NCBI GenBank assembly: GCA_015179125.1
Contig: WHVA01000137.1
Coordinates: forward strand, 167,797-231,796
DNA: 64,000 bases
Source of the DNA: Gautieria morchelliformis
Taxonomy: Eukaryota > Basidiomycota > Agaricomycetes > Gomphales > Gomphaceae
Direction of reading: 5' to 3'
A model generated the notes under the pieces. That model saw only the letters and a list, made by a program, of their open reading frames with translations. It did no database searches and was not told where the DNA came from. Position numbers and translations under genes: made by a program. Below, one piece after another: positions 1-64,000 of this stretch. The first letter of the stretch is position 1. Every line of letters starts with the position of its first letter.

Positions 1-202
1 TAACATAACAAGCCACGGATAGGGCAAGGAATACGCTGAAAAGTAGCAGATTCAGGAAGAAGAATGCTAAGGCAAATCCGTTCATAAGCTTGGAATTGCC
101 CCCATACGGAAAGCCATGCAGCAAAGAGCTGATTATCCCGGTCCCCATATTGATAGCGAACCAACCAGGGGAAAAATGCCTTAAACGCAAATTGTGCATC
201 AT
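1..202 (-). CDS. N-terminal fragment of a TDT-family (SLAC1/Ssu1-like) anion or sulfite transporter, cut by the window edge
   Basis: Reading leftwards from the ATG at 200-202, 67 codons stay open to the window edge. The start reads MMHNLRLRHFSPGWFAINMG, then a short loop and a long hydrophobic run rich in F, L and A (first membrane helices). The combination HFSPxWFAxNMGTG is characteristic of the tellurite-resistance/dicarboxylate transporter family, which includes the yeast sulfite efflux pump Ssu1 and malate transporter Mae1. Members are plasma-membrane proteins with ten helices. The family assignment comes from recognised sequence character; the substrate cannot be told from this fragment. 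An earlier exon upstream of 202 is possible. Confidence 0.6.
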   Translation of the reverse strand, partial: MMHNLRLRHFSPGWFAINMGTGIISSLLHGFPYGGNSKLMNGFALAFFFLNLLLFSVFLALSVACYV

Positions 203-439
203 TGAAATAAGTGGAATAGTTGGACGAGATACGGACCTTATGACATCTCGGAATGACTTCTTGGGCGATGACGGGCTCAACGTAGGTGCAGCTGAAGTGT
301 TGATCTACAAAAAATCATGACAGACATTAGGCCAGGGGATCTAGCTTGAGACCTTGGCATCGTGCTCACCATAGCTCCCGTATTCCAGCCGGAACGATGC
401 CCTCCTTATAAACGCACAGATATGAAATTTATGACGGTG

Positions 440-1860
440 GTGTACGGAGGGAACCTCCCCGCTGAAAGTAGCTATGAGTACAACCTGAGGTATGACGTGA
501 TGCCGACAGCGGCGAGCTCCTAGGCTCCTCACAAATCGAGCCTGACGAGTCGGAGTTGCAACGTGGCGGGCACCACGTTGAGCTCACATCGACTCTTCCC
601 CGTCGTTGCTGACATTTTGAGTACTGGATGTAGTTGTCTTCGACGCGATCTACCCTCGTGATGACTATACCGAACCTCCAACTTCGATCCACCGACGCCA
701 CTTCGGCATCGGCCCCGGACAAACCCGGCTCCGACGTGGTTCGAGATGGTGTCGAACGCACCAAGCGCGTCGATACGGAAGCTCAACGCTATCAAGGTTA
801 ACACGACTACCCAGTGCCAGACGACGAAGAGGAACACGCGTTACCGGATATCGCTCAGTATCTCAATGTTGTTCCCCCTCGCTCCGCTGTTGAACCAGAC
901 CCTCCCGATAATTCGTTCGAGTCGCACTTCAACTCCCCCGGTGGACTCTAACCCCATGCCTGATCCTGTCGCTGCTGTTTTACAGGCCCTCATTTCTAAC
1001 GCGTCTGACCCGCTCCACAACCTCATCGTCCAAGTCTCAAGTCATAGATTACCAACGCCTCGGCCCGATACATATGACTTCCAAAAACGAGCAGCTTCTG
1101 GATCAGGACGGCATCCCAAACGCCATATTGCAAATGGCTTATAGTAGTAATATATACATTCCGCTATCTTTACTCAACAACCGAAGCTCTGACGCGTGTT
1201 TGCAACAACGGAATCTCAAATAGATAAAGGCCCCCAATAGCGCTGTACGTCAAACTCTCGACACAGCTCAATTCGGATCCGAAGATACTCTCGTCCGTAT
1301 GATCTGCGAACCTGAGGTGGCCAGGGGATGGATCGACCACTAGGACAAAATGCGTGCTGACCAGCATTTCTCCCGCTGGTTCCGGCGTGGCGCAGCCACG
1401 ACAAGCAATTACGTTCTCAATTCACTAATCGACCCTTTATTATTGACTCCAAAAGTGCCGTCTACATCAGAGCTTCGAACGCGCCCGAGTCGGCTTATTC
1501 CTTGAATCCTCTGCCTCTCGTCCTGATCACCATGCTTCACGTTCCTTTCGGCCCATGGCCGTTCCTTTTGGCCCTCTTCTGATGCTCACTATCATCCTTA
1601 TGACCATCGTTCTGTCCCAACTCGTCCTCGTCGTCCAAGACAAATCCCCAACTGCTGGCATGTTGCCTGAACCGGGATCGGACGCTCAACGTTTCAAACC
1701 AATGTTCAACCAGAATTTTTGTGCCCCCCCCGCGACAACTCGAGGAGTCTCTACATCAGGTGTGGCTCAGTGGGCCACATGACCTCCGACTGCAGTGCCT
1801 CTGCATTGAACTGTCCAGACCCCATCATCTGCACATGGAAAGATAAATGCACTGTCCTCA
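440..1860 (+). pseudogene. Decayed gag-like gene of a DIRS-type retroelement
   Basis: Plus-strand pieces in several frames resemble the gag-like protein of Agaricomycete DIRS-like retroelements. One, around 1070-1200, reads SKNEQLLDQDGIPNAILQMA and continues into a 'PLSLLxNRxxDxCL' stretch. Another, near 1740-1800, is a CCHC zinc knuckle with its first cysteine changed to Tyr (Y-I-R-C-G-S-V-G-H-M-T-S-D-C), followed by C-T-W-K-D-K. In intact relatives the knuckle is followed by a C-x-x-K-D motif, which fits. Stops and frameshifts break every frame. No reverse transcriptase or tyrosine recombinase is visible nearby, so this is a relic. Assignment is from memory of the family. Confidence 0.4.
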
Positions 1861-1880
1861 CCAGCACTAGACAAGAACCC

Positions 1881-2075
1881 TGTAAGGGTAACCTCACAAG
1901 GTCTGTGGAACACACAGATCTATGGTGAAGGAGATCTAGAGACTATATAAGCATGACATGAGTAGGTACAATACACTGGGCACCTATGGTGAAGGAGATC
2001 CAGAGAGAAATGGATGAGGATCTCTGTAAGGGTAATCCTGTGTGTCATGGAGATCACACAGTGGTGTGAGCTGTG
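1881..2075. repeat. LTR-like fragment distantly related to the C1 LTR
   Basis: Begins TGTAAGGGTAACC, close to the C1 LTR start TGTAAGGGCAACC. It contains a doubled motif TATGGTGAAGGAGAT(C)xAGAG about 60 bp apart. The C1 LTR has a comparable internal doublet (GACAAGGGGAAATCCAAAG, 9539-9557 and 9602-9620). A second TGTAAGGGTAATCC occurs at 2025. No clear ends or target duplication. Confidence 0.35.
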
Positions 2076-2096
2076 TTACATATTGTGAAACCTGGT

Positions 2097-2620
2097 GTTG
2101 GAACTAGAAAGGATGGTGGCTGCAACATATGTGTTGTAGCCCTAATGAACTACTAGTCCTAAGGATTTTGGAAGTTGGAAGAGTCAGAGGAGTCAGAACT
2201 GAGGTTGACAAGGATTCAAGGTTGGTTGAAGTCAGAGTTGAGGTTGGAAGTCAGAAGTTGAGAGTGGTGGTGGAGTCAGAAGTTGGAGTGGAAGACTTAG
2301 AGAAAGAGATCCTGCAAGTGCTCACTGTGAGACTGGAGTGAAGGTGTCATGTATTGAAGTTGATAATCTGATTGCAGAATAAAGTGCATACATGAGGGGG
2401 TTTTATACAAATAACATGGAATATGAAGGTACTAAGCAAGTTCTGATGACAGCGGAGGTAGCTAAGACATATGGGGAAGTGTTATGACATGACTTTTCAG
2501 ATGGAGGTTGACTGAGCTTGGGAGTGAGGTCTGAGGTTAGGTCCAGGGTTGCAGGGTGAGGTTCAAGGGAGGAGGTTGGAGAGGGACTTGGCTTCAGCTT
2601 ACATGCTGCGCCTGTCATGA
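2097..2620 (-). repeat. Degenerate chromovirus LTR-like sequence
   Basis: Shares landmarks with the LTRs at 3698-4350, 34650-35552 and in C2: an 'AACTTATGTGTTGxxxCC'-like box near 2125, and GCATACATGAGGGGGTTTTA near 2388. On the minus strand the latter gives a TATAAAA promoter box. A second box resembling the C2 LTR (GACTTGGCTTCAGCTTA) lies near 2587, so two overlapping or nested LTR relics may be present. Diverged; boundaries approximate. Confidence 0.4.
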
Positions 2621-3346
2621 ATATATTGGAAACACACACTCATTCACCAAAAACACTATACCATCAATCCATGACACATATATATACTCACAAGTACCCA
2701 CACCATGTGACACACACATTGACACCTATTCAAGCCCTCCTGTGCTCACGTACACCTCCCTAAGCCCACACACATTCACATTCACATAATCCTCCCTACA
2801 TTATTCCATCAGCCTGCGGACCTGTCTCTGACTTGACACCAAGACCTGAGAGGTCCTGATCCGAGGAGTTGTGTGGTGGCTGGCCCATAATGCACAGAGT
2901 TTTCTTTCTTCCTTCTCCCCCCATTTATCATCACATTCCTTCTGATATCAATTCTACATACATAACACAATCAAATGATAGGTTAGTGACTACAGCAGCA
3001 GCTGGCACATCCCTCTCCGAGTTCCAATCCACATGTCCATCCTCACATTATCCGGGACATCTACCGCCATAGGCTCATGCACCATAGATAGATAAATAGC
3101 TCGAATGTACACAGAAGCTAGTCAGTCAATTGAACCCACTTATCAGTTACCCTACGGTGCTTGGAAGCACTTGATCTTGTGTTGCTGATTATTCTGAGGC
3201 GCATATACCTTGCACAACATCATTTCTCTTATTCTCAAAACCAAACTCGATTTGACTCTATATTGGAGTCTGAATCCACATCACATCCAGATACTATTCC
3301 CAGCGTTGGCGACTCTTAACAGATTAAGAGTCTCATCGTACTCACC
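2621..3346. other. AT-rich stretch without a recognisable gene
   Basis: Only short chance reading frames. CACA-rich and TCACATTC-type low-complexity sequence. No LTR, inverted repeat or family match noticed. Confidence 0.5.
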
Positions 3347-4470
3347 ATGGCACCATCTATGGCAATGGCACTGGCACATATCATGGTGAAACATGATATA
3401 CACACAAATCATATGGATATTGATCAGTCAATGTCCATGTCGCAATCAATGGTCCCAAAGCAGGGGGCCACTGACACCCTCTGGGCGCCTGTCGCCCACG
3501 AACACTGGATCACCGTGGGGTGGGAGGATGTGCTGGAAATCATCCACCCACATGATTGTGACATCTGTGCAGCGTATGCCGCGCACCACGACCAGCACCC
3601 GCAAGGTAAAGCTGAAAGACGAGGACATCAGCAAGGCCATTGACTCAGATCCATCATGCACAATGCCCAAGAGGGGCCTCTACAGGATATCCACAACTGT
3701 TATGTATTGAGATTTCCAGAAGTCAGGACTAGAAAGGACAGCGGCTTCAACTTATGTGTTGCACCCCCAATGAACTATTGTCCTAAGTATTTCAGATCGT
3801 AAGTTGGAAGTCGGAAAGTATCGAAGTGACTTGAGGTTGGAAGTTGGGTTGGAAGGCGGAAGGCAGAGAAACAGAGATTCTGCAAGAAACTTGCTGTACT
3901 AAGAACAGGAGGCAGAGCAAGGGAAATCACCTATCGAAGGTGATTATCTGATTGCAGAATAATGGGCATACATGAGGGGGTTTTATACAAAGGGCTGGGA
4001 CAACAGGTAATGGAGTAGTACTAAGCATGTTCTGGAGGAAGCGGAAGTCGGATAGACATATGGGGTAAGTAACTAATCAGGAACAAAGGACTACAAGAGG
4101 GTGCAGGGTAGCATCAAGAACAATGGGCAAAAGAACAAGGGGATGGAAAGCATATCTGAATAACGGAACAGCAGGTCTCCAGAGGGGATGGACATATGGC
4201 CTTGCTGTGCTGTGGGTTGAGTCCGGTGGGTCCGAGTAATAGAGTTGAAATAGGAAAGGATAATACAAGGGGCAGGATTGTCGGAATGATTGGGATGTCG
4301 GAAAGGAAGCGGAAGTGAGTGTTGGAAGTCGGAAATGCATGGTCATGACAACCTCAAGAAGGAGGTTGTGGACTTGAAACAAACATCCAAAGGCCATCAG
4401 GACATGCTTGATGCTGAGCACACAAAAAGAGAAAAGATGGAGGAGCAGCTGGCATTGGAAGCAAGTGATG
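3347..4470 (+). pseudogene. Relic of an element-B type ORF3, split by an LTR insertion
   Basis: The ATG at 3347 opens a frame containing EHWITVGWEDVLEIIHPHDC, then DICAAYAAHH. Element B ORF3 has EHWMIVGWEDALVIVHLDDC, then ATCVDYAAHL at the matching place. Both keep a C-x2-C-x5-H pattern. The match stops at 3697, where an LTR begins, and resumes after it (4353-4470) as NLKKEVVDLKQ, then a TEH/AEHT..EQL coiled-coil segment, parallel to B ORF3 DLKKEVKELER. This independent copy shows ORF3 belongs to an element family rather than being a chance frame. Truncated near 4470; function unknown. Confidence 0.6.
3698..4350 (-). repeat. Solo LTR of a chromovirus-like element inside the ORF3 relic
   Basis: Starts TGTTATGTATTG and ends GGTCATGACA. 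The reverse-oriented copy at 34650-35552 begins TGTTATGACC and ends ATACGTAACA, so the ends correspond. The host ORF3 sequence is interrupted exactly here. ACAAC precedes the LTR (3693-3697) and ACAAC also abuts the resumed coding sequence (4348-4352), consistent with a 5 bp target duplication partly merged with an eroded LTR end. A TATA box (TATAAAA on minus) lies near 3990. Confidence 0.65.
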
Positions 4471-4690
4471 GCTGGGCTGGTTGACATCCATTGGGGCAGG
4501 ATTATTCTTTAAAGTCAGGGGGCTGGGGTTCCATGTAGGGCTGGTGGAATGGAGGTTGGAAATGTCCTCTACATTGGAACAAACACTGCTCCAGATTTGG
4601 GTAGAGGTGGGACAGAGCAAGTGGAATTGCACATTATGCGCTGGTTTGTCTCCACAAAGGCTTTGTTCACTTCCCTGTTTCCATTTAGAT
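4450..4690 (-). pseudogene. Gag fragment related to chromovirus C1
   Basis: On the minus strand this encodes a segment with NPAPMDVNQ, matching SGPAPMDVDR just upstream of the C1 gag zinc knuckle. The plus-strand bases 4489-4683 run parallel to 14142-14345 of C1, ending in the shared GTCTCCACAAAGGC(T/C)T. It is a short decayed piece of gag C-terminal linker sequence. Confidence 0.5.
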
Positions 4691-5180
4691 ATGCAATATA
4701 TTCACAGCAAAAACAGACCATATAAACTTACCCTACCTGCAGACCATGGCAAGATCTAACCACAATGGAATACCATCATATAAACCAATGTATTCAACCA
4801 TATTACGCTAAAAATGTTTACATGGAATCTAATCAAACTGTGATAGCAAAAACAATCTACAAACATGTAGCCTTGCAGCAACCTCGGGGTTCCCCCCAGA
4901 CCCACTTATATTTATACCTAAGCCAGAAGACAGAACTAAAATTAACCTCCAACCACCAACTCCTAACTAACAAAAACCCCTAGCTGGAGGCTTGCACCGC
5001 CTTCAGACCCCAGTGAGATCTAACTACCAAGAAGGGTTTACTGTCATAAAAAGAATCAGCTTATTCTGCCATATGATGCTAAGCGCTTACACAGAATCTA
5101 ACCAAAAAAAAAAAAAACCCTGGCAGATATCTAAATGTTACAAACCAGGTGACTGGGGTAGCCTTGATCCCCATGAATTC
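4691..5180. other. AT-rich stretch, no gene seen
   Basis: Contains an A14 run near 5105 and several imperfect short repeats (CATGGAATCTAA / CACAGAATCTAA type). No coding similarity recognised. Confidence 0.5.
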
Positions 5181-5204
5181 TTTTTTGACCCACTTTCAGG
5201 TCAA

Positions 5205-5400
5205 GTCGATATGCCAATCCACTATCTCCCTTTTACAGGCATCAAGACTATTGTCATCAAGTTCTGATGCAGACTTGACCTGATGCTCCAGAACCAAGTT
5301 GTACTGCTTGGGGATGGAACTCCCAACTTCTATGACCTGGAAGGGTGTTATGACAATGCTGCACATCAAGCCAGACTCCACCACTTCTGCCAATCTCTGC
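5205..5400 (+). pseudogene. Inverted C1-like gag fragment
   Basis: Plus-strand translation gives IKTIVIKF, then LMLQNQVVLLGDGTPNFYDL and EGCYDNAA. C1 gag (minus strand) has KTIVIKFRRGLDP, then TLQNQVALLGDGAPDFDDP and EGWYQAA. The fragment is therefore a gag piece in the opposite orientation to the one at 4450-4690, which implies a rearrangement or two separate relics. A stop (TGA at 5265) and indels disable it. Confidence 0.6.
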
Positions 5401-5559
5401 CACTTTACCACTTTTGACATCCCCTCCTGTAAGGACCCAGCCTTTGGCCAGTTACTTATCAGTACAACCCTTTTTCTGAACCCAAGCCTTGTGATACTTG
5501 TGCCCGAGTCCTGTGATTCTAAGCCCAAGCCTGAGCTCATATCTGAGCTTGATCCCATG

Positions 5560-6009
5560 TGTTAAGGTTGTGTTCGTACCGCAGTTCAGCTATACTAGGC
5601 CGAACTCGGGTCTCGGGTTGGAGGGCTTGGCTTCAACCTCTTGGGTTGCGCCCACTCTATGTTCCGCCCTGATTTCGGGAGCGGTCTCAGCTATAAGCCG
5701 AGATATGGATTTCGATATCAAGCAAAGGGTCTCAAGTACGATAAGCTAATTTGATATCTGAACTGAGGAGCTACTGTACATGGACTGGAGGTCTATATAG
5801 TAAAGTAGCATGCAGGGTCGTGAAGAGAACATGATCGGATCAATGGTCAGGGGAAACAAGGGGCAGACAAACGGGGAACTAACTAATAAGGGAATCAGGG
5901 GTGATGGGAAGTGTGAAGGGGAACCCGAAGGAAGCCGAGAATAACCCGAGGCTCCCGAACGAGAGCCGAAGCTGAGGCTTCGGTCCGGATTCAGGAATGG
6001 GTTGTAACA
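5560..6009 (-). repeat. 3' LTR of chromovirus A
   Basis: Plus-strand ends are TGTTAAGG at the left and GTTGTAACA at the right, giving inverted TGTTA/TAACA termini. It is followed by a minus-strand polypurine tract. The internal box 'GGCTTCAACCTCTTGGGTTG' resembles the C2 LTR box near 21640. The left end could alternatively be at 5571. No partner LTR remains. Confidence 0.6.
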
Positions 6010-6022
6010 GTACCTCCCCCTT
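6010..6022 (-). other. Polypurine tract of chromovirus A
   Basis: On the minus strand AAGGGGGAGGTAC directly precedes the LTR start TGTTACAACCC. This is the expected plus-strand priming site for Gypsy elements. Confidence 0.65.
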
Positions 6023-6150
6023 ATGGCCGAACCCATGAGGCCATAAGTGAGATCCCGCAGATTGCCGGGTCGAGGTAGTTATGTAAGCTTTGTTTTGTGT
6101 TCTGCTTCTTGTCTTCTCCCATCATCATCAAATTCACGGATCAATGTCAG

Positions 6151-7425
6151 ATGCACGTGAAAATCCTATCGAGGTCGACGCGGAGCTCGCACAGGCTGAG
6201 CGCGAAGCGGATGAGGGAATTGCAGGAAAAGTGGCAACTTGCGCAGGAGCGCAAAGCTGCAGTAGATAAGAAACGGCGGGAGGACACTGAAAAAGCCGAA
6301 GTGGAACGGAAGGTGCAGGCCAAAGCCGCGCGGATCGCTGAAGAGGCGAAAAAAGCCGAAGAGGCTCGGAAAGCTGAAGAAGCACAGGAGGAAGAGAGGC
6401 GGGTTTTGAAGGTGAAAGCCAACGAGGCTCGGAAAGCAAAAGGGCCGGTTTTCGAACGTGAGCGCCAACGACTTATCGATTTACTGGAAGCTGAATCGAT
6501 TCGACAAGCCGATGTGGATCAGAACATCCATATCCCGTTGCCCGAGCCGATCGTATTGGATTTGGCAACTGTGCAAGTGCGGATTCTCGACATGAAACAT
6601 GTGGCCGAAAGAAATGCGGCTAAGGCAAATCTGAAAGCCTTGGGGCCTTGGAAATGGAAGATGACCAAGGAGTCAGACGAAGAGGTGAGTCCTCGGGTCG
6701 GGTCGGTTTGGTTTATTATGATTTTTTTGACTTATGTTTTTTAGCATGAACCTTGCGAAGCATGTAGGCATTGCCAGACCCGGTGCCTACATGGAAAAAA
6801 GACCGCGTGGCAGCAGTGCGTGAACTGGAAGGTCCGGTGCAGCTTCCTGGATGGGAAGCAGAAATGGAAGGATGAGGATGCGACTGAGGGACCGGCGCCG
6901 AAAAAGGCCAAGGTGTCGCCGGTCAAGCCATCGGGAGCCATTCCGACGGTGGACATCCATGTGGGTCCATTGGGGGCCAGGATTAAGGGCTTAATGCCCG
7001 ACAGGTTTTCGGGAGCAGAAGTCTCCCGGATGGTGAGGGGGTTATTGACTCGCCAGAGCGAGCAATTGGAGTGGAGCAACCACCTTCTTCGGGGGGTACT
7101 GGATTTTGTGCAGCGGATAGAGCGGCACAATTCCTGGTTAAACAAGCGGTTGGAGTTGTGGGCCACTGTGGCCAAGAACGTGTCCTTATGGACGGGAACA
7201 CGTTCGGATTGGGGCGGGTTTGATGTGGCTAGGGGTTCGGGTTCAGGGGAAAAGGGAGTGGAGGAAGGGGATAAGGGAAAAGGAAAGGAGAGGGATGAGA
7301 CAGAGGGAAAAATGGGAGCGGGGTCGGGATCGGATTTGGAATCGGGTTCGGAAAACAGGGATGAGGAAGACGAGCAGGATGATGAGGGTGCGGGAGTGGA
7401 GGATGAGACTATGGAAGACAACTAA
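6151..7425 (+). CDS. Antisense accessory gene of chromovirus A: coiled-coil, cysteine-cluster protein
   Basis: Plus-strand gene inside the minus-strand element, between the 3' LTR and the end of pol. Exon 1 (6151-6684) encodes a long, highly charged coiled coil (repeats of AEEAKKAEEARKAEEAQ type). The intron 6685-6744 has GTGAGT...TTTTAG ends and joins in frame. Exon 2 begins HEPCEACRHCQTRC and continues to CVNWKVRCSF: a C-x2-C-x6-C cluster then two more cysteines, where the C2 homologue has three. A basic patch PKKAKV and a very acidic C-terminus follow; the TAA stop is at 7423-7425. About 404 residues. Another ATG at 6144 opens an acidic N-terminus in a different frame, so a one-base frameshift near 6215 may have altered the original start. 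Function unknown; nuclear or nucleic-acid binding is inferred. Confidence 0.6.
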
Positions 7426-7562
7426 CTAATATTTGTTTTTTGTTGTTTTTCTATACTAATTGTGAATATTTTTTCTTGGTGTTTTTTGTCTAACTAAGAA
7501 AGTGACCATTAAATGAGAGAAAGGAAACGGGGAGCCGAGGCTTGGGTTCAGGGAACCCATGG

Positions 7563-8688
7563 TCAAGGCTTGGCAGGGTAGGCTGAGTGAAAGTCGGTCA
7601 CGATCTCGGCCGCATGGCCGAGCTCGGTTGCGAGGACCCATGACGTCTCTTCATCGGTACCTTCATAACCAGCCCAATGGACAAGGTACAGGAGGTTACA
7701 GGGTCTACGGCGTCGGTCGATCTTGGAATCAAGAACCTTGGAAATCTCATACTCGGTCTTGCTGTCGATCTCGACTGAACCCGGTTTGGGATGGTATTCG
7801 GGATTGCAGGTTCGAGCATGGAGACGTGGAAGACCAGGTGGACTGCCTGAAGGTTATCCGGCAGGCGTAGAATGTAAGCTTGGGATCCGGCCTGGCCAAT
7901 AATCTCAAAGGGACCGAGGTACTTCTCAGCCAACTTCTTCGAGGGCCGGTTTGTCCGGAAGAACTGCGCTTTTACAAACGCGGAGGATCCTATTGCGAAC
8001 TCGGGAGCGGGAGCGCAATGCGCGTTGGCCAAGACCTGATACCGAGATTGAGTGGATTTAATTTGCTCTTTCAGGGCAGCGTGAAGCTGGTCAAGGTCAA
8101 CTGTGAAGTCTCGGGCTCAGGAGGATGCGAGGTCCCGTTCAGGGTGAACCGTGAGGTTCGGGCTGTATCCCTTGTTGGCAAAGAAGGGTGATATGCCAGC
8201 AGTTGCACTGGGAGCATTGTTGTACGCAAACTCAGCGAGTGGTAGCAATCTGGACCAATTGTCCTGTTGATAATTGCAATACACATGAAGGTACTGTTCC
8301 AGAGTTTGGTTGACACATTCGGTTTGACCGTCGCCTTCGGGATGATATCCCAAGGTGAAATGTAGTTTCATGTCAAGAGCCTTGCCCAGGGAACGGAAAA
8401 AGTGCGAAACAAATTCCGAACCTCAGTCGGATGTCACATGGCTGGGGACACCGTGCTTCGAGAAAACGTGCAAGATGAACAGGCGGGCGAGGTCTGCGGA
8501 TGTGACCGTGTCGTGGGTCAGGATGAATATGCTCTGTTTGGTTAAGCGGCAAACTACTACAAGGATCACAGTGAATCCCGAAGACACCGGCAATTGCTCA
8601 ATGAAATCCATGGAGATGGAATTCCAAGGCTGCTCGGGTATCGGAAGCTGCTGCAGGGAGCCGTAAGGCTGATGACGCTGTGACTTTG
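7563..8688 (-). pseudogene. Pol C-terminal part of chromovirus A (integrase core to chromodomain)
   Basis: Minus-strand translation continues the pol from 30674. It starts with SQRHQPYGSL and the integrase core (SMDFIEQLPVSSGF, then HGVPSHVTSD), followed by the YHPEGDGQTE box, the FLGPFEI linker domain and a chromodomain (YEISKVLDSKID, YLVHWAGYEGTDEETSW), ending at a TGA at 7563-7565. Several frameshifts are needed. The break at 8688 is the element B insertion, whose duplicated target CTTTG is seen on both sides. Confidence 0.8.
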
Positions 8689-8902
8689 TGTAAATAACCC
8701 GTGTATCTACATGTACATTAGTTACTTACATAATCCCAGTGGGCCCCTTAGGGACCCACCGTATAGTTTATGCGTGGGAACCGGCCAGCGGTTCCCATCG
8801 CATCTTACCCTTACACTGTCACTACGTAGCATCAGAATACCACACATTGGTCAAGTTCTGTCGTGCTCTTGTGACCTGAGGATTAAGATAGATATCTTTA
8901 CA
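8689..8902 (+). repeat. 5' LTR of element B
   Basis: TGTAAATAACCC...ATCTTTACA, with inverted TGTAAA/TTTACA ends. Same length as the copy at 30455-30668 and nearly identical to it. Confidence 0.88.
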
Positions 8903-9018
8903 CCTTTTTGAACTATCCTGCGGTTGATCGCCACGTGACCAACCGATAGTGGATTCGAAGCAATCTTGAAAAAGATCGCTGCGTCGACGACTAAACATCG
9001 TTGAGACCCTCCAGTAGA

Positions 9019-9114
9019 CCCTTACACTGTCACTATGTAGCATCAGAATACCACACATTGGTCAAGTTCTGTCGTGCTCTTGTGACCTGAGGCTTAAGAT
9101 AGATATCTTTACAC
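9019..9114 (+). repeat. Duplicate of the 3' end of the B LTR in the leader
   Basis: About 95 bp starting ACCCTTACACTGTCACTA and ending ATATCTTTACAC repeat the last part of the 5' LTR (8808-8903). Unique sequence 8904-9018 separates the two copies. It lies immediately before the first ATG of B (9118), so the transcript leader carries an extra LTR-end copy. It may reflect template switching during reverse transcription. Confidence 0.75.
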
Positions 9115-9491
9115 TTGATGATTCCACGCAGTCGAAGACGGACACGAGCGACGAGCTCGAGGTCCACACCCCAGGCGCAGCCCAGTGACACGACAGCTGA
9201 CGCTATCCTGGACCAAGAGACCAGGACGATAGAAGACGGAGAGATCGTAGATCTCACCACCATCGTCCCCTCAGTAGAGAACGAGGAAAACCCCGACCAC
9301 GTCTCGTCGAGCGTGGCCGAAGAAGAGACGACGCCGAGCGACGAGCCGGCACCGCCCCCCCATCTCCCTCTACCCGAGGACAAAGGAAAGGGCAGAGAAG
9401 TCTCGCCGTCGTCAGATGGTAGAGCAACAACATCGAGACGGGCACAAAGCCACGACTCAAACCGACGCTCACGAAGTAGAGCGACGATGAT

Positions 9492-9971
9492 TGTAAGGGC
9501 AACCCTGGCTAGTCGTGGAGATCACGCTACCACACAACTGACAAGGGGAAATCCAAAGTATGTATAAATGAACAGAGCATACAAGAGAGGGGGTTCTCAC
9601 CTGACAAGGGGAAATCCAAAGAGAAAAGTCTAAGGACCCCCAATGTCAGCGAGCCCGTATTATACTACGCTGCGCAGCCAGGGACAACACTTGGCACCCG
9701 CCATCAACCCTGCATCCCCCTGACCCTTGATCGACCCTTGATGCCACCTATTATGCGAGTCGCTTGATTTCCGACACTGTTCCGGGGCGGAAGTCGGAAA
9801 TTGGAGTGGAACTGGCAAGGCGAACGGAACTGGTGGAAGTTCTCCCAGAAGCGGAATTGTTCCCGAAAGCGGATGCGGAGATGGAATCGGAACCGGAAGC
9901 GGAGTCGGAAATGGAGTCGGAACTGGGTGTGGTGTCGGAACTGGAAATGGAAAACAGGGTGTCCCCTGACA
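9492..9971 (-). repeat. 3' LTR of C1
   Basis: 480 bp; plus-strand ends TGTAAGGGCAACC and TGTCCCCTGACA. It contains a stretch rich in GGAA/CGGAA that also encodes the C-terminal tail of pol on the minus strand, with the pol stop at 9751. A likely TATA element (TTTATACAT on minus) lies near 9560. Confidence 0.92.
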
Positions 9972-12900
9972 TCACCCCCCCTCTAGCGTGCTGCGTCCTC
10001 GAAGCACGGGACACAAGGGATTGAAATGCCAGCGAGCGGATTCGGCGAGGGGCACCTGGATGTGTCCTGTAGAACTCCCGGAGTTTGTCAGGAGCGGAAA
10101 CATCTTGCTCCGGGACCCACGAATTCTCCTCGTACCCATACCCTTCCCATTTCACGAGGAATTGGAGTCGTCCTCGCACAAACCGGCTGTCCAGGATCCG
10201 TTCTACCACGTAGTGCTCTTCCCCATCTACAATTTCTGGCGGAGGTGGCGGATGAGCCTTCCGACGTGGAATTGGGTCCTCAAGCATAGGGAGTAACTTC
10301 ACCACGTTGAAGACGGGGTGGAGGCGGGACATGGACATCGGAAGTCGGAGGCGGTATGCATTCCGTCCAACCCTCCGCGTCACCGTGAAGGGCCCAAGGT
10401 AGCGGTGGGCAAGCTTCTGCGAAGGGCGTGTGGTGCGGATGTCACTTGCATCTAGGTACACCTTGTCTCCAACTTGGTACTCTGGGGCAGGAACCCGGCG
10501 TCGGTTGTAGTACCTTGCCATGTCATCCTTGGCCTTCGCAAGGGCCGACTTGGCTTCCGAAAGGGTGGAGTCCATGCGGTCTCGGAACTCATTGACCGTC
10601 TCGAGTCGGGAGTCAGCCTGGCGTGGTTCGAAGCCCATCCGCGGGTGTCGTCCGGAGTCAAGCATGAAGGGAGTCTGTTGCGTGGCGGAATGGACATGGT
10701 TGTTGTATTGGAATTCCGCCAGCGGAAGTAACTCATCCCAGTCATCCTGCCTCTCATTGACAAAGAGGCGGAGATATTGCTCCAACTCCTGATTGACCCG
10801 TTCCGTCTGTCCGTCACCCTGCGGATGGTACGCTGTGGTGGTAGCCAGCTTTATGCCGAGCAGGCGGTAGAGCTCCCGAGTCAGTTCCGCGACAAACTGC
10901 GGACCTCGGTCGGAAACGACTTGCTTCGGGAGCCCATGCAACTTCCAGACATGTGCAAGGAACAGGCGGGCCGCTCCGAGGGCTGTGATCGTCGTGTGCG
11001 TCGGAATGAAGTGGGACACCTTGCTCACCGAATCCACGACGTTCATGATCGCGTCGTAGCCATGAGACTCTGGGAGTTCAACGATGAAGTCGACACTGAT
11101 GGTGTCCCAGCGGGATTCGGGAATCGGGAGCGGAACAAGTTCTCCGACGGGCGGACGTCGTTGCGCTTTGGTTCGGAGACAAAGGTCACACGTCTTCACG
11201 TACTGTCCGATGTAGCGGGACATCTGAGGCCACCAGTAATTCCGAGCCACTAACTCCAGCGTCTTCCACCTGCCAGCATGCCCAGCGACCCGTGTGTCAT
11301 GGTGCTGGGACACGATGCGACGGCGGAGGTCCGCCCCACCCGGAACATAGACCTTGCCTCTGAAGTGGAGCAGTCCATCACGTTCCGACCATTCCGCTGC
11401 CCGTACAGACCGTGAGTGCCCCTTCCGGAGTTCCTCCACTGCCTTCACCACCGACTCCTCCTTCTCTCCATTCCGGTACTGCCTCCGGATATCTCGGAGC
11501 ATTTCCGCTTCCGCCCCAACTGCAGTTACTCCTTCTAGGGCACGGATTGCAAAGAGACTTGGGCGGAGCAGTGTCATATCCGCGTTGTCTCCACTTCCGC
11601 TTCCGTGATCCGCGCGGCGGGATAGGGCATCGGGCTTGCCCATGGTGCGGCCGGGGCGGTGGTGGAGCATGAAGTCAAACCGGGACAGGTGTAGGGACCA
11701 CCGTGCTTGTCGTCGGTTCAGCTTCTTAGCCGTGCGGAAATACTCGAGGTTCTTGTGGTCTGTCCAGATCTCAAAAGGGCATAGAGCACCCTCGAGGAAG
11801 TGTCGCCACTCCTCCAGCGCTCGGATGATTGCCAGCATCTCCTTGTCATGGATCTCATAGTTCCGCTCGACCGGACTAAGGCTCTTAGAGAAGAAGGCAA
11901 TCGGATGCCACCCCCCACCATCTTCCGATGACTGCTGTGACAAGACCGCTCCGGTAGCTGCGTCGGAAGAATCCACCTCGACTCGATAAGGGCGAGAGTC
12001 GTCGGGAAAGATCAGGACCGGGGCGGAAGTGATCAGCTCCTTGAGTTTGTCAAAGGAAGTCTGTTCCGGCTCTCCCCACCGCCATCCAACCTCCTTCTTG
12101 GTGAGGTCGAAGAGGGCACGGGCGTGGCAGGAGAAGTCCTTGATGAACCGCCGGTAGAAATTGACAAACCCAATGAAGGACTGGACCTCCTTCTTGTTTC
12201 GCGGCACGGGCCAATCTGATACACCGGAAACTTTGACTGGGTCCATTTCCACCTTTCCTTCCGACACAATCACCCCAAGATACTCTATCCGCGTCCGCTC
12301 AAATTCGCACTTTTCCGGCTTGAGACACAGGTTGTACTCCCGGAGCCGTTCCAGCACTCTCCGCACGACTTCCCGATGTTCGGACATTGTTTTCGTGAAA
12401 ATGAGGATGTCATCGAGGTAGACGCAGACAACCCCTTCTGCTATCATGTCACGGAAAATGTCATTCATCATCGTCTGGAATGTGGCGGGACTGTTGGTGA
12501 GGCCAAAGAACATGACCTGTGGCTCAAAGAGTCCTCGATTGGTGCGGAATGCGGCCTTCCACTCGTCTCCCTCCCGGATCCGGACATTGTTGAAGCCCCA
12601 GCGGACATCCAGCTTAGTGAAGTACCTCGCCCCGCGGAGTTGTGTGATCAGTTCGGAAATGAGTGGAATGGGGTACCGGTTCTTGATCGTGATCGCATTC
12701 AAGGCCCGGTAGTCCTGCACAAGTCTGAGCGAGCCATCCTTCTTCTTGATGAAGAACACCGGAGATGCCATGGGTGACTTGGAGGGGAGGATCCTTCCTG
12801 TACGGAGGTTTTCCGCAAGGAACGCATCGAGCTCTACCTGCTCCTTGGGTGACAGCGGGTAGACCTTGCAGTTGGTGGGCTTTGACCCAGGCTCCAACTC

Positions 12901-13893
12901 GATGGCGTGGTCCCACAGCTTCCGTGGAGGCAGGGTATCAAACGACTCCTTGGAAAAGACGTCCTCGAACTCTCGCAGGTACTCCGGAATTTCCGCCTCT
13001 ACTCTATCATGCCTCTTGGAGGCTTCAGCAAGGCGTTGCGAAATATTTCCGGTGGCGCGGATGTGTTCCGCCTCCGGCGGAAGGTTTACGTACAGCAAGC
13101 GCTCCCCTTCCGCCAGGATGTCTTCCGGGTCGAGTCGGATGACGTCGGGATCGGAATCGGAATCGGAATCGGAAGTGGAATCCGATTCAAATTCCGCTTC
13201 CGAGTCTTCTTCTGCAAGCAGTGGATGGGGGCCAGAACGACATGTCTGTATGAGCCGTTCAGTCTTCCGCTGCTCCTGGCGCTCCTTCCGCAGTTCCGAC
13301 CTGCACATGTGACACTTGGCTGGACATCGACTCATCAGTACCTTCCGAGTCTGCCAATTGATCTCCGGGTTGTGCTCCTGAAGCCAGGTAAACCCGAGGA
13401 TGATGTCCTGCTTCCCCAGGCTGGTGACTGCAAAGGAAGTGCGTTCCGAGTGTCCATCGTAGCGGAGAATTGTGTCTACTATCTCCGTGATGGACCCTGC
13501 CTCATTGGGGCTTCCATCCACATTGAACACCGGGATTGCACGTTGCAACTTCCGCGTGGTCAGTCGGTTCCGTTCCACATAGTCCCGGTCCATAAACTGA
13601 CCAGTGGCCCCGCAATCGACAAGGGCGGGTCCGGATTTGACTTCCGCCGTATCTGTCGTCTGGATCTCCACCTTAATGACTAGTGACTTGGGGCCAGGGG
13701 TGGCAGCAACAACATAGCGCTTCGGAAGGCGTCTCTCCCAAGGGCGGATGCGGGATGGATGGGGTGTCAGATTTGGTTTTTGTGTGACTTTATCCGGTGG
13801 GTCTGTACGAAGTGAGGGGAGTGGGGGCTTTTCATTCTCTACTTCAAGACAGGCAAACCGGTTATGTACAGGCAGCAGGGGCACACATCTCAC
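9751..13893 (-). CDS. pol: C1 pol polyprotein (protease, RT, RNase H, integrase, chromodomain)
   Basis: The frame is open from at least the GTG at 13893, about 1380 codons. Visible domains: aspartic protease LVDCGATGQF (residues about 91-100); RT with LVQDYRALNA (391-400), MFFGLTNSPATFQ and catalytic YLDD (492-495); RNase H with VDSSDAATGA and TDHKNLEYF; integrase HHCC finger (HxxxxAGHAGxxKT, CDLCLRTK) and core (SVDFIVELPESHGY, VSDRGPQF, YHPQGDGQTERVNQ); linker YLGPFTVTRRV; chromodomain YVVERILDSRF, LVKWEGYGYEENSW. The last 70 or so residues are S/G/D-rich and encoded by the 3' LTR. There is no early ATG: pol lies in the -1 frame relative to gag and overlaps its end, so it is probably made as a gag-pol fusion. 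Chromodomains of this group bind modified histones and direct integration. Confidence 0.93.
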   Translation of the reverse strand: MRCVPLLPVHNRFACLEVENEKPPLPSLRTDPPDKVTQKPNLTPHPSRIRPWERRLPKRYVVAATPGPKSLVIKVEIQTTDTAEVKSGPALVDCGATGQFMDRDYVERNRLTTRKLQRAIPVFNVDGSPNEAGSITEIVDTILRYDGHSERTSFAVTSLGKQDIILGFTWLQEHNPEINWQTRKVLMSRCPAKCHMCRSELRKERQEQRKTERLIQTCRSGPHPLLAEEDSEAEFESDSTSDSDSDSDPDVIRLDPEDILAEGERLLYVNLPPEAEHIRATGNISQRLAEASKRHDRVEAEIPEYLREFEDVFSKESFDTLPPRKLWDHAIELEPGSKPTNCKVYPLSPKEQVELDAFLAENLRTGRILPSKSPMASPVFFIKKKDGSLRLVQDYRALNAITIKNRYPIPLISELITQLRGARYFTKLDVRWGFNNVRIREGDEWKAAFRTNRGLFEPQVMFFGLTNSPATFQTMMNDIFRDMIAEGVVCVYLDDILIFTKTMSEHREVVRRVLERLREYNLCLKPEKCEFERTRIEYLGVIVSEGKVEMDPVKVSGVSDWPVPRNKKEVQSFIGFVNFYRRFIKDFSCHARALFDLTKKEVGWRWGEPEQTSFDKLKELITSAPVLIFPDDSRPYRVEVDSSDAATGAVLSQQSSEDGGGWHPIAFFSKSLSPVERNYEIHDKEMLAIIRALEEWRHFLEGALCPFEIWTDHKNLEYFRTAKKLNRRQARWSLHLSRFDFMLHHRPGRTMGKPDALSRRADHGSGSGDNADMTLLRPSLFAIRALEGVTAVGAEAEMLRDIRRQYRNGEKEESVVKAVEELRKGHSRSVRAAEWSERDGLLHFRGKVYVPGGADLRRRIVSQHHDTRVAGHAGRWKTLELVARNYWWPQMSRYIGQYVKTCDLCLRTKAQRRPPVGELVPLPIPESRWDTISVDFIVELPESHGYDAIMNVVDSVSKVSHFIPTHTTITALGAARLFLAHVWKLHGLPKQVVSDRGPQFVAELTRELYRLLGIKLATTTAYHPQGDGQTERVNQELEQYLRLFVNERQDDWDELLPLAEFQYNNHVHSATQQTPFMLDSGRHPRMGFEPRQADSRLETVNEFRDRMDSTLSEAKSALAKAKDDMARYYNRRRVPAPEYQVGDKVYLDASDIRTTRPSQKLAHRYLGPFTVTRRVGRNAYRLRLPMSMSRLHPVFNVVKLLPMLEDPIPRRKAHPPPPPEIVDGEEHYVVERILDSRFVRGRLQFLVKWEGYGYEENSWVPEQDVSAPDKLREFYRTHPGAPRRIRSLAFQSLVSRASRTQHARGGVMSGDTLFSISSSDTTPSSDSISDSASGSDSISASAFGNNSASGRTSTSSVRLASSTPISDFRPGTVSEIKRLA

Positions 13894-15065
13894 CCGCTGC
13901 GTGTCACAAAATCCGATGCATCTTCCGCTTCCGGTAGACCATGTTCCGCATTTTCGGAAAGCACTTCCGCAGTGGGCACTCCATTTATGTCTGCAAGCGC
14001 GAGGAACTCTGGAAGGATCTCGAGTTTCTCCTCTGTGGTCATAAGCCGGATATCAAAGGCTTGGGGGCACTCGCGAGCGTAGTGGCCTGGTTGTCGGCAG
14101 CGGAAGCAGGTGATAGTTCCGTGGCCTTTTCCGCGCATGCGGTCAACATCCATCGGGGCAGGGCCACTCTTCGAGGGAGGAGGGCTATGGTTCCTAATAG
14201 GAGCAGGCGGAGCAAGCATCGGAAATAATTTCCGTGTGGGAATGAATGCGCTTCCGGGTTTTGGCACAGGTGGAGTAGGACGAGTGGAACTGCGTGTCAT
14301 GTTCCGGCTCGTCTCCACAAAGGCCTCATTTGCCTCCCTGTTCCGAGAAACCTTCTGCGCAGCTTGGTACCACCCTTCCGGGTCATCAAAATCCGGAGCT
14401 CCATCCCCAAGCAGCGCAACTTGGTTCTGGAGCGTCGGATCGAGTCCTCGTCGGAATTTGATGACGATCGTCTTGTCGTCGTCATATTCCGCAAGGTCGA
14501 TGAGCTCCTGGAAGCGATCGATGTAGTCATCGACCGGATCTTTGGCCTGGTACCAGCTCGTCCCCTCGAGCTTTGTAAGGGCTGTGAGCTGCTCGTTTTT
14601 CGGGCAGAACTGGTCGGAAAATGTTTTCTCGAACACGTCCCAGTCCCGGAAGTAGTTCCCCTTGCCCTTTGCTTCATGTCGGATCACCTTGTTTGCAAAA
14701 CGGGCTGCGCGGTCCGATTTGAAAAAGGACAACGTCCAGTGAATCCGAGCCTGGTCGTTCGGAAAGAGGTCTCCGACAATTGCGAAGTAGATGCTGCATG
14801 TATTGAAGAATGCGCGTCCCTTCTCCCGATCTCCGTCAAAGTCCGCCGGAGTTGCGGGTTTGACCTTTGCTAACTTCGCGGACATCCTCTTTTCCGCTAG
14901 TTCCGCTTTTCCGAAATCCGGATCATCCAGCATTTCATTTCCACCACCTTGTGGAATATCTAACTTAGCCAAAATCGCTTGTAAGGCTGTTTCAATCGCG
15001 TCGGTCTTCATCCGGTTCCGCGTCAATTCCTCTTCCATATTCCGAAGACGATCGTCCGGATCCAT
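13890..15065 (-). CDS. gag: C1 gag (capsid and zinc knuckle)
   Basis: First in-frame ATG at 15065 (MDPDDRLRNMEEELTRNRMK), giving about 391 residues to TGA 13890-13892. The capsid region includes PATPADFDGDREKGRAFFNT and DKTIVIKFRRGLDPTLQNQV. A CCHC zinc knuckle CFRCRQPGHYAREC lies near 14070-14115, preceded by GPAPMDVDR. Gag forms the virus-like particle in the cytoplasm and binds the element RNA. The reading frame upstream of 15065 is open to 15263 but lacks an ATG. The stop TGA is overlapped by the pol frame. Confidence 0.9.
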   Translation of the reverse strand: MDPDDRLRNMEEELTRNRMKTDAIETALQAILAKLDIPQGGGNEMLDDPDFGKAELAEKRMSAKLAKVKPATPADFDGDREKGRAFFNTCSIYFAIVGDLFPNDQARIHWTLSFFKSDRAARFANKVIRHEAKGKGNYFRDWDVFEKTFSDQFCPKNEQLTALTKLEGTSWYQAKDPVDDYIDRFQELIDLAEYDDDKTIVIKFRRGLDPTLQNQVALLGDGAPDFDDPEGWYQAAQKVSRNREANEAFVETSRNMTRSSTRPTPPVPKPGSAFIPTRKLFPMLAPPAPIRNHSPPPSKSGPAPMDVDRMRGKGHGTITCFRCRQPGHYARECPQAFDIRLMTTEEKLEILPEFLALADINGVPTAEVLSENAEHGLPEAEDASDFVTRSG

Positions 15066-15252
15066 GTTGGAAGGAGAAATATAGGACGGGATTTCCGGGG
15101 TTGGGAGCTCGACGTAAGAAGAGGGGCTGTCGTACGCTGTATGTGCGGAAGAGGTTGCGATCTCCGAGTCGCTGTCTCCGATTCCGAACGCACCTATGGC
15201 GAATGCAACGCGCAGTACGACCGCCGGTCCTCTAGGGGAGAGACTTTTCTGC

Positions 15253-15732
15253 TGTAAGGGCAACCCTGGCTAGTCGTGGAGATCACGCTACCACACAACT
15301 GACAAGGGGAAATCCAAAGTATGTATAAATGAACAGAGCATACAAGAGAGGGGGTTCTCACCTGACAAGGGGAAATCCAAAGAGAAAAGTCTAAGGACCC
15401 CCAATGTCAGCGAGCCCGTATTATACTACGCTGCGCAGCCAGGGACAACACTTGGCACCCGCCATCAACCCTGCATCCCCCTGACCCTTGATCGACCCTT
15501 GATGCCACCTATTATGCGAGTCGCTTGATTTCCGACACTGTTCCGGGGCGGAAGTCGGAAATTGGAGTGGAACTGGCAAGGCGAACGGAACTGGTGGAAG
15601 TTCTCCCAGAAGCGGAATTGTTCCCGAAAGCGGATGCGGAGATGGAATCGGAACCGGAAGCGGAGTCGGAAATGGAGTCGGAACTGGGTGTGGTGTCGGA
15701 ACTGGAAATGGAAAACAGGGTGTCCCCTGACA
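15253..15732 (-). repeat. 5' LTR of C1
   Basis: 480 bp copy matching 9492-9971; I found no difference by eye. Its outer end (15732) is followed by ATGAT, the second half of the target duplication. Confidence 0.92.
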
Positions 15733-18535
15733 ATGATGGCAAAAGAGACGAGCCCCAGACGATGGTCAGGACTCGGAATACTCAAGCTCTAGTCGCAAGA
15801 GCTCGAGGGCTCACGCCATCGACCACGAGATGGCAGAGGCCCTGAACAAACAGGTGCAGGCTGCGCTGTACCGAAGTACGCTGACGCGCCACAAGCACGA
15901 TCAGCTGGCATCGCAGCTTGACAACGCCGCCGCCGCCCTAATGGCAATCGGCAGGAACTCCACCAGGTGGAGGAGGTCAGGCTGCAAGACGCAGCCATGC
16001 TGGAGGACGTCCAGAAAGCACTCCGCCCACGTGGGGAACGCGACGCAACTCGTCCGAGCTCGCGACAGTCCGCAGCTAACGAACGCATTCGCGATGCGCG
16101 CCGAAAGGAGCGAGACAAACAGCGAATGCCCGCCAGCTGTCCTGGTCGAACAGGACGTAAGGTTCGGGAACGAACCTCAGGAGCAACCGGCTGCCCCAAT
16201 GGACAGCCGTAAAACGATCCAACAGATCGTTAGGGATCAGGTCGCCTCAGAGCCTGACTCTGAAACGACGACCGAGAGCTTAGAGCTCGAAGTCGCACAC
16301 TGGCAGCGTAAAGAAGCCGCAGTTGCGCGCCGCCACACACGGGCACTTGAGCTACTAGCAAATAACGCCGAAGAGACGGTGGCCCACAGCCACACCGCTC
16401 AGCTGCCCGACGAGCAGCTCACGCAAGCCGTACAGGACGCACGGCAAGCACGCGCAGCCTACAACAGCAGGCTATGGATTCGCAACGTGGGACTGACCGG
16501 GGACACCAGGCACAAAACACCCCTGGAACTGAGAGCACAAAATGCTCCCGATCCTGAGCCCAATCCGGGCCCGGGGCCCGTCAGGGCATATAACAGCCTA
16601 CCCGGCGTCACAACCGCGCGAGCGATCCATGGCCCCAACGGAAGGCCAGGGAATCCCTGACCAGGCCGACGTCGTACCAATGGAGCCGTACGACGGGATC
16701 ACGCGGATGATCCGCGTGGCGTTGGCAGACGCCGCGGACACAGACCCGGAGAAGTCTGTGCTAGCGAAGGCCAGCGTAAAATTGGCCCACCCCGAGCCAT
16801 ATGCAGGGGGATCGGACCTCGAAGAGTTTGAAATCTTCATGGCAGCCATCCTACGATGGCTGAAAATGAATTGCCTCCTAGGACCAACCAGCATCGACAT
16901 GCAGGTCGGCTATGTGGGCACTCGCCTCACCGGCGAAGCCCAGGAATGGTTCCTTCGAAACGTTGAACGCTTCGATCGCCAGGTCCGCAGCTGGATGCTG
17001 GAATCTGTGATGCAAGGCCTTCAAAAGAGGTTCCTGCACACACTGACATACCATCACGCATCGAATAAGTTTGACGCGGTCATGCAAGGCATGAAAACCG
17101 TTCAGGAGATGCTGAACGAGCTCACGAAATACCTGGCACGTATGATACAGCCGCCAGACGAGTACACGTTCTGGAGACAGTTTGTCTCGGTGCTACGCAA
17201 AATGCTGCGCAACGAGGTCCTCAAAAAGGGCTATAATGCCGAGAGCAGCTCAATAGAGCAACTCTTCGAGACGGCCCGGATGATCGAGGAGGCATCCCGA
17301 TACACATGGGGATGCGCCATGCAGAAAGCGCAGCAGCAACGGCAAGCGCCGCCTGGCTCACAGGGAGCAAGCCGTTGACACAAATGGGCCTGACCAGGCC
17401 CAGCCTGTTCGCAAGAAGCGGAACAGGTCAACGGCTACCGCCCTCACGCCCAGCACAAGCTGGACACCCGCCTGAAGCTAAACAGCCTCAAGCGTCAGGA
17501 TCGTCCCCACGACCTGCCCCACCGACGAAAACGTCAGGCCGGCCCAACGACAGGCCCAGCGGCAGCCAAAGCAACACCACATGCTTTGAATGTGGCCAAC
17601 CTGGCCACAAGAAGGCAGAATGCCCCCGGCTTAGGTCCGGTATAAGGACAGCGGCCGTGAGGCACGACGGTGAAGCTGAGGATCCGGAGACGGATCCTGA
17701 TCAAAGCTCTCTTCAACAGATTGATGAAGAGGGGGAGGGTGATCCCCAACCCAACGACACTCCGGATAACGGAGACACGCCTGCTGAAGAGTGGGACCCT
17801 GAGCCGTCCCAATACTATGAATGGGACGAAGAGGTGGAGGACACCACCTACAGGTCCAGCGTGATCAGATTGGCGCTGGAAGACGAAACCGCCACGAAAG
17901 TCATGGCAGCACGCACATCGGTCACGCCAGACAAGGTGGCCAAGCCGGTGTATCACCACCGAAGCAAACACAGAACGCGGCCAACACGTCCGCGTAGTGA
18001 GAACCGTACCCTATCGGGGTACTGGGAAATAAACGGCGTAAAAGCCCACTGCCTGCTAGATAGCGGCAGCGAAGGGGTACTGCTGTCCCCCGAATTCACG
18101 CGAGCTACCAGAATGAAGACGTTCTCCCTGGAGCAACCAATCGCGCTGCAGCTAGCCTGCATAGGCAGCTGTTCCACGATCAACTATGGAACGAACACGA
18201 CCATCAAGTTTCGTTGTGGGACATACGACGAATACTTCGACGTAGCAAACGTCGAATATTACGACGCGATCCTAGGGACACCGTTCCTAAGGAGATTCGG
18301 CATAACCCTGGACTTCTTGAGCCCAGGGACGATCCGCAAGGGAAACGAGGTGATCCCCACGGGCAAGGTCTCATTCGACGACGATGAATCGAAGAACGAG
18401 GACAAAGGGCCACGGGTGAGCAGGATCACCCAAGCGCCGACGCCGAACCTGGCTCATTGAAGCCAGGAGGACGAGTCGCGGGACAACTCGTCCTCGAACT
18501 CACCCTACAGTCGTAGGGAGAGACGCTCTCACCTA

Positions 18536-20938
18536 ATGGTGAAAGCGATGGGAAAGAGGAAAGTGGGCCCATGCGCCGTGGGACCTAATAGACGCCAACA
18601 GCGCCTAATGGCTTCTAAGCCAACCACTACCATCATCCTCACGGATGATGACCTTCCTCACCTCCGCGAGGAATGGATGGAAAGAATCACTGACCTAGTC
18701 AGTGGAATTCCATTAGAACTCCCGCCACTGTGGGAGATCAACCATGAGATCAACCTCATCGATCCCAACAAGCACATGTGGTATCGACTACCGAAATGCC
18801 CCGAACACTTCCGAGAGGAACTGTCGGCAAAGATAGAACGATACACCACTGCAAAGTGGTGGATTCCGGCAGTAGCGCAGCAGGCAGTGCCCATGCTGTG
18901 TGTGCCGAAGAAGAACGGTACATTGAGAACCGTCTTCGATCTGCGCCAGCAGAATGAAAACACGGTGAAGGACGTCACGCCCTTCCCGGATCAGGATATC
19001 ATACGCAGCGACATGGCTCGCTGCCAATATCGAACTAAACTTGATATGTCAGAAGCATATGAGCAGATCCGGATCCATCCGGATCACGTAGCAAAGACAG
19101 CCTTTGCCACGATCCTCGGCACCTTCAGGAGCCAGGTGATACAGATGGGGGACTGTAACGCCCCATCAACATTCCAATGGCTGATGACAGCCATTTTCCG
19201 CGACTGCATAGGTTGCTTCGTCCATGTATACATGGATGACATCTTCATATTCTCGCTCTCAATACAAGAGCATGAAGAGCACCTCTACATCGTCTTTGAC
19301 AGACTGAGGAAGAACCACCTCTTTCTGAGCAAGAAAAAGGTGGACCTCTACTCCATCCGAATGGAGTGCCTCGGCCATATGATCGATGGCTGAGGGGTAC
19401 ATGCCGACGAGGATAAGATGCAACGCATCCGCGAGTGGCGCAGGCCACGGACGTTCAACGACGTCCAGCATTTCCTCGGGCTCGTACAGTATCTGGCACA
19501 CTACATGCCAGATGTTAGCACATATACCACCCCGCTATCGGGCTGTGCGCGTAATAACCGTCCATTCGAATGGACACCACTGCTCGACAAATGCTGGCAA
19601 AGCATTAAGGCGTTGGCCTGTAAGGCCCCGATCCTGCGTCCAGTAGATGCAAGGTGCCCAGAGCCGATCTGGGTGATCACCGACGGATCAAAAGCCGGCG
19701 TCGGTGCGGTCTATGGCCAAGGTCCTGACTGGAAAACTTGTCGACCAGCTGGCTTCTTGTCAAAGAAGTTCAGCGTTGCTCAGCAACACTACCGGACTCA
19801 CGAGCACGAGACGATCGCGGTGCTCAAGGCTCTCATGAAATGGGAGGACAAACTGCTGGGGTGAATGTTCACCCTCGTCACAGACCACAAGGGACTCGAG
19901 TACTTCGTGTTGTTAGAATGCGAGGAGGGAGGTGGAGAGAGACAAAGGCTGGAACAGAACTCGAGTGTTAGCTAACTCTAGCTGTAACACTAAACAGAGC
20001 TGCAGTGCAGCTGAAAGGGCTGAAACTGATAGATTCATTGTAGCTACTGAGCTAGCTACTTATGCGTACAGATGCATATGCGAGTGCTCGGTCAGGGGAC
20101 AGTGGAGTGGGAACTAAATAGGTGTATCCTAAAGCGGATAGTCCTGGGAAAATGCCGGTTCGCAATACAGGCAGCGCTGACATAGTAAAGAGATGAACTA
20201 ATATATGCCAGTTTACAACACTTCGAGACCCAAAAGAGCCTATCTGACCGACAGGTCAGATGGTGGGAGTTTCTATCCCGGTTCAATTTCAACACCGTTC
20301 ATGTAGACGGTGTAGAGAACAAGGTAGCGGACTGCCTGTCGCGCTACTACGAGAGCGACACGAGTGATGACAATCACCCGGACCATGTCTTCGTGAACGC
20401 GGATGCGCGTTTAGACCCGGACAGTGACTTATTGCCCACCGACCAGTATGTCGAGCTGCGAACAGCGGCGACAAGACGCTCTAAACGCCTCGCTGAGAAG
20501 ACAGAGGCGAGAGTAACGGAAGCTGCCGCATTAAACGAGGGCTCACCAGAGCCCGCGAACGTCGCCGTGTCCAGCGACGATGACGATGACGTCAGAGCCA
20601 TCGCCACAGGGAATGACGGCGCACCCCTGCGCCGGATCGTCGAGCAAGGCGTAGACCTGTCTAAGGTCCTACGAGACGTGTACCATAGGGACACCATGTT
20701 CACAAAGATCATGGCGCACCTGGATGCGCACCCGAGATTCGGGATCTGGGACGGGCTGATCTGGACTAAGAATCAGCTCAAGAGAGACGCTGTCATGTGC
20801 AGACCACGTTACGCGCCGGCCACGGCACGGTTAAATTTTCACCTCGGATCTTTCCGAGGGCGCATCGCTTCTTGGAAGCAACCACCACCATCATCTACCC
20901 ACGAAGATGATGCCCCCCAAAGATGGGATGGACGTTGA
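18536..20938 (+). pseudogene. Element B reverse transcriptase-RNase H with only the start of integrase
   Basis: In the same frame as the protease, after the TGA at 18458. RT motifs: TLRTVFDLRQQNENTVKDVT, TKLDMSEAYEQIRIHPDH, MGDCNAPSTFQWLM and catalytic YMDD (in HVYMDDIFIF, near 19225). RNase H motifs: VITDGSKAGVGAVYGQGPDW (near 19680), HEHETIAVLKAL and TDHKGLEYF. In-frame TGA codons occur at 19391 and 19862. A solo LTR interrupts the gene after GLEYF. Coding resumes at 20221 (FETQKSLSDRQVRWWEFL) and runs to an integrase N-terminal stub (DTMFTKIMAHLDAHP, DGLIWTKNQLKRDAVMCRPR) ending near 20812. The HHCC finger and DDE core are absent. Confidence 0.8.
19908..20220. repeat. Solo LTR inside element B RNase H
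   Basis: 313 bp with ends TGTTGTTAGAATG and CAGTTTACAACA. It is flanked by CTTCG on both sides (19903-19907 and 20221-20225). Removing it and one CTTCG restores a continuous RNase H reading frame (GLEYFETQ), which confirms the boundaries. The parent element family is not otherwise present in the window. Confidence 0.88.
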
Positions 20939-21530
20939 CCCGTCAACGTCCACAACGCGAACAACGGCCCCGAGACAATGGGCCGCTGACATTCTCCGTG
21001 CTCCGATAGACAAGGAGCACTGGATGATCGTGGGATGGGAGGACGCCCTCGTCATCGTCCACCTGGATGATTGCGCAACGTGTGTGGACTACGCCGCGCA
21101 CCTTAGGGCCGCGACCGGCACCCGCAAGGTCAAGTTGCGGGATGAAGACATCAGCGACACCGTCGATGCAGCTTGGGGATGGCTCCCAAGGGGCATCGCA
21201 CGTGACGCGCGAGAAGAGCCCCTCCGGGACGTCCACGACCTCAAAAAAGAGGTCAAGGAGCTAGAACGCGCGGTCGAGGACCGCGACGATGCGCTCGTAA
21301 CCGAGCACGCCAGGATCAAGGAACTGGAGCAGCAGCTGAGTGCAGCCCAGCTCCAGGTTACCCTGGTCCACGCTGCCTCAAAAAGGCCGCGACATGACCC
21401 GGCCACGGACCCAGTGGCCGGGCCATCTTCACCTCACGCAACGGCGCCGTTGCCGGCGTGCGCAACCTCGGGGCTAGCGTCCCGATTGTCGGCGCCGACT
21501 CCGACCACGACAACGACGGAAGGGCAGAGC

Positions 21531-22091
21531 TGTTACGATACGATCCGTCGTAAGGTTGACCGAGGTCGGGAACGAAACCCGAGGCAAGGTCCGAGGTTAC
21601 GGGGCGAGGTTTGGATGGGGAAGTCGGAGAGGGACTTGGCTTCAGCTTATGTGCTGCGCCGACCCTACGCACGAGTCCCAATTTCGGAGGTAAATGAATA
21701 AGAGGCGAGGTTCTGGCTTAAGAGGCGAGGCGTAGAAACTAGCTAGGGATCGAAGGGACACGATAGTTGATTTTCAGACTGAGGAGTAGGAATGCATACA
21801 AGGGGGTTATATACGGACGAGGTGCAAGTCAGGGGCGAACGGATTAGTGGAGGTCAGGGCGAGGTCAGGAGACCGAGGTCAGGGCGAGGTAATATACGAA
21901 TGATGCGTGATGGAGCGGAATCAGTAACTAAGGGGATACGGGCATGGGATCAAGGTCGGATATGAGTTCAAGCTCGGGATCGGGCTCGGGCACGGATAAG
22001 TATCATATGTACTCGGGCATGAATATCACAAGGCTCGGGCTCGGAAGAAGGTTCTACCGGTAAGTAGCCGGCCAAAGGCCGGGTCCTTACA
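21531..22091 (-). repeat. 3' LTR of C2
   Basis: 561 bp; plus-strand ends TGTTACGATACG and GGTCCTTACA. On the minus strand a TATATAA promoter box lies at about 21807-21814. The equivalent in the 5' LTR is near 28770, where it would drive gag-pol. Confidence 0.92.
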
Positions 22092-22104
22092 GTATTCCCC
22101 CCTC
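22092..22104 (-). other. Polypurine tract of C2
   Basis: Minus strand GAGGGGGGAATAC immediately before the 3' LTR start TGTAAGGACC. Confidence 0.75.
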
Positions 22105-22263
22105 ATGGCCGAGACCCTCGAGGCCGTAATGTGAACAGGGTTCGCCTATCCTTGAATCTAGATCTCGGTCCGATGTTAAGTAGCCGGAAAGGCGAAGCTT
22201 AAATCGTAGCCGAGGTTGGATAAAAGGGTGGGTAGGAGGCAGCGAACCCCATTGCCAACTAAT

Positions 22264-23404
22264 ATGGTGCGCCCTCAAGCCCTCTTCAGCTCAGCCGTCG
22301 ACGAGAACAGCGTGAACAACGCGTTCGACCAGACTTTGTTGTCTGAGGAGAACGGAGCCTCAGGCGAGGTTACGCCCGAGGATCGACCCGAGGTTGGCAC
22401 ATTGCCAATTGATGAGACGGGGGCCATCGACATGCGGCAGCCGTGGCAGGAAGGACCGAGTGGAAAGAAGGTGAGTACCGTAGTCGTCTAATAATGGGCG
22501 CTGCTGATTTGTCTAGTATAAACGCATGTTATTCTCCTACCACCCGACCGACTTGTCCCTATACGGGTACAAGCTCGCCGACGGGGGACCTCGCGAGTGG
22601 CAGCTCGCGACCAAGGCCGAGGCGAGGTGCGCGCGCTGCGAAGAGCGCGACTATACGTGCCTTCGGGCCGTTAGTCTCGACTTCGGCCTCGCCGACCAGG
22701 GTGCTTGCGTGTGGTGCAGGACCCGTTCCTTGGGTTGTAGTATCGCCCAAGGTCGCCGCAGCAAGGCAACCCCAGGCAAGGGTCAGGCGGGTACCGCGAG
22801 TAAGAAGCGAGCGAGGAGCGAGGAGGCCGAGGATGGACCGAGGCCGAGGAAAGAGGCCAAGGTTCAGGACGAAGTTGCAGAGGACGACGACTCGAGTGAT
22901 TGGGTCGAGAGGAACCTCGAGATGAGGGTAGAGCGGATGGAAGCGAGGTTGAGCGAGGAGAAGGGTAAGGAGACTGGGGAAGTGAGGCAGCGTGAGGAGA
23001 CAGAGGTCGGGGAAGCGAGGCAGACTGAGGGGGAGGAAACCGAGGTTGGAGGTCGGAGGGCGAAAAAGGACAAGAAGACGAAAAGATCGGAGCGAAGTGC
23101 GGAGATGAGGGAGTTGATAGCGGCGGTGAGGGATGTGGGACAGAAGGTTGGCGAGGTTGGGGAGAGGGTGTGCGAGTTGCTAGGGGAGTTTAGGGCTGCG
23201 AATGACAGGATGAGCAGGGCGGACGTGGAGTTCATGAGGATAAGGAGGAGGCGGAATTATTTGAAGCGGATGCAGGGGGCGAGAGACTTGGCGGATTATG
23301 GGGGACATGGGGGTCTGGTGGAGCGAAGTAGTAGCAGTAATGAGGAGGAGTCAGGCGAGGGGAGCGAGGAGAGCGAGGGAGAGGATATGAGGATGGTGGA
23401 ATAA
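22264..23404 (+). CDS. Antisense accessory gene of C2: putative Zn2Cys6-like DNA-binding protein
   Basis: Plus-strand gene between the 3' LTR and the end of pol. Start ATG 22264 (MVRPQALFSSAVDENSVNN), with A at -3 and G at +4 and a TATA-like GATAAAAG about 40 bp upstream. Exon 1 22264-22470, intron 22471-22516 (GTGAGT...GTCTAG), exon 2 to TAA 23404; about 364 residues. Six cysteines at residues about 107-143 read C-x2-C-x6-C-x15-C-x2-C-x6-C (CARCEERDYTC ... CVWCRTRSLGC). That is the fungal binuclear zinc cluster spacing with a somewhat long central loop. A nuclear-signal-like basic patch (KKRARSEE, PRPRKEAKV), a Glu/Arg-rich coiled-coil region and an acidic Ser/Glu tail follow. The intact frame and spliceable intron argue for function. 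It could regulate the element or host genes; that is inference. Confidence 0.7.
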
Positions 23405-23507
23405 CTAGTAAATGGAATAATAGACTTTTCTTGGATTTTATCGATTTTGTTTTGAAGGGTTTTTGTCATCTAACTACCGGGGTCATGGGGATTAACAGGG
23501 AAAACGA

Positions 23508-26500
23508 TCATAGAGCAGTCAAGGGGCCGGGCTTGCCCGGGTAAGAGTCATGGAATTCCGTGACCAGCTCCGAGGCATGATCAAGCTCGGAAGCGAGGAT
23601 CCACGAGGTTTCTTCGTCGGTACCTTCGTAACCAGTCCACCTAACAAGGTAGAGTAATTTGCAGCTCTTGCGCCTATTATCGATCTTCGAGTCGAGGATT
23701 TCGGAAACCTCGAACTCGGGTTCGCCGTCGATAACGACTGGGGGCGGAGGCGGCTGAACTCGGTTTGGTATGGTGTTGGGCGAGGCTGGTTCGAGCATAG
23801 ATACGTGGAAGACCGGATGGACTGAATGCATGTGTTCTGGAAGTCGAAGGGTGAAGGAGTGAGTACCCGCTCGGGAAATGATTTCAAAAGGACCCAAGAA
23901 CTTCTCGGCGAGCTTCTTGGTAGGCCGAGTTGTTCGAAAGTACTGTGCCTTTACAAAAGCGAGGGATCCTACTTGGAAATCAGGAGCGGGCTTGCGACGA
24001 ACATCGGCCGAGGCTTGGTAAGTTTTCTGAGCCTCGAGGATGGCGTGGCGAAGTTCTTGGTGAAGCTCGTCCAGGTCAATCACGAAGTCTCGGGCTCGTG
24101 CCGAGGCGAGGTCGCGCTCGGGGTGAACTGCGAGGTTCGGATGGTAGCCTTTATTGGCAAAGAATGGGGAGACGCCGGTGGTTGCGCTCGGCGCGTTGTT
24201 GTAGGCGAACTTGGCTAGGGGAAGGAGCGAAGCCCAATTGGACTGCTGATAGTTGCAATAGATCCTGAGGTACTGTTCCAAAGTTTGGTTAGCACGCTCG
24301 GTCTGACCGTCACCCTCGGGATGATATCCCGAGGTGAAATGCAACCGCATGTCCAAAGCTTTCCCTAGGGAACGCCAGAAGTGCGAAACAAACTCGGAAC
24401 CCCTGTCCGAGGTGACGTGCGAGGGGACTCCATGCTTTGAAAAGACATGAAGAACGAAGAGGTGAGCGAGCTCCTGCGAGGTTATCTTGTCTGTGGTTGG
24501 AATGAAGATAACCTGCTTAGTGAAGCGGTCAACAATCATTAGGATGGAGGTGAACTCGGATGAAGGGGGGAGTTGCTCAATGAAATCCATAGAGATGGAA
24601 TTCCAAGGTTTCTCGGGAACAGGAAGTTGCTTGAGGAGACCATAGGGTTTGTGACGTTGCGGCTTGCTTCGCATACAAGTGGTACACGTCTTGCAATACT
24701 CCTTGACAAAGGATCTAATCCCTGGCCAAGTATAGTCTCGTCGGATCAGCTCCAAGGTCTTGTTGACCCCGAAGTGTCCCGAGAGAATGTGATCGTGCTT
24801 GTATTGCAGGATGCGAAGTCGAAGGTCTTGGGCCGCTGGAACATAGGTTCGGTTGTCAAGTTTGAGAAATCCCTCGGGGTCTGTGGTCCACCTCGGGTCA
24901 TTAACCAAGCCGAGGTGCGACTTGGCTATGGGGTCCGAGGGGAGGTTTGCTAGTATGTCAGCTCGGATCTGCTCGGTATCAAGCAGTGAAGCGGCTCGGA
25001 GTACGATGGGAGCGAGGTTAGTGGCTCTAAGGGACGATGCCAGCTGGTGCTGAGTAAACACTGGCCGTAGGTTCTGCGGGTTTATGGTGGCATAGTCGCT
25101 ATTCCCCTCTTTAAGGTAGACGTCCCATCGTCTGGTGAGAGAGTCAGGCTTCGTTCCGAGGCGACCAGGTCGGAAGCGTATGGCGAGGTTGAACTGGGAA
25201 AGGTATTCCGACCACCGAGCTTGACGACGGGTCAAGAGCTTCGTAGTTGAAAAGTATTCGAGGTTCTTGTGATCGGTGATAACGTCAACTGGTTCGCCTG
25301 AGCCCTCTAGGTAGTGTCGCCAGCGTTGAAAGGCTTCAAAAATGGCGAGGAGCTCCTTGTCGTGAACATCGTAGTTGAGCTCGGTAGAGGTGAATGTGCG
25401 GGAGTGGAAAGCGACGGGATGAAGTTCGCCTTCCGAGGTTCGTAGTGATAAGATTGCCGCTAAGGCATAATCTGATGCATCAGTCTCTACGATCAGTGGA
25501 AGGTCAGGAATCCAGTGAGTAAGGATAGGGGCGGTAGTGAACGCCCTCTTCAACAGGTTGAAAGCCCGTCGACAATCCTCGGAAAAATTCCAAGGGGTAC
25601 CCTTGCGGGTAAGTCGGGTGAGAGGAATGGTGATGTCGGAGTAGTTGTGAATGAAACGTCGGTAGAAGTTGGCGAAGCCGAGGAAGGATTGGATGTCGCG
25701 AACTTTGCGAGGTTCAGGCCAGTCTTGAATGACCTTTACTTTGTCATCTGCCATAGTGAGGCCCTCGGGAGAGAGTATGTAGCCGAGGAATTCAACCGAG
25801 TCGCGATGGAACTCGCATTTGTCTTCTTTGGCGAAGAGGTTGTTGAGTCGTAGTCGTCGCAAGACTTCCTTGACATGTTCAACATGTTTGGAGGGGTCAC
25901 TGGAGTAGATTAGAATGTCATCCAAGTATACCACCACACAAACGTCCAAAAGGTCGGCGAACACCTCGTTCATGAATCTCTGGAAGGCAGCAGGGCCATT
26001 AGTGAGACCAAATGGCATGACCAACCATTCGAACGACCCATAGCGAGTCCTGAAGGCGGTCTTCCATTCGTCACCCTCGGCCACCCGTACGAGGTGGTAA
26101 GCGTGACGAAGGTCAATTTTCGTATAGATGCGAGCATTCTTTGGAGCATCAAGTAAGTCAGCAATCAATGGCAATGGATACCGATCTTTTTTTGAGATTT
26201 TGTTCAAACCTCGGAAGTCGACACACAACCGAAGTGAGCCATCTTTTTTGCGAACGAACAATACCGGTGCACCATGAGGCGAGCGTGAAGGTCGGATGAA
26301 ACCGATGTTTAAATGCTCGTCGATGAACTCGCGTAGTGCTTTGAGTTCGGAAGCTGAGAGAGAGTAGATGGGACCGATAGGTGGCGAGGTCCCTTCTTCG
26401 AGGTTGATTTTGATATCGTGAGGTCGGTGGGGAGCTAGAGTGTCAGCGCGTGCTTTGCTGAACACATCTGCAAATTCGTGATATACTTCAGGAACATGTT

Positions 26501-27226
26501 TCTTAACGTTCTCAGGAAGCTCGGAAGAGCTTCCTCCCGATGTTGCCCCTCTGGCGAGGAGCTCAGGCGAAGCCAAATTGAGCTGAAACACTTCGGACCC
26601 TTCCAATCTAGATGCGCGCATGAAAGCGGGTGCATTGATTAGGGAAACGAGGGGTGCTTGCAACTTCGGAAGCGAGGTCGGAGGCGGGGGCGAAGATGCC
26701 GTAGGCGAGGTCGAAGTCGTAGCCGAAGCTGAGCGGGCTGACGTCGCCGGGGTCGCTGGAGTCGTTGTTAGGTCGATGGTCTTGAAAGTAATACTGCCCA
26801 ATACCCAGTCAATCGACGGATTGTAGCGGGTGAGCCAGTTGTGGCCAAGTACCATCGAGCAACTTGAGTCGAGCGAGGTTACGTAGAAGGTAACCCATTG
26901 TTGTTCGCCGGTCGGAAAGCAAATGCAGAGGTCTAGAGCTTGGGTAATGGTAGTGTTAGTACTACCGTCAAATAGTTTCAAGGGTATAGGAGAGACAGGA
27001 TAAGCAGGCATGGAGTACTTCTGGACAAATCTGGATTCAATAAAACAGTCTGAGGACCCGCAGTCAACTAATGCAACAAAAGCGACGTTGGGCAGCGAAG
27101 GCGAGGTTAGATCTACATTAAGGGAATCTTTGGACAATGAATGAGAAGCGGCGCTGAGTCTGAGCACACGGGTGAGGTTACCGCAATCCTCGGATCGTGT
27201 GGTTCCGAGGTTGCTACCTATTTTTT
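23508..27226 (-). CDS. pol: C2 pol polyprotein (protease, RT, RNase H, integrase, chromodomain)
   Basis: The pol frame has no ATG before the protease and stays open upstream through the gag stop, in the -1 frame, so a gag-pol fusion is expected. Counting from 27167: protease VDCGSSDCF (34-42); RT LCVDFRGLNKIS (314-325), MPFGLTNGPAAFQ and catalytic YLDD (414-417); RNase H VETDASDYAL (about 540) and TDHKNLEYF; integrase finger HDHILSGHFGVNKT...CTTCMRSK (about 815-860); core SMDFIEQLPPSSEF, TSDRGSEF, YHPEGDGQTERANQ; linker FLGPFEIISRAG; chromodomain EVSEILDSKID, LYLVRWTGYEGTDEETSW (about 1140-1205). 1219 codons from 27167 to the stop at 23508. Strongly Tf2/chromovirus-like. Confidence 0.93.
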
Positions 27227-27229
27227 CAC
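27218..27229 (-). other. Probable -1 ribosomal frameshift site between C2 gag and pol
   Basis: Gag ends GTG AAA AAA TAG. The run of A before the stop allows paired tRNAs on AAA AAA to slip back one base. The pol frame is exactly -1 and open across this point (reading ...GAA AAA ATA GGT AGC). No second in-frame start is available for pol, which supports the frameshift. Confidence 0.6.
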
Positions 27230-28450
27230 CTCCGTAATGGAGGCTGAAGTCCCCTCGTTAGGGGTCTTCGTTGCCCGACCTTTAGAACCGCTACTATTGG
27301 TAGACTTGTTCTTCGGGCAGTCCTTGACGACGTGACCTTTGGTGCCGCAAAGCAGACAAAGTCCTTGGTCGACCCGGCGTTGGCGCTCCTCGGGAAGCAG
27401 TTTGCCATCCTTTCCGAGTTTGCTCGAAATGTTGGGCTGGCTCTTGTTGTTCGAAGAGTTGTTGTCGTTGGAACCCTTGCCGCTGTTGTTAGTCTTGTTG
27501 CGGTTCTTATTGTTATTGGAACCACTGGAAGACTGGTGGTTGTTAGTGGCATTGCTACTGGACTGATTAGTGGTGCGTGCAGGCTGGGAGCTACGACCAT
27601 TGATCATGGCGTCGTATTCCTTTCGCTCCCAGTAACGGCTATCGCATTCCAGCGCGAAGTTCCTAAGCTCGGCGAGGCTGCGGAATCGAGGGAAGTGAAG
27701 TAAGTCGTCCTTGATCCGTTTGGCCAAGCCCTTGTAGGCAAAGTGTCGGAGGGCCGCGTCGTTCCACTGAGTCCGAGTCGAAGCTCGGGCGAAATCGATA
27801 AAGAATCGCGCGGCCTTGTGGTGCTCTTTCATAACGATCTTCTCGAGGTCAATCTCGGCTTGGGCCGCGTTGTCGTATGGGCCGAAGTTAAGCTCGAGCT
27901 CGGCCTTGAAGCTGTCCCAGTCCTCGAGCCAATCTGGCTCGGGTTGGACTTCGCCGAGGATCGCCGGCTCGAAATATTGCAGAGCCGAGCCGGACAGGTA
28001 AGAAATAGCATACTGCACCTTTGAGGCCCCAGTCTTGAACGCGGTGGGGCGATCTCTGAAGTTGAGTACACATTGAAGGAAGAAAGTGCGAAGCTTGGCT
28101 TGGTCAGTACCGTCATAACTATCCGGTTCCTTGACCTTGGCTCGTGCTTCGGATTCGCGAGGTTTCGCGAGTTTGATGAACACTCGACGCATAAGCTCGT
28201 TGTCCTCGAGGTCACCGAGGTCCTCGGGCGGAAGGTTGGGGAGGTCCCGATCGTTGTCAGAACTTCTAGAGCCATCACCTGGATCACCTGGAGGGTCACC
28301 GAGGTTAGCCCTACCTTTGCCTTTGTTACTAGGCTCGGCGGGGTCTGCGAGGGGTATCCCCGGGGACGGGGGTGAATCATCGGGGGCTTCCGAGAAACGT
28401 CGCTGTTCTGAGATACCCCGAAGGGTGCGAGAACGAGTTATCATGGACAT
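27218..28450 (-). CDS. gag: C2 gag (capsid and zinc knuckle)
   Basis: ATG 28450 (MSMITRSRTLRGISEQRRFS), 410 residues, stop TAG 27218-27220. The N-terminal third is Pro/Asp-rich; the capsid domain includes VKEPDSYDGTDQAKLRTFF and WEDWDSFKAEL-type segments (here WLEDWDSFKAELELNFGPYD). An Asn/Ser-rich linker precedes a CCHC knuckle CLLCGTKGHVVKDC near residue 370. It lies directly inside the 5' LTR, 43 bp from its edge. Packages element RNA in cytoplasmic particles. Confidence 0.92.
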   Translation of the reverse strand: MSMITRSRTLRGISEQRRFSEAPDDSPPSPGIPLADPAEPSNKGKGRANLGDPPGDPGDGSRSSDNDRDLPNLPPEDLGDLEDNELMRRVFIKLAKPRESEARAKVKEPDSYDGTDQAKLRTFFLQCVLNFRDRPTAFKTGASKVQYAISYLSGSALQYFEPAILGEVQPEPDWLEDWDSFKAELELNFGPYDNAAQAEIDLEKIVMKEHHKAARFFIDFARASTRTQWNDAALRHFAYKGLAKRIKDDLLHFPRFRSLAELRNFALECDSRYWERKEYDAMINGRSSQPARTTNQSSSNATNNHQSSSGSNNNKNRNKTNNSGKGSNDNNSSNNKSQPNISSKLGKDGKLLPEERQRRVDQGLCLLCGTKGHVVKDCPKNKSTNSSGSKGRATKTPNEGTSASITEVKK

Positions 28451-28493
28451 CGTGAAAAAAGGGATACGTAGGGTGTAAGCAGTCTGAAAATAC

Positions 28494-29054
28494 TGTTACG
28501 ATACGATCCGTCGTAAGGTTGACCGAGGTCGGGAACGAAACCCGAGGCAAGGTCCGAGGTTACGGGGCGAGGTTTGGATGGGGAAGTCGGAGAGGGACTT
28601 GGCTTCAGCTTATGTGCTGCGCCGACCCTACGCACGAGTCCCAATTTCGGAGGTAAACGAATAAGAGGCGAGGTTCTGGCTTAAGAGGCGAGGCGTAGAA
28701 ACTAGCTAGGGATCGAAGGGACACGATAGTTGATTTTCAGACTGAGGAGTAGGAATGCATACAAGGGGGTTATATACGGACGAGGTGCAAGTCAGGGGCG
28801 AACGGATTAGTGGAGGTCAGGGCGAGGTCAGGAGACCGAGGTCAGGGCGAGGTAATATACGAATGATGCGTGATGGAGCGGAATCAGTAACTAAGGGGAT
28901 ACGGGCATGGGATCAAGGTCGGATATGAGTTCAAGCTCGGGATCGGGCTCGGGCACGGATAAGTATCATATGTACTCGGGCATGAATATCACAAGGCTCG
29001 GGCTCGGAAGAAGGTTCTACCGGTAAGTAGCCGGCCAAAGGCCGGGTCCTTACA
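28494..29054 (-). repeat. 5' LTR of C2
   Basis: 561 bp partner of 21531-22091, followed by the duplicated target AGAGC. Drives gag-pol transcription leftwards; TATA-like box near 28770. Confidence 0.92.
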
Positions 29055-30440
29055 AGAGCGCACCTTCCGACTCTGCGTATGGTGTCCCAGATGGATGGGA
29101 GCCCGACTCGTCCGTCTGGAAGACGTACGACCCTGAATGGGCACAGCGGCTGGCAGAGCAGCCAAAGAAAAAGCGCAAGAAATTGCGCGGCTCCCTCCAC
29201 ACCGTCAATGGGCTAGCCATTGCGAAGGAAAGCGCAATCAGCGCTTACCTAGCAGCGTCATCCTCGCACACCATCAACGACCCCACCCTTCAGCGGCGGG
29301 TCGCACAGGTCGAGGCCCAGTACATTGGGCCTGGCGTGGCCCTACCTCCACCGGCGGGGACAGTTCACCCTCCCTACCCGGGGGAGGGACTGATCATCCC
29401 ACTGAGAGATCCACCGATCTCCGAGACGGGCCTCCTACCACGACCAGTAGGAAAGGCCCAACAGCATCGTACTCAATGGTACGACGCCTGCCCGCTCGAC
29501 GACCCACGCTTCGTCGAACTCATAGCGCGGGCAAAAGAAACGCCGCAGCTCGCGTGTACGCGCGAGATGATCGGCGTATTCAAACACATCAAGCGCGAAC
29601 AACGCGCTCGCAATCCCAAAAGGGATTGTCTCGTGATAGCGGGCGGTACCCCGCACGACATCGCGGCCATTCTAAAGGGTTGGATACACAACCCTGAAGG
29701 AATCCCCTCCGCCATCCATGACAACGCGGATGGCACCTTCAACCTAGACCACATGGATGTCTGGATGTGGTTGAAGGCCCTTGCGCCCCGGGTCAAAGGG
29801 GTCGCATCACCGCTCAGGGCGAGACTACTCGACCTCTTCGGCTTGACGGACCAATGGTCGAGCCTCGTCGACGCCAGGGAAGTGCTGACGCCTCAGAGCA
29901 CCACCCTGCGGCTCTCAATCATGGGCCCATTCCCTGTGGAGGGCTGAGCCGGCCCTGACATCTCACTCGCGGAGATCGCGAGATGGTTGGCCCGCTACGC
30001 GGGAGTCACTCGCGAGCGAGCGGCGCGCATTGAACATTACGTTCAGCGCAGCATCACCGGCGCGGCATTCAGCGCCGCCGCCCGTGAGGGCCAACAAAAG
30101 GTCATCGAGACCAGCCATGTGAGGGCCGCGGTGCCACTACCCCTCACTCATGCTCAGCTCGACCAAGAGCTGGCGCGCTTCCGGCCCCCTCCTCAAACGG
30201 AGGACCCGGCCGTTGAGGCCATGCTCCGTGAGGACATGGGCCCCAGCACCCAAGCGGAGACCACCGCTAGTGGTGAGGCCGACCAGCCTCACCCAATCAC
30301 CACCGATGACGCGGAGGTGCCCCCGGAGGAGTCACGTGCTCCTCTGGCCCAATACGACGACGATGACGACGTATTGGCCACTCTAGAGGACTCCCTCATG
30401 GACGACCTCTATGAGTAGTAGTTAACCCCTATAGTTATCT

Positions 30441-30454
30441 ATAGAGGGGGAGGG
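30441..30454 (+). other. Polypurine tract of element B
   Basis: AGAGGGGGAGGG directly before the 3' LTR of B. Confidence 0.75.
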
Positions 30455-30668
30455 TGTAAATAACCCGTGTATCTACATGTACATTAGTTACTTACATAAT
30501 CCCAGTGGGCCCCTTAGGGACCCACTGTATAGTTTATGCATGGGAACCGGCCAGCGGTTCCCATCGCATCTTACCCTTACACTGTCACTACGTAGCATCA
30601 GAATACCACACATTGGTCAAGTTCTGTCGTGCTCTTGTGACCTGAGGCTTAAGATAGATATCTTTACA
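30455..30668 (+). repeat. 3' LTR of element B
   Basis: 214 bp copy of 8689-8902, followed by CTTTG. Differences seen: CACCGTATAG/CACTGTATAG, TGCGTGGG/TGCATGGG and GAGGATTAAG/GAGGCTTAAG. Confidence 0.88.
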
Positions 30669-30673
30669 CTTTG

Positions 30674-31606
30674 AATGCAAGCAAGTAGTGCAGGACTTGC
30701 AAAAGTCGATAACAAAAGACTGAAGTGCGGGCCATGTGTATTCCCATCTGATGAGTTCTAAGGTCTTGTTTTGACCGAAATGTCCCGAGAGTACATGATC
30801 ATGTTTGTACTGGAGTACTTGGAGCCGGAGGTCATCAGCATCGGGAACGTATATGCGGTCATCAAGGTGGAGGAAACCGTCCTCGGTTTGCATCCATCTC
30901 GGGTCAGAACTATCACCGAGATGCTTAGCGGCTATGGGGTTGGATGCCAGGTTAGCTAATATGTCGGCATGAAGCTTCTCAGAGTCCATCACAATGCTTT
31001 CCCGGAGAACGGGTTCAAGCAGACAAGTTGCCTGGAGAGATTCCGACAGTTGTTGATTAGTGAAAATTGGTCTGAAGTTTTGTGGGTTGACTGAGCCGTA
31101 GTCATTACCTCCGTCTTTAAGGTAGACGTCCCAAGTTAGAGCATCGGGTTTTGTACCGAGCTTTCCGGGATGGAACTGAATAACGAGGTTAAACTGCAAG
31201 AGGAATTCGGACCAGCGGGCTTGTTGTTGGGTCAGCAACATTGTGGTGGCAAAATACTCCAAGTTTTTGTGATCAGTAACAACATCGATAGGGGAGCTGG
31301 AGCCCTCCAGATAGTGTCTCCAACGTTGAAACACTTCAAAAATTGCCAATAGCTCTTTATCATGGACATCGTAATTTAATTCGGCACCGGAAAATGTTTG
31401 GGAGTGGAAAGTGACCGGGTGCAGGACACCCTCCTCATCGAACAAAGACAGGATTGTGCCAAGGGCATAATCCAAGGCATCGGTTTCCACGACCATAGGC
31501 CGGTTGGGAATCCAATGCAACAGAATCGGAGCCGAAGCGAAAGCCTCCTTGAGGTGATTGAAGGACTTTCGGCATTCTTTGGTAAACGCCCAAGGGGTGT
31601 GTTTTG
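30674..31606 (-). pseudogene. Chromovirus A pol middle part (RNase H to integrase finger)
   Basis: Minus-strand frame with VVETDALDYALGTILS, HDKELLAIFEVFQRW and TDHKNLEYFATT (RNase H), then VLQYKHDHVLSGHFGQNKT...FCKSCTTCLHSK (integrase HHCC finger). At 30673 it is broken by element B; the next residues are found at 8688. Close to the C2 pol. Similarity ends near 31606, so the RT core and everything upstream is deleted. In this stretch the frame is nearly intact. Confidence 0.82.
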
Positions 31607-32295
31607 GAACCCTTCAAGACTTTGGTGTTATTGCTAATGCCTCTGTCTATCAGAACATGTCATTTACACGACTAGTAGAATACCAGTTCAATGCAGCAGC
31701 ACAACTCCAGAAATAATTTAATATTTGTATCTTGGTTGCAATCTGTGTAATAACTAGTCCAAGTTATTACAGCTGGAAGGCAATGCGTTTCTTAGCTGCA
31801 CTGAACAATAAACTAAAAGAGTGTGTAGGTTCAAGGACACTATCGGGGTCCAAGAGTATTCCTTTTAATAAAAAGGGAATAGGCTCCGCAGGAGAGTTTG
31901 TAAGTGTATTGGGTCGACCAATGTCAATGCACTGCAATAATGAGAGAGTAATGTGAAGTGGCTTTCGCGCACAACTTGACTTGACTTGTGAAAGTCACTG
32001 AACAGGAAAATCAACTGAACAGCTCGTCTCGGGTATTGGAGTGCTAATTGACAAGAAAATCGATTGCCAACCTCACTCTGTAGAGTTTCACCCAGCGTGT
32101 TAGGCTAAGTGGCTAAGCAGTAAAGCAACTACTTAACTAAGAATAGTTACTCTAAGCAAGAGTAGTATTCTAGTTCAGGTTAGGAACTTAGGTAAGATGT
32201 GCAGGTCACACAAGCTGTGTAGGATAGAAGATGGGTAGATTGATTGCTCAAAGGGCAGGCAAAGGGCCTCCTTTTATATTGTAACTAGGTGGGTA
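31607..32295. other. Unrecognised sequence beyond the truncation of element A
   Basis: No gene recognised. Short frames only. A CTTGACTTGACTTGTG repeat near 31975 and AAGTGGCTAAGCAG-type sequence near 32110 are the only regularities. Confidence 0.5.
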
Positions 32296-32405
32296 CCCGC
32301 GCTTCGCGCGGGGGTGTAGGTCAAACGCCTTGGTAAGGTCAAATGCATCAGTAAGGTCAAATGCATCAGTAAGGTCAAGTGAATCGGTAAGGTCAAGTGC
32401 ATTGG
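32296..32405. repeat. GC hairpin followed by an 18 bp tandem repeat
   Basis: Perfect 7 bp stem CCCGCGC / GCGCGGG with a TTC loop (32296-32312). It is followed by about five copies of an 18 bp unit like AAGGTCAAATGCATCAGT. A diverged copy of the same pair (GCGCGGGGGT, then TCAAACGCCTCGGTAAGG) recurs at 34539-34595. Confidence 0.7.
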
Positions 32406-32437
32406 GGTAAATAGGATCATGCAAAATATATCCCTGC

Positions 32438-32640
32438 TCATATAGTATCATGAATCATGTATGCACCCATGGAACAGCCGAACATGCAGAGCTCTCTCTC
32501 GACCTCTGGGATGGGCCTCCCAGCGACTCTAGACATGAAAGTGGTAATAGTCTTGACTGAATCATCAGAGATTATAAGATTGCGCCTATTGTCATAATCC
32601 ACAGGTTTCAAAGCTTGTGCATTGTGAAATAGATCCAATA
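32438..32640 (-). other. Possible unrecognised coding fragment
   Basis: A 66-codon minus-strand frame (first codon read as M is TTG) with gene-like composition: LKPVDYDNRRNLIISDDSVK and AGRPIPEVERELCMFGCSMG. Similarity unknown to me. It might be a captured fragment of a host gene or transposase exon. No splice sites checked with confidence. Confidence 0.2.
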
Positions 32641-32775
32641 GTGATCTTGGGGATCCTGAATTTTGACAATGTGGTTATATCGATATGCCAGCTGATCCTC
32701 CGGTGGCACTCTCACAGAACCAGAAACAATACCAAAATCAGAAATGGGGGAAGACCCAAAGTGCAGTTGGATAGC

Positions 32776-33462
32776 ATGTCCTCACACGTAACGTGTCCTC
32801 ACAGGTAGCATGTCCTCACAGGTAGTGTGTCCCCACATGTAACGTGTCCTCACAGGTAGCGTGTCCCCACTGGTAGCATGTCCCCACAGGTAGCATGTCC
32901 TCACAGGTAGCATGTCCCCACACGTAATGTGTCCCCACACGTAATGTGTCCCCACATGTAACGTGTCCCCACAGGTAGCGTGTCCCCACAGGTAGCGTGT
33001 CCCCACAGGTAGCGTGTCCCCACAGGTAGCGTGTCCCCACAGGTAGCGTGTCCCCACCGGTAGCGTGTCCCCACTGGCTCACACGTAACACGTCCTCACA
33101 GGTAGCGTGTCCTCACATGTAGCATGTCCTGACAGGTAACGTGTCCCCACACATAACGTGTCCCCACACATAACGTGTCCCCACACATAACGTGTCCTCA
33201 CAGGTAGCCTGTCCTCAGACGTAACGCATCCTCACAGGTAGCGTGTCCCCACACATAATGTGTCCTCACATGTAACATGTCCTCACAGGTAGTGTGTCCC
33301 CACACGTAACCTGTCCTCACAGGTAGCATGTCCCCCCATGTAACGTGTCCTCACAGGTAGTGTGTCCTCACAGGTAGCGTGTCCCCAAATGTAACGTGTC
33401 CTCACAGGTAGCGTGTCCTCACAGGTAGCATGTCCTCACACGTAACGTGTCCTCACACATAT
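32776..33462. repeat. 17 bp minisatellite (GTGTCCCCACAGGTAGC)
   Basis: About 40 tandem copies of a 17 bp unit with variants ACACGTAAC, ACATGTAAC and TCCTCACA. Five identical units sit near 32970-33050. Because 17 is not a multiple of three, it opens periodic minus-strand frames with a 17-residue period, which are artefacts. Confidence 0.92.
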
Positions 33463-33489
33463 CAGGGACATGTATCAGTATCTATTTTG

Positions 33490-34060
33490 TGACATATATA
33501 AAATAGCAAAAGAAACCACATTTCAGCAGCTGTTCTTATTAATTTTAGCAAAGTCAGAATAATTTATTGATATCAACCTTTTGAAAAAATGTCAAAAAAA
33601 TGTACAGTACATTTAAGCTGAAGGTGTTATTAATTTTAGCAAAGTCAGGATAATTCATTGATATCTATATTTTTTTTTTTTTTTTTTCAAAAAAAGATAA
33701 AAAAAAACACACTACATTAAAACAGAAGTTGTTACTAACTTTAGCAAAGTCAGGATAATTTATTGATATCCATTTGCAAAAAAATGTCAAAACAATGTAC
33801 AGAATATTTAAGTTGGCTGTTATTGAGGTTAGCAAGTTAGATTTATTGATGTCTATTTGCGAAAAAATATCAAAAAAACATACAGGATATTTAAGTTGGC
33901 TGTTATTAAGGTTAGGAAGTTAGATTTATTGATTTCTATCTGCGAAAAAATAACAAAAAAATGTACAGGATATTTAAGTTGGCTATTATTAAGGTTAGCA
34001 AGTTAGGTGTATTGATAGCAATTTGCGAAAAAAATATCAAAAAATATACAGGACATTGAA
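33490..34060. repeat. About 90 bp AT-rich tandem repeat, copy 1
   Basis: Six or so units, each with AAAGTCAGGATAATTTATTG, then ATATC, an A-rich GCGAAAAAATGTC stretch, TGTACAG and TTTAAGCTGAAG. Units shorten towards the right. The same unit follows the second minisatellite at 36165-36500. Confidence 0.85.
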
Positions 34061-34079
34061 GCAGAAGGTGGTGTCAAGT

Positions 34080-34200
34080 CACAGCCAAAGAAGCCCAGGG
34101 ACACACAGAAAGACACCCAGAGACACACAGAAAGACACCCAGAGACACACAGAAAGACACCCAGAGACACACAGAAAGACACCAAGACCCCAGCCAAAGC
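34080..34200. repeat. 20 bp tandem repeat (ACACAGAAAGACACCCAGAG)
   Basis: Four to five copies of the unit, then CCAGCCAAAGCAGTAGTAAG, which has a counterpart at 36560 (CCAGCCAAAGCCATAGTAAG). Confidence 0.85.
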
Positions 34201-34259
34201 AGTAGTAAGCCCACCACAGCCAGAACACAGGAGGACACCAGTGGGGAGTGCGGTTCTGC

Positions 34260-34620
34260 AGCATCGCTCTCTTTATACCAAGCGAAGGGTCGTGCACGGA
34301 CCACTCGCGTATGGTCGCGAACCGGTCACGTGACCTGGAACGCTGCTGCGCAGCGTTTGTAGCTCGCGGCTGCACCACTCGGCGCTGACCTAAACAGACC
34401 GGGGGCTCGCGGCTGCGCCGCTCGCGCGCTCCGCTGACAAACTAATGACCAAGCATTGGTCAGTGGGCCCACAACCACCCACCCCCCGCGTTTAACTCTT
34501 AGATGTACAAGGGCTTGGTAAGCAGGTAGAACCTTGCGCGGGGGTGCAAGTCAAACGCCTCGGTAAGGTCAAACGCATCAGCAAGGTCCAGCCTTGGGTA
34601 AATCAAACTTGGGATAAGTA
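34260..34620. other. GC-rich module with GGTCACGTGACC palindrome, copy 1
   Basis: Contains CTTTATACC, GTCGTGCACGGACCAC, the palindrome GGTCACGTGACC, GCTGCGCAGCG and two copies of GCTCGCGGCTGC(G/A)CC(G/A)CTCG. The same ordered motifs recur at 37185-37400. No coding potential recognised. Confidence 0.7.
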
Positions 34621-34649
34621 AAACAATCTTATTGATTGAAGGTAGGTAA

Positions 34650-35552
34650 TGTTATGACCATGCTGCTCGACCAACTCTGGTACCTCCATGCCTCCTTGGC
34701 TCTATTCCGCAATGTCCACACTTTGACTTTTGATCCTGTTCTACTATTCACATACTCCCCTTTTGACTCTATTCACCGGCCTTCCCTACTGACCCTTAGC
34801 ATAGCAAGTCCAGAGCATCAGGAGATCCATTTGTTCCACTATCAATGTTACGACTGTTCCGCTCAACCATCTCTGCCATATCTGCATATCCTCCGCACCA
34901 CCTCCGACTCTATTCCACAACATCCACACCATCTGCAACCCTCTACCTCGACCCTTGTGATTCAGTACCCCTGGCCACCTCCAGATACTGGCCCCCGTAC
35001 TCGACCCTGAATACAGCAAGATACCATTCCGTAATTCCGTTCTTCCAAGGCCTATTGTACTTACTCGCCTGTCTTTGCCATTTACTTACCCTACCCTGCA
35101 CCCCCCTTGTCATCCCATTGTTCCGCATTAGTTACTTGCCCGTATGTCTATCTGATTCCTGCACTCTCCAGAATTGCTTAGTACCATACCATTACCTGTT
35201 GCTTCAGCTCTTGTATAAACCCCCCTCATGTATGTCTCCGTTCCTGCAATCAGATAATCAACTTCGATATGTGATTCCCTTCGCACTGTCTCCTGTTCTT
35301 AGCACAGTGAGTTTGCTAGTCTTGTCTCCTTCCGCTCTCAACCCTCTGTCCTCCGCCTCTTCCACCTCTTCCGACCTTTGTTCTCCAACCCTCAACCCTG
35401 ACTCTCAGTACTCTGTTCCTGACTTCTGCCTTCTCCGATATCCGCAAGTCAATCCCGAAAATACTTAGGACGGTAGTTCATCAGGGCGCAACACATAAGT
35501 TGAAGCCGTTGTCCTTTCCAGTTCCGACCTCTGGGAATTCCAATACGTAACA
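34650..35552 (+). repeat. Chromovirus-type LTR (same family as 3698-4350)
   Basis: Ends TGTTATGACC and ATACGTAACA, with inverted TGTTA/TAACA termini. Carries a TATA box (TGTATAAACCCCCC, near 35213) on the plus strand and the family box GCGCAACACATAAGTTGAAG near 35490. The flanking 5-mers (GGTAA and ACAAT) do not match, so no target duplication is evident. At 903 bp it is longer than the 653 bp relative and Pro/Ser/Leu-rich frames run through it. Confidence 0.65.
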
Positions 35553-35689
35553 ACAATTAGACCCACATTCCCCTTGTTCTTTGCCTATTGATTGTTCTTA
35601 GTTCTACCCGGCACCCCCTTGTAGTTCCTCTTTTTGGTATAGTTACTTACTCCATTTATCCTAGTACTTTGCTTGCACTGGAATTGCTT

Positions 35690-36119
35690 ACCACGCATAA
35701 CATGCGTGTCCCCAAGCATAGCGTGTATGTCCCCATGGATAGCATGCTTGTCCCCACGCATAACATGCGTGTCTCCACGCATAGCATGTGTGTCCCCATG
35801 CATAGCCTGTCTGTCCCCAAGGATAGTGTGTCCCCACATGTGGCATGCATGTCCCCAAGCATAGGGTGCATGTCCCCATGCATAAAATGTGTGTCTCCAA
35901 GCATAACATGTGTGTCACCATGCATAGCATGCATGTCCCCAAGCATAGCGTGTGTGTCCCCATGCATAACATGTGTCTCCACACATAGCATGCATGTCCC
36001 CAAGCATAGCGTGCATGTCTCCACACATAACATGCATGTCTCCACGCAGAACATGCGTGTCCCCATGCATAGTGTGTGTAGCATGCCCCTCAAGTATAGC
36101 ATGTGTAGCATATCCCCAA
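35690..36119. repeat. 21 bp minisatellite (GTGTCCCCAAGCATAGCATGC)
   Basis: About 20 tandem units of 21 bp sharing the core GTGTCCCCA with the 17 bp array at 32776. As 21 is a multiple of three, it produces long frames of a seven-residue repeat (C-M-S-P-S-I-A) on both strands. These look like by-products, since no start, signal or flanking domain supports a gene. Confidence 0.9.
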
Positions 36120-36164
36120 GGCCTCAAAGTGAAGCAAGCAGAGGCTGTTACTACTTATTAACTT

Positions 36165-36500
36165 TTAGCAAACTCAGGGACATGTATCAATATCTATTTG
36201 TGACATATACAGACATAAATAAAATAGTCAAGGAAACCATATTTAAGCAGCTGCTGTCATTAATTTTTAGCAAAGTCAGGATTATCTATTTGTGAAAAAA
36301 TGTCAAGAAAATGTCCAGTACATGTAAGCTGAAGCTGTTATTAATTTTAGCAAAGTTAGGACTATCTATTTTTCGAAAAATGTCAAAAAAATGCACTGTA
36401 CATTTAACCTGGAGCTGTTGTCAATCTTCACAAAGTCAGGATAATTTATTGATATCTATCTGCGAAAAATGTCAAAAAAGTACAGTACATTGAAGCAGAA
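36165..36500. repeat. About 90 bp AT-rich tandem repeat, copy 2
   Basis: Four units with AGCAAAGTCAGGATTATCTA, TTTGTGAAAAAATGTC and ACATGTAAGCTGAAGC, matching the array at 33490-34060. Placed directly after the second minisatellite. Confidence 0.82.
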
Positions 36501-36909
36501 GCTGTGATTAATGCCCAGCCAAAGCCAGAGAAGCCCAGAGACTGACAGACAAACCCAGAGCCCAGCCAAAGCCATAGTAAGCCAGCCACCAGTATAGCCA
36601 GAGAGGAGTGGCTGGTAAGCAGCTTTACAGTAAATAAAACAATAAAACAAACCACATTTAAATGTAGAACATATTGTCATTAATTTTAGAGGAAACTTAT
36701 TGATGTCTATTTTCGAAAAAACCCAAAAAATATGATATTAAAACAATTTTTTTCAGCAGTCTTGGGATGTTATTTAAATCTAATTTCGAAAAAAATCACA
36801 AAAATATAATGCACATGTACAATACTATATGATCAAAAAAAAAAAGGAACCAATAAAATTACCAACACAAATAAAATAAAATACATGGCAATGCATTAAC
36901 AAAAAGATA

Positions 36910-37145
36910 TTACCTACCAATAGATAGCCAGCCAGCCAAAGCAATAGCCAGCCAGCCAGCTAGAGGAGGTGACAGCAGACAGAGCTGACAGCAACAGACT
37001 GACAGCAGACAGAGCTGACAGCAGACAGCACCCAGAGCAGACAGAGCACAGAGCAGACAGCGGACAGAGCACAGAGCAGACAGCAAGAGCACAGAGCACA
37101 GAGCACAGAGCAGACAGAGCACATAGCAGACAGCAGACAGAGGAT
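36910..37145. repeat. CAGCCAG and AGACAGAGC simple repeats
   Basis: CCAGCCAGCCAAAG repeats, then GACAGCAGACAGAGCT and AGCAGACAGAGCACAG units. Low-complexity purine-rich tract; frames through it are not genes. Confidence 0.85.
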
Positions 37146-37149
37146 CGCC

Positions 37150-37440
37150 GGTTGGCAGTTCCTGGCGTTATGTCCTTACCGTTCGGCCTTTATACCGTGC
37201 GCGCGTGTCGTGCACGGACCACACTCGCGTATGCGCGCTCTGGTCGCGAACAGGTCACGTGACCGCTGCGCAGCGTTCTATGCTCGCGGCTGCGCCGCTC
37301 GCCGCTGACCTAATTTGGAACGCAAACGGTCACGTGACCATGCTGCGCAGCGTTCTTGGCTCGCGGCTGCGCCGCTCGCATGCCACTGACAAATGATGAC
37401 CTAAAACCTGACATAAGCTCGACGCCCACAACCCACCGAG
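37150..37440. other. GC-rich module with GGTCACGTGACC palindrome, copy 2
   Basis: Repeats the motif order of 34260-34620: CTTTATACCGTGCGC, GTCGTGCACGGACCAC, CAGGTCACGTGACC, GCTGCGCAGCG and GCTCGCGGCTGCGCCGCTCG (twice), ending near CCCACAACCCACC, like 34470-34490. Confidence 0.7.
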
Positions 37441-37599
37441 CTGTTTTCATATAGTGTAATGTTGTTATTGATACTCCTGTAATATATATTGTACACTCAT
37501 ATATGCTGTATTCACATGACCTTTTTGATTATCCTACTATCACGTTATAGAGAAAATGAGAAAACTCCAGATGGTCAAGAACTTCAACCCTGGGTTCAT

Positions 37600-37980
37600 T
37601 AGGGTCACATCCCAATGTTCAAGCTGTCCATTTGTCAAGCAGACTTGTTCCCCTTTACAGAAATTGAAAAGCTACCTGAAATCATTGGAGACCTTGTAGT
37701 TTCAGATCTATGTGGTCTTTTCAAGCCTTCTGTTGCAAACTTCAGATGTTTTATCACATGGATCAACCTCAAGCTGAGGCTGACCAGTATCAATTTCCCT
37801 CAAGAATAAATAATATATGATCACAGCATCCTTCAAACTTTATGTGGCATGGCTACTATGTCAAAATAATGTCAACTTCAAGAGAATTCAAAGTGATAAT
37901 GGAGGAGAATACATGGGAAGAATTTCAGGATCTATATGCCAATCTGGCATTATTTCTCCTCACATTGTAGGAGTTACATT
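37600..37980 (+). pseudogene. Copia-type integrase fragment
   Basis: Translations in two frames give CSSCPFVKQTCSPFTEIEKL, then LVVSDLCGLFKPSVANFRCF (finger cysteines and the first catalytic Asp region of copia integrase, usually HSDLCGPF). Further on come AWLLCQNN and KRIQSDNGGEYMG (second catalytic Asp, SDNGGEY). Frameshifts separate them and no RT follows. A short relic. Confidence 0.65.
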
Positions 37981-38185
37981 ACAGTAAACCAATATCTTTG
38001 TCCTGCTGTCCTGATCAAGCCTTGACATCATACTCTTGAAATATCTGTGTATTTTATCTGGTTTTATTGTAGGACATTGAACTGATATCAAAACATCCGG
38101 GCGTGTAGGTCTCTAACAGGTAAAATCGGGGGTATAGCTTTGCTTTCTACATAATAGTTGGCGAGCGACTCATCATAAGGAGAGA

Positions 38186-40486
38186 CTACAAAGGAGAGAC
38201 TATCAAAGGCATTTGCACCCCTTCAGCCTCTCGTCCTCGTATGACAGGTTTGACTGTATTGCCTCCCCTAAGGTAGAAGTCAATGAGACACCCAGTGTCC
38301 CCGAAGTGGAAGTTGCATATCAAGATCGATACAACGATCTGAATGAGATAGGACACCATTTATAACACGGCTATGTATTTATTCGACTTACTTTCAATTC
38401 TGCGATCGCTATATTGGCGATTATCTTAAGTCAAGGGGATACAGCTGCAGTCAAGCGCAGATTTACCGAATGTGCGGCCTGGGCAAACTTTCTGACTAAA
38501 TGTTGGTGGATAAGTAACTACTCAGGAACAATATCGCTCTAAATAACGAACCCATCGCCAAATGTATACATATGGCCTTGTGCGTGCAGCATGTTGACTG
38601 CCGGAGGCAAAGCGTCTTCCTCAAGCCATCGTTCAGGGCGGAAATGGGCGGTGTCTGGACCCCATATAGCTGTGTCCGAATTGATACCGTCACGGAGGGA
38701 TACGTGAATCACTTGCCCCGCTTTCACGCGGACTTCCTTGGCCCCGGTAGTGGAGATTGGGAAATGGAGGGGAATAATGTCGTCCTCAACAGCCTGGACA
38801 GTAAATATGTATGGGAAGCCAGCAAAACAGAGGAAGAAAGGCAAAACCGTACCACACGACCTATTTCACGAAGAACAGCCTTCGTGCGTAAAGTCTCGCG
38901 AGTGACTGCCTCAAGATATGGCAATGCGCTCCAACTCATCAAGTCCTCAAAGTTGGGGAAACGCCCATGGCGTGACTGGAAGTCCATAAGCTCCGTTCTT
39001 AACTGCTTCTGGATGCCAGGGTTCCTCGCCAATTCGTATATGCATTCCTAGACAATCACTATGGTGTCTGAGAATTCTTCCTCTAGTACCTGTCTAGACC
39101 CACCGAGATGACATTGGCCGTAGTCTCAGACCCCGCGAACATCACACTAGTGATCTGAAATTTTTGAAAAGAATGTTATCAAATCCAACCGACCAAACCT
39201 ATCTCACCTGTGCAACTGCCTCCTCCTTGCTGATATGCTTCCCTACTGTGTTCTCATGCCGTGCTATATAAAAATGATACGCTTTCAGCGGTAATGAAAC
39301 CATGGTTAGAAGGCGACGGTTACCTAGTGCATCCAGAACCTTCGCATGCATTCCGGCACCTTTACCGGCCCACACGTCTTCCGCAATTATGCCGAACTCC
39401 TTACGAAGATTATCTGCCCATCGTTTCAGGGATTGGGGAGATAAAGAGTGAAAGGGACTATTGAAGCCAGTGTTTCCACCAATATAGTGAAGTAATCAGT
39501 GGGGGAGTTCGTAATCTCGTGCAGTAATGATGGAATTCTTCCTTTACTTGCGCTCACGTTGTGCATGAACATGGTCATGCAGATAGCATCCAACCTATAC
39601 GGCGCGAATTTATCAGACGAATGGCAAAATTACAGTAGGCAGCACCACTCACGCCAGCATGTGAAGATTGGGCGCAATGTCAAGCACACCATCTTCCTGC
39701 GCGTCCAGCATATCCTCGTATTGCCGTTTGAGCTTTGATAGTCTAGAGATTGAGAAAATACGGAGGTGAGAGGTACAAGTGGACGGTACTGACATTGTAT
39801 GCCAAGTCAAAAATTACATGGGAGACCTCTTGAACTGACTTCAAGCTAGCTCATTCAGTCAAGTTTTAAGTATTTGTACACGAACTCAAAAGCTTACGTG
39901 AATGCTGGGCCGAGAGATTTTCTCATTCTACGATGCTCTTCGCCTTGCGTGCACGAAAGTAGCATTAGCACGAGATATACTATTTATTCTCAGGGATCTG
40001 GATGGTTCACCTTCAGCCCAGAAAAGGCCTTTTCCGAACTAAGGCAGAAAGAATGAACAATCCAGACACGTTGACGAGCAACTTGTGGGGAATACTCGCG
40101 AATAGCTCCAAAACCATACGGTCACTTCCCGGCCTTACATAGTTCTTTCCTTGCAGTACGTGGTTGACTCCACGCGGGTCACTCAATATCAGCCATGGTT
40201 TCTGAGCAGGGTTTGAGGCAAAGGAAAATATATGGTGATAAATATCTCACAAAAAGAGGGCCTCGAATCTGTATGTTTGCCCATATTGTTTGGCCCAGAG
40301 GATCATCTTCGTTCCCATGGGCGCGCGGTCCAGCTCTTCGATGTTTCCGACAAGGAAGCTTGGCACAGGAGGTCCAGGTATGTCTTCTAACCTTGAGACT
40401 GTTCCGAGATACCAGTGTATCAGCAAAGCTACCAAACCAGCCCCTACAAGAGACAGTAAAAATACAAGCATATCAGGTGATGACAC
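38186..40486 (-). CDS. Cytochrome P450 monooxygenase
   Basis: Multi-exon minus-strand gene. Exon 1 (40486-40251) has an N-terminal membrane anchor and DIPGPPVPSFLVGNIEEL. Later exons give KPWLILSDPRGVNHVLQGKN, a 28 nt exon FGKGLFWAE, EEHRRMRKSLGPAFT, helix I FAGSETT, helix K ETLR (VTRETLRTK), FRPERW, then the heme loop. That loop is split by an intron: FGDG, then QKVCPGRTF (Cys ligand near 38480), joined by another intron to AIAELK. The last exon ends TVKPVIRG...MPLIVSPL with TAG 38186-38188. All introns are short with GT-AG ends except the first junction, where canonical sites leave the frame one base off. An ER-anchored heme-thiolate oxidase; substrate unknown. Divergent from the BCAS3-like gene. 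Confidence 0.85.
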
Positions 40487-41803
40487 TAGTCAGACGTGGG
40501 AGTCAGTCGTGAGGTGTGAAGGAGGTTAGGTTGAAACTTGATACCTTCTTTTGTCCACCCCGGGCGAACGCCAACCAACCTGGAAGGCCATAAGCTCCGA
40601 ACCCTTACCGTAATAGGAAAAAGGGCCAGTTATGATATTCGCACCTATTCGCCTTGCTCAGCTGAGCCCGAGCCGGGTGCAAGCCTCCAAAGCCTGGAGG
40701 GCTCGGCTCCATTTTCAAAAGCCCTGAGCCCGGCCCTCAAGCCCGGGCTTTTGGGTGGGAAACTCGATCGCTGGCGCCGCTCAGTGGATCGTGTTTGCGA
40801 AGTACAAAAGAGTTACTACTAACTGTAGTTACAAGAAGTTTTGAATTAGTTGAGAAATTCCGCAACTGTTTTTCATCCCTCCACCTATCCCCACACTCTC
40901 CATCCCAATGCCTCGCGTGGTCATCGACGCTCCGAAGATGAGATTGAGGACTCCACACGCCCGACCATTTGCTGACTGAAGAGTGCCTACATTACCATCG
41001 GGCTGGGACAATATTGATGTCGCAAATTGAAACGGTCTCGCAATTGTAGCTCCGGCTCAGCGTATCGATCCGAGTCTAGGTTCAACCCTCAACGGTTTTA
41101 TAATTAACAGTGCTTGAGAGATGCATCAACTCTCCTTCGGTAGACTTTAGGAAAGCCCACGCTAGATAGTTCCAAAAGCTGGCGCTGAGACATGTCGGAG
41201 CCCTGGGTTGGTGTCTACTGTCCTAATCAGCCGAGGGACATAATTATCGCCACCAAAATCCCATATCTTCGTGCAACTCGATTAAGCATTATTTCGACCG
41301 CAAAATGGAACGCAAAGTATATACGCTGCTGATTGGATTGTCGACGTTTGAGTCTAAATCTAGTCGATTATTTATACCAACTCACCAATACCAGCACCGA
41401 GAACCTCCTGTTGCCTTCCTTCTCCTATTCCGCTCGCAGCTCAAGTACTTCTCAGGTGTGGTATTCAGCAAGGAATAGATGCAGTTTTCATGTCTCGTCC
41501 GAGTCGGGAAGAGCTGCTACCGTCTGGGGTAAGCCTGGTGTTAACAGAGACTTAGTGAGGTGGTGGTGGTGGTAGTGATGTAGAGAGAGGCCAAGGCTTT
41601 GGATATACCGGTTAAGTCAGGCCACGATTGCCTCTTTGGGATAAGTGACTTGGTGACCCTGACCCCTATAAGCGGCGCCTCCGTTAGCGCGTCTGAGTCA
41701 ACTCCCTGAACAACGTAGTACAAGCATCTTGAGCCTACTTCCTTAGGCTCTCGATGTACAGCGCCCTTTGCTGATCCCCACTCCCAATTATATATGAACA
41801 AAC

Positions 41804-44800
41804 ATGGCCAACCCTCCTCCAGAAGCACTTCCAACAACCAGACTCGCAATCGTCGACAGCAGCAACCGCAGCAGCGGCTACCGATAACGGCGATTCCGTA
41901 CAGGATCGTCGTCTTGTAGCAGCCCAAGCCCATACTAGGGCCCCCGTCCTAACCCGGTGAGCAAGGTATTAAATCGTGATTGCAATGTGCTCATCGTTTG
42001 GAAGTGAACTGTCCGTATTCGAGTCCCTTTCTCGTAACCTACGTACTTTTCTCCCTATCAGCATACCAGGCTCGCCTCCCTCTCCACGTCGCAGGCCGCT
42101 CTCCTTTGGCGGCGGCATAGGAACGCGCACGAATGTGCCAGCTTTTACACCGTCCGCTGATTTACAGCGTGCGCCAGGGCCAGATTATCAGGAGGGTGAG
42201 CAGATAATCTGGGCAGCATGGGATGAGTTGGAATATCGACGCGTACTTGTTCTTGTGTACACGTCCGGCGTTCAGATGTGGGACGCGAGCAACCTGGGCG
42301 CCGTGTGCGAGTTGCTGAATCTGAAGACCGAGTCGCTTCATAATGCCGGGCCTGCCCTGTGTGCCGCAATCATGCCCACACCGGACGAGGGCGCTGATGA
42401 ATTTGAGAGCTCTCGGCCGCTTCTGGGGGTCCTGTGAGTCCGTTGAGCATGCTTTTTACTTCAGCTTATCACAACCCTAGTTCATCTACACATCTCACCG
42501 TTTGCTCGCTTTCTACTCATTCAATCGTCAAGCAGATTTCCTTTACTGGTGCCAGCTCTATCGTGGCCCGACCCGCATTTATTTTTATCGTAGGCGCTTT
42601 GTTCTCACCTTGACCCTTTTTTTCTTACTCACATATTATTCAGTCTACAACACATCCACATATGCTACACATTTATTCTTCGTGCACACTCTTGCTTCTA
42701 CACACGATCAACCTTGCTACGCCTCCAGTTTTTGCTCTGTCTTTACGTCTTCTTGCCTATGCTTCTCCGAACCCCACATCCCACGGCCATGGTCCACATT
42801 CTCCTACGTTCGTATCCCACTCTCGCGACACCCTAAGTTCCTCTGTAATGCGTGTAGGCGGCGAGGTATGGAGTGGTGTTAAGGCTGCCGTAACTACCTC
42901 CGCAGCAGGGCTCGGTGGAAGTGACGAGCACCTGTGGGGTTTCTCTCGCAGCGCACCCGCAGCATCCAACGTGCGCGACCGATGGATGCATCTACACGCT
43001 GACGAGCAACCCCGCGATGACACCCACAGATCTGAACACGCAAGCTCTGGCTGGGTTACAGTTGTGGATCTCATGCCACTCTTATCAAGCTCGCCCCAGA
43101 GTCCTGGTCCCCGACGTGTCACTTGCTTTGCCCCATTCCGCCTGAGCCCTCGGGGATCGCACACTTGACATTCTCAGGGGTCGGTGCTATGCCCTTGCTG
43201 TGTGTTGCACCTCGCGATGGGCAGCGTGTCGCGGTATTTCAAATCCGGCCAGGAGCGAAAGGGCGGGATAGCATGGAGCCGGGTATGGAGGAGAATGCAG
43301 CTGCAGGGATGCCGTGGCATTGGTATGATTTGCGTAGGGGTGTCACTAAGGCGCGGGTCGATAATGTGGCTTGGGAGAAGGCAGGACGGTGGGTTGGCAT
43401 CGCAACTGGAAGGCGGACCTTACGTGAGTTTAAGTTCATTGTTGTTGACTGGAGCTTGTCTCTTTGAGCCGCGGTTGAAGACCCACTTGGCTTGGTCGCC
43501 AAGTGGGACTACATGCACCGATTACTCACACCTCACCCGTTTCAGATGTGTTTCCTACTAATCCGTATGGCGGAAAGCCGGATGAGCGATCACATCTCGA
43601 AGCCCAGGTGTACAATGCCCTGGAATTCGTGCGTATTCTTCCCTCGGGTAGCACTTGCGCTGACTCGTAACATTATACCATCTAGCCGTCTCTCTCCGTC
43701 GAGATCGTCCCACTTGTGCGGCTGCGTCCCAGCAGCACTGGAGCTCCGCCAGACAGTCTCCCAGACTCTGCGCCGCTTACTTTTACTTTCCTGCCCTTGG
43801 CAGCTTCCCTTGCCCTTCCACCGTCACTTCTGCCCTCCGTATCGTCCTGCAGAGCAACAAGTTCTCCGACCGCACGATCTCCCCACTCATCGCCGCTGTC
43901 GCTTTCTCCCGTTCCGGGGTCTGGTCCTCGCAGCCGCCGTGCGTCGTTTCAAGATATCTTACTCTTCGATCCTGCATCTGGTGTCCTGGCCCTACGTCGT
44001 ATCAACCTTGAGTTGGCGACGCCCCCGTCGGATGCTAGCGGGTACATGGTTAGTGTACCGGGGACGACAGGGTACAACATGACTCTTCCGGTACCCATTG
44101 GTATAGGTCGGGGACGGCCAGATGTTGGTGAGAGACAGGGCGAGTTGGTGGGGAAAGAGAGCGCTGTTGCGACATGGGCTCTGAAGCGGGGACGAGAATG
44201 GGCTGAGGTCAGGAGTACCCTACCACATGTCCCGCGTATCAAATCTACAGGTACGGTGCCTGGTGAGCAGGTTAAGGCATCCGTGGGAAAGTGAGCATAG
44301 CATTCAAGTTTTTGTTTTTTATATACTAATCACTGGTACCCAACAGTTATCTGGCTCATGCCGAACTTTCGACACATTCCCGCTCTCCTGCCGTCCTCCC
44401 GCGGCCCATCTACCTCTCTCACCAATTCTCATTCCACGCGCTCAGCGAGGATTATCACGCGCTGCTTCGACGGTCGCAGTTCGACGTCCCTTGCACCAAG
44501 ATAGAAGTGCGCAAGGACGTCGAGGTCAGTGCCTACCCAGGTGACGAATCGGATCCCTTCGTTCATGATGCAGTCGACTTACAACTCGACGCGCGCGATC
44601 GACGGGCAGCTCGCGGCTCGTTTGACGAGCCCATCGCGTCCGCAATTCGGTCTGGCCTCGATTATTCGGGACAGAGTCCGCCTGTCCTCCCATGCTGCCC
44701 AACGGGGCATTCATGTCCGTCCTGGATACGATCCCATCCACACCAAGCACGTCGCAGCCGGCGTCAACGAGGGCCTCGGCCGTATCAGGCGCGAGATCGG

Positions 44801-45206
44801 GAAGGTGCGCAGCCCGACCCTGCGGCCGACACGCCCCGAAGGCCGGCACGTGCCGCTCGAGTTCGACGAGGACGACGAGGTTGCGTTCTTGGGCGATGCG
44901 GATGCGGAGGCTGACCATGAAGGGGGAGCATCACGCGACGATGGCGATGGATCCGGGTCGGGCGCGTCCGTGTCCGTGTCGACGCCCAGTTTGCGATCTC
45001 GTGCGGGGCTGGGCGCGGGCGGAGAAGACGACTCGATGTGGGATGCGTGGGACGACGAGGCTCGCGCGGCTGTTGCAGAAGTGGAAACGTTTGACGAGAT
45101 CTCTGCGACGGGCTTCATGGACGAAGAACACGTGCACGCGCCCATCATGGCGGCAATGTCTAGACAGCAGGGAAAGGGAAAGACCGCCAGGCCCTACGGA
45201 ACGTAG
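41804..45206 (+). CDS. BCAS3-domain WD40 beta-propeller protein (autophagy-linked PROPPIN-like)
   Basis: Spliced exons give a BCAS3-type propeller: EGEQIIWAAWDELEYRRVLV and SGVQMWDASNLGAVCELLNL (exon from about 42074 to 42434), HLTVCSLSTHSIVKQISFTG, RVGGEVWSGVKAA, GWVTVVDLMPLL, APRDGQRVAVFQIRPG, then HVFPTNPYGGKPDERSHLEA, the family signature. The C-terminal exons give NYLAHAELSTHSRSP, YLSHQFSFHALSEDYHALLR and, after an intron GTCAGT...ATGCAG near 44524-44573, STYNSTRAIDGQLAARLTSP, ending at TAG 45206. In animals BCAS3 with PHAF1 binds phosphoinositides at phagophores. Oddities: the first coding exon has no ATG in its frame (41804 is the nearest ATG, in another frame), and a frame change near 43110-43140 needs an unrecognised intron or an indel. 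Confidence 0.75.
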
Positions 45207-45422
45207 AATGTGTTGACGTTATTATTACGACCCTCTAGAAGAATGTCTTTTTTTTTTTTTTTGGATTTTGCTTGCTCGCTTTTGCCTTGGTCATATTGTA
45301 CTTCTACTTCTAATCTCACACTCATACTCACATAAATCCAGACAGCACTATTCACTTCGATTATTTATTGTACAATCCAGTCAAAGAGACAACGTTTTAG
45401 AAGGCTTATATGTTTTACCTAC

Positions 45423-47997
45423 TCAGTTTCTTGCCGATGCCAATCGTCTAGCGAACTCGACGAGCGCACTATATGTCCTGTGAGGAGGGAACACGGCGAA
45501 TGTACAAATTGCGCTCACCGCGTGGGACGTCCTGTCATCCCCGTTGGAGTATAGGGACCGGCACGGGTAGCCTAAATACACTCGTCAACAGATGGTCACA
45601 TAGCCCGAATACAACACCAACCTCCATTGAGCCCTGACCACGGTTCAACATCAGACTGACGGATATAAAGCACTAGAAAAAGGAGGTACGAACGGCCATG
45701 TCGATATGCGCCCAACGGACAGTTGCCTCTTTCCCGTCTTTCGCTTCGATTCCGTCAACGAATTCCTTTAAAACTACGTTAACAACTAGGGCTGCATGTA
45801 ATATATATAAGTAACATAACATGCCTTCAGGAACATCGCTGCTGTGACACAGCCAGCTGCAGAACCTCCGACCTGAACGTACCGAAACGGTGAGGAAACC
45901 GACTACCGCGGGAGGGGGAGCGGATGATATCGGTGAAAAAGCGCTCACGTTGCATAAGTCCGCGTTGCTCGACCATATCTGGGGCCCATACTCGTCATCG
46001 AGCGGCATGCGCCAGAAGCGGTCGAACTCAGCCTCGCCTGCGGCGTGCAGTTCGGTCCACAGCGTGTCTGATGTCTAGATGAGGGAGGGTTGGGAATGGC
46101 TCGTCGGGGGTTATAGGGAAAAAGAGATACCGAGAATACACCGGAGTAGACCTCGCCGATCGCAGTAACCATTGAACTAATGTGGGTTATAGTATGGGTA
46201 AGCGATGAAGGCATGGATGGGGCCAGGAACCAACCCAGTGAGTGTAGCCACGTCAACCAGAGTGTGGGGCTTGTATGTCGTGGAGACGTAGTAGAGTGCA
46301 TCTTTCATGCACAGAGGAAACGTCAGATATTACCCAGTATTTGGCAGATGGATCAAGAAAACCTGAGAGAACGAGCCGTCCTTCCGCATCGGTATTGTCA
46401 ACCTCGACAGTCTTGCCGTTCATGGCAAAAACACTATAGAACCCAGGGACCACATGATCAGATCGGTCTCGTGAGTATAGGTCATAACGGCACTACACAC
46501 ATGTCGCCGGGTTTCGTAGCGCTGGGTCCTGGAAGGTTCTCCGTGAGCGGCGTCACAGTGACCACGTTGACCCTGTGATACGGGGAAACCGTGAGGAACA
46601 GTTAGGATCGCTAACATTGAGTGCCCACGGTAATCCGAGCCTGGCAATTCCGAGCGTTGAGCTTACGACGGCGGCCGCACCACCTATATAACAACATGAT
46701 AAGCATGTATGGTGTCCGGGTCAGGGACCGTGCGACTGACCCATGTCACCACGCATCAGTTTCATGTCCTGAGAAACAAAGGGTCCCCTGAGTATATGCG
46801 GAAAGAGGAAAGAAGGAAAAGGAAGGTCTCGGATGATAAAGGAGGAGAGAGGGAGAGACCTTTCCGGGCTTGAGAGAGATTCCTCCGGAGTCGAATGTGA
46901 TGCCTTTGCCTACGAGGCCGAGCGGCTGCGCGTTTTTGGAGGCTGCTCCTTTGTAATGGCTTTGGCCAGATAAAAATCAGCAACAGAACGGAACCGCAGC
47001 AAGGGGCGGGAACATACATCTCCAGGAACTTTGCGGGCTCTGCAGTTCCATGTGTGACCGATAAAAATGTACGCTACGAGGATTCAGTGTTCTGAAAATG
47101 CCAAATGTCACAAAAGAGTATGTACCATGCCCTTTTCTAGCGCCCATGCTGGAAAAGGTAGAAATGGAGTGTGTTATAGTGAGAGAATATGAAGCTGTGA
47201 TGAGCCGACCTTCATCGCGAACGAAGATCTCAACGTTCGGGATGCCCCTAAACGCTTCCTTGACACGCTCACAGAACCCCTGACAAGGTATCGGATCAGT
47301 GCAACGACAAAGAATAAGACGACTTACAGTGGGCGTGAGGATATTCGCAGGGAGTTCCATAAGCTATTGAATAGCAATCTCAATGGCCGTCATATTTTGA
47401 CCGGCAGGCTCTCACCTCGCGCGCAAAGTTCTGGCTTTCAGCGTACACCAGGCCGGCATCCCATCCTAGCTCAGCCTGGGACGAACCATTGCTAAGTGGC
47501 TGCACGGCCACTTTGGGGTTCTTGTCCTCCTCCTTCGTGCGCATGGTGGTGAATTTGTATAGCCCAAGCTTCGCGGAGACGGCTGGACACACTATTATGG
47601 ACGGTACAGTAAGGCGCAGAACCCAAAAACACACACCAGTAGCGTGGGGATCGACAGAGTCATCGACAGCGACCGAGGCAGCACCCGCGTCCCTGAGCTG
47701 CTTTATGCCGTTTCCGATCGCCCTCCTGACGGCTTCGCGTTTTGTGTTCTCGGGCTTGCTCTCAAAACCATCACCCAGAGATACGACTGCGGTCAAAGCC
47801 TCCGGCTTGCCCTGGACCTCGTTGTAGAACAACTTGGTTTCGCCAGTCTTGTTCTTGGGACGCGCCGTTGCCCAGAGTTTGTCTGGAGAGATGTTGGGAT
47901 GCTTGGACGTGGGGAAGAGGAGATATGCGTCGGGTGAAGTGGGGGTGGACATTCTTCTCGTGAACGCTCTGGATAAGAAGCGAACTTGGGGAACCAT
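45423..47997 (-). CDS. Leucine aminopeptidase, peptidase family M17
   Basis: About 15 short introns. Starts [20 protein letters not shown] (mitochondrial-type basic leader or a second start at MSTPT). Key motifs: [77 protein letters not shown] (metal-binding Lys and Asp), [35 protein letters not shown] (family signature with metal-binding Asp/Glu and the catalytic Arg), [52 protein letters not shown] and [20 protein letters not shown]. The TGA is at 45423-45425. One intron begins GC (AAG|GCATGT...TTTAAAG). It removes N-terminal residues from peptides; active as a di-metal hexamer. All catalytic elements are present. Convergent with the BCAS3-like gene (217 bp between stops). Confidence 0.88.
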
Positions 47998-48462
47998 GCA
48001 GCACTTACGTGTACACTTATTTATAATGGAAAAGTCTTGAGCGTGTGAGCAAACTGGAATGTGCGTTCATTTGAAGGGGTCACGATGGAACAGGTACTTA
48101 TATATGTCACTGGATGACTTTCCGTAGCTAAACCACTTCTTTTCCTACATGAGGAATAGCGAGCCGGGAAGCCGGGGGAAGCACATTAAAGCTCCGCCCG
48201 ATGCTCGTCCATCGTTCAAAGCTCGGAAGCTACGCAGGGCGTCTGAGAGCTGACCCCGACAATCAAAGTCCATAGCTGAACAGCGGACATCACATTGGCC
48301 CACTTCGGACATTAGGCCCTTTACATCGGCTGGCTGTCCCAGGAGCCTGGCTTGGGGCTGACCGATAGCCGGGCCACGTGATGCCGAGAGTACGCCGATG
48401 AGAGCTTGGACCTTACCTGCTGTTAATTAACTGTAAAACGAACGTCTATCTCTACGTTGCCA
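47998..48462. promoter_or_regulatory. Shared upstream region of the aminopeptidase and MFS genes
   Basis: The 465 bp between two divergent start codons. It contains a CACGTGA box near 48376 (GGCCACGTGATGCC) and ATATATG near 48103. No experimental promoter marks can be inferred beyond the divergent layout. Confidence 0.45.
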
Positions 48463-50372
48463 ATGTCTCATTCCCTAGCACTTAGAGATCCAACAGGGTC
48501 GACAACACCGACGCCACTACCCAAGTTTCAACTGTTCATCCTCCTATACATTCAAGCTGCCGAGCCAATAACTGTTAGTTAGTCCTGCGTTGACCCATCT
48601 ATGTCTAAAGCATGGGAGGAATCATGATGAATATACGTTAAGGAATACGTGGTTTTCCCGTTTATAAACCTGGTGAGTATTGATTCGATCCACTCGATCC
48701 ACTCTCGACACTGATCGTCGCTCAGTGGATTTATGAGTATGGCATAACACACGGCAACGAGAAGAAAGTAGGCTATTATGCAGGCAGCATAGTAAGCACG
48801 TTGTGAAATGTTTAGTTACGCCAAGTTTTCTAATCCTCCAACAGAACACATTGTTTTTCCTTACACAGATGCTCTTTGGTTTATTTTGGGGTAGAGCGTC
48901 TGACAGGTAAGGGCATTACGTTTGTTTATCGAACATCCTGAGTCTCCTTTATATATAGATTTGGTCGACGTCCTGTATTGCTCATAGGCCTATGCGGTCT
49001 TACGCTATCCATTACGCTTTTTGGTCTCTCCAAAACATTCTTCACACTGATTATCAGCAGAGCATTATCGGGTGCACTCAATGGGAACGTTGGCGTGGTG
49101 AAAAGCACGATGGCTGAAATGACAGACGAGACAAATCAAGCTCAAGCGTTCAGTTTTCTGTCACTAGTCTTCGCGGGTGAGCTTGGCGTTCTATAGAGCT
49201 CCGTGCGATGGTGACCTTTGAATGACTAGCTGCGGTCACTGTTGCAAGTTTTATTGGTGGCGGCCTTTATCAGCCTTATGAAAGGTTTCCCAGTGTTTTT
49301 GGATGGTCAAAGTTCTGGAAAGATTACCCTTTCGCCCTTCCTTGCTTTGTATCGGCATTTTTTTGTGTCACCGCCTTCACAACTACGTTCATATGGTTGA
49401 AAGAGGTGTGTCTGTGGAAATTTGATTCTGCTAAATGTACTCAATCTCGGTATCCAGACTCTCGACCACAAGCGTCGCGACGAGGTGATCGGTAGCTATG
49501 GAACGTCCACGGATGCTGACAGTGCCGTTGCCGATGAAGATTCTACGGCGGCCGCTCCTCTTCTTCCAGATTCTTTACCCTCACCTCCACCATCCATTCG
49601 GGAAGTTTTGACCCCTAGAGTTCGCATAGCCATTCTGAACAACGGGGCTATTGCCTTGGTGCGTAGTCACCTTTGTTAGCACATTCTTCTCTTTTGAGGA
49701 TATTTGTACAGCTCGCCATTGTGTTCTCCTATCTCCAACCCCTCATCTTATTCACACCCATTCCATTGGGCGGTTTGGGTTTAGATGCACCAATTATCGG
49801 TCTCGTTATCGGATTGAATGGGATCGTCAGTGGTGTTTTTCAAGTCGCTTTTTTCGCCCCTGTACATAGAAGACTGGGAACCAAGACAACATTCCGGGGA
49901 GGACTTATGGTTTATTTCGTCATCTACCTTTCCTGGCCGCTGATGGGCTATTTCGCCAAGCGGGAAGGAAAGGTTGATGCAGCCGTGATCACCGTCTTAG
50001 CCATTCAGCAGGTCGCAAGTGCAGTTTCTGGGTTTGCATTTAGTGAGTCCTTCGTGACAACCGCACGTTTTACGAATCTACAGTAACCTCCCGACCCCTT
50101 CCATAGGCTGTGCGCACATTTTCATCACGAGTGCCGCTCCTACGCGGAATGCATTGGGCACGACTACCGGCTTGAGCCAAAGTCTCGTCTCTCTCACACG
50201 GGCAGTCGGCCCTGCAGCCACATCTTCGCTTTTCGCCCTTTCCCTTGAACATAATCTGCTCGGAGGCCAGTTCGTTTACATTGTGCTCGTTGCTCTTGTT
50301 CTGCTGGCCTTGTCGGTTTCATCGCGCCTGCCTAATGTGATGACAAGGGCAAGTGACGAACGCGGTGATTAG
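48463..50372 (+). CDS. Major facilitator superfamily transporter (DHA1-type, fungal ZIFL/YCR023C-like)
   Basis: Starts MSHSLALRDPTGSTTPTPLP at 48463. Exons joined in frame give LFILLYIQAAEPIT, EYVVFPFINL, HGNEKKVGYYAGSI, MLFGLFWGRASDRFGRRPVL (MFS motif A GRxSDRxGRR), SRALSGALNGNVGVVKSTMA, AAVTVASFIGGGLYQPYERF, a charged central loop with SSTAAAPLLPDSLPSPPP-like sequence, ILNNGAIALLAIVFSYLQPL, GLGLDAPIIGLVIGLNGIVS, SCAHIFITSAAPTRNALGTT and NGLSQ-like GLSQSLVSLTRAVGPA, ending RASDERGD at TAG 50372. Twelve membrane helices expected. Several introns of about 50-70 bp, all GT-AG. A proton-coupled exporter of unknown substrate, probably plasma membrane or vacuole. Confidence 0.85.
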
Positions 50373-51140
50373 TGTTTTTGAGGGTCTCAATTCTTCATGG
50401 GTCAACTATTATATATGTTGGTGGTTCGCGTTTGGCCGAGTTTGTGACAAGCCCAATGGCTGCAGAGCCAATCACGCATCTAACGATCCCACGTAAACAA
50501 GACGACTTGTTCCTGTACAGTACTTAAGCTGCGAATGCGGAGCTCGGTTGAAAACTAGGCAGGACTTCCCTGTGGGAAAGGGGTAGACCCTGCTCGAACA
50601 TAATTCACCGGCGGTGACAATAATCGTTGCTTTAGAAACGAAGCGAAGCTAGCCAACGTCTCTTCCAACAGTACATGAGCTAATGAGACTTTCAAAAGCA
50701 GACCAAAAGGTACTACTTACTTAGCAATGCCGGTTTGATGAAGAAGTCGATGAGATCGAATGCTATAATAGGTACCTCAAACTAGAAATAATGGTACGTT
50801 TGGTTTGAGCACAGCTGTCGATTGTGTGTTTGAAGGCCAGTAGTACCACACATAAGGAGCTGAGTCCCTCTTGTATAACATCAGCAGGCGAGAATATACA
50901 AAAGCCTGCCGCCCAGAGCTTTAGCAAGCTTGTGCGACGGTTTCGGTGATCTGCATGGACGTTTGATGAGGCAACTATCGGTGTGACCTCGGGCTCTGCA
51001 AGCACTGCCGCCAGCCCGAGACGGTAGCACACTACCTCAAGCACTGCTGCAGATTCGCACGCCAGCGTGAGCAGCTCAGACGCAAGGCGGGCAAGGCCGC
51101 CCACTTCATCCCCCGTTTGCTGGGCACTGCGGGAAAGAAC
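50373..51140. other. Gene-free interval downstream of the MFS gene
   Basis: No coding similarity recognised; short frames on both strands only. Confidence 0.5.
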
Positions 51141-51490
51141 ACCGCCAAACTCCGGTGGAAAATCCACCAGGTATTGTCGGCCGGTGGAGTTTCCACCGGA
51201 GTTGCATCCACCGATCCATCCACCGATCCCTTAGGTGGATGAATTTTTGCCAGTGAAGGAGAATCCCTTAACACCACAAAGGGGTTTTCCAACAGCAGCC
51301 CCGGTGGAGGATCCATCATATTATAATGGTATCACCATGTATGTAGTCACTAGATAATCCATGAAAAATATAAATGGCCAGTCAATTAGTTATATGTGGA
51401 TCTCCAATCATTTTTAAATGGATGAACCATCAGCACCATAGTGGAGTATCCTTCTAATTTAGGTGGATTATCCTTTAAAGGGTTATGAAT
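51141..51490. repeat. GGTGGA/TCCACC-rich repeat, copy 1
   Basis: Dense occurrences of GGTGGA and TCCACC, some palindromic (CCGGTGGAGTTTCCACCGG, 51180-51198), followed by an AT-rich tail with GTAGTCACTAGATAATCC. A similar combination occurs at 53340-53650. Probably a short non-autonomous transposon; the ends are not defined. Confidence 0.45.
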
Positions 51491-53339
51491 AGCACTAGCT
51501 GCAAGGTACTTACATGTCCATCTCATTCACTGAGAGATGTTGGATCTTCATCCTGCTGTCCTGATCGAACCTTGACGCTCCGCAAGGGGTTGTAAGAAAT
51601 AACAGCTATCAACGATCGAACTCACGGAGTCTGGTGCCGAGCGTGATTCAGAATGTGAACACAATGACGTTGAAATGAGTCTGGCTGCCAGCTTCGAGGA
51701 TCTGGCGGCGTGGCGCAACCAGTTCCTCACCTTCCTCGAGCCCCGGCTGCTCCCTAGAATCCTGGGGCAAAGTTCGAATCGCGAACAGCATGGTCCATGG
51801 ACTGCATATCGGTATAGCTAAATGGCCTCGAATTGGTCGGGCCACGAGAGGTTCGTCCATGATTCTTGCCACACAAGGATATGTTCCTATAAGTCCTGGT
51901 AAGCTGCTTTGAGCGGAATCTCGCATATATGTTGTACTAGTGTCTTGTTCACTGGTAGGCTGTACACACGTAAAGGTTCACCGGGGATCATCGTGTTGCT
52001 AAGACGTCGGGACTGCTTCCACGGTACAGGCAGTCGACTATCCCCCCCGCAATCCAAGGCCCGCACTCGCGCTCAGAGTCGAATAGGATGGTTGACCTTG
52101 ACATCCGAAGGATATCGGAGGACGCACCGGACGCTGCCTAGCTCCTTTGCAGCGGTGCCATAGTCGTAGCCATGTCTAGGATGCAAGTACATGATAGACA
52201 GTCGATGAGACACGATAGACGTGTTTGCACGAGAATAGCTAGTATATGGACCAATACACAATATACAGTGTTTATGCATACAGATAGGCATGCACCATAA
52301 GACATTATCGAAGTAAAAGAAAGACACGAACGCACATGCCCTTAATCGAAACACAGCTCGGGTGTATTGTCTCGCAGCCACATTGCTCGGAACACGCAGG
52401 AGAATCAAGCCGCCCTTAAGTAAGTTGTATGCGCCCCAATCAGCTTGTGTGAAATTTTGAGAGGCACGAGAAACCAGGGACGTTCTGACACGTTTGCCGT
52501 TTGGTGCGTCCACGTCCGAGTCGACCTGCATATCACAGTCAAAATGGCAGCCTGAGGTGGCACCCGGGCCCTTGGCATGCACCCACGATGGCTGCTTTTG
52601 AATTCACTCGAGATGGCACCTTGGTAATTGGCTGTCGACGCGGGGATCGCTGATGCACTGACGTTCGTCGCGTCGCGTCCCATATCAGATAAATAATGTC
52701 TGTCGTAAGATCAGTATTTGAGCGCTGGAACGGGCGATAACAGTCGAGCGAATGCTGTCGAGCTAAAGTAAACGAAGGCTGGGGCGCTCGCAGTCCGTCC
52801 ACCAGTACTTGATACGTGTACGATAAACCTGGGCGTAGCCGGTTACTTGTCAATATTGGCAAACTCAAACCCTCGGGCAAGCGTCTAGGTCATAAATAAA
52901 AGATACGCAATTGCACGCGTGTTACGCACCTGGGCACCGAGCCATCATAGTCAGAGTCGCAGTCCGGGGAATGCTGTCTCTTAGTATAGAAGAAACAAGC
53001 TGTCGGCATGGGTGGAAATTGATTAGCTGTGAGTATAATCTGCAGGTGGATGGATTTTCATCCTTTTCAACCGCTCAGCATGCCGTATGCTAACTTATGC
53101 AATTTCACCCCCATCTTTATCAGAAGTGTTGTGGAGCAGTGGGATAAAGTGTTGTTGAGTAAGTTTAGGGTAAGGTGGGCGTGTTCGAATCTCGCTGCAA
53201 ATACAATTTTCTCCAGTCCAATCAGTCGTTATTTAAGTCGTAGTAATGTCTTAAGTGTATCCTTTCAGCGGTGTTGAGGTTTGAGTTGAGTTTATGGAAA
53301 GTAAAGTAAATACAGAATGTAGTGCTTCACTTGTTTTTC
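51491..53339. other. Gene-free interval with weak tRNA-like B-box motifs
   Basis: No protein similarity recognised. B-box-like GTTCGAATC occurs at 51772 and 53182, each with a poor A-box candidate upstream. This might be a SINE remnant, unproven. Confidence 0.4.
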
Positions 53340-53650
53340 ATTTTTTTTTTATAGTAGTAGCCACTGATAATCCAACAATTATTAATGGTATTTCCCTTAG
53401 AAGAATTAATGGATCATCCTACACATATGTCAATGGAAATTAAATCCACCAAAAAAATGGCCTTATGGTGAGTGGATAGTCCATGTGCTATACATGGATT
53501 CGGACATGGACCCCTGAGCGGCCGGTGGATTTACCATGAGAGGGATGTTATGGATGGTCCACCACCGGACTGGTGGAGTGACCATCAACCGGTGGTGGAA
53601 CATCCACCAAAATCGGGTGTGGATGTTCCACCAATTTATCAGGGAGTTTA
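53340..53650. repeat. GGTGGA/TCCACC-rich repeat, copy 2
   Basis: AGTAGCCACTGATAATCC (compare 51336) then a segment dense in TCCACC/GGTGGA, such as GATGGTCCACCACCGGACTG and CAACCGGTGGTGGAACATCC. Confidence 0.45.
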
Positions 53651-54889
53651 TCCCCGCAGTGTGGGAGATCCGAAGACAGTAGCAGCGACCCTACGCTTCG
53701 TCCAAGACACTGGACGCTTTCAGCTATACAACGACATTGCACCGAAAGACTGAGGCCTAAGCCCTTTTTCAATTCACTACCTGATGCTGCGCCATGCTGA
53801 CATCGGCCCTCTACTACAGTGCCCCATCAAGCTCCAGACACGGCTCTCGTTTTCTGCCGAGCTCTCGCCATGAGGGATTGGCCCTCCTCCCCGGCCAATA
53901 TCGTTACACCCCAGTCACTCCCACTGATAATCCTCCTCTCCTCTACTTCGCACACGTGCTACGCCCTTTTGTTCCTAGGTAGGGTGCCCGCAGGCCACAT
54001 GCGCCGGGGATGCGGGGAGTTTTGACCGCCACTAGAGACAAAGATCCGATGCAATCCATCCTCTTAAAGCGCGATAGGTTTAGAACCGCGTGCCAGGGGC
54101 CAAGTGCATCTGCGGGCACACGTAGTCACCTTTGCCTTCTCTTACTCCCGATTTATTTGTTTCTTTACGCTAGGGCAGATACTCTATCTAGTAGAATAAG
54201 TGCACCATAAGCGCTCAGCGCTTCAAGCACTATAATTGATTCTCTCTCTCTTTGACCTCGGGCTCAATGCCTGGCCGAGGTCGCCAGATAAAGTTGCTAA
54301 GTGATCGAATGGCGGAAGTTGTCTCTGATTGATGAGAAAACACGCCACGTGCGTTAGTGTGGTCGCAGGTCCCCGGCTGTGTAGGTATTCCCTCAGGTGA
54401 CATCCATCCCTACGGTATGCATCATCTGACGAAAAAAAAATGAAATGAGCGCCGTCCATCTTTCCAATGCGAGCTTCCAATAGTCACCCGCCGACTATTG
54501 GAAGCTTATAGACATTTTTTCTGATCTCAGAAGACTATAGCGGTGGCCGCCTCTCTGAGTTTGCAGAATATTTACGTCTCTACCCAATCGAGTACTATGT
54601 TCGCGTCGTAGGTCCCTAGTGATAGACTTGTGACCGATCGGCTGATGTGTGGCAAGATTATGGTAGCATACCGTAGCACCGCGGGGCTACTAACATATGG
54701 CCAGGAAGTATAGCTTACCGTTCCCCTTTAGCATATTGTGAGTCGCCATCAATCCCTGATATCTTTATTGGTACAACCTTGTTTCGTGCTGTCCAGAGGC
54801 TGACATCATTTCTCACCTGTATAAGAAGGGCAATGTGAATCTGAGGCAGCAGCACCACTTCGAACACTTACACCTCTTACTCTTTCCAC
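53651..54889. other. Gene-free interval
   Basis: No gene or element recognised. CACGT motifs and a short GACTATTGGAAGCTT / CTTCCAATAGTC inverted pair near 54474-54507. Confidence 0.45.
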
Positions 54890-55370
54890 ATGATCAACAA
54901 TCTCGCCATTCGCATGATCACGCTTGCTGTGGGTCTCAGTGCTCTGCCTTTTGTGCTGAGTGAGAGAGTGTGTCCGGACGGTACCATAGGCATTGGCACC
55001 AGCCATGCGATTACGGGCCCTTTTGAGGTATGTACAATAGCTGCCGGCTGCAGTTCAACTGTTGACATCCACTCCAATGTTTTGTAGCTCAGCATAATAT
55101 ATTCCAACGACTGCGGTGTCATTGACAGTAAGGATGGAAACATCTGCAGCAGCTACAGGCGTGGCGCCGCAGTGCAGTGCAACGCTGGAACGTACGTGAC
55201 ATTGTCTCGTGTCATTATGGGGCTACAGGTCTTGAACCATGCTTGCATATTACAGAGAGGTCCCTAACACTGCGCAAACCGGGGATGGAACCGACTGGGG
55301 ACCCTGCTTTTCCGTCACAGAGACCTGTGGAAATAATCGGCCTGTCGAGTGGTGCTGTTTACGAGCTTGA
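54890..55370 (+). CDS. Small secreted cysteine-rich protein
   Basis: Three exons joined in frame: 54890-55027, 55088-55191 and 55256-55370; introns of 60 and 64 bp with GTATGT...TGTAG and GTACGT...TACAG. 118 residues. The N-terminus MINNLAIRMITLAVGLSALP continues FVLSERVCPDG: a typical signal peptide with probable cleavage after VLS. The mature part has eight cysteines: VCPDG, NDCGV, NICSS, VQCNAG, GPCFSV, ETCGN and a terminal WCC pair. That suggests four disulfides. Such proteins are secreted to the cell wall or host interface; effector or antimicrobial roles are possible but not shown. No family recognised. A TATA-like element is not obvious. Confidence 0.7.
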
Positions 55371-56486
55371 CTGTTCTCCTCGGGAATAAATTTCTGTTTT
55401 GGACCCCAGTGAACCCCGTTGATAGTCTGCAGCCAAGTTGTAGACCTTGATAATCGGAGAAGAAGAATAACAGAATCATGACCCTCTTTTTGTCCCGTTC
55501 CGCTCTTAATTACCTGCCTCACCCATTCAGAACTGCCACGCGCGTGGATTGACGACGTGAGCTACGACGACGTCCATTCATGCATGCACATATAGCACTC
55601 ACTTGCTCCTTACCATACCGACCTTGAGGGGGGTAGGCGTTGTGGGACTGGACTGGCTGAGCCGAAGTGAGCAAGAAGGAAGGAACAGATAAGGGGACGA
55701 CAGCGTAAACAAGAAAGGCCCGGCATATGAGCAACAACCCGATATTGTGATCACTTGGAAAGAGCGGGGTCAGTTGGACAGCATTTGGATCCACCGGTGC
55801 CAATTCTGCATCCAATCATGACATGCTGGACCTATGGGGGTGGAGATGCGATCATTGTGCACGCGGCTCGCACTTGCACGCGCTGAAGACGTACATGATG
55901 GGCTATTAACCAGCGTCAACAGCAAGCCGGACGACTGGAGTTACCAAGTTGACAGTTGCGCCACAGAGCTAGCGAACCAAAAGAACAACCGTACGTGTAA
56001 TGTGACACCCACCGTGACACGCAACGAACGAACATCAAACAGGGCATGCGCCGTGTGTAGCGGTTATGCGCAGTATCTAATAGTATGAAGCCTCAGTGAA
56101 CGGTCAGTTCACTGAGTGTATATAAGTACTCTACCTAATAGTATGAAGCCTACATGACAGTAAGTATACCATTACATCAGGAACGGCCGATTCCGGCTTG
56201 TAATTCGGCCATATTTACGCAGCGCCACGGGCGCTACTAGTAGTCTACGTCACCTACGTAGCTGACTCTGGGTTCCACGTAGCGCCACAGATCGTTATGT
56301 GGCGCTGCTGCCCGCACTAGGTAGACCTACAGCTTCCTACCTTTCTATAACTCCCATACGACGGCGGCAACACCCCTGCTAACCAATATTGGCAAGGTAT
56401 GTCAGGTGCAAGTTACTTGGATAAGGTCAAGGACTCGGAGTGTAGGTCGATACCACGTAGACATCCGGCGATAAGTACTACGTTCT

Positions 56487-56713
56487 TTTTACTCTGGACT
56501 CAACTAGTAACTGACGGAAAACGCCTTATCATCAAGGTAGCCTCTTCTCTCGAACGGCCGCCTGATTGTTGCGTATCAGATACGAGTGTCATGCTCTTAT
56601 GGCAGCGGCCCGGGTGCATGTGGTTCGCGTTCATTGTCTTTTTACTCTGTACTCAACTAGTAACTGACGGAAAACGCCTTATCGTGAAGGTAGCCTCTTC
56701 TCTCGAACGGTTT
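56487..56713. repeat. Direct duplication of about 75 bp
   Basis: CTTTTTACTCTGGACTCAAC through GGTAGCCTCTTCTCTCGAACGG at 56487-56561 recurs at 56638-56713 with few changes (TGGACTC/TGTACTC, ATCATCAAG/ATCGTGAAG). Confidence 0.85.
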
Positions 56714-56907
56714 CTGGCCTTGCAACATCGCGCGGGGCCGCAGGACTCCCTTTCTTCAGTCCGGAAGCTGTCATACTCCTCTCCTCTTCGATTCGCCACG
56801 ATACTTCCCCGAGTTCTTCCTGTTTGAAGCTTGTGGAACCCATTCAGATGGGCTGCGTTCCACGTTCGATCTTTCAAACGTATCCACAGAGCTCAACGAG
56901 CTGGGAA

Positions 56908-56960
56908 TTTCCTCCTCGCTCACCCACTTGCTCGGAAGTGGGTGTCAAGCGAGGAGGAAA
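56908..56960. repeat. Long imperfect hairpin
   Basis: TTTCCTCCTCGCT-CACCCACTT pairs with AAGTGGGTG-TCA-AGCGAGGAGGAAA around a short GCTCGG loop. Arms of about 22 nt with a small bulge. Confidence 0.8.
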
Positions 56961-57102
56961 TATATGGATGAGGAGACGGGACGAATGCTCGGCGACTGAC
57001 CAGCATTCTGCTCGAGTGAGGCTGCAAACCTCAGTGAGAGACATGTGGGATAGTTCAAGTAATGGGAGCGTGGGCTACTAGAGAGGTGCGTTTATTGTGA
57101 TT

Positions 57103-58755
57103 TTATGATACATTGTCGACTAATACAAAGTCTCCATCGCAAAGTTGAAACATGTATATACTCTGGTGCGAATTTAAGAAGAAGTGGCTGCATTTTTCAA
57201 GCACTGTTCGTGCAGTCCAACCTCTGTCTCGCTGGTGTGGCTTGCCAAAGATGGGAGTCAGAGCACAACTGCGCCGAATGGATGAGATCGGAATAACAGC
57301 GGCTTGACGGCGACCTTGGCGCATGGCGTATGACACTCGCGACATACGCAATGGGACAACTGGCGGTTTGAAAGGTGTGAACCATTCAATGTAAGCAAGA
57401 GTATCAGTACACCCGAACCAGGAAGGTAGGCGGAACAGAACGCGGACACGCGCTGCACGATACCCTAAACAGACGTGAGTGTGAGACCATGATCACATTC
57501 CCTGGGTCCGAGACACACCTTTGATTCCAACATCCTCTGCCACACCGTCTTCATGGACAAGAACGCAATCAAAATGGTCTGGCTCCGACTTCTTCCGTCC
57601 AGGATTCGGATGACCTGGTGTTGCTCGGATCGTGTCGCGCTGGGTCTCATCAGTAAGTCGTTGGGGCGATGGGATGTCAATGATGATTTGTTTGTAGACG
57701 TCCACGAAATCATATACCGAGGCGGTGACACAGCCCTTTGGGACATGAGCATTCAGGTATGCCTGGAGCGCTGGCACAAAATCCACGGCACCATGGTTGT
57801 TGATGAGAGTTCGAACAGCGGTTTTTGGCCATGGTGCACGCTTGGCGATGCTCCATGTGGGTGCACCGGCAGCGACCGTAGCGGCTGGTACTTGTTCCAC
57901 TGGCTCCTGGACTTCGTCTGCTTTATTGGAATCGGACTGACTATCTGGGATGGCGTCGGTCCAAATGAGAAATGCTGTGAATTTGTGAATGGCGTCACGA
58001 CGTGTAAGGTATGTCACCATTTGTTCGATGTAATTTTTCTTGTTACTGGCCCGATAGCCCTCTTTGGCAAAGTCAATGTGCAGGCGCTCTGAAAGTTCCG
58101 TATTAAACCCATCAGGTGTGCCTTTTGCTCGGATGAGAGCAATATAATGCTCCATCATATGAATCTTGGGGATTCGGAAGTGCTTGCGGATCCCTAGCTT
58201 CACAAAGATCTCTTTGTGCTGGTGGAAGGTATCGAGGGCATCTTGGAGCCTACGCAAAGTCTCAGTAGACTGTGAGGGATATGATGCGTAATAAATGAAA
58301 TCAATGACAGCGCGAGCGACTGCAGTCACTTCTGAATGGACAGCACCATATGTCAGGCTTGCAAAGATGCGCTGCATCTCCTTGAATTCACGGCCTGTCC
58401 ACTGCGTAATAGTAGATATTCCTTTCTTGAAGTATCGCAGAGTCGGATGATCTGGCATGCACTGGAACCTTTGATCAATTTCTGCTGCACCTGCATGTGT
58501 GAGACACCATTTCACAAGATGGTCTTTGAATACACCCTTGTGAAGTTGGTGCAGGAGGTCAGGCGTGAGGCATGAAAAAATGTCCGTATGAGGCAGTTCG
58601 GCCCAGAATGGTTTGGGGATTGGTCGGAGGCCCAGCTGTGTATATTCTGCTGAAGAGACTTCGTTCCGGAACGCGCGAAGACGCGTTTCGACAATGCAAA
58701 GCTCGCACGAGCGGCTGCGGCCATCCGCGACGCTTCCGACGAAGATAAATAACAA
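57103..58755 (-). pseudogene. Plavaka-type DNA transposase, 3' half
   Basis: Minus-strand exon from at least 58755 to 57519, then an intron 57465-57518 (GTGTGT...GTTTAG) and a last exon to TAA 57103. The protein has [107 protein letters not shown], and finally LAYIEWFTPF and SSIRRSCALTPIFG: all landmarks of the Agaricomycete Plavaka (CACTA/KDZ-related) transposase. The reading frame is open, but the N-terminal half is missing upstream of 58755, and the first codon of the open frame is TTG. Likely 5'-truncated; terminal inverted repeats not found. Confidence 0.8.
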
Positions 58756-61045
58756 CTTAAACCCTGTGTATATAGACTGAATATCTGACTACGAATTGAT
58801 GTTATGCCCTAATGCCTCCGAACCCTGAACCGCATTACATCTCACCCACGTCGCCCACCGTAACCACAGGACGGCATTATGTATGACTGGTGTAGTGTGC
58901 TGTAGTCACCGCGCGCGGCTACGTGGTCTACGGCACACTACAGAATCGGGCCCGCACTACGGAGCACGTTGTAATAGGGGGAACCTACAGGCCTACAGGT
59001 GCTACGTAGGTACGTACCATTCCATAACACCCCCCGTTTGTCCTGATGCTCACGGAATCCGAGTCAGCCTGGCGGCTCATGCGAACAAGTAGGTGAAACA
59101 TTGAAGACGCATTGTTGCCAGATGAATTTGTATGGGTAGAGATGAGTCACCTTCGTAACCCTGGATTGAGTCTGATTACTCTTCACTCGGTTTGCTGAAA
59201 TTGCTGGGCTCAAGGAGATGAAAAAATGTGCCCGGATAAATTCACGCCAAATCGTCAATACGATTACAGGGTGAGTGCATCCAGTGTTTTGATAGATGGC
59301 AGGTGCTGTGTCGACATACGCCATGGGCACCTTCAGAACCATCTATAGTTACTGGAATCTATTGGGGTGTTTCACAAAGGCGAATTCGACGTGAAATGGC
59401 TCTCGCACTTCGAAGCGAACTACCAAAGTTCGTGAATTCCGCAAGTTTGCGAAAGGAGCCTCGACTCTTCTTTCCCGAACACTCACTCACATCAGGAAAA
59501 GCGCGCTGAGCGCCAAGCCATAACTTTGTAGAACTCCGAAGAAATAGTAATGAGTACATAGATACATAACATAAGAACGATAGGTATCAGCCGTACTTTA
59601 GGTGGGTGGCTGGGACTCCATAGGTGGTGGTAAGGGGCTAGGCTAATTACAAGTCTGGTGCTTTAATACTGATGCCTTCTGGTCTGGTGCCATAGCGTTA
59701 CATAATTATGAAGTGAAGCAGGGAACATTGCAATAAGGCCGCCCTCCCGATGGGTTACTTATCTTCAAGGTTCTAAAGTACTTACCGATAACAACCGAGA
59801 GAAAAGCCGCAGTAATGACATACGTACATAAGCGCCAGACAACATGCTAATAACATGCTAAGTGGCTAGGTAACCCGTGGTAATTTACGCGTTATAGAGT
59901 TAGGTAATTTCGTGCGGGATCAAAGAAAAAACCGTGGCACTGGTCCACGTCACGTCCCCTCGATTGCCAAGCTGCCTGCGAGCGAAGCTGCAAGGCCGCA
60001 GCGTCCAGCAGAGCGCCGCTGGCAGACCACAACCTTTGCACCCACTGCAGGCAGCCGTCTCCGAGGGTCGGGCTCTGTTAGCTGGTGAAGAGGGTTGCTA
60101 GGGGAGGCGATGTGCAGCGGTTCGAGCCGACGAAAGCTCTGGTCAGGGGGATACCGCTACCCCTACCGCTCGCCCTTCCAGTTCTGTTTAGGGTTCGCTA
60201 CCTCTGAGCCTTATGGCACTGGCTGAGTAGATGGTCCGTGTGCATGAACAGAGCCTTTAGCTCCTTGAACAGAGGCCACTATGGAGCGATGACTGCTAGC
60301 GGGAGGTGGATGTGTTAGAATTACAGGCAGTGGATCGCAAGTATAAGCAAGAAGTTTGTCAACTCTGCTGCAAACGATGTAGATACAGTCACGTAGCTGC
60401 TCTATTTAACTAAAAGGAACAATAGTTTTTGTGACACAACATAAAGGTGAACAAAAACTATAAAAAAAGGACAAAGCTACACAACAATGGGTGGCTAACC
60501 GGTGTGGCACATTGTGCATGCTCACATAATCCATTATCTCAACAGATGGGTTGGTGGGTACACTATCAGAGGACGGAAGCTTGTCCCAAGCTCGGCTCCA
60601 AGACTGACTAACCATGTTACTGCATCCGGTAGTTTCCAGTCCGGAGACATACGTTCTCCGCGTCCATGCAGCAAACGATGCTGGACATGGTCGCCTTTGT
60701 CATAAGTCCATGGGAACAAGTCGTACGCACTAAATTCATTCACATGGCAAAATGACTCTTAGAAGTGCTGCTCAATTCTTAGTTCAGTTTCGGTTTGTTT
60801 CTCTCGTTGCGCGGTCCAAATTTTCGAGTCCGACCGTAAGCGAGCTGAAACAGCATGCGGAAACAAAATGTCACGTGTACTGTATTCTTATGACCATTTG
60901 CTCATGGCTTTGGAGTGTGATGCGCCGGTTTGGTCACTGGCTAAAAGTGTAGTGTGACGCTGCTGGAATATGGCTCAGACCTGAATTGGGCCACAGATCC
61001 AGGCCTCGCCTCTGCTGAAGCATAAGTGACACTAAATAATAACTT
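58756..61045. other. Gene-poor interval
   Basis: No confident gene. A short minus-strand frame at 60534-60743 (MNEFSAYDLFPWTYDKGDHV..) has gene-like composition but no recognised relative. TACGTAGGTACGTACC-type palindromes near 59003-59018. Confidence 0.4.
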
Positions 61046-61257
61046 TGCTGAATCGGCTGTATGGAAAGAAATTTTGGATGTACTTAGCCATAGCAAGTAC
61101 ACTACAGAGATCACCATGAGCCTGGACAGTGGCTCAGAGGTCCACATGATGCGTGACATGAGCAAACGTTTTAATAGTACAGTTACCGTCTTACATAATT
61201 ATCCACTGCCACTTCATGTGTATGTGCATGAGGCCTGAGGAACAAGAAGGAAAACCA

Positions 61258-63677
61258 CCACCCCAACGGACAGCCACAAGATGATCCCACAGATCATCAG
61301 GGAACAGGTCACCTCAGAGCCTGACTCTGAAACGATGACCCAGAGCTTAGAGCTCGAAGTTGCGCACTGGCAGTGTAAAGAAGCCACAGCCACACGCCAC
61401 CATATGCAGGCCGTCGAGCTACTAGCGAAGAATGCTGAGGAAGCGGTGGCCCACAACCACACTGCTCAGCTGCCCGATGAGCAGCTCACGCGAGCCGTAC
61501 AGGACACACGGCAGGCACGCGCAGCCTACAACAGCAGACTGCAGATCCGCAACGCAGGGCTGACCGGGGACACCAGGCACAAAACACCCCCAGACTCGAG
61601 AGCACAAAATGCTCCCGATCCCAAGCCCCATCCGGGCCCGGGGCCCGTCAGGGCATACAACAGTCTGCCCCGTGCGGCGTCACAGCCGCGTGAGCGATCC
61701 ATGGCCCCAACGGAGGGCCAGGGAATCCAGGATCAGGCTGACGTCGTACCGCTGGAGGCAACGACGGGATCACATGGATGATCCACGTGGCGTTAGCAGA
61801 TGCCGCGGACACAGACTCAGAGAAGTCCGTGCTAGCGAAAGCCGGCGTAAAACTGGCTCACCCCGAGCCATACGCCGGAGGATCTGACCTCGAAGAGTTT
61901 GAGATCTTCGTGGCAGCCATCTTACGATGGCTAAAAATGAACTGCCTCCTAGGGCCAACCAGCATAGACATGCAGGTTGGCTACGTGGGCACTCGCCTCA
62001 CCCGCGAAGCCCAGGAATGGTTCCTTCGAAATGTAGAACACTTCGATCGCCAGGTCCGCAGCTGGACGCTGGAAACTGTGATTCAAGGCCTTCAAAAAAA
62101 TTCCTGCACACACTGACGTACCATCACGCATCAAATAAATTTGACGCGGTCATGCAGGGCATGAAAACCGTTCAGGAGATGCTGAATGAGCTCACGAAAT
62201 ACGCGGCACGTATGATACAGCCGCCAGACGATTACACGTTCCAGAGACGGTTCGTGTCAGCGCTGCGTGAAATGCTGCGCAATGAAGTCCTCAAAAAGGG
62301 CTACAATGCCGAGAGCAGCTCAATAGAAAAGCTCTTCAAACGGCCCAAATGATCAAGGAAGCATCCCGATACAATATGGGGATGCACCCCGCAGAGAGTG
62401 CGGCGGCAATGGCAAGTGCTGCCTGGCTCGCAGCGAGCAAGCCATTGACACAGACGGGCCTGATGAGGCCCAGCCTGTTCTCAAGAAGTGGAGCGGCACA
62501 ACGGCCACTGCCCCCACGCCCAGCACAAGCTGGATGCCCGCCTGAAGCTAAACAGCCTCAAGCGTCAGGGTCGTCCCGCGACCTGCCCCACCAGCTAATG
62601 CGTTGGGCTGACCTAACGATCGGCCCAGCGGCAACCAAAGCAGTACCACGTGCTTTGAATGCGGCCAACCTGGCCACAAGAAGCAGAATGCCCTCGGCTC
62701 AAGTCTGGTATCAGGACAGCGGCCGCGAGGCACGAAGAAGAGACCGAGGATCCAGAGACGGATCTCAGTCAAAATTCTCTCCATCAAATTGATGAAGAGG
62801 GGGAGGGTGATCCCCAACCCAAGGACGCTCCGGACAATGGAGACACGCCCGCTGAAGAGTGGGATCCCGAGCCGTCCCAATATGTGAATGGGACGAAGAA
62901 GTGGAGGACACACCTACAGGTCCAGCGTGATCAGATTCACGCCGGAAGACGAAGCCGCCACGAAAGTCATGGCGGCACGCACGTTGGTCACACCAGACAA
63001 GGCGGCCGAGCCAGTGTATAACCACCGAAGCATGCATAGGACGCGGCCAGCGCGCCCACAGTGAGAACCGTACCCTGTCGGGGTACTGGGAAATAAATGG
63101 CGTAAAAGCCCACTGCCTGCTGATAGCAGCAGTGAAGGGGTACTGTATCCCCTGAATTCACGTGAGCTACAGGGATGAAAACATTCTCCGGAGCAGCCAA
63201 TCGCGTTGCAGCTAGCCTGCATAGGCAGCCGTTCCACGATCAATTATGGAAAGAACACGACCATCAAATTTGGTCGTGAAACATATGTTGAATATTTCGA
63301 CGTGGCGAATGTCGAATATTACGACGCGATCTTAGGAACACCGTTCCTAAGGAGGTTTGGTATAACCCTGGACTTCTGAGCCCAGGGACAATCCGTAAGG
63401 GGAAAGAAGTAATCCCCACAGGCAAGGTCTCGTTCAACGATGGATCGACGAATGAGGACAAGGGGCCACGGGTGAGCAGGATCACCTGGCACCAAAGCAT
63501 AACCTGGCTCATTGAAGCCAGGAGACGAGTCGTGGGATGACTCGTCCTCGAACTCACCCTACAACCGTAGGGAGAGGCGCTCTCACCTAACGGTGAAAGC
63601 GATGGTGAAGAAGAAAGTGGTTCCACGTGCCATGGGACCTAATAGACGCACACAGTGCCTAATGGCTTCTAAGCCTG
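61258..63677 (+). pseudogene. Second, decayed copy of element B gag-protease region
   Basis: Plus-strand sequence parallel to 16190-18612 of element B at high identity: EVAHWQCKEATATRHH (16300), EEFEIFVAAILRWLKMNCLL, HASNKFDAVMQGMKTVQEML, the knuckle region CGQPGHK (here eroded to AANLATRS), the protease region and the conserved AH-TGA-SQE junction near 63511. Ends abruptly at ATGGCTTCTAAGCC (63677), inside the segment before RT. Frameshifts differ from those in copy 1: here gag reads through PRERSMAPTEGQGIQDQADV and through MIKEASRYNMGMHP without a break, but is broken at 61755, 62098 and 62650. No LTR is attached. Confidence 0.8.
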
Positions 63678-63719
63678 TAGCAACTCAGGGTTATGGCAGG
63701 GAAGGTTCAGTAGAGCTCT

Positions 63720-63883
63720 TAGAAAGTTAGAATCAAATTCACTCTCTCAGTGAATTTATTGTCACTATTATATTAATACAATACCTAGAATCAAATTCAC
63801 TACATGATTTTCAGTCAACATGCTATGAAAATATAAAGAATACCACTCGCCTCTCTCAGTGAATGTATTGTCACTGAGAGAGG
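63720..63883. repeat. Repeated CTCTCTCAGTGAAT motif with a 13 bp inverted repeat
   Basis: CTCTCTCAGTGAATTTATTG near 63741 recurs as CTCTCTCAGTGAATGTATTG at 63851. The latter forms a perfect 13 bp inverted repeat (CCTCTCTCAGTGA, 63850-63862; TCACTGAGAGAGG, 63871-63883). AATCAAATTCACT also occurs twice (63731 and 63790). Confidence 0.75.
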
Positions 63884-64000
63884 AGCACTATCCTGTCTCA
63901 GAAGGCATATACGTGCACCCGGCCTTTTAGCGCCCAAGAGCTCGCGCGTCGAAGTCATTTCAAACTCCGCTGGGTGCAGCCGCTTGTGAAAATAGACATA

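Follow-up and report, generated by a model that had tools for sequence, protein, structure and literature searches.

An apparently spliced antisense gene with a zinc-cluster-like domain in a Gautieria chromovirus, a candidate regulator of its own element

A class of genes located between pol and the 3' LTR, in antisense orientation to gag-pol, has been described from plants, and the Boty element of Botrytis also has such a gene (PMC7264820). Grande, RIRE2, Retand and the brtn gene of Boty are members of this class, and the statement of the initial annotation that no described family was known for a gene of the kind analysed here thus has to be corrected (PMC7264820). The function of such antisense aORFs was reported as not known, and, as far as the text of that review goes, no clear protein similarities are described apart from the SMC domain in PvRetro13 and the transposase 28 domain in Retand (PMC7264820). 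The antisense gene of Grande is credited there, partly through the title of a cited reference, with its own promoter and a nuclear product (PMC7264820). In the main text of the review the words 'intron' and 'zinc' occur 0 times each, and no cysteine cluster is named in it (PMC7264820). Further ORFs of rotifer elements have been treated elsewhere (PMC5408684).

A regulatory role of an antisense gene product has been described for retroviruses. HBZ of HTLV-1 and APH-2 of HTLV-2 are encoded by a spliced antisense transcript from the 3' side, and both inhibit Tax-driven transcription from the LTR (PMC3185765).

Element C2 and its antisense gene

The window, as we call the whole 64,000-nucleotide stretch of Gautieria morchelliformis DNA that was analysed, carries C2, a minus-strand chromovirus at positions 21531-29054. 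Its pol ORF (23508-27254, minus strand) contains the Pfam domains RT, RNase H, integrase, SH3_Tf2-1 and Chromo, in the RT-RNase H-integrase-chromodomain order of Ty3/gypsy chromoviruses, and the label given to the element at the outset is correct. The gag ORF (27218-28492, minus strand) matches Retrotrans_gag, with CCHC_2 under its cutoff. Comparison of the LTR pair placed the 3' LTR at 21531-22091 and the 5' LTR at 28494-29054, both in minus orientation (in the computations the stretch 21532-22089 was used, 1-2 bases short per end). As the two LTRs differ by a single mismatch and the element is flanked outside by the target-site duplication AGAGC, the sequence suggests that C2 is a young insertion. 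An Rfam scan of 21400-29200 gave no match.

A second chromovirus, C1, lies on the minus strand at 9492-15732, with two identical LTR stretches of 480 bp each (9492-9971 and 15253-15732). It was considered as a carrier of an antisense gene and rejected: the C1 pol ORF ends within its own 3' LTR, and therefore there is no room for such a gene. Near C1, at 8807-9114, there are two 97-bp direct repeats, 98% alike, whose starts are 211 bp apart.

The antisense gene of C2 occupies positions 22264-23404 of the plus strand, in the stretch which separates pol from the 3' LTR. Exon 1 (22264-22470; 207 nt, codons 1-69) encodes the acidic N-terminus and is followed by an intron of 46 bp (22471-22516), which begins with GTGAGT, ends with CTAG and contains a branch-point-like CTGAT/CTGAC; exon 2 (22517-23404; 888 nt including the stop) comprises codons 70-364. 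The spliced product would be 364 amino acids long, and the unspliced frame runs into stops within the intron. These coordinates agree exactly with the gene proposed from the sequence at the outset, a 364-codon plus-strand gene with a 46 bp intron between pol and the 3' LTR, and the start context, then called good, reads AATATGG at the ATG.

That the intron is canonical, as also proposed, is borne out by other copies of the gene. GT..AG is kept in 67 of 68 retrieved copies, the remaining one having AT..AG, and intron length varies little (46 bp in 58 copies, 48 in five, 47 in four and 44 in one). A CTGAY branch-like motif is present in all 14 representatives shown while the body of the intron diverges; nine old copies and L001 differ by 25.1% over the intron. 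Splicing of the antisense gene may thus be assumed on the basis of these conserved signals. An intron spliced out of genomic RNA should disappear during retroelement replication. This one would escape such loss, because the genomic RNA is of the opposite strand and the intron is present only in the antisense transcript. Intron-less retro-copies, which could serve as genomic proof of splicing, were not seen: all 40 scored DNA matches (the best of 286 candidates) span the intron, and one 27-base pattern of the intron-less junction had 0 matches in the genome at up to two mismatches. This outcome proves neither side.

Copies of the gene and coding constraint

In the genome searched (122 Mb, 1113 contigs) at least 139 protein matches to exon 2 were found, which merge into 133 places; the count is a lower bound, with 133 of 567 candidates scored. 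Stop-free rows number 107 among the 139, some of the rows being partial pieces. In the DNA search of the same genome the best 40 of 352 first-look candidates were scored. Of 130 pol ends (131 rows were listed, and a 46-residue second piece at C340 was omitted), 89 are accompanied by a gene on the opposite strand at a distance of 107-315 bp, when the 139 exon-2 rows and 36 further rows are used for this count. A sample of ten from the other 41 pol ends revealed the gene or its remnant in all ten cases, none with a full-length intact frame; two of these ten loci, L078 and L079, have an open frame devoid of the cysteine cluster. The antisense gene thus appears to be a standing part of the family, which decays in damaged or older copies.

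After removal of the intron, 47 of 68 distinct copies retain at least 340 codons, a biased rate, as the copies were chosen either by score (60) or by their open frame (8); L044 and L048, both within this set, are cut by contig ends. The old copy L086, whose exons are 65% and 64% identical, has one stop, yet it retains the splice sites and the six cysteines, and all its exon gaps are multiples of three. L078 (C404) and L079 (C182) share an in-frame 210-bp deletion of the whole cysteine cluster, with the rest of the frame open. In L087 (C352) a frame-breaking deletion of 227 bp has the same start, and C58 matched a junction query for the 210-bp deletion (match only). A common second form of the protein without the cysteine cluster was considered and rejected, the in-frame deletion being shared by the two copies C404 and C182 and the frame of C352 being broken.

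Constraint on the reading frame was estimated by the pairwise Nei-Gojobori method. The pooled dN/dS of 46 distinct intact sequences is 0.21, a value in which shared branches are counted repeatedly and which refers to intact copies only. A comparison of dN/dS across C2 copies had been put forward as a check of the gene, and the claim survived it, with values of 0.18-0.32 in every dS band. Along the protein, dN/dS amounts to 0.31 in residues 1-69, 0.118 in residues 70-105, 0.121 in the cysteine domain, 0.28 in the basic stretch, 0.22 in the linker, 0.123 in the helix and 0.25 in the tail; purifying selection is thus strongest in residues 70-105, the cysteine domain and the helix. As a control, the last 300 pol codons of 33 of the same copies gave 0.098, compared with 0.216 for the antisense gene; the gene is therefore constrained, although less than pol.

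The constraint is specific to the proposed frame. When 40 intact copies were compared, exon 2 had a dN/dS of 0.16 in its own frame, and the five alternative frames gave 0.31, 1.13, 1.30, 2.35 and 2.52; the respective values of exon 1 are 0.34 and 0.66-0.94. The lack of stops in these 40 copies is by construction, because they were picked as intact. The minus-strand frame with the value of 0.31 shares third positions with the frame of the gene and is stop-free across exon 2 in 0 of 40 copies. Two minus-strand ORFs, 22559-23179 and 22671-23189, are open in 35 and 34 of the 40 copies, respectively; a sense env-like gene in this place was rejected, as these ORFs fall, by arithmetic assignment, in the frames with dN/dS of 2.35 and 1.30. 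A chance ORF was likewise rejected, since place, frame and splice sites are conserved across copies. The antisense gene is almost certainly a real, element-borne, protein-coding gene.

One could assume that the antisense RNA alone is of importance, by forming dsRNA with the sense transcript, and that its coding capacity is fortuitous. An overlap of both transcripts would be expected, and dsRNA formation was raised as a possibility for plant elements (PMC7264820). On the other hand, the frame-specific dN/dS of 0.16 in exon 2, the L086 exon gaps in threes and the conservation of cysteines and splice sites already disfavour such an explanation, which we consider very improbable.

Searches with the full protein, a 13-row profile and the cysteine region revealed no homologue outside Gautieria; they require shared words of five residues, and 8000 candidates were scored in the profile search, so distant relatives may have escaped detection. 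No match was present in viral contigs, and no host gene of this kind was present among the genome matches listed, which were filled by copies of C2. The only public protein match, P0001, is itself a Gautieria morchelliformis protein. It matches C170:55238-56349 in three pieces (94, 92 and 98%), and its gene model fuses another, repeated sequence to the C-terminal part of the antisense gene. The finding of no relative outside Gautieria would fit a fragment of a host gene that one element picked up and carried along passively. The gene is nevertheless present from near-identical copies to those with about 64% amino acid identity, beside the pol end, and a passive form is contradicted by dN/dS; an origin of this kind without further role seems extremely unlikely.

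Predicted protein, leader and possible roles

The antisense protein has a predicted mass of 40.8 kDa and a pI of 5.2, and consists, in order, of an acidic N-terminus, a cysteine cluster, a basic stretch, an acidic linker, a heptad-patterned helix and an acidic tail. The six-cysteine, Zn2Cys6-like cluster C-x2-C-x6-C-x15-C-x2-C-x6-C (22628-22738, plus strand) lies at residues 107-143, and the exact motif occurs in 45 of 46 distinct intact proteins, with phenylalanine replacing one cysteine in the other. The basic stretch (22742-22879, plus strand; residues 145-190) has 12 K+R and 7 D+E and may act as a nuclear localisation signal, and the acidic tail (23300-23401, plus strand) covers residues 331-364. 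The cysteine spacing, basic patch and acidic tail are as initially claimed.

The name Zn2Cys6-type, given at the same time, holds for one part and fails for another. The six-cysteine pattern of the family (PF00172) is present, but the Zn_clus profile matches the two halves of the motif separately and gives the isolated cysteine domain E-values of 0.035-0.08 and 13.5-14.7 bits, under the Pfam cutoff of 21. In GAL4-class Zn2Cys6 proteins the central loop comprises about 5-12 residues, and the loop between the second and third cysteine is basic. Here the central loop has 15 residues and the latter loop reads EERDYT. The protein therefore resembles Zn2Cys6 proteins in its sequence but fails the tests of family score and loop length. 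A zinc-binding fold of the cysteine domain is nonetheless fairly likely.

The full-length protein had no match in Pfam, and 13 exon-2 members gave scattered matches, with E-values of 0.036 or worse; neither a nucleocapsid knuckle nor bZIP was found in either, a heptad pattern standing by itself. In the candidate coiled coil (23096-23224, plus strand; residues 263-305) 10 of about 12 a/d places are hydrophobic, which was reached in 0 of 10000 shuffles of a segment picked by eye. AlphaFold2, run with 13 close sequences, gave a mean pLDDT of 49 and was confident for the long helix only (83-91 over most of its length); the cysteine region remained below 50, with no confident fold. The best match of a PDB search had an E-value of 1.4, which indicates no relative.

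The leader between the LTR and the ATG (22092-22263, plus strand) is a candidate antisense promoter and 5' UTR. It contains a TATA-like box, GATAAAA (22219-22225, plus strand), 45 bp before the ATG. In 66 of 68 copies this word stands 44-46 bp upstream of the ATG; of the two exceptions, one has GAAAAAA and the other, in which the ATG pattern is missing, was left unscored. It is also present in four of five further copies, the fifth having GGTAAAA. Among nine old copies and L001, the leader at 22169-22263 is the most conserved stretch, with differences of 3.05%, compared with 5.3% at the pol end, 10.5% for the gap that follows the gene and 25.1% for the intron.

Within the 3' LTR, TATATAA (21813-21807, minus strand) is likely to be the sense TATA box. 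A cluster of TCGG words in U3 (21972-22045, plus strand), which all have the same direction and are in several cases spaced by 6 bp, provides candidate binding sites for the six-cysteine protein. CTCGGG was observed 4 times against 0.23 expected (first-order model, 0/5000), the word being picked after looking. The cluster may be compositional, because CGG words are found along the whole C2 element and the word was chosen afterwards.

The antisense gene probably encodes a functional protein with a controlling or supporting role for the element. That this protein is a nuclear regulator of the element's own transcription has, judging from sequence features, close to an even chance of being true. 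According to such a mechanism, the gene would be transcribed from the conserved leader with its TATA-like box, and the intron would be removed from the antisense transcript only and so persist through every replication cycle. The protein would enter the nucleus via the basic stretch and pair through the coiled coil, and its zinc-cluster-like domain would bind DNA, possibly at the repeated TCGG words in U3, this binding setting the level of sense transcription. In its best version the mechanism would involve a dimer acting on its own LTR. By analogy with HBZ of HTLV-1, we think that restraint of the LTR would be likelier than activation. The frame-specific purifying selection, the conservation of the six cysteines, the splice signals, the leader, the heptad helix and the U3 TCGG cluster are consistent with a regulator; the Zn_clus score under cutoff, the EERDYT loop, the unconfident AlphaFold2 model of the cysteine region and the lack of a PDB relative argue against it.

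Alternatively, the product might be a cofactor of retrotransposition, i.e. a nuclear protein which escorts the pre-integration complex or binds the RNA or DNA of the element through its cysteine cluster. Such roles were suggested for plant antisense aORF proteins, and position and orientation are the same as those of Grande gene23, whose product is nuclear (PMC7264820). In favour of a cofactor, the gene is also kept with its element, at 89 of 130 pol ends, with a gene or remnant at all ten sampled of the other 41. However, a reading on the opposite strand, apparently from its own leader, would suit regulation better than packaging, and the Pfam searches of the whole protein and 13 exon-2 members gave no nucleocapsid knuckle. 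We regard a cofactor as rather unlikely, although it is, beside a counter-silencing protein, one of the two main rivals of the regulator.

Whichever the direction of its effect, a regulator of this type would be accessible to experiment. The C2 gene offers a recognisable layout of zinc-cluster-like domain, basic stretch, coiled coil and acidic tail, an intron safe from splicing of the genomic RNA, a candidate promoter and more than 100 natural copies in one genome; therefore, whether an antisense protein controls its LTR could be answered by a reporter assay.

Mosaic structure and comparison with known systems

The antisense gene is also mosaic, a feature that the initial annotation did not mention. 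In 33 copies the synonymous distance is 0.156 for the gene and 0.052 for pol, and the distances of the two correlate at 0.44 only. Mean pairwise divergence in a young set (46 of 60 projected copies, with the pol end within 2.6% of that of the window) amounts to 1.35% for the LTR (21721-22089), 1.4% and 0.8% for the two parts of the leader and 1.04% for pol. The gene has 5.9% for exon 1, 10.2% for the intron and 2.9, 6.0 and 2.0% for successive parts of exon 2, and the gap has 4.5%. The low pol value is partly due to this selection, the low LTR and leader values are not. Copies at C478, C768, C304, C784 and C356 carry another version of the gene, although their gag and RT are 99% identical to those of the window (taken from the best 40 of 375 and the best 40 of 907 candidates, respectively).

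Single-breakpoint tests of L001 against L053 peak at 22289 and 23050 (0/1000 permutations each); L041, L046 and L051 gave 0/1000, and L025 gave 1/1000 and 188/1000. The contrast with old copies weighs more than these tests, because permutations ignore unequal constraint along the element. Ratios of young to old divergence were calculated in 100-bp bins from ten representatives, one per gene version, a choice which raises the values of the gene, unlike the means of 46 copies. In LTR, leader and pol bins the ratio is 0.16-0.56, apart from a value of 1.11 in the final pol bin. The bins of 22332-22531 have 0.58-0.89 and those of 22832-23031 have 0.93-1.01, whereas the values for the cysteine domain (22632-22731) and for the helix (23132-23331) are 0.16-0.20. 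In 28 pairs of eight versions, the two variable segments have dS of 0.24 and 0.39 with dN/dS of 0.18 and 0.20, residues 70-105 have dS of 0.24 with dN of 0, and the cysteine domain has dS of 0.07 with dN/dS of 0.04. From these sequence comparisons we conclude that recombination brought older gene segments into young elements without disturbing the frame. Selection may favour this exchange, or template switching and the repeats contained in the linker may suffice. Positive selection on the protein is disfavoured as its cause, since most of the excess is found at synonymous sites and in the intron (dN/dS of 0.18-0.20 in the two variable segments).

The mosaic bears on another proposal, that the protein counters host silencing of the element by RNAi or methylation. 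Many near-identical copies of the element exist, and an excess which is mostly synonymous and intronic is what small-RNA escape at the nucleotide level would leave. This pattern, however, supports silencing pressure and not a role of this protein in silencing; recombination alone can produce a mosaic, and no Pfam domain above chance was found. We consider counter-silencing by the protein improbable.

For the protein as regulator of its own LTR, the same comparison is unfavourable. By region, no LTR segment was seen to travel with a gene allele, and the regulator is slightly weakened as an explanation, because a protein matched to its LTR might show such joint transmission. A more speculative form, to which we would give a small chance, is that the antisense gene is an exchangeable regulatory cassette whose versions are swapped by template switching, letting a new element escape control by residents. 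Near-identical gag, pol and LTRs would then carry long-diverged versions of the gene, with the excess centred on the second half of exon 1 and the intron and on the linker before the coiled coil, and with the zinc-cluster-like domain and the helix staying nearly uniform. Just as a phage evades the repressor of another immunity group, a new element could evade trans-repression by the resident protein, or small RNAs from the sense/antisense overlap. The mosaic thus provides a natural experiment on why elements exchange the antisense gene.

Among known systems, the plant aORF-3R genes (maize Grande gene23, rice RIRE2, Silene Retand, PvRetro13) are the closest. The C2 gene shares with them its position between pol and the 3' LTR, its orientation antisense to gag-pol and its retention in most copies of the family, here with coding conservation, which places it among aORF-3R genes. 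The Grande gene has its own promoter and a nuclear product; in C2 the conserved GATAAAA leader is a candidate promoter. It differs from these plant genes, compared by description, in its intron signals and cysteine cluster. Boty of Botrytis cinerea, likewise a gypsy-type element of a fungus, carries brtn as an extra antisense gene (PMC8365987, PMC7264820); unlike C2 it is an ascomycete element, and brtn is likened by description only.

HBZ, in contrast to APH-2, belongs to the bZIP proteins, and its transcript starts inside the 3' LTR (PMC3185765). The C2 protein has no match to bZIP and the conserved TATA-like box of its gene is situated outside the LTR, so the analogy is one of mechanism only. 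With GAL4-class Zn2Cys6 factors (PF00172) the protein shares C-x2-C-x6-C twice, a basic stretch, a coiled coil and an acidic region; it differs from them in its 15-residue loop, the acidic first half, a score under the cutoff and no other Pfam domain. Among the papers surfaced in the open-access literature, some judged by title alone, none showed a fungal element whose antisense gene encodes a zinc cluster. As far as these searches reach, the apparently spliced, zinc-cluster-like antisense gene of a basidiomycete chromovirus, and its mosaic, are new.
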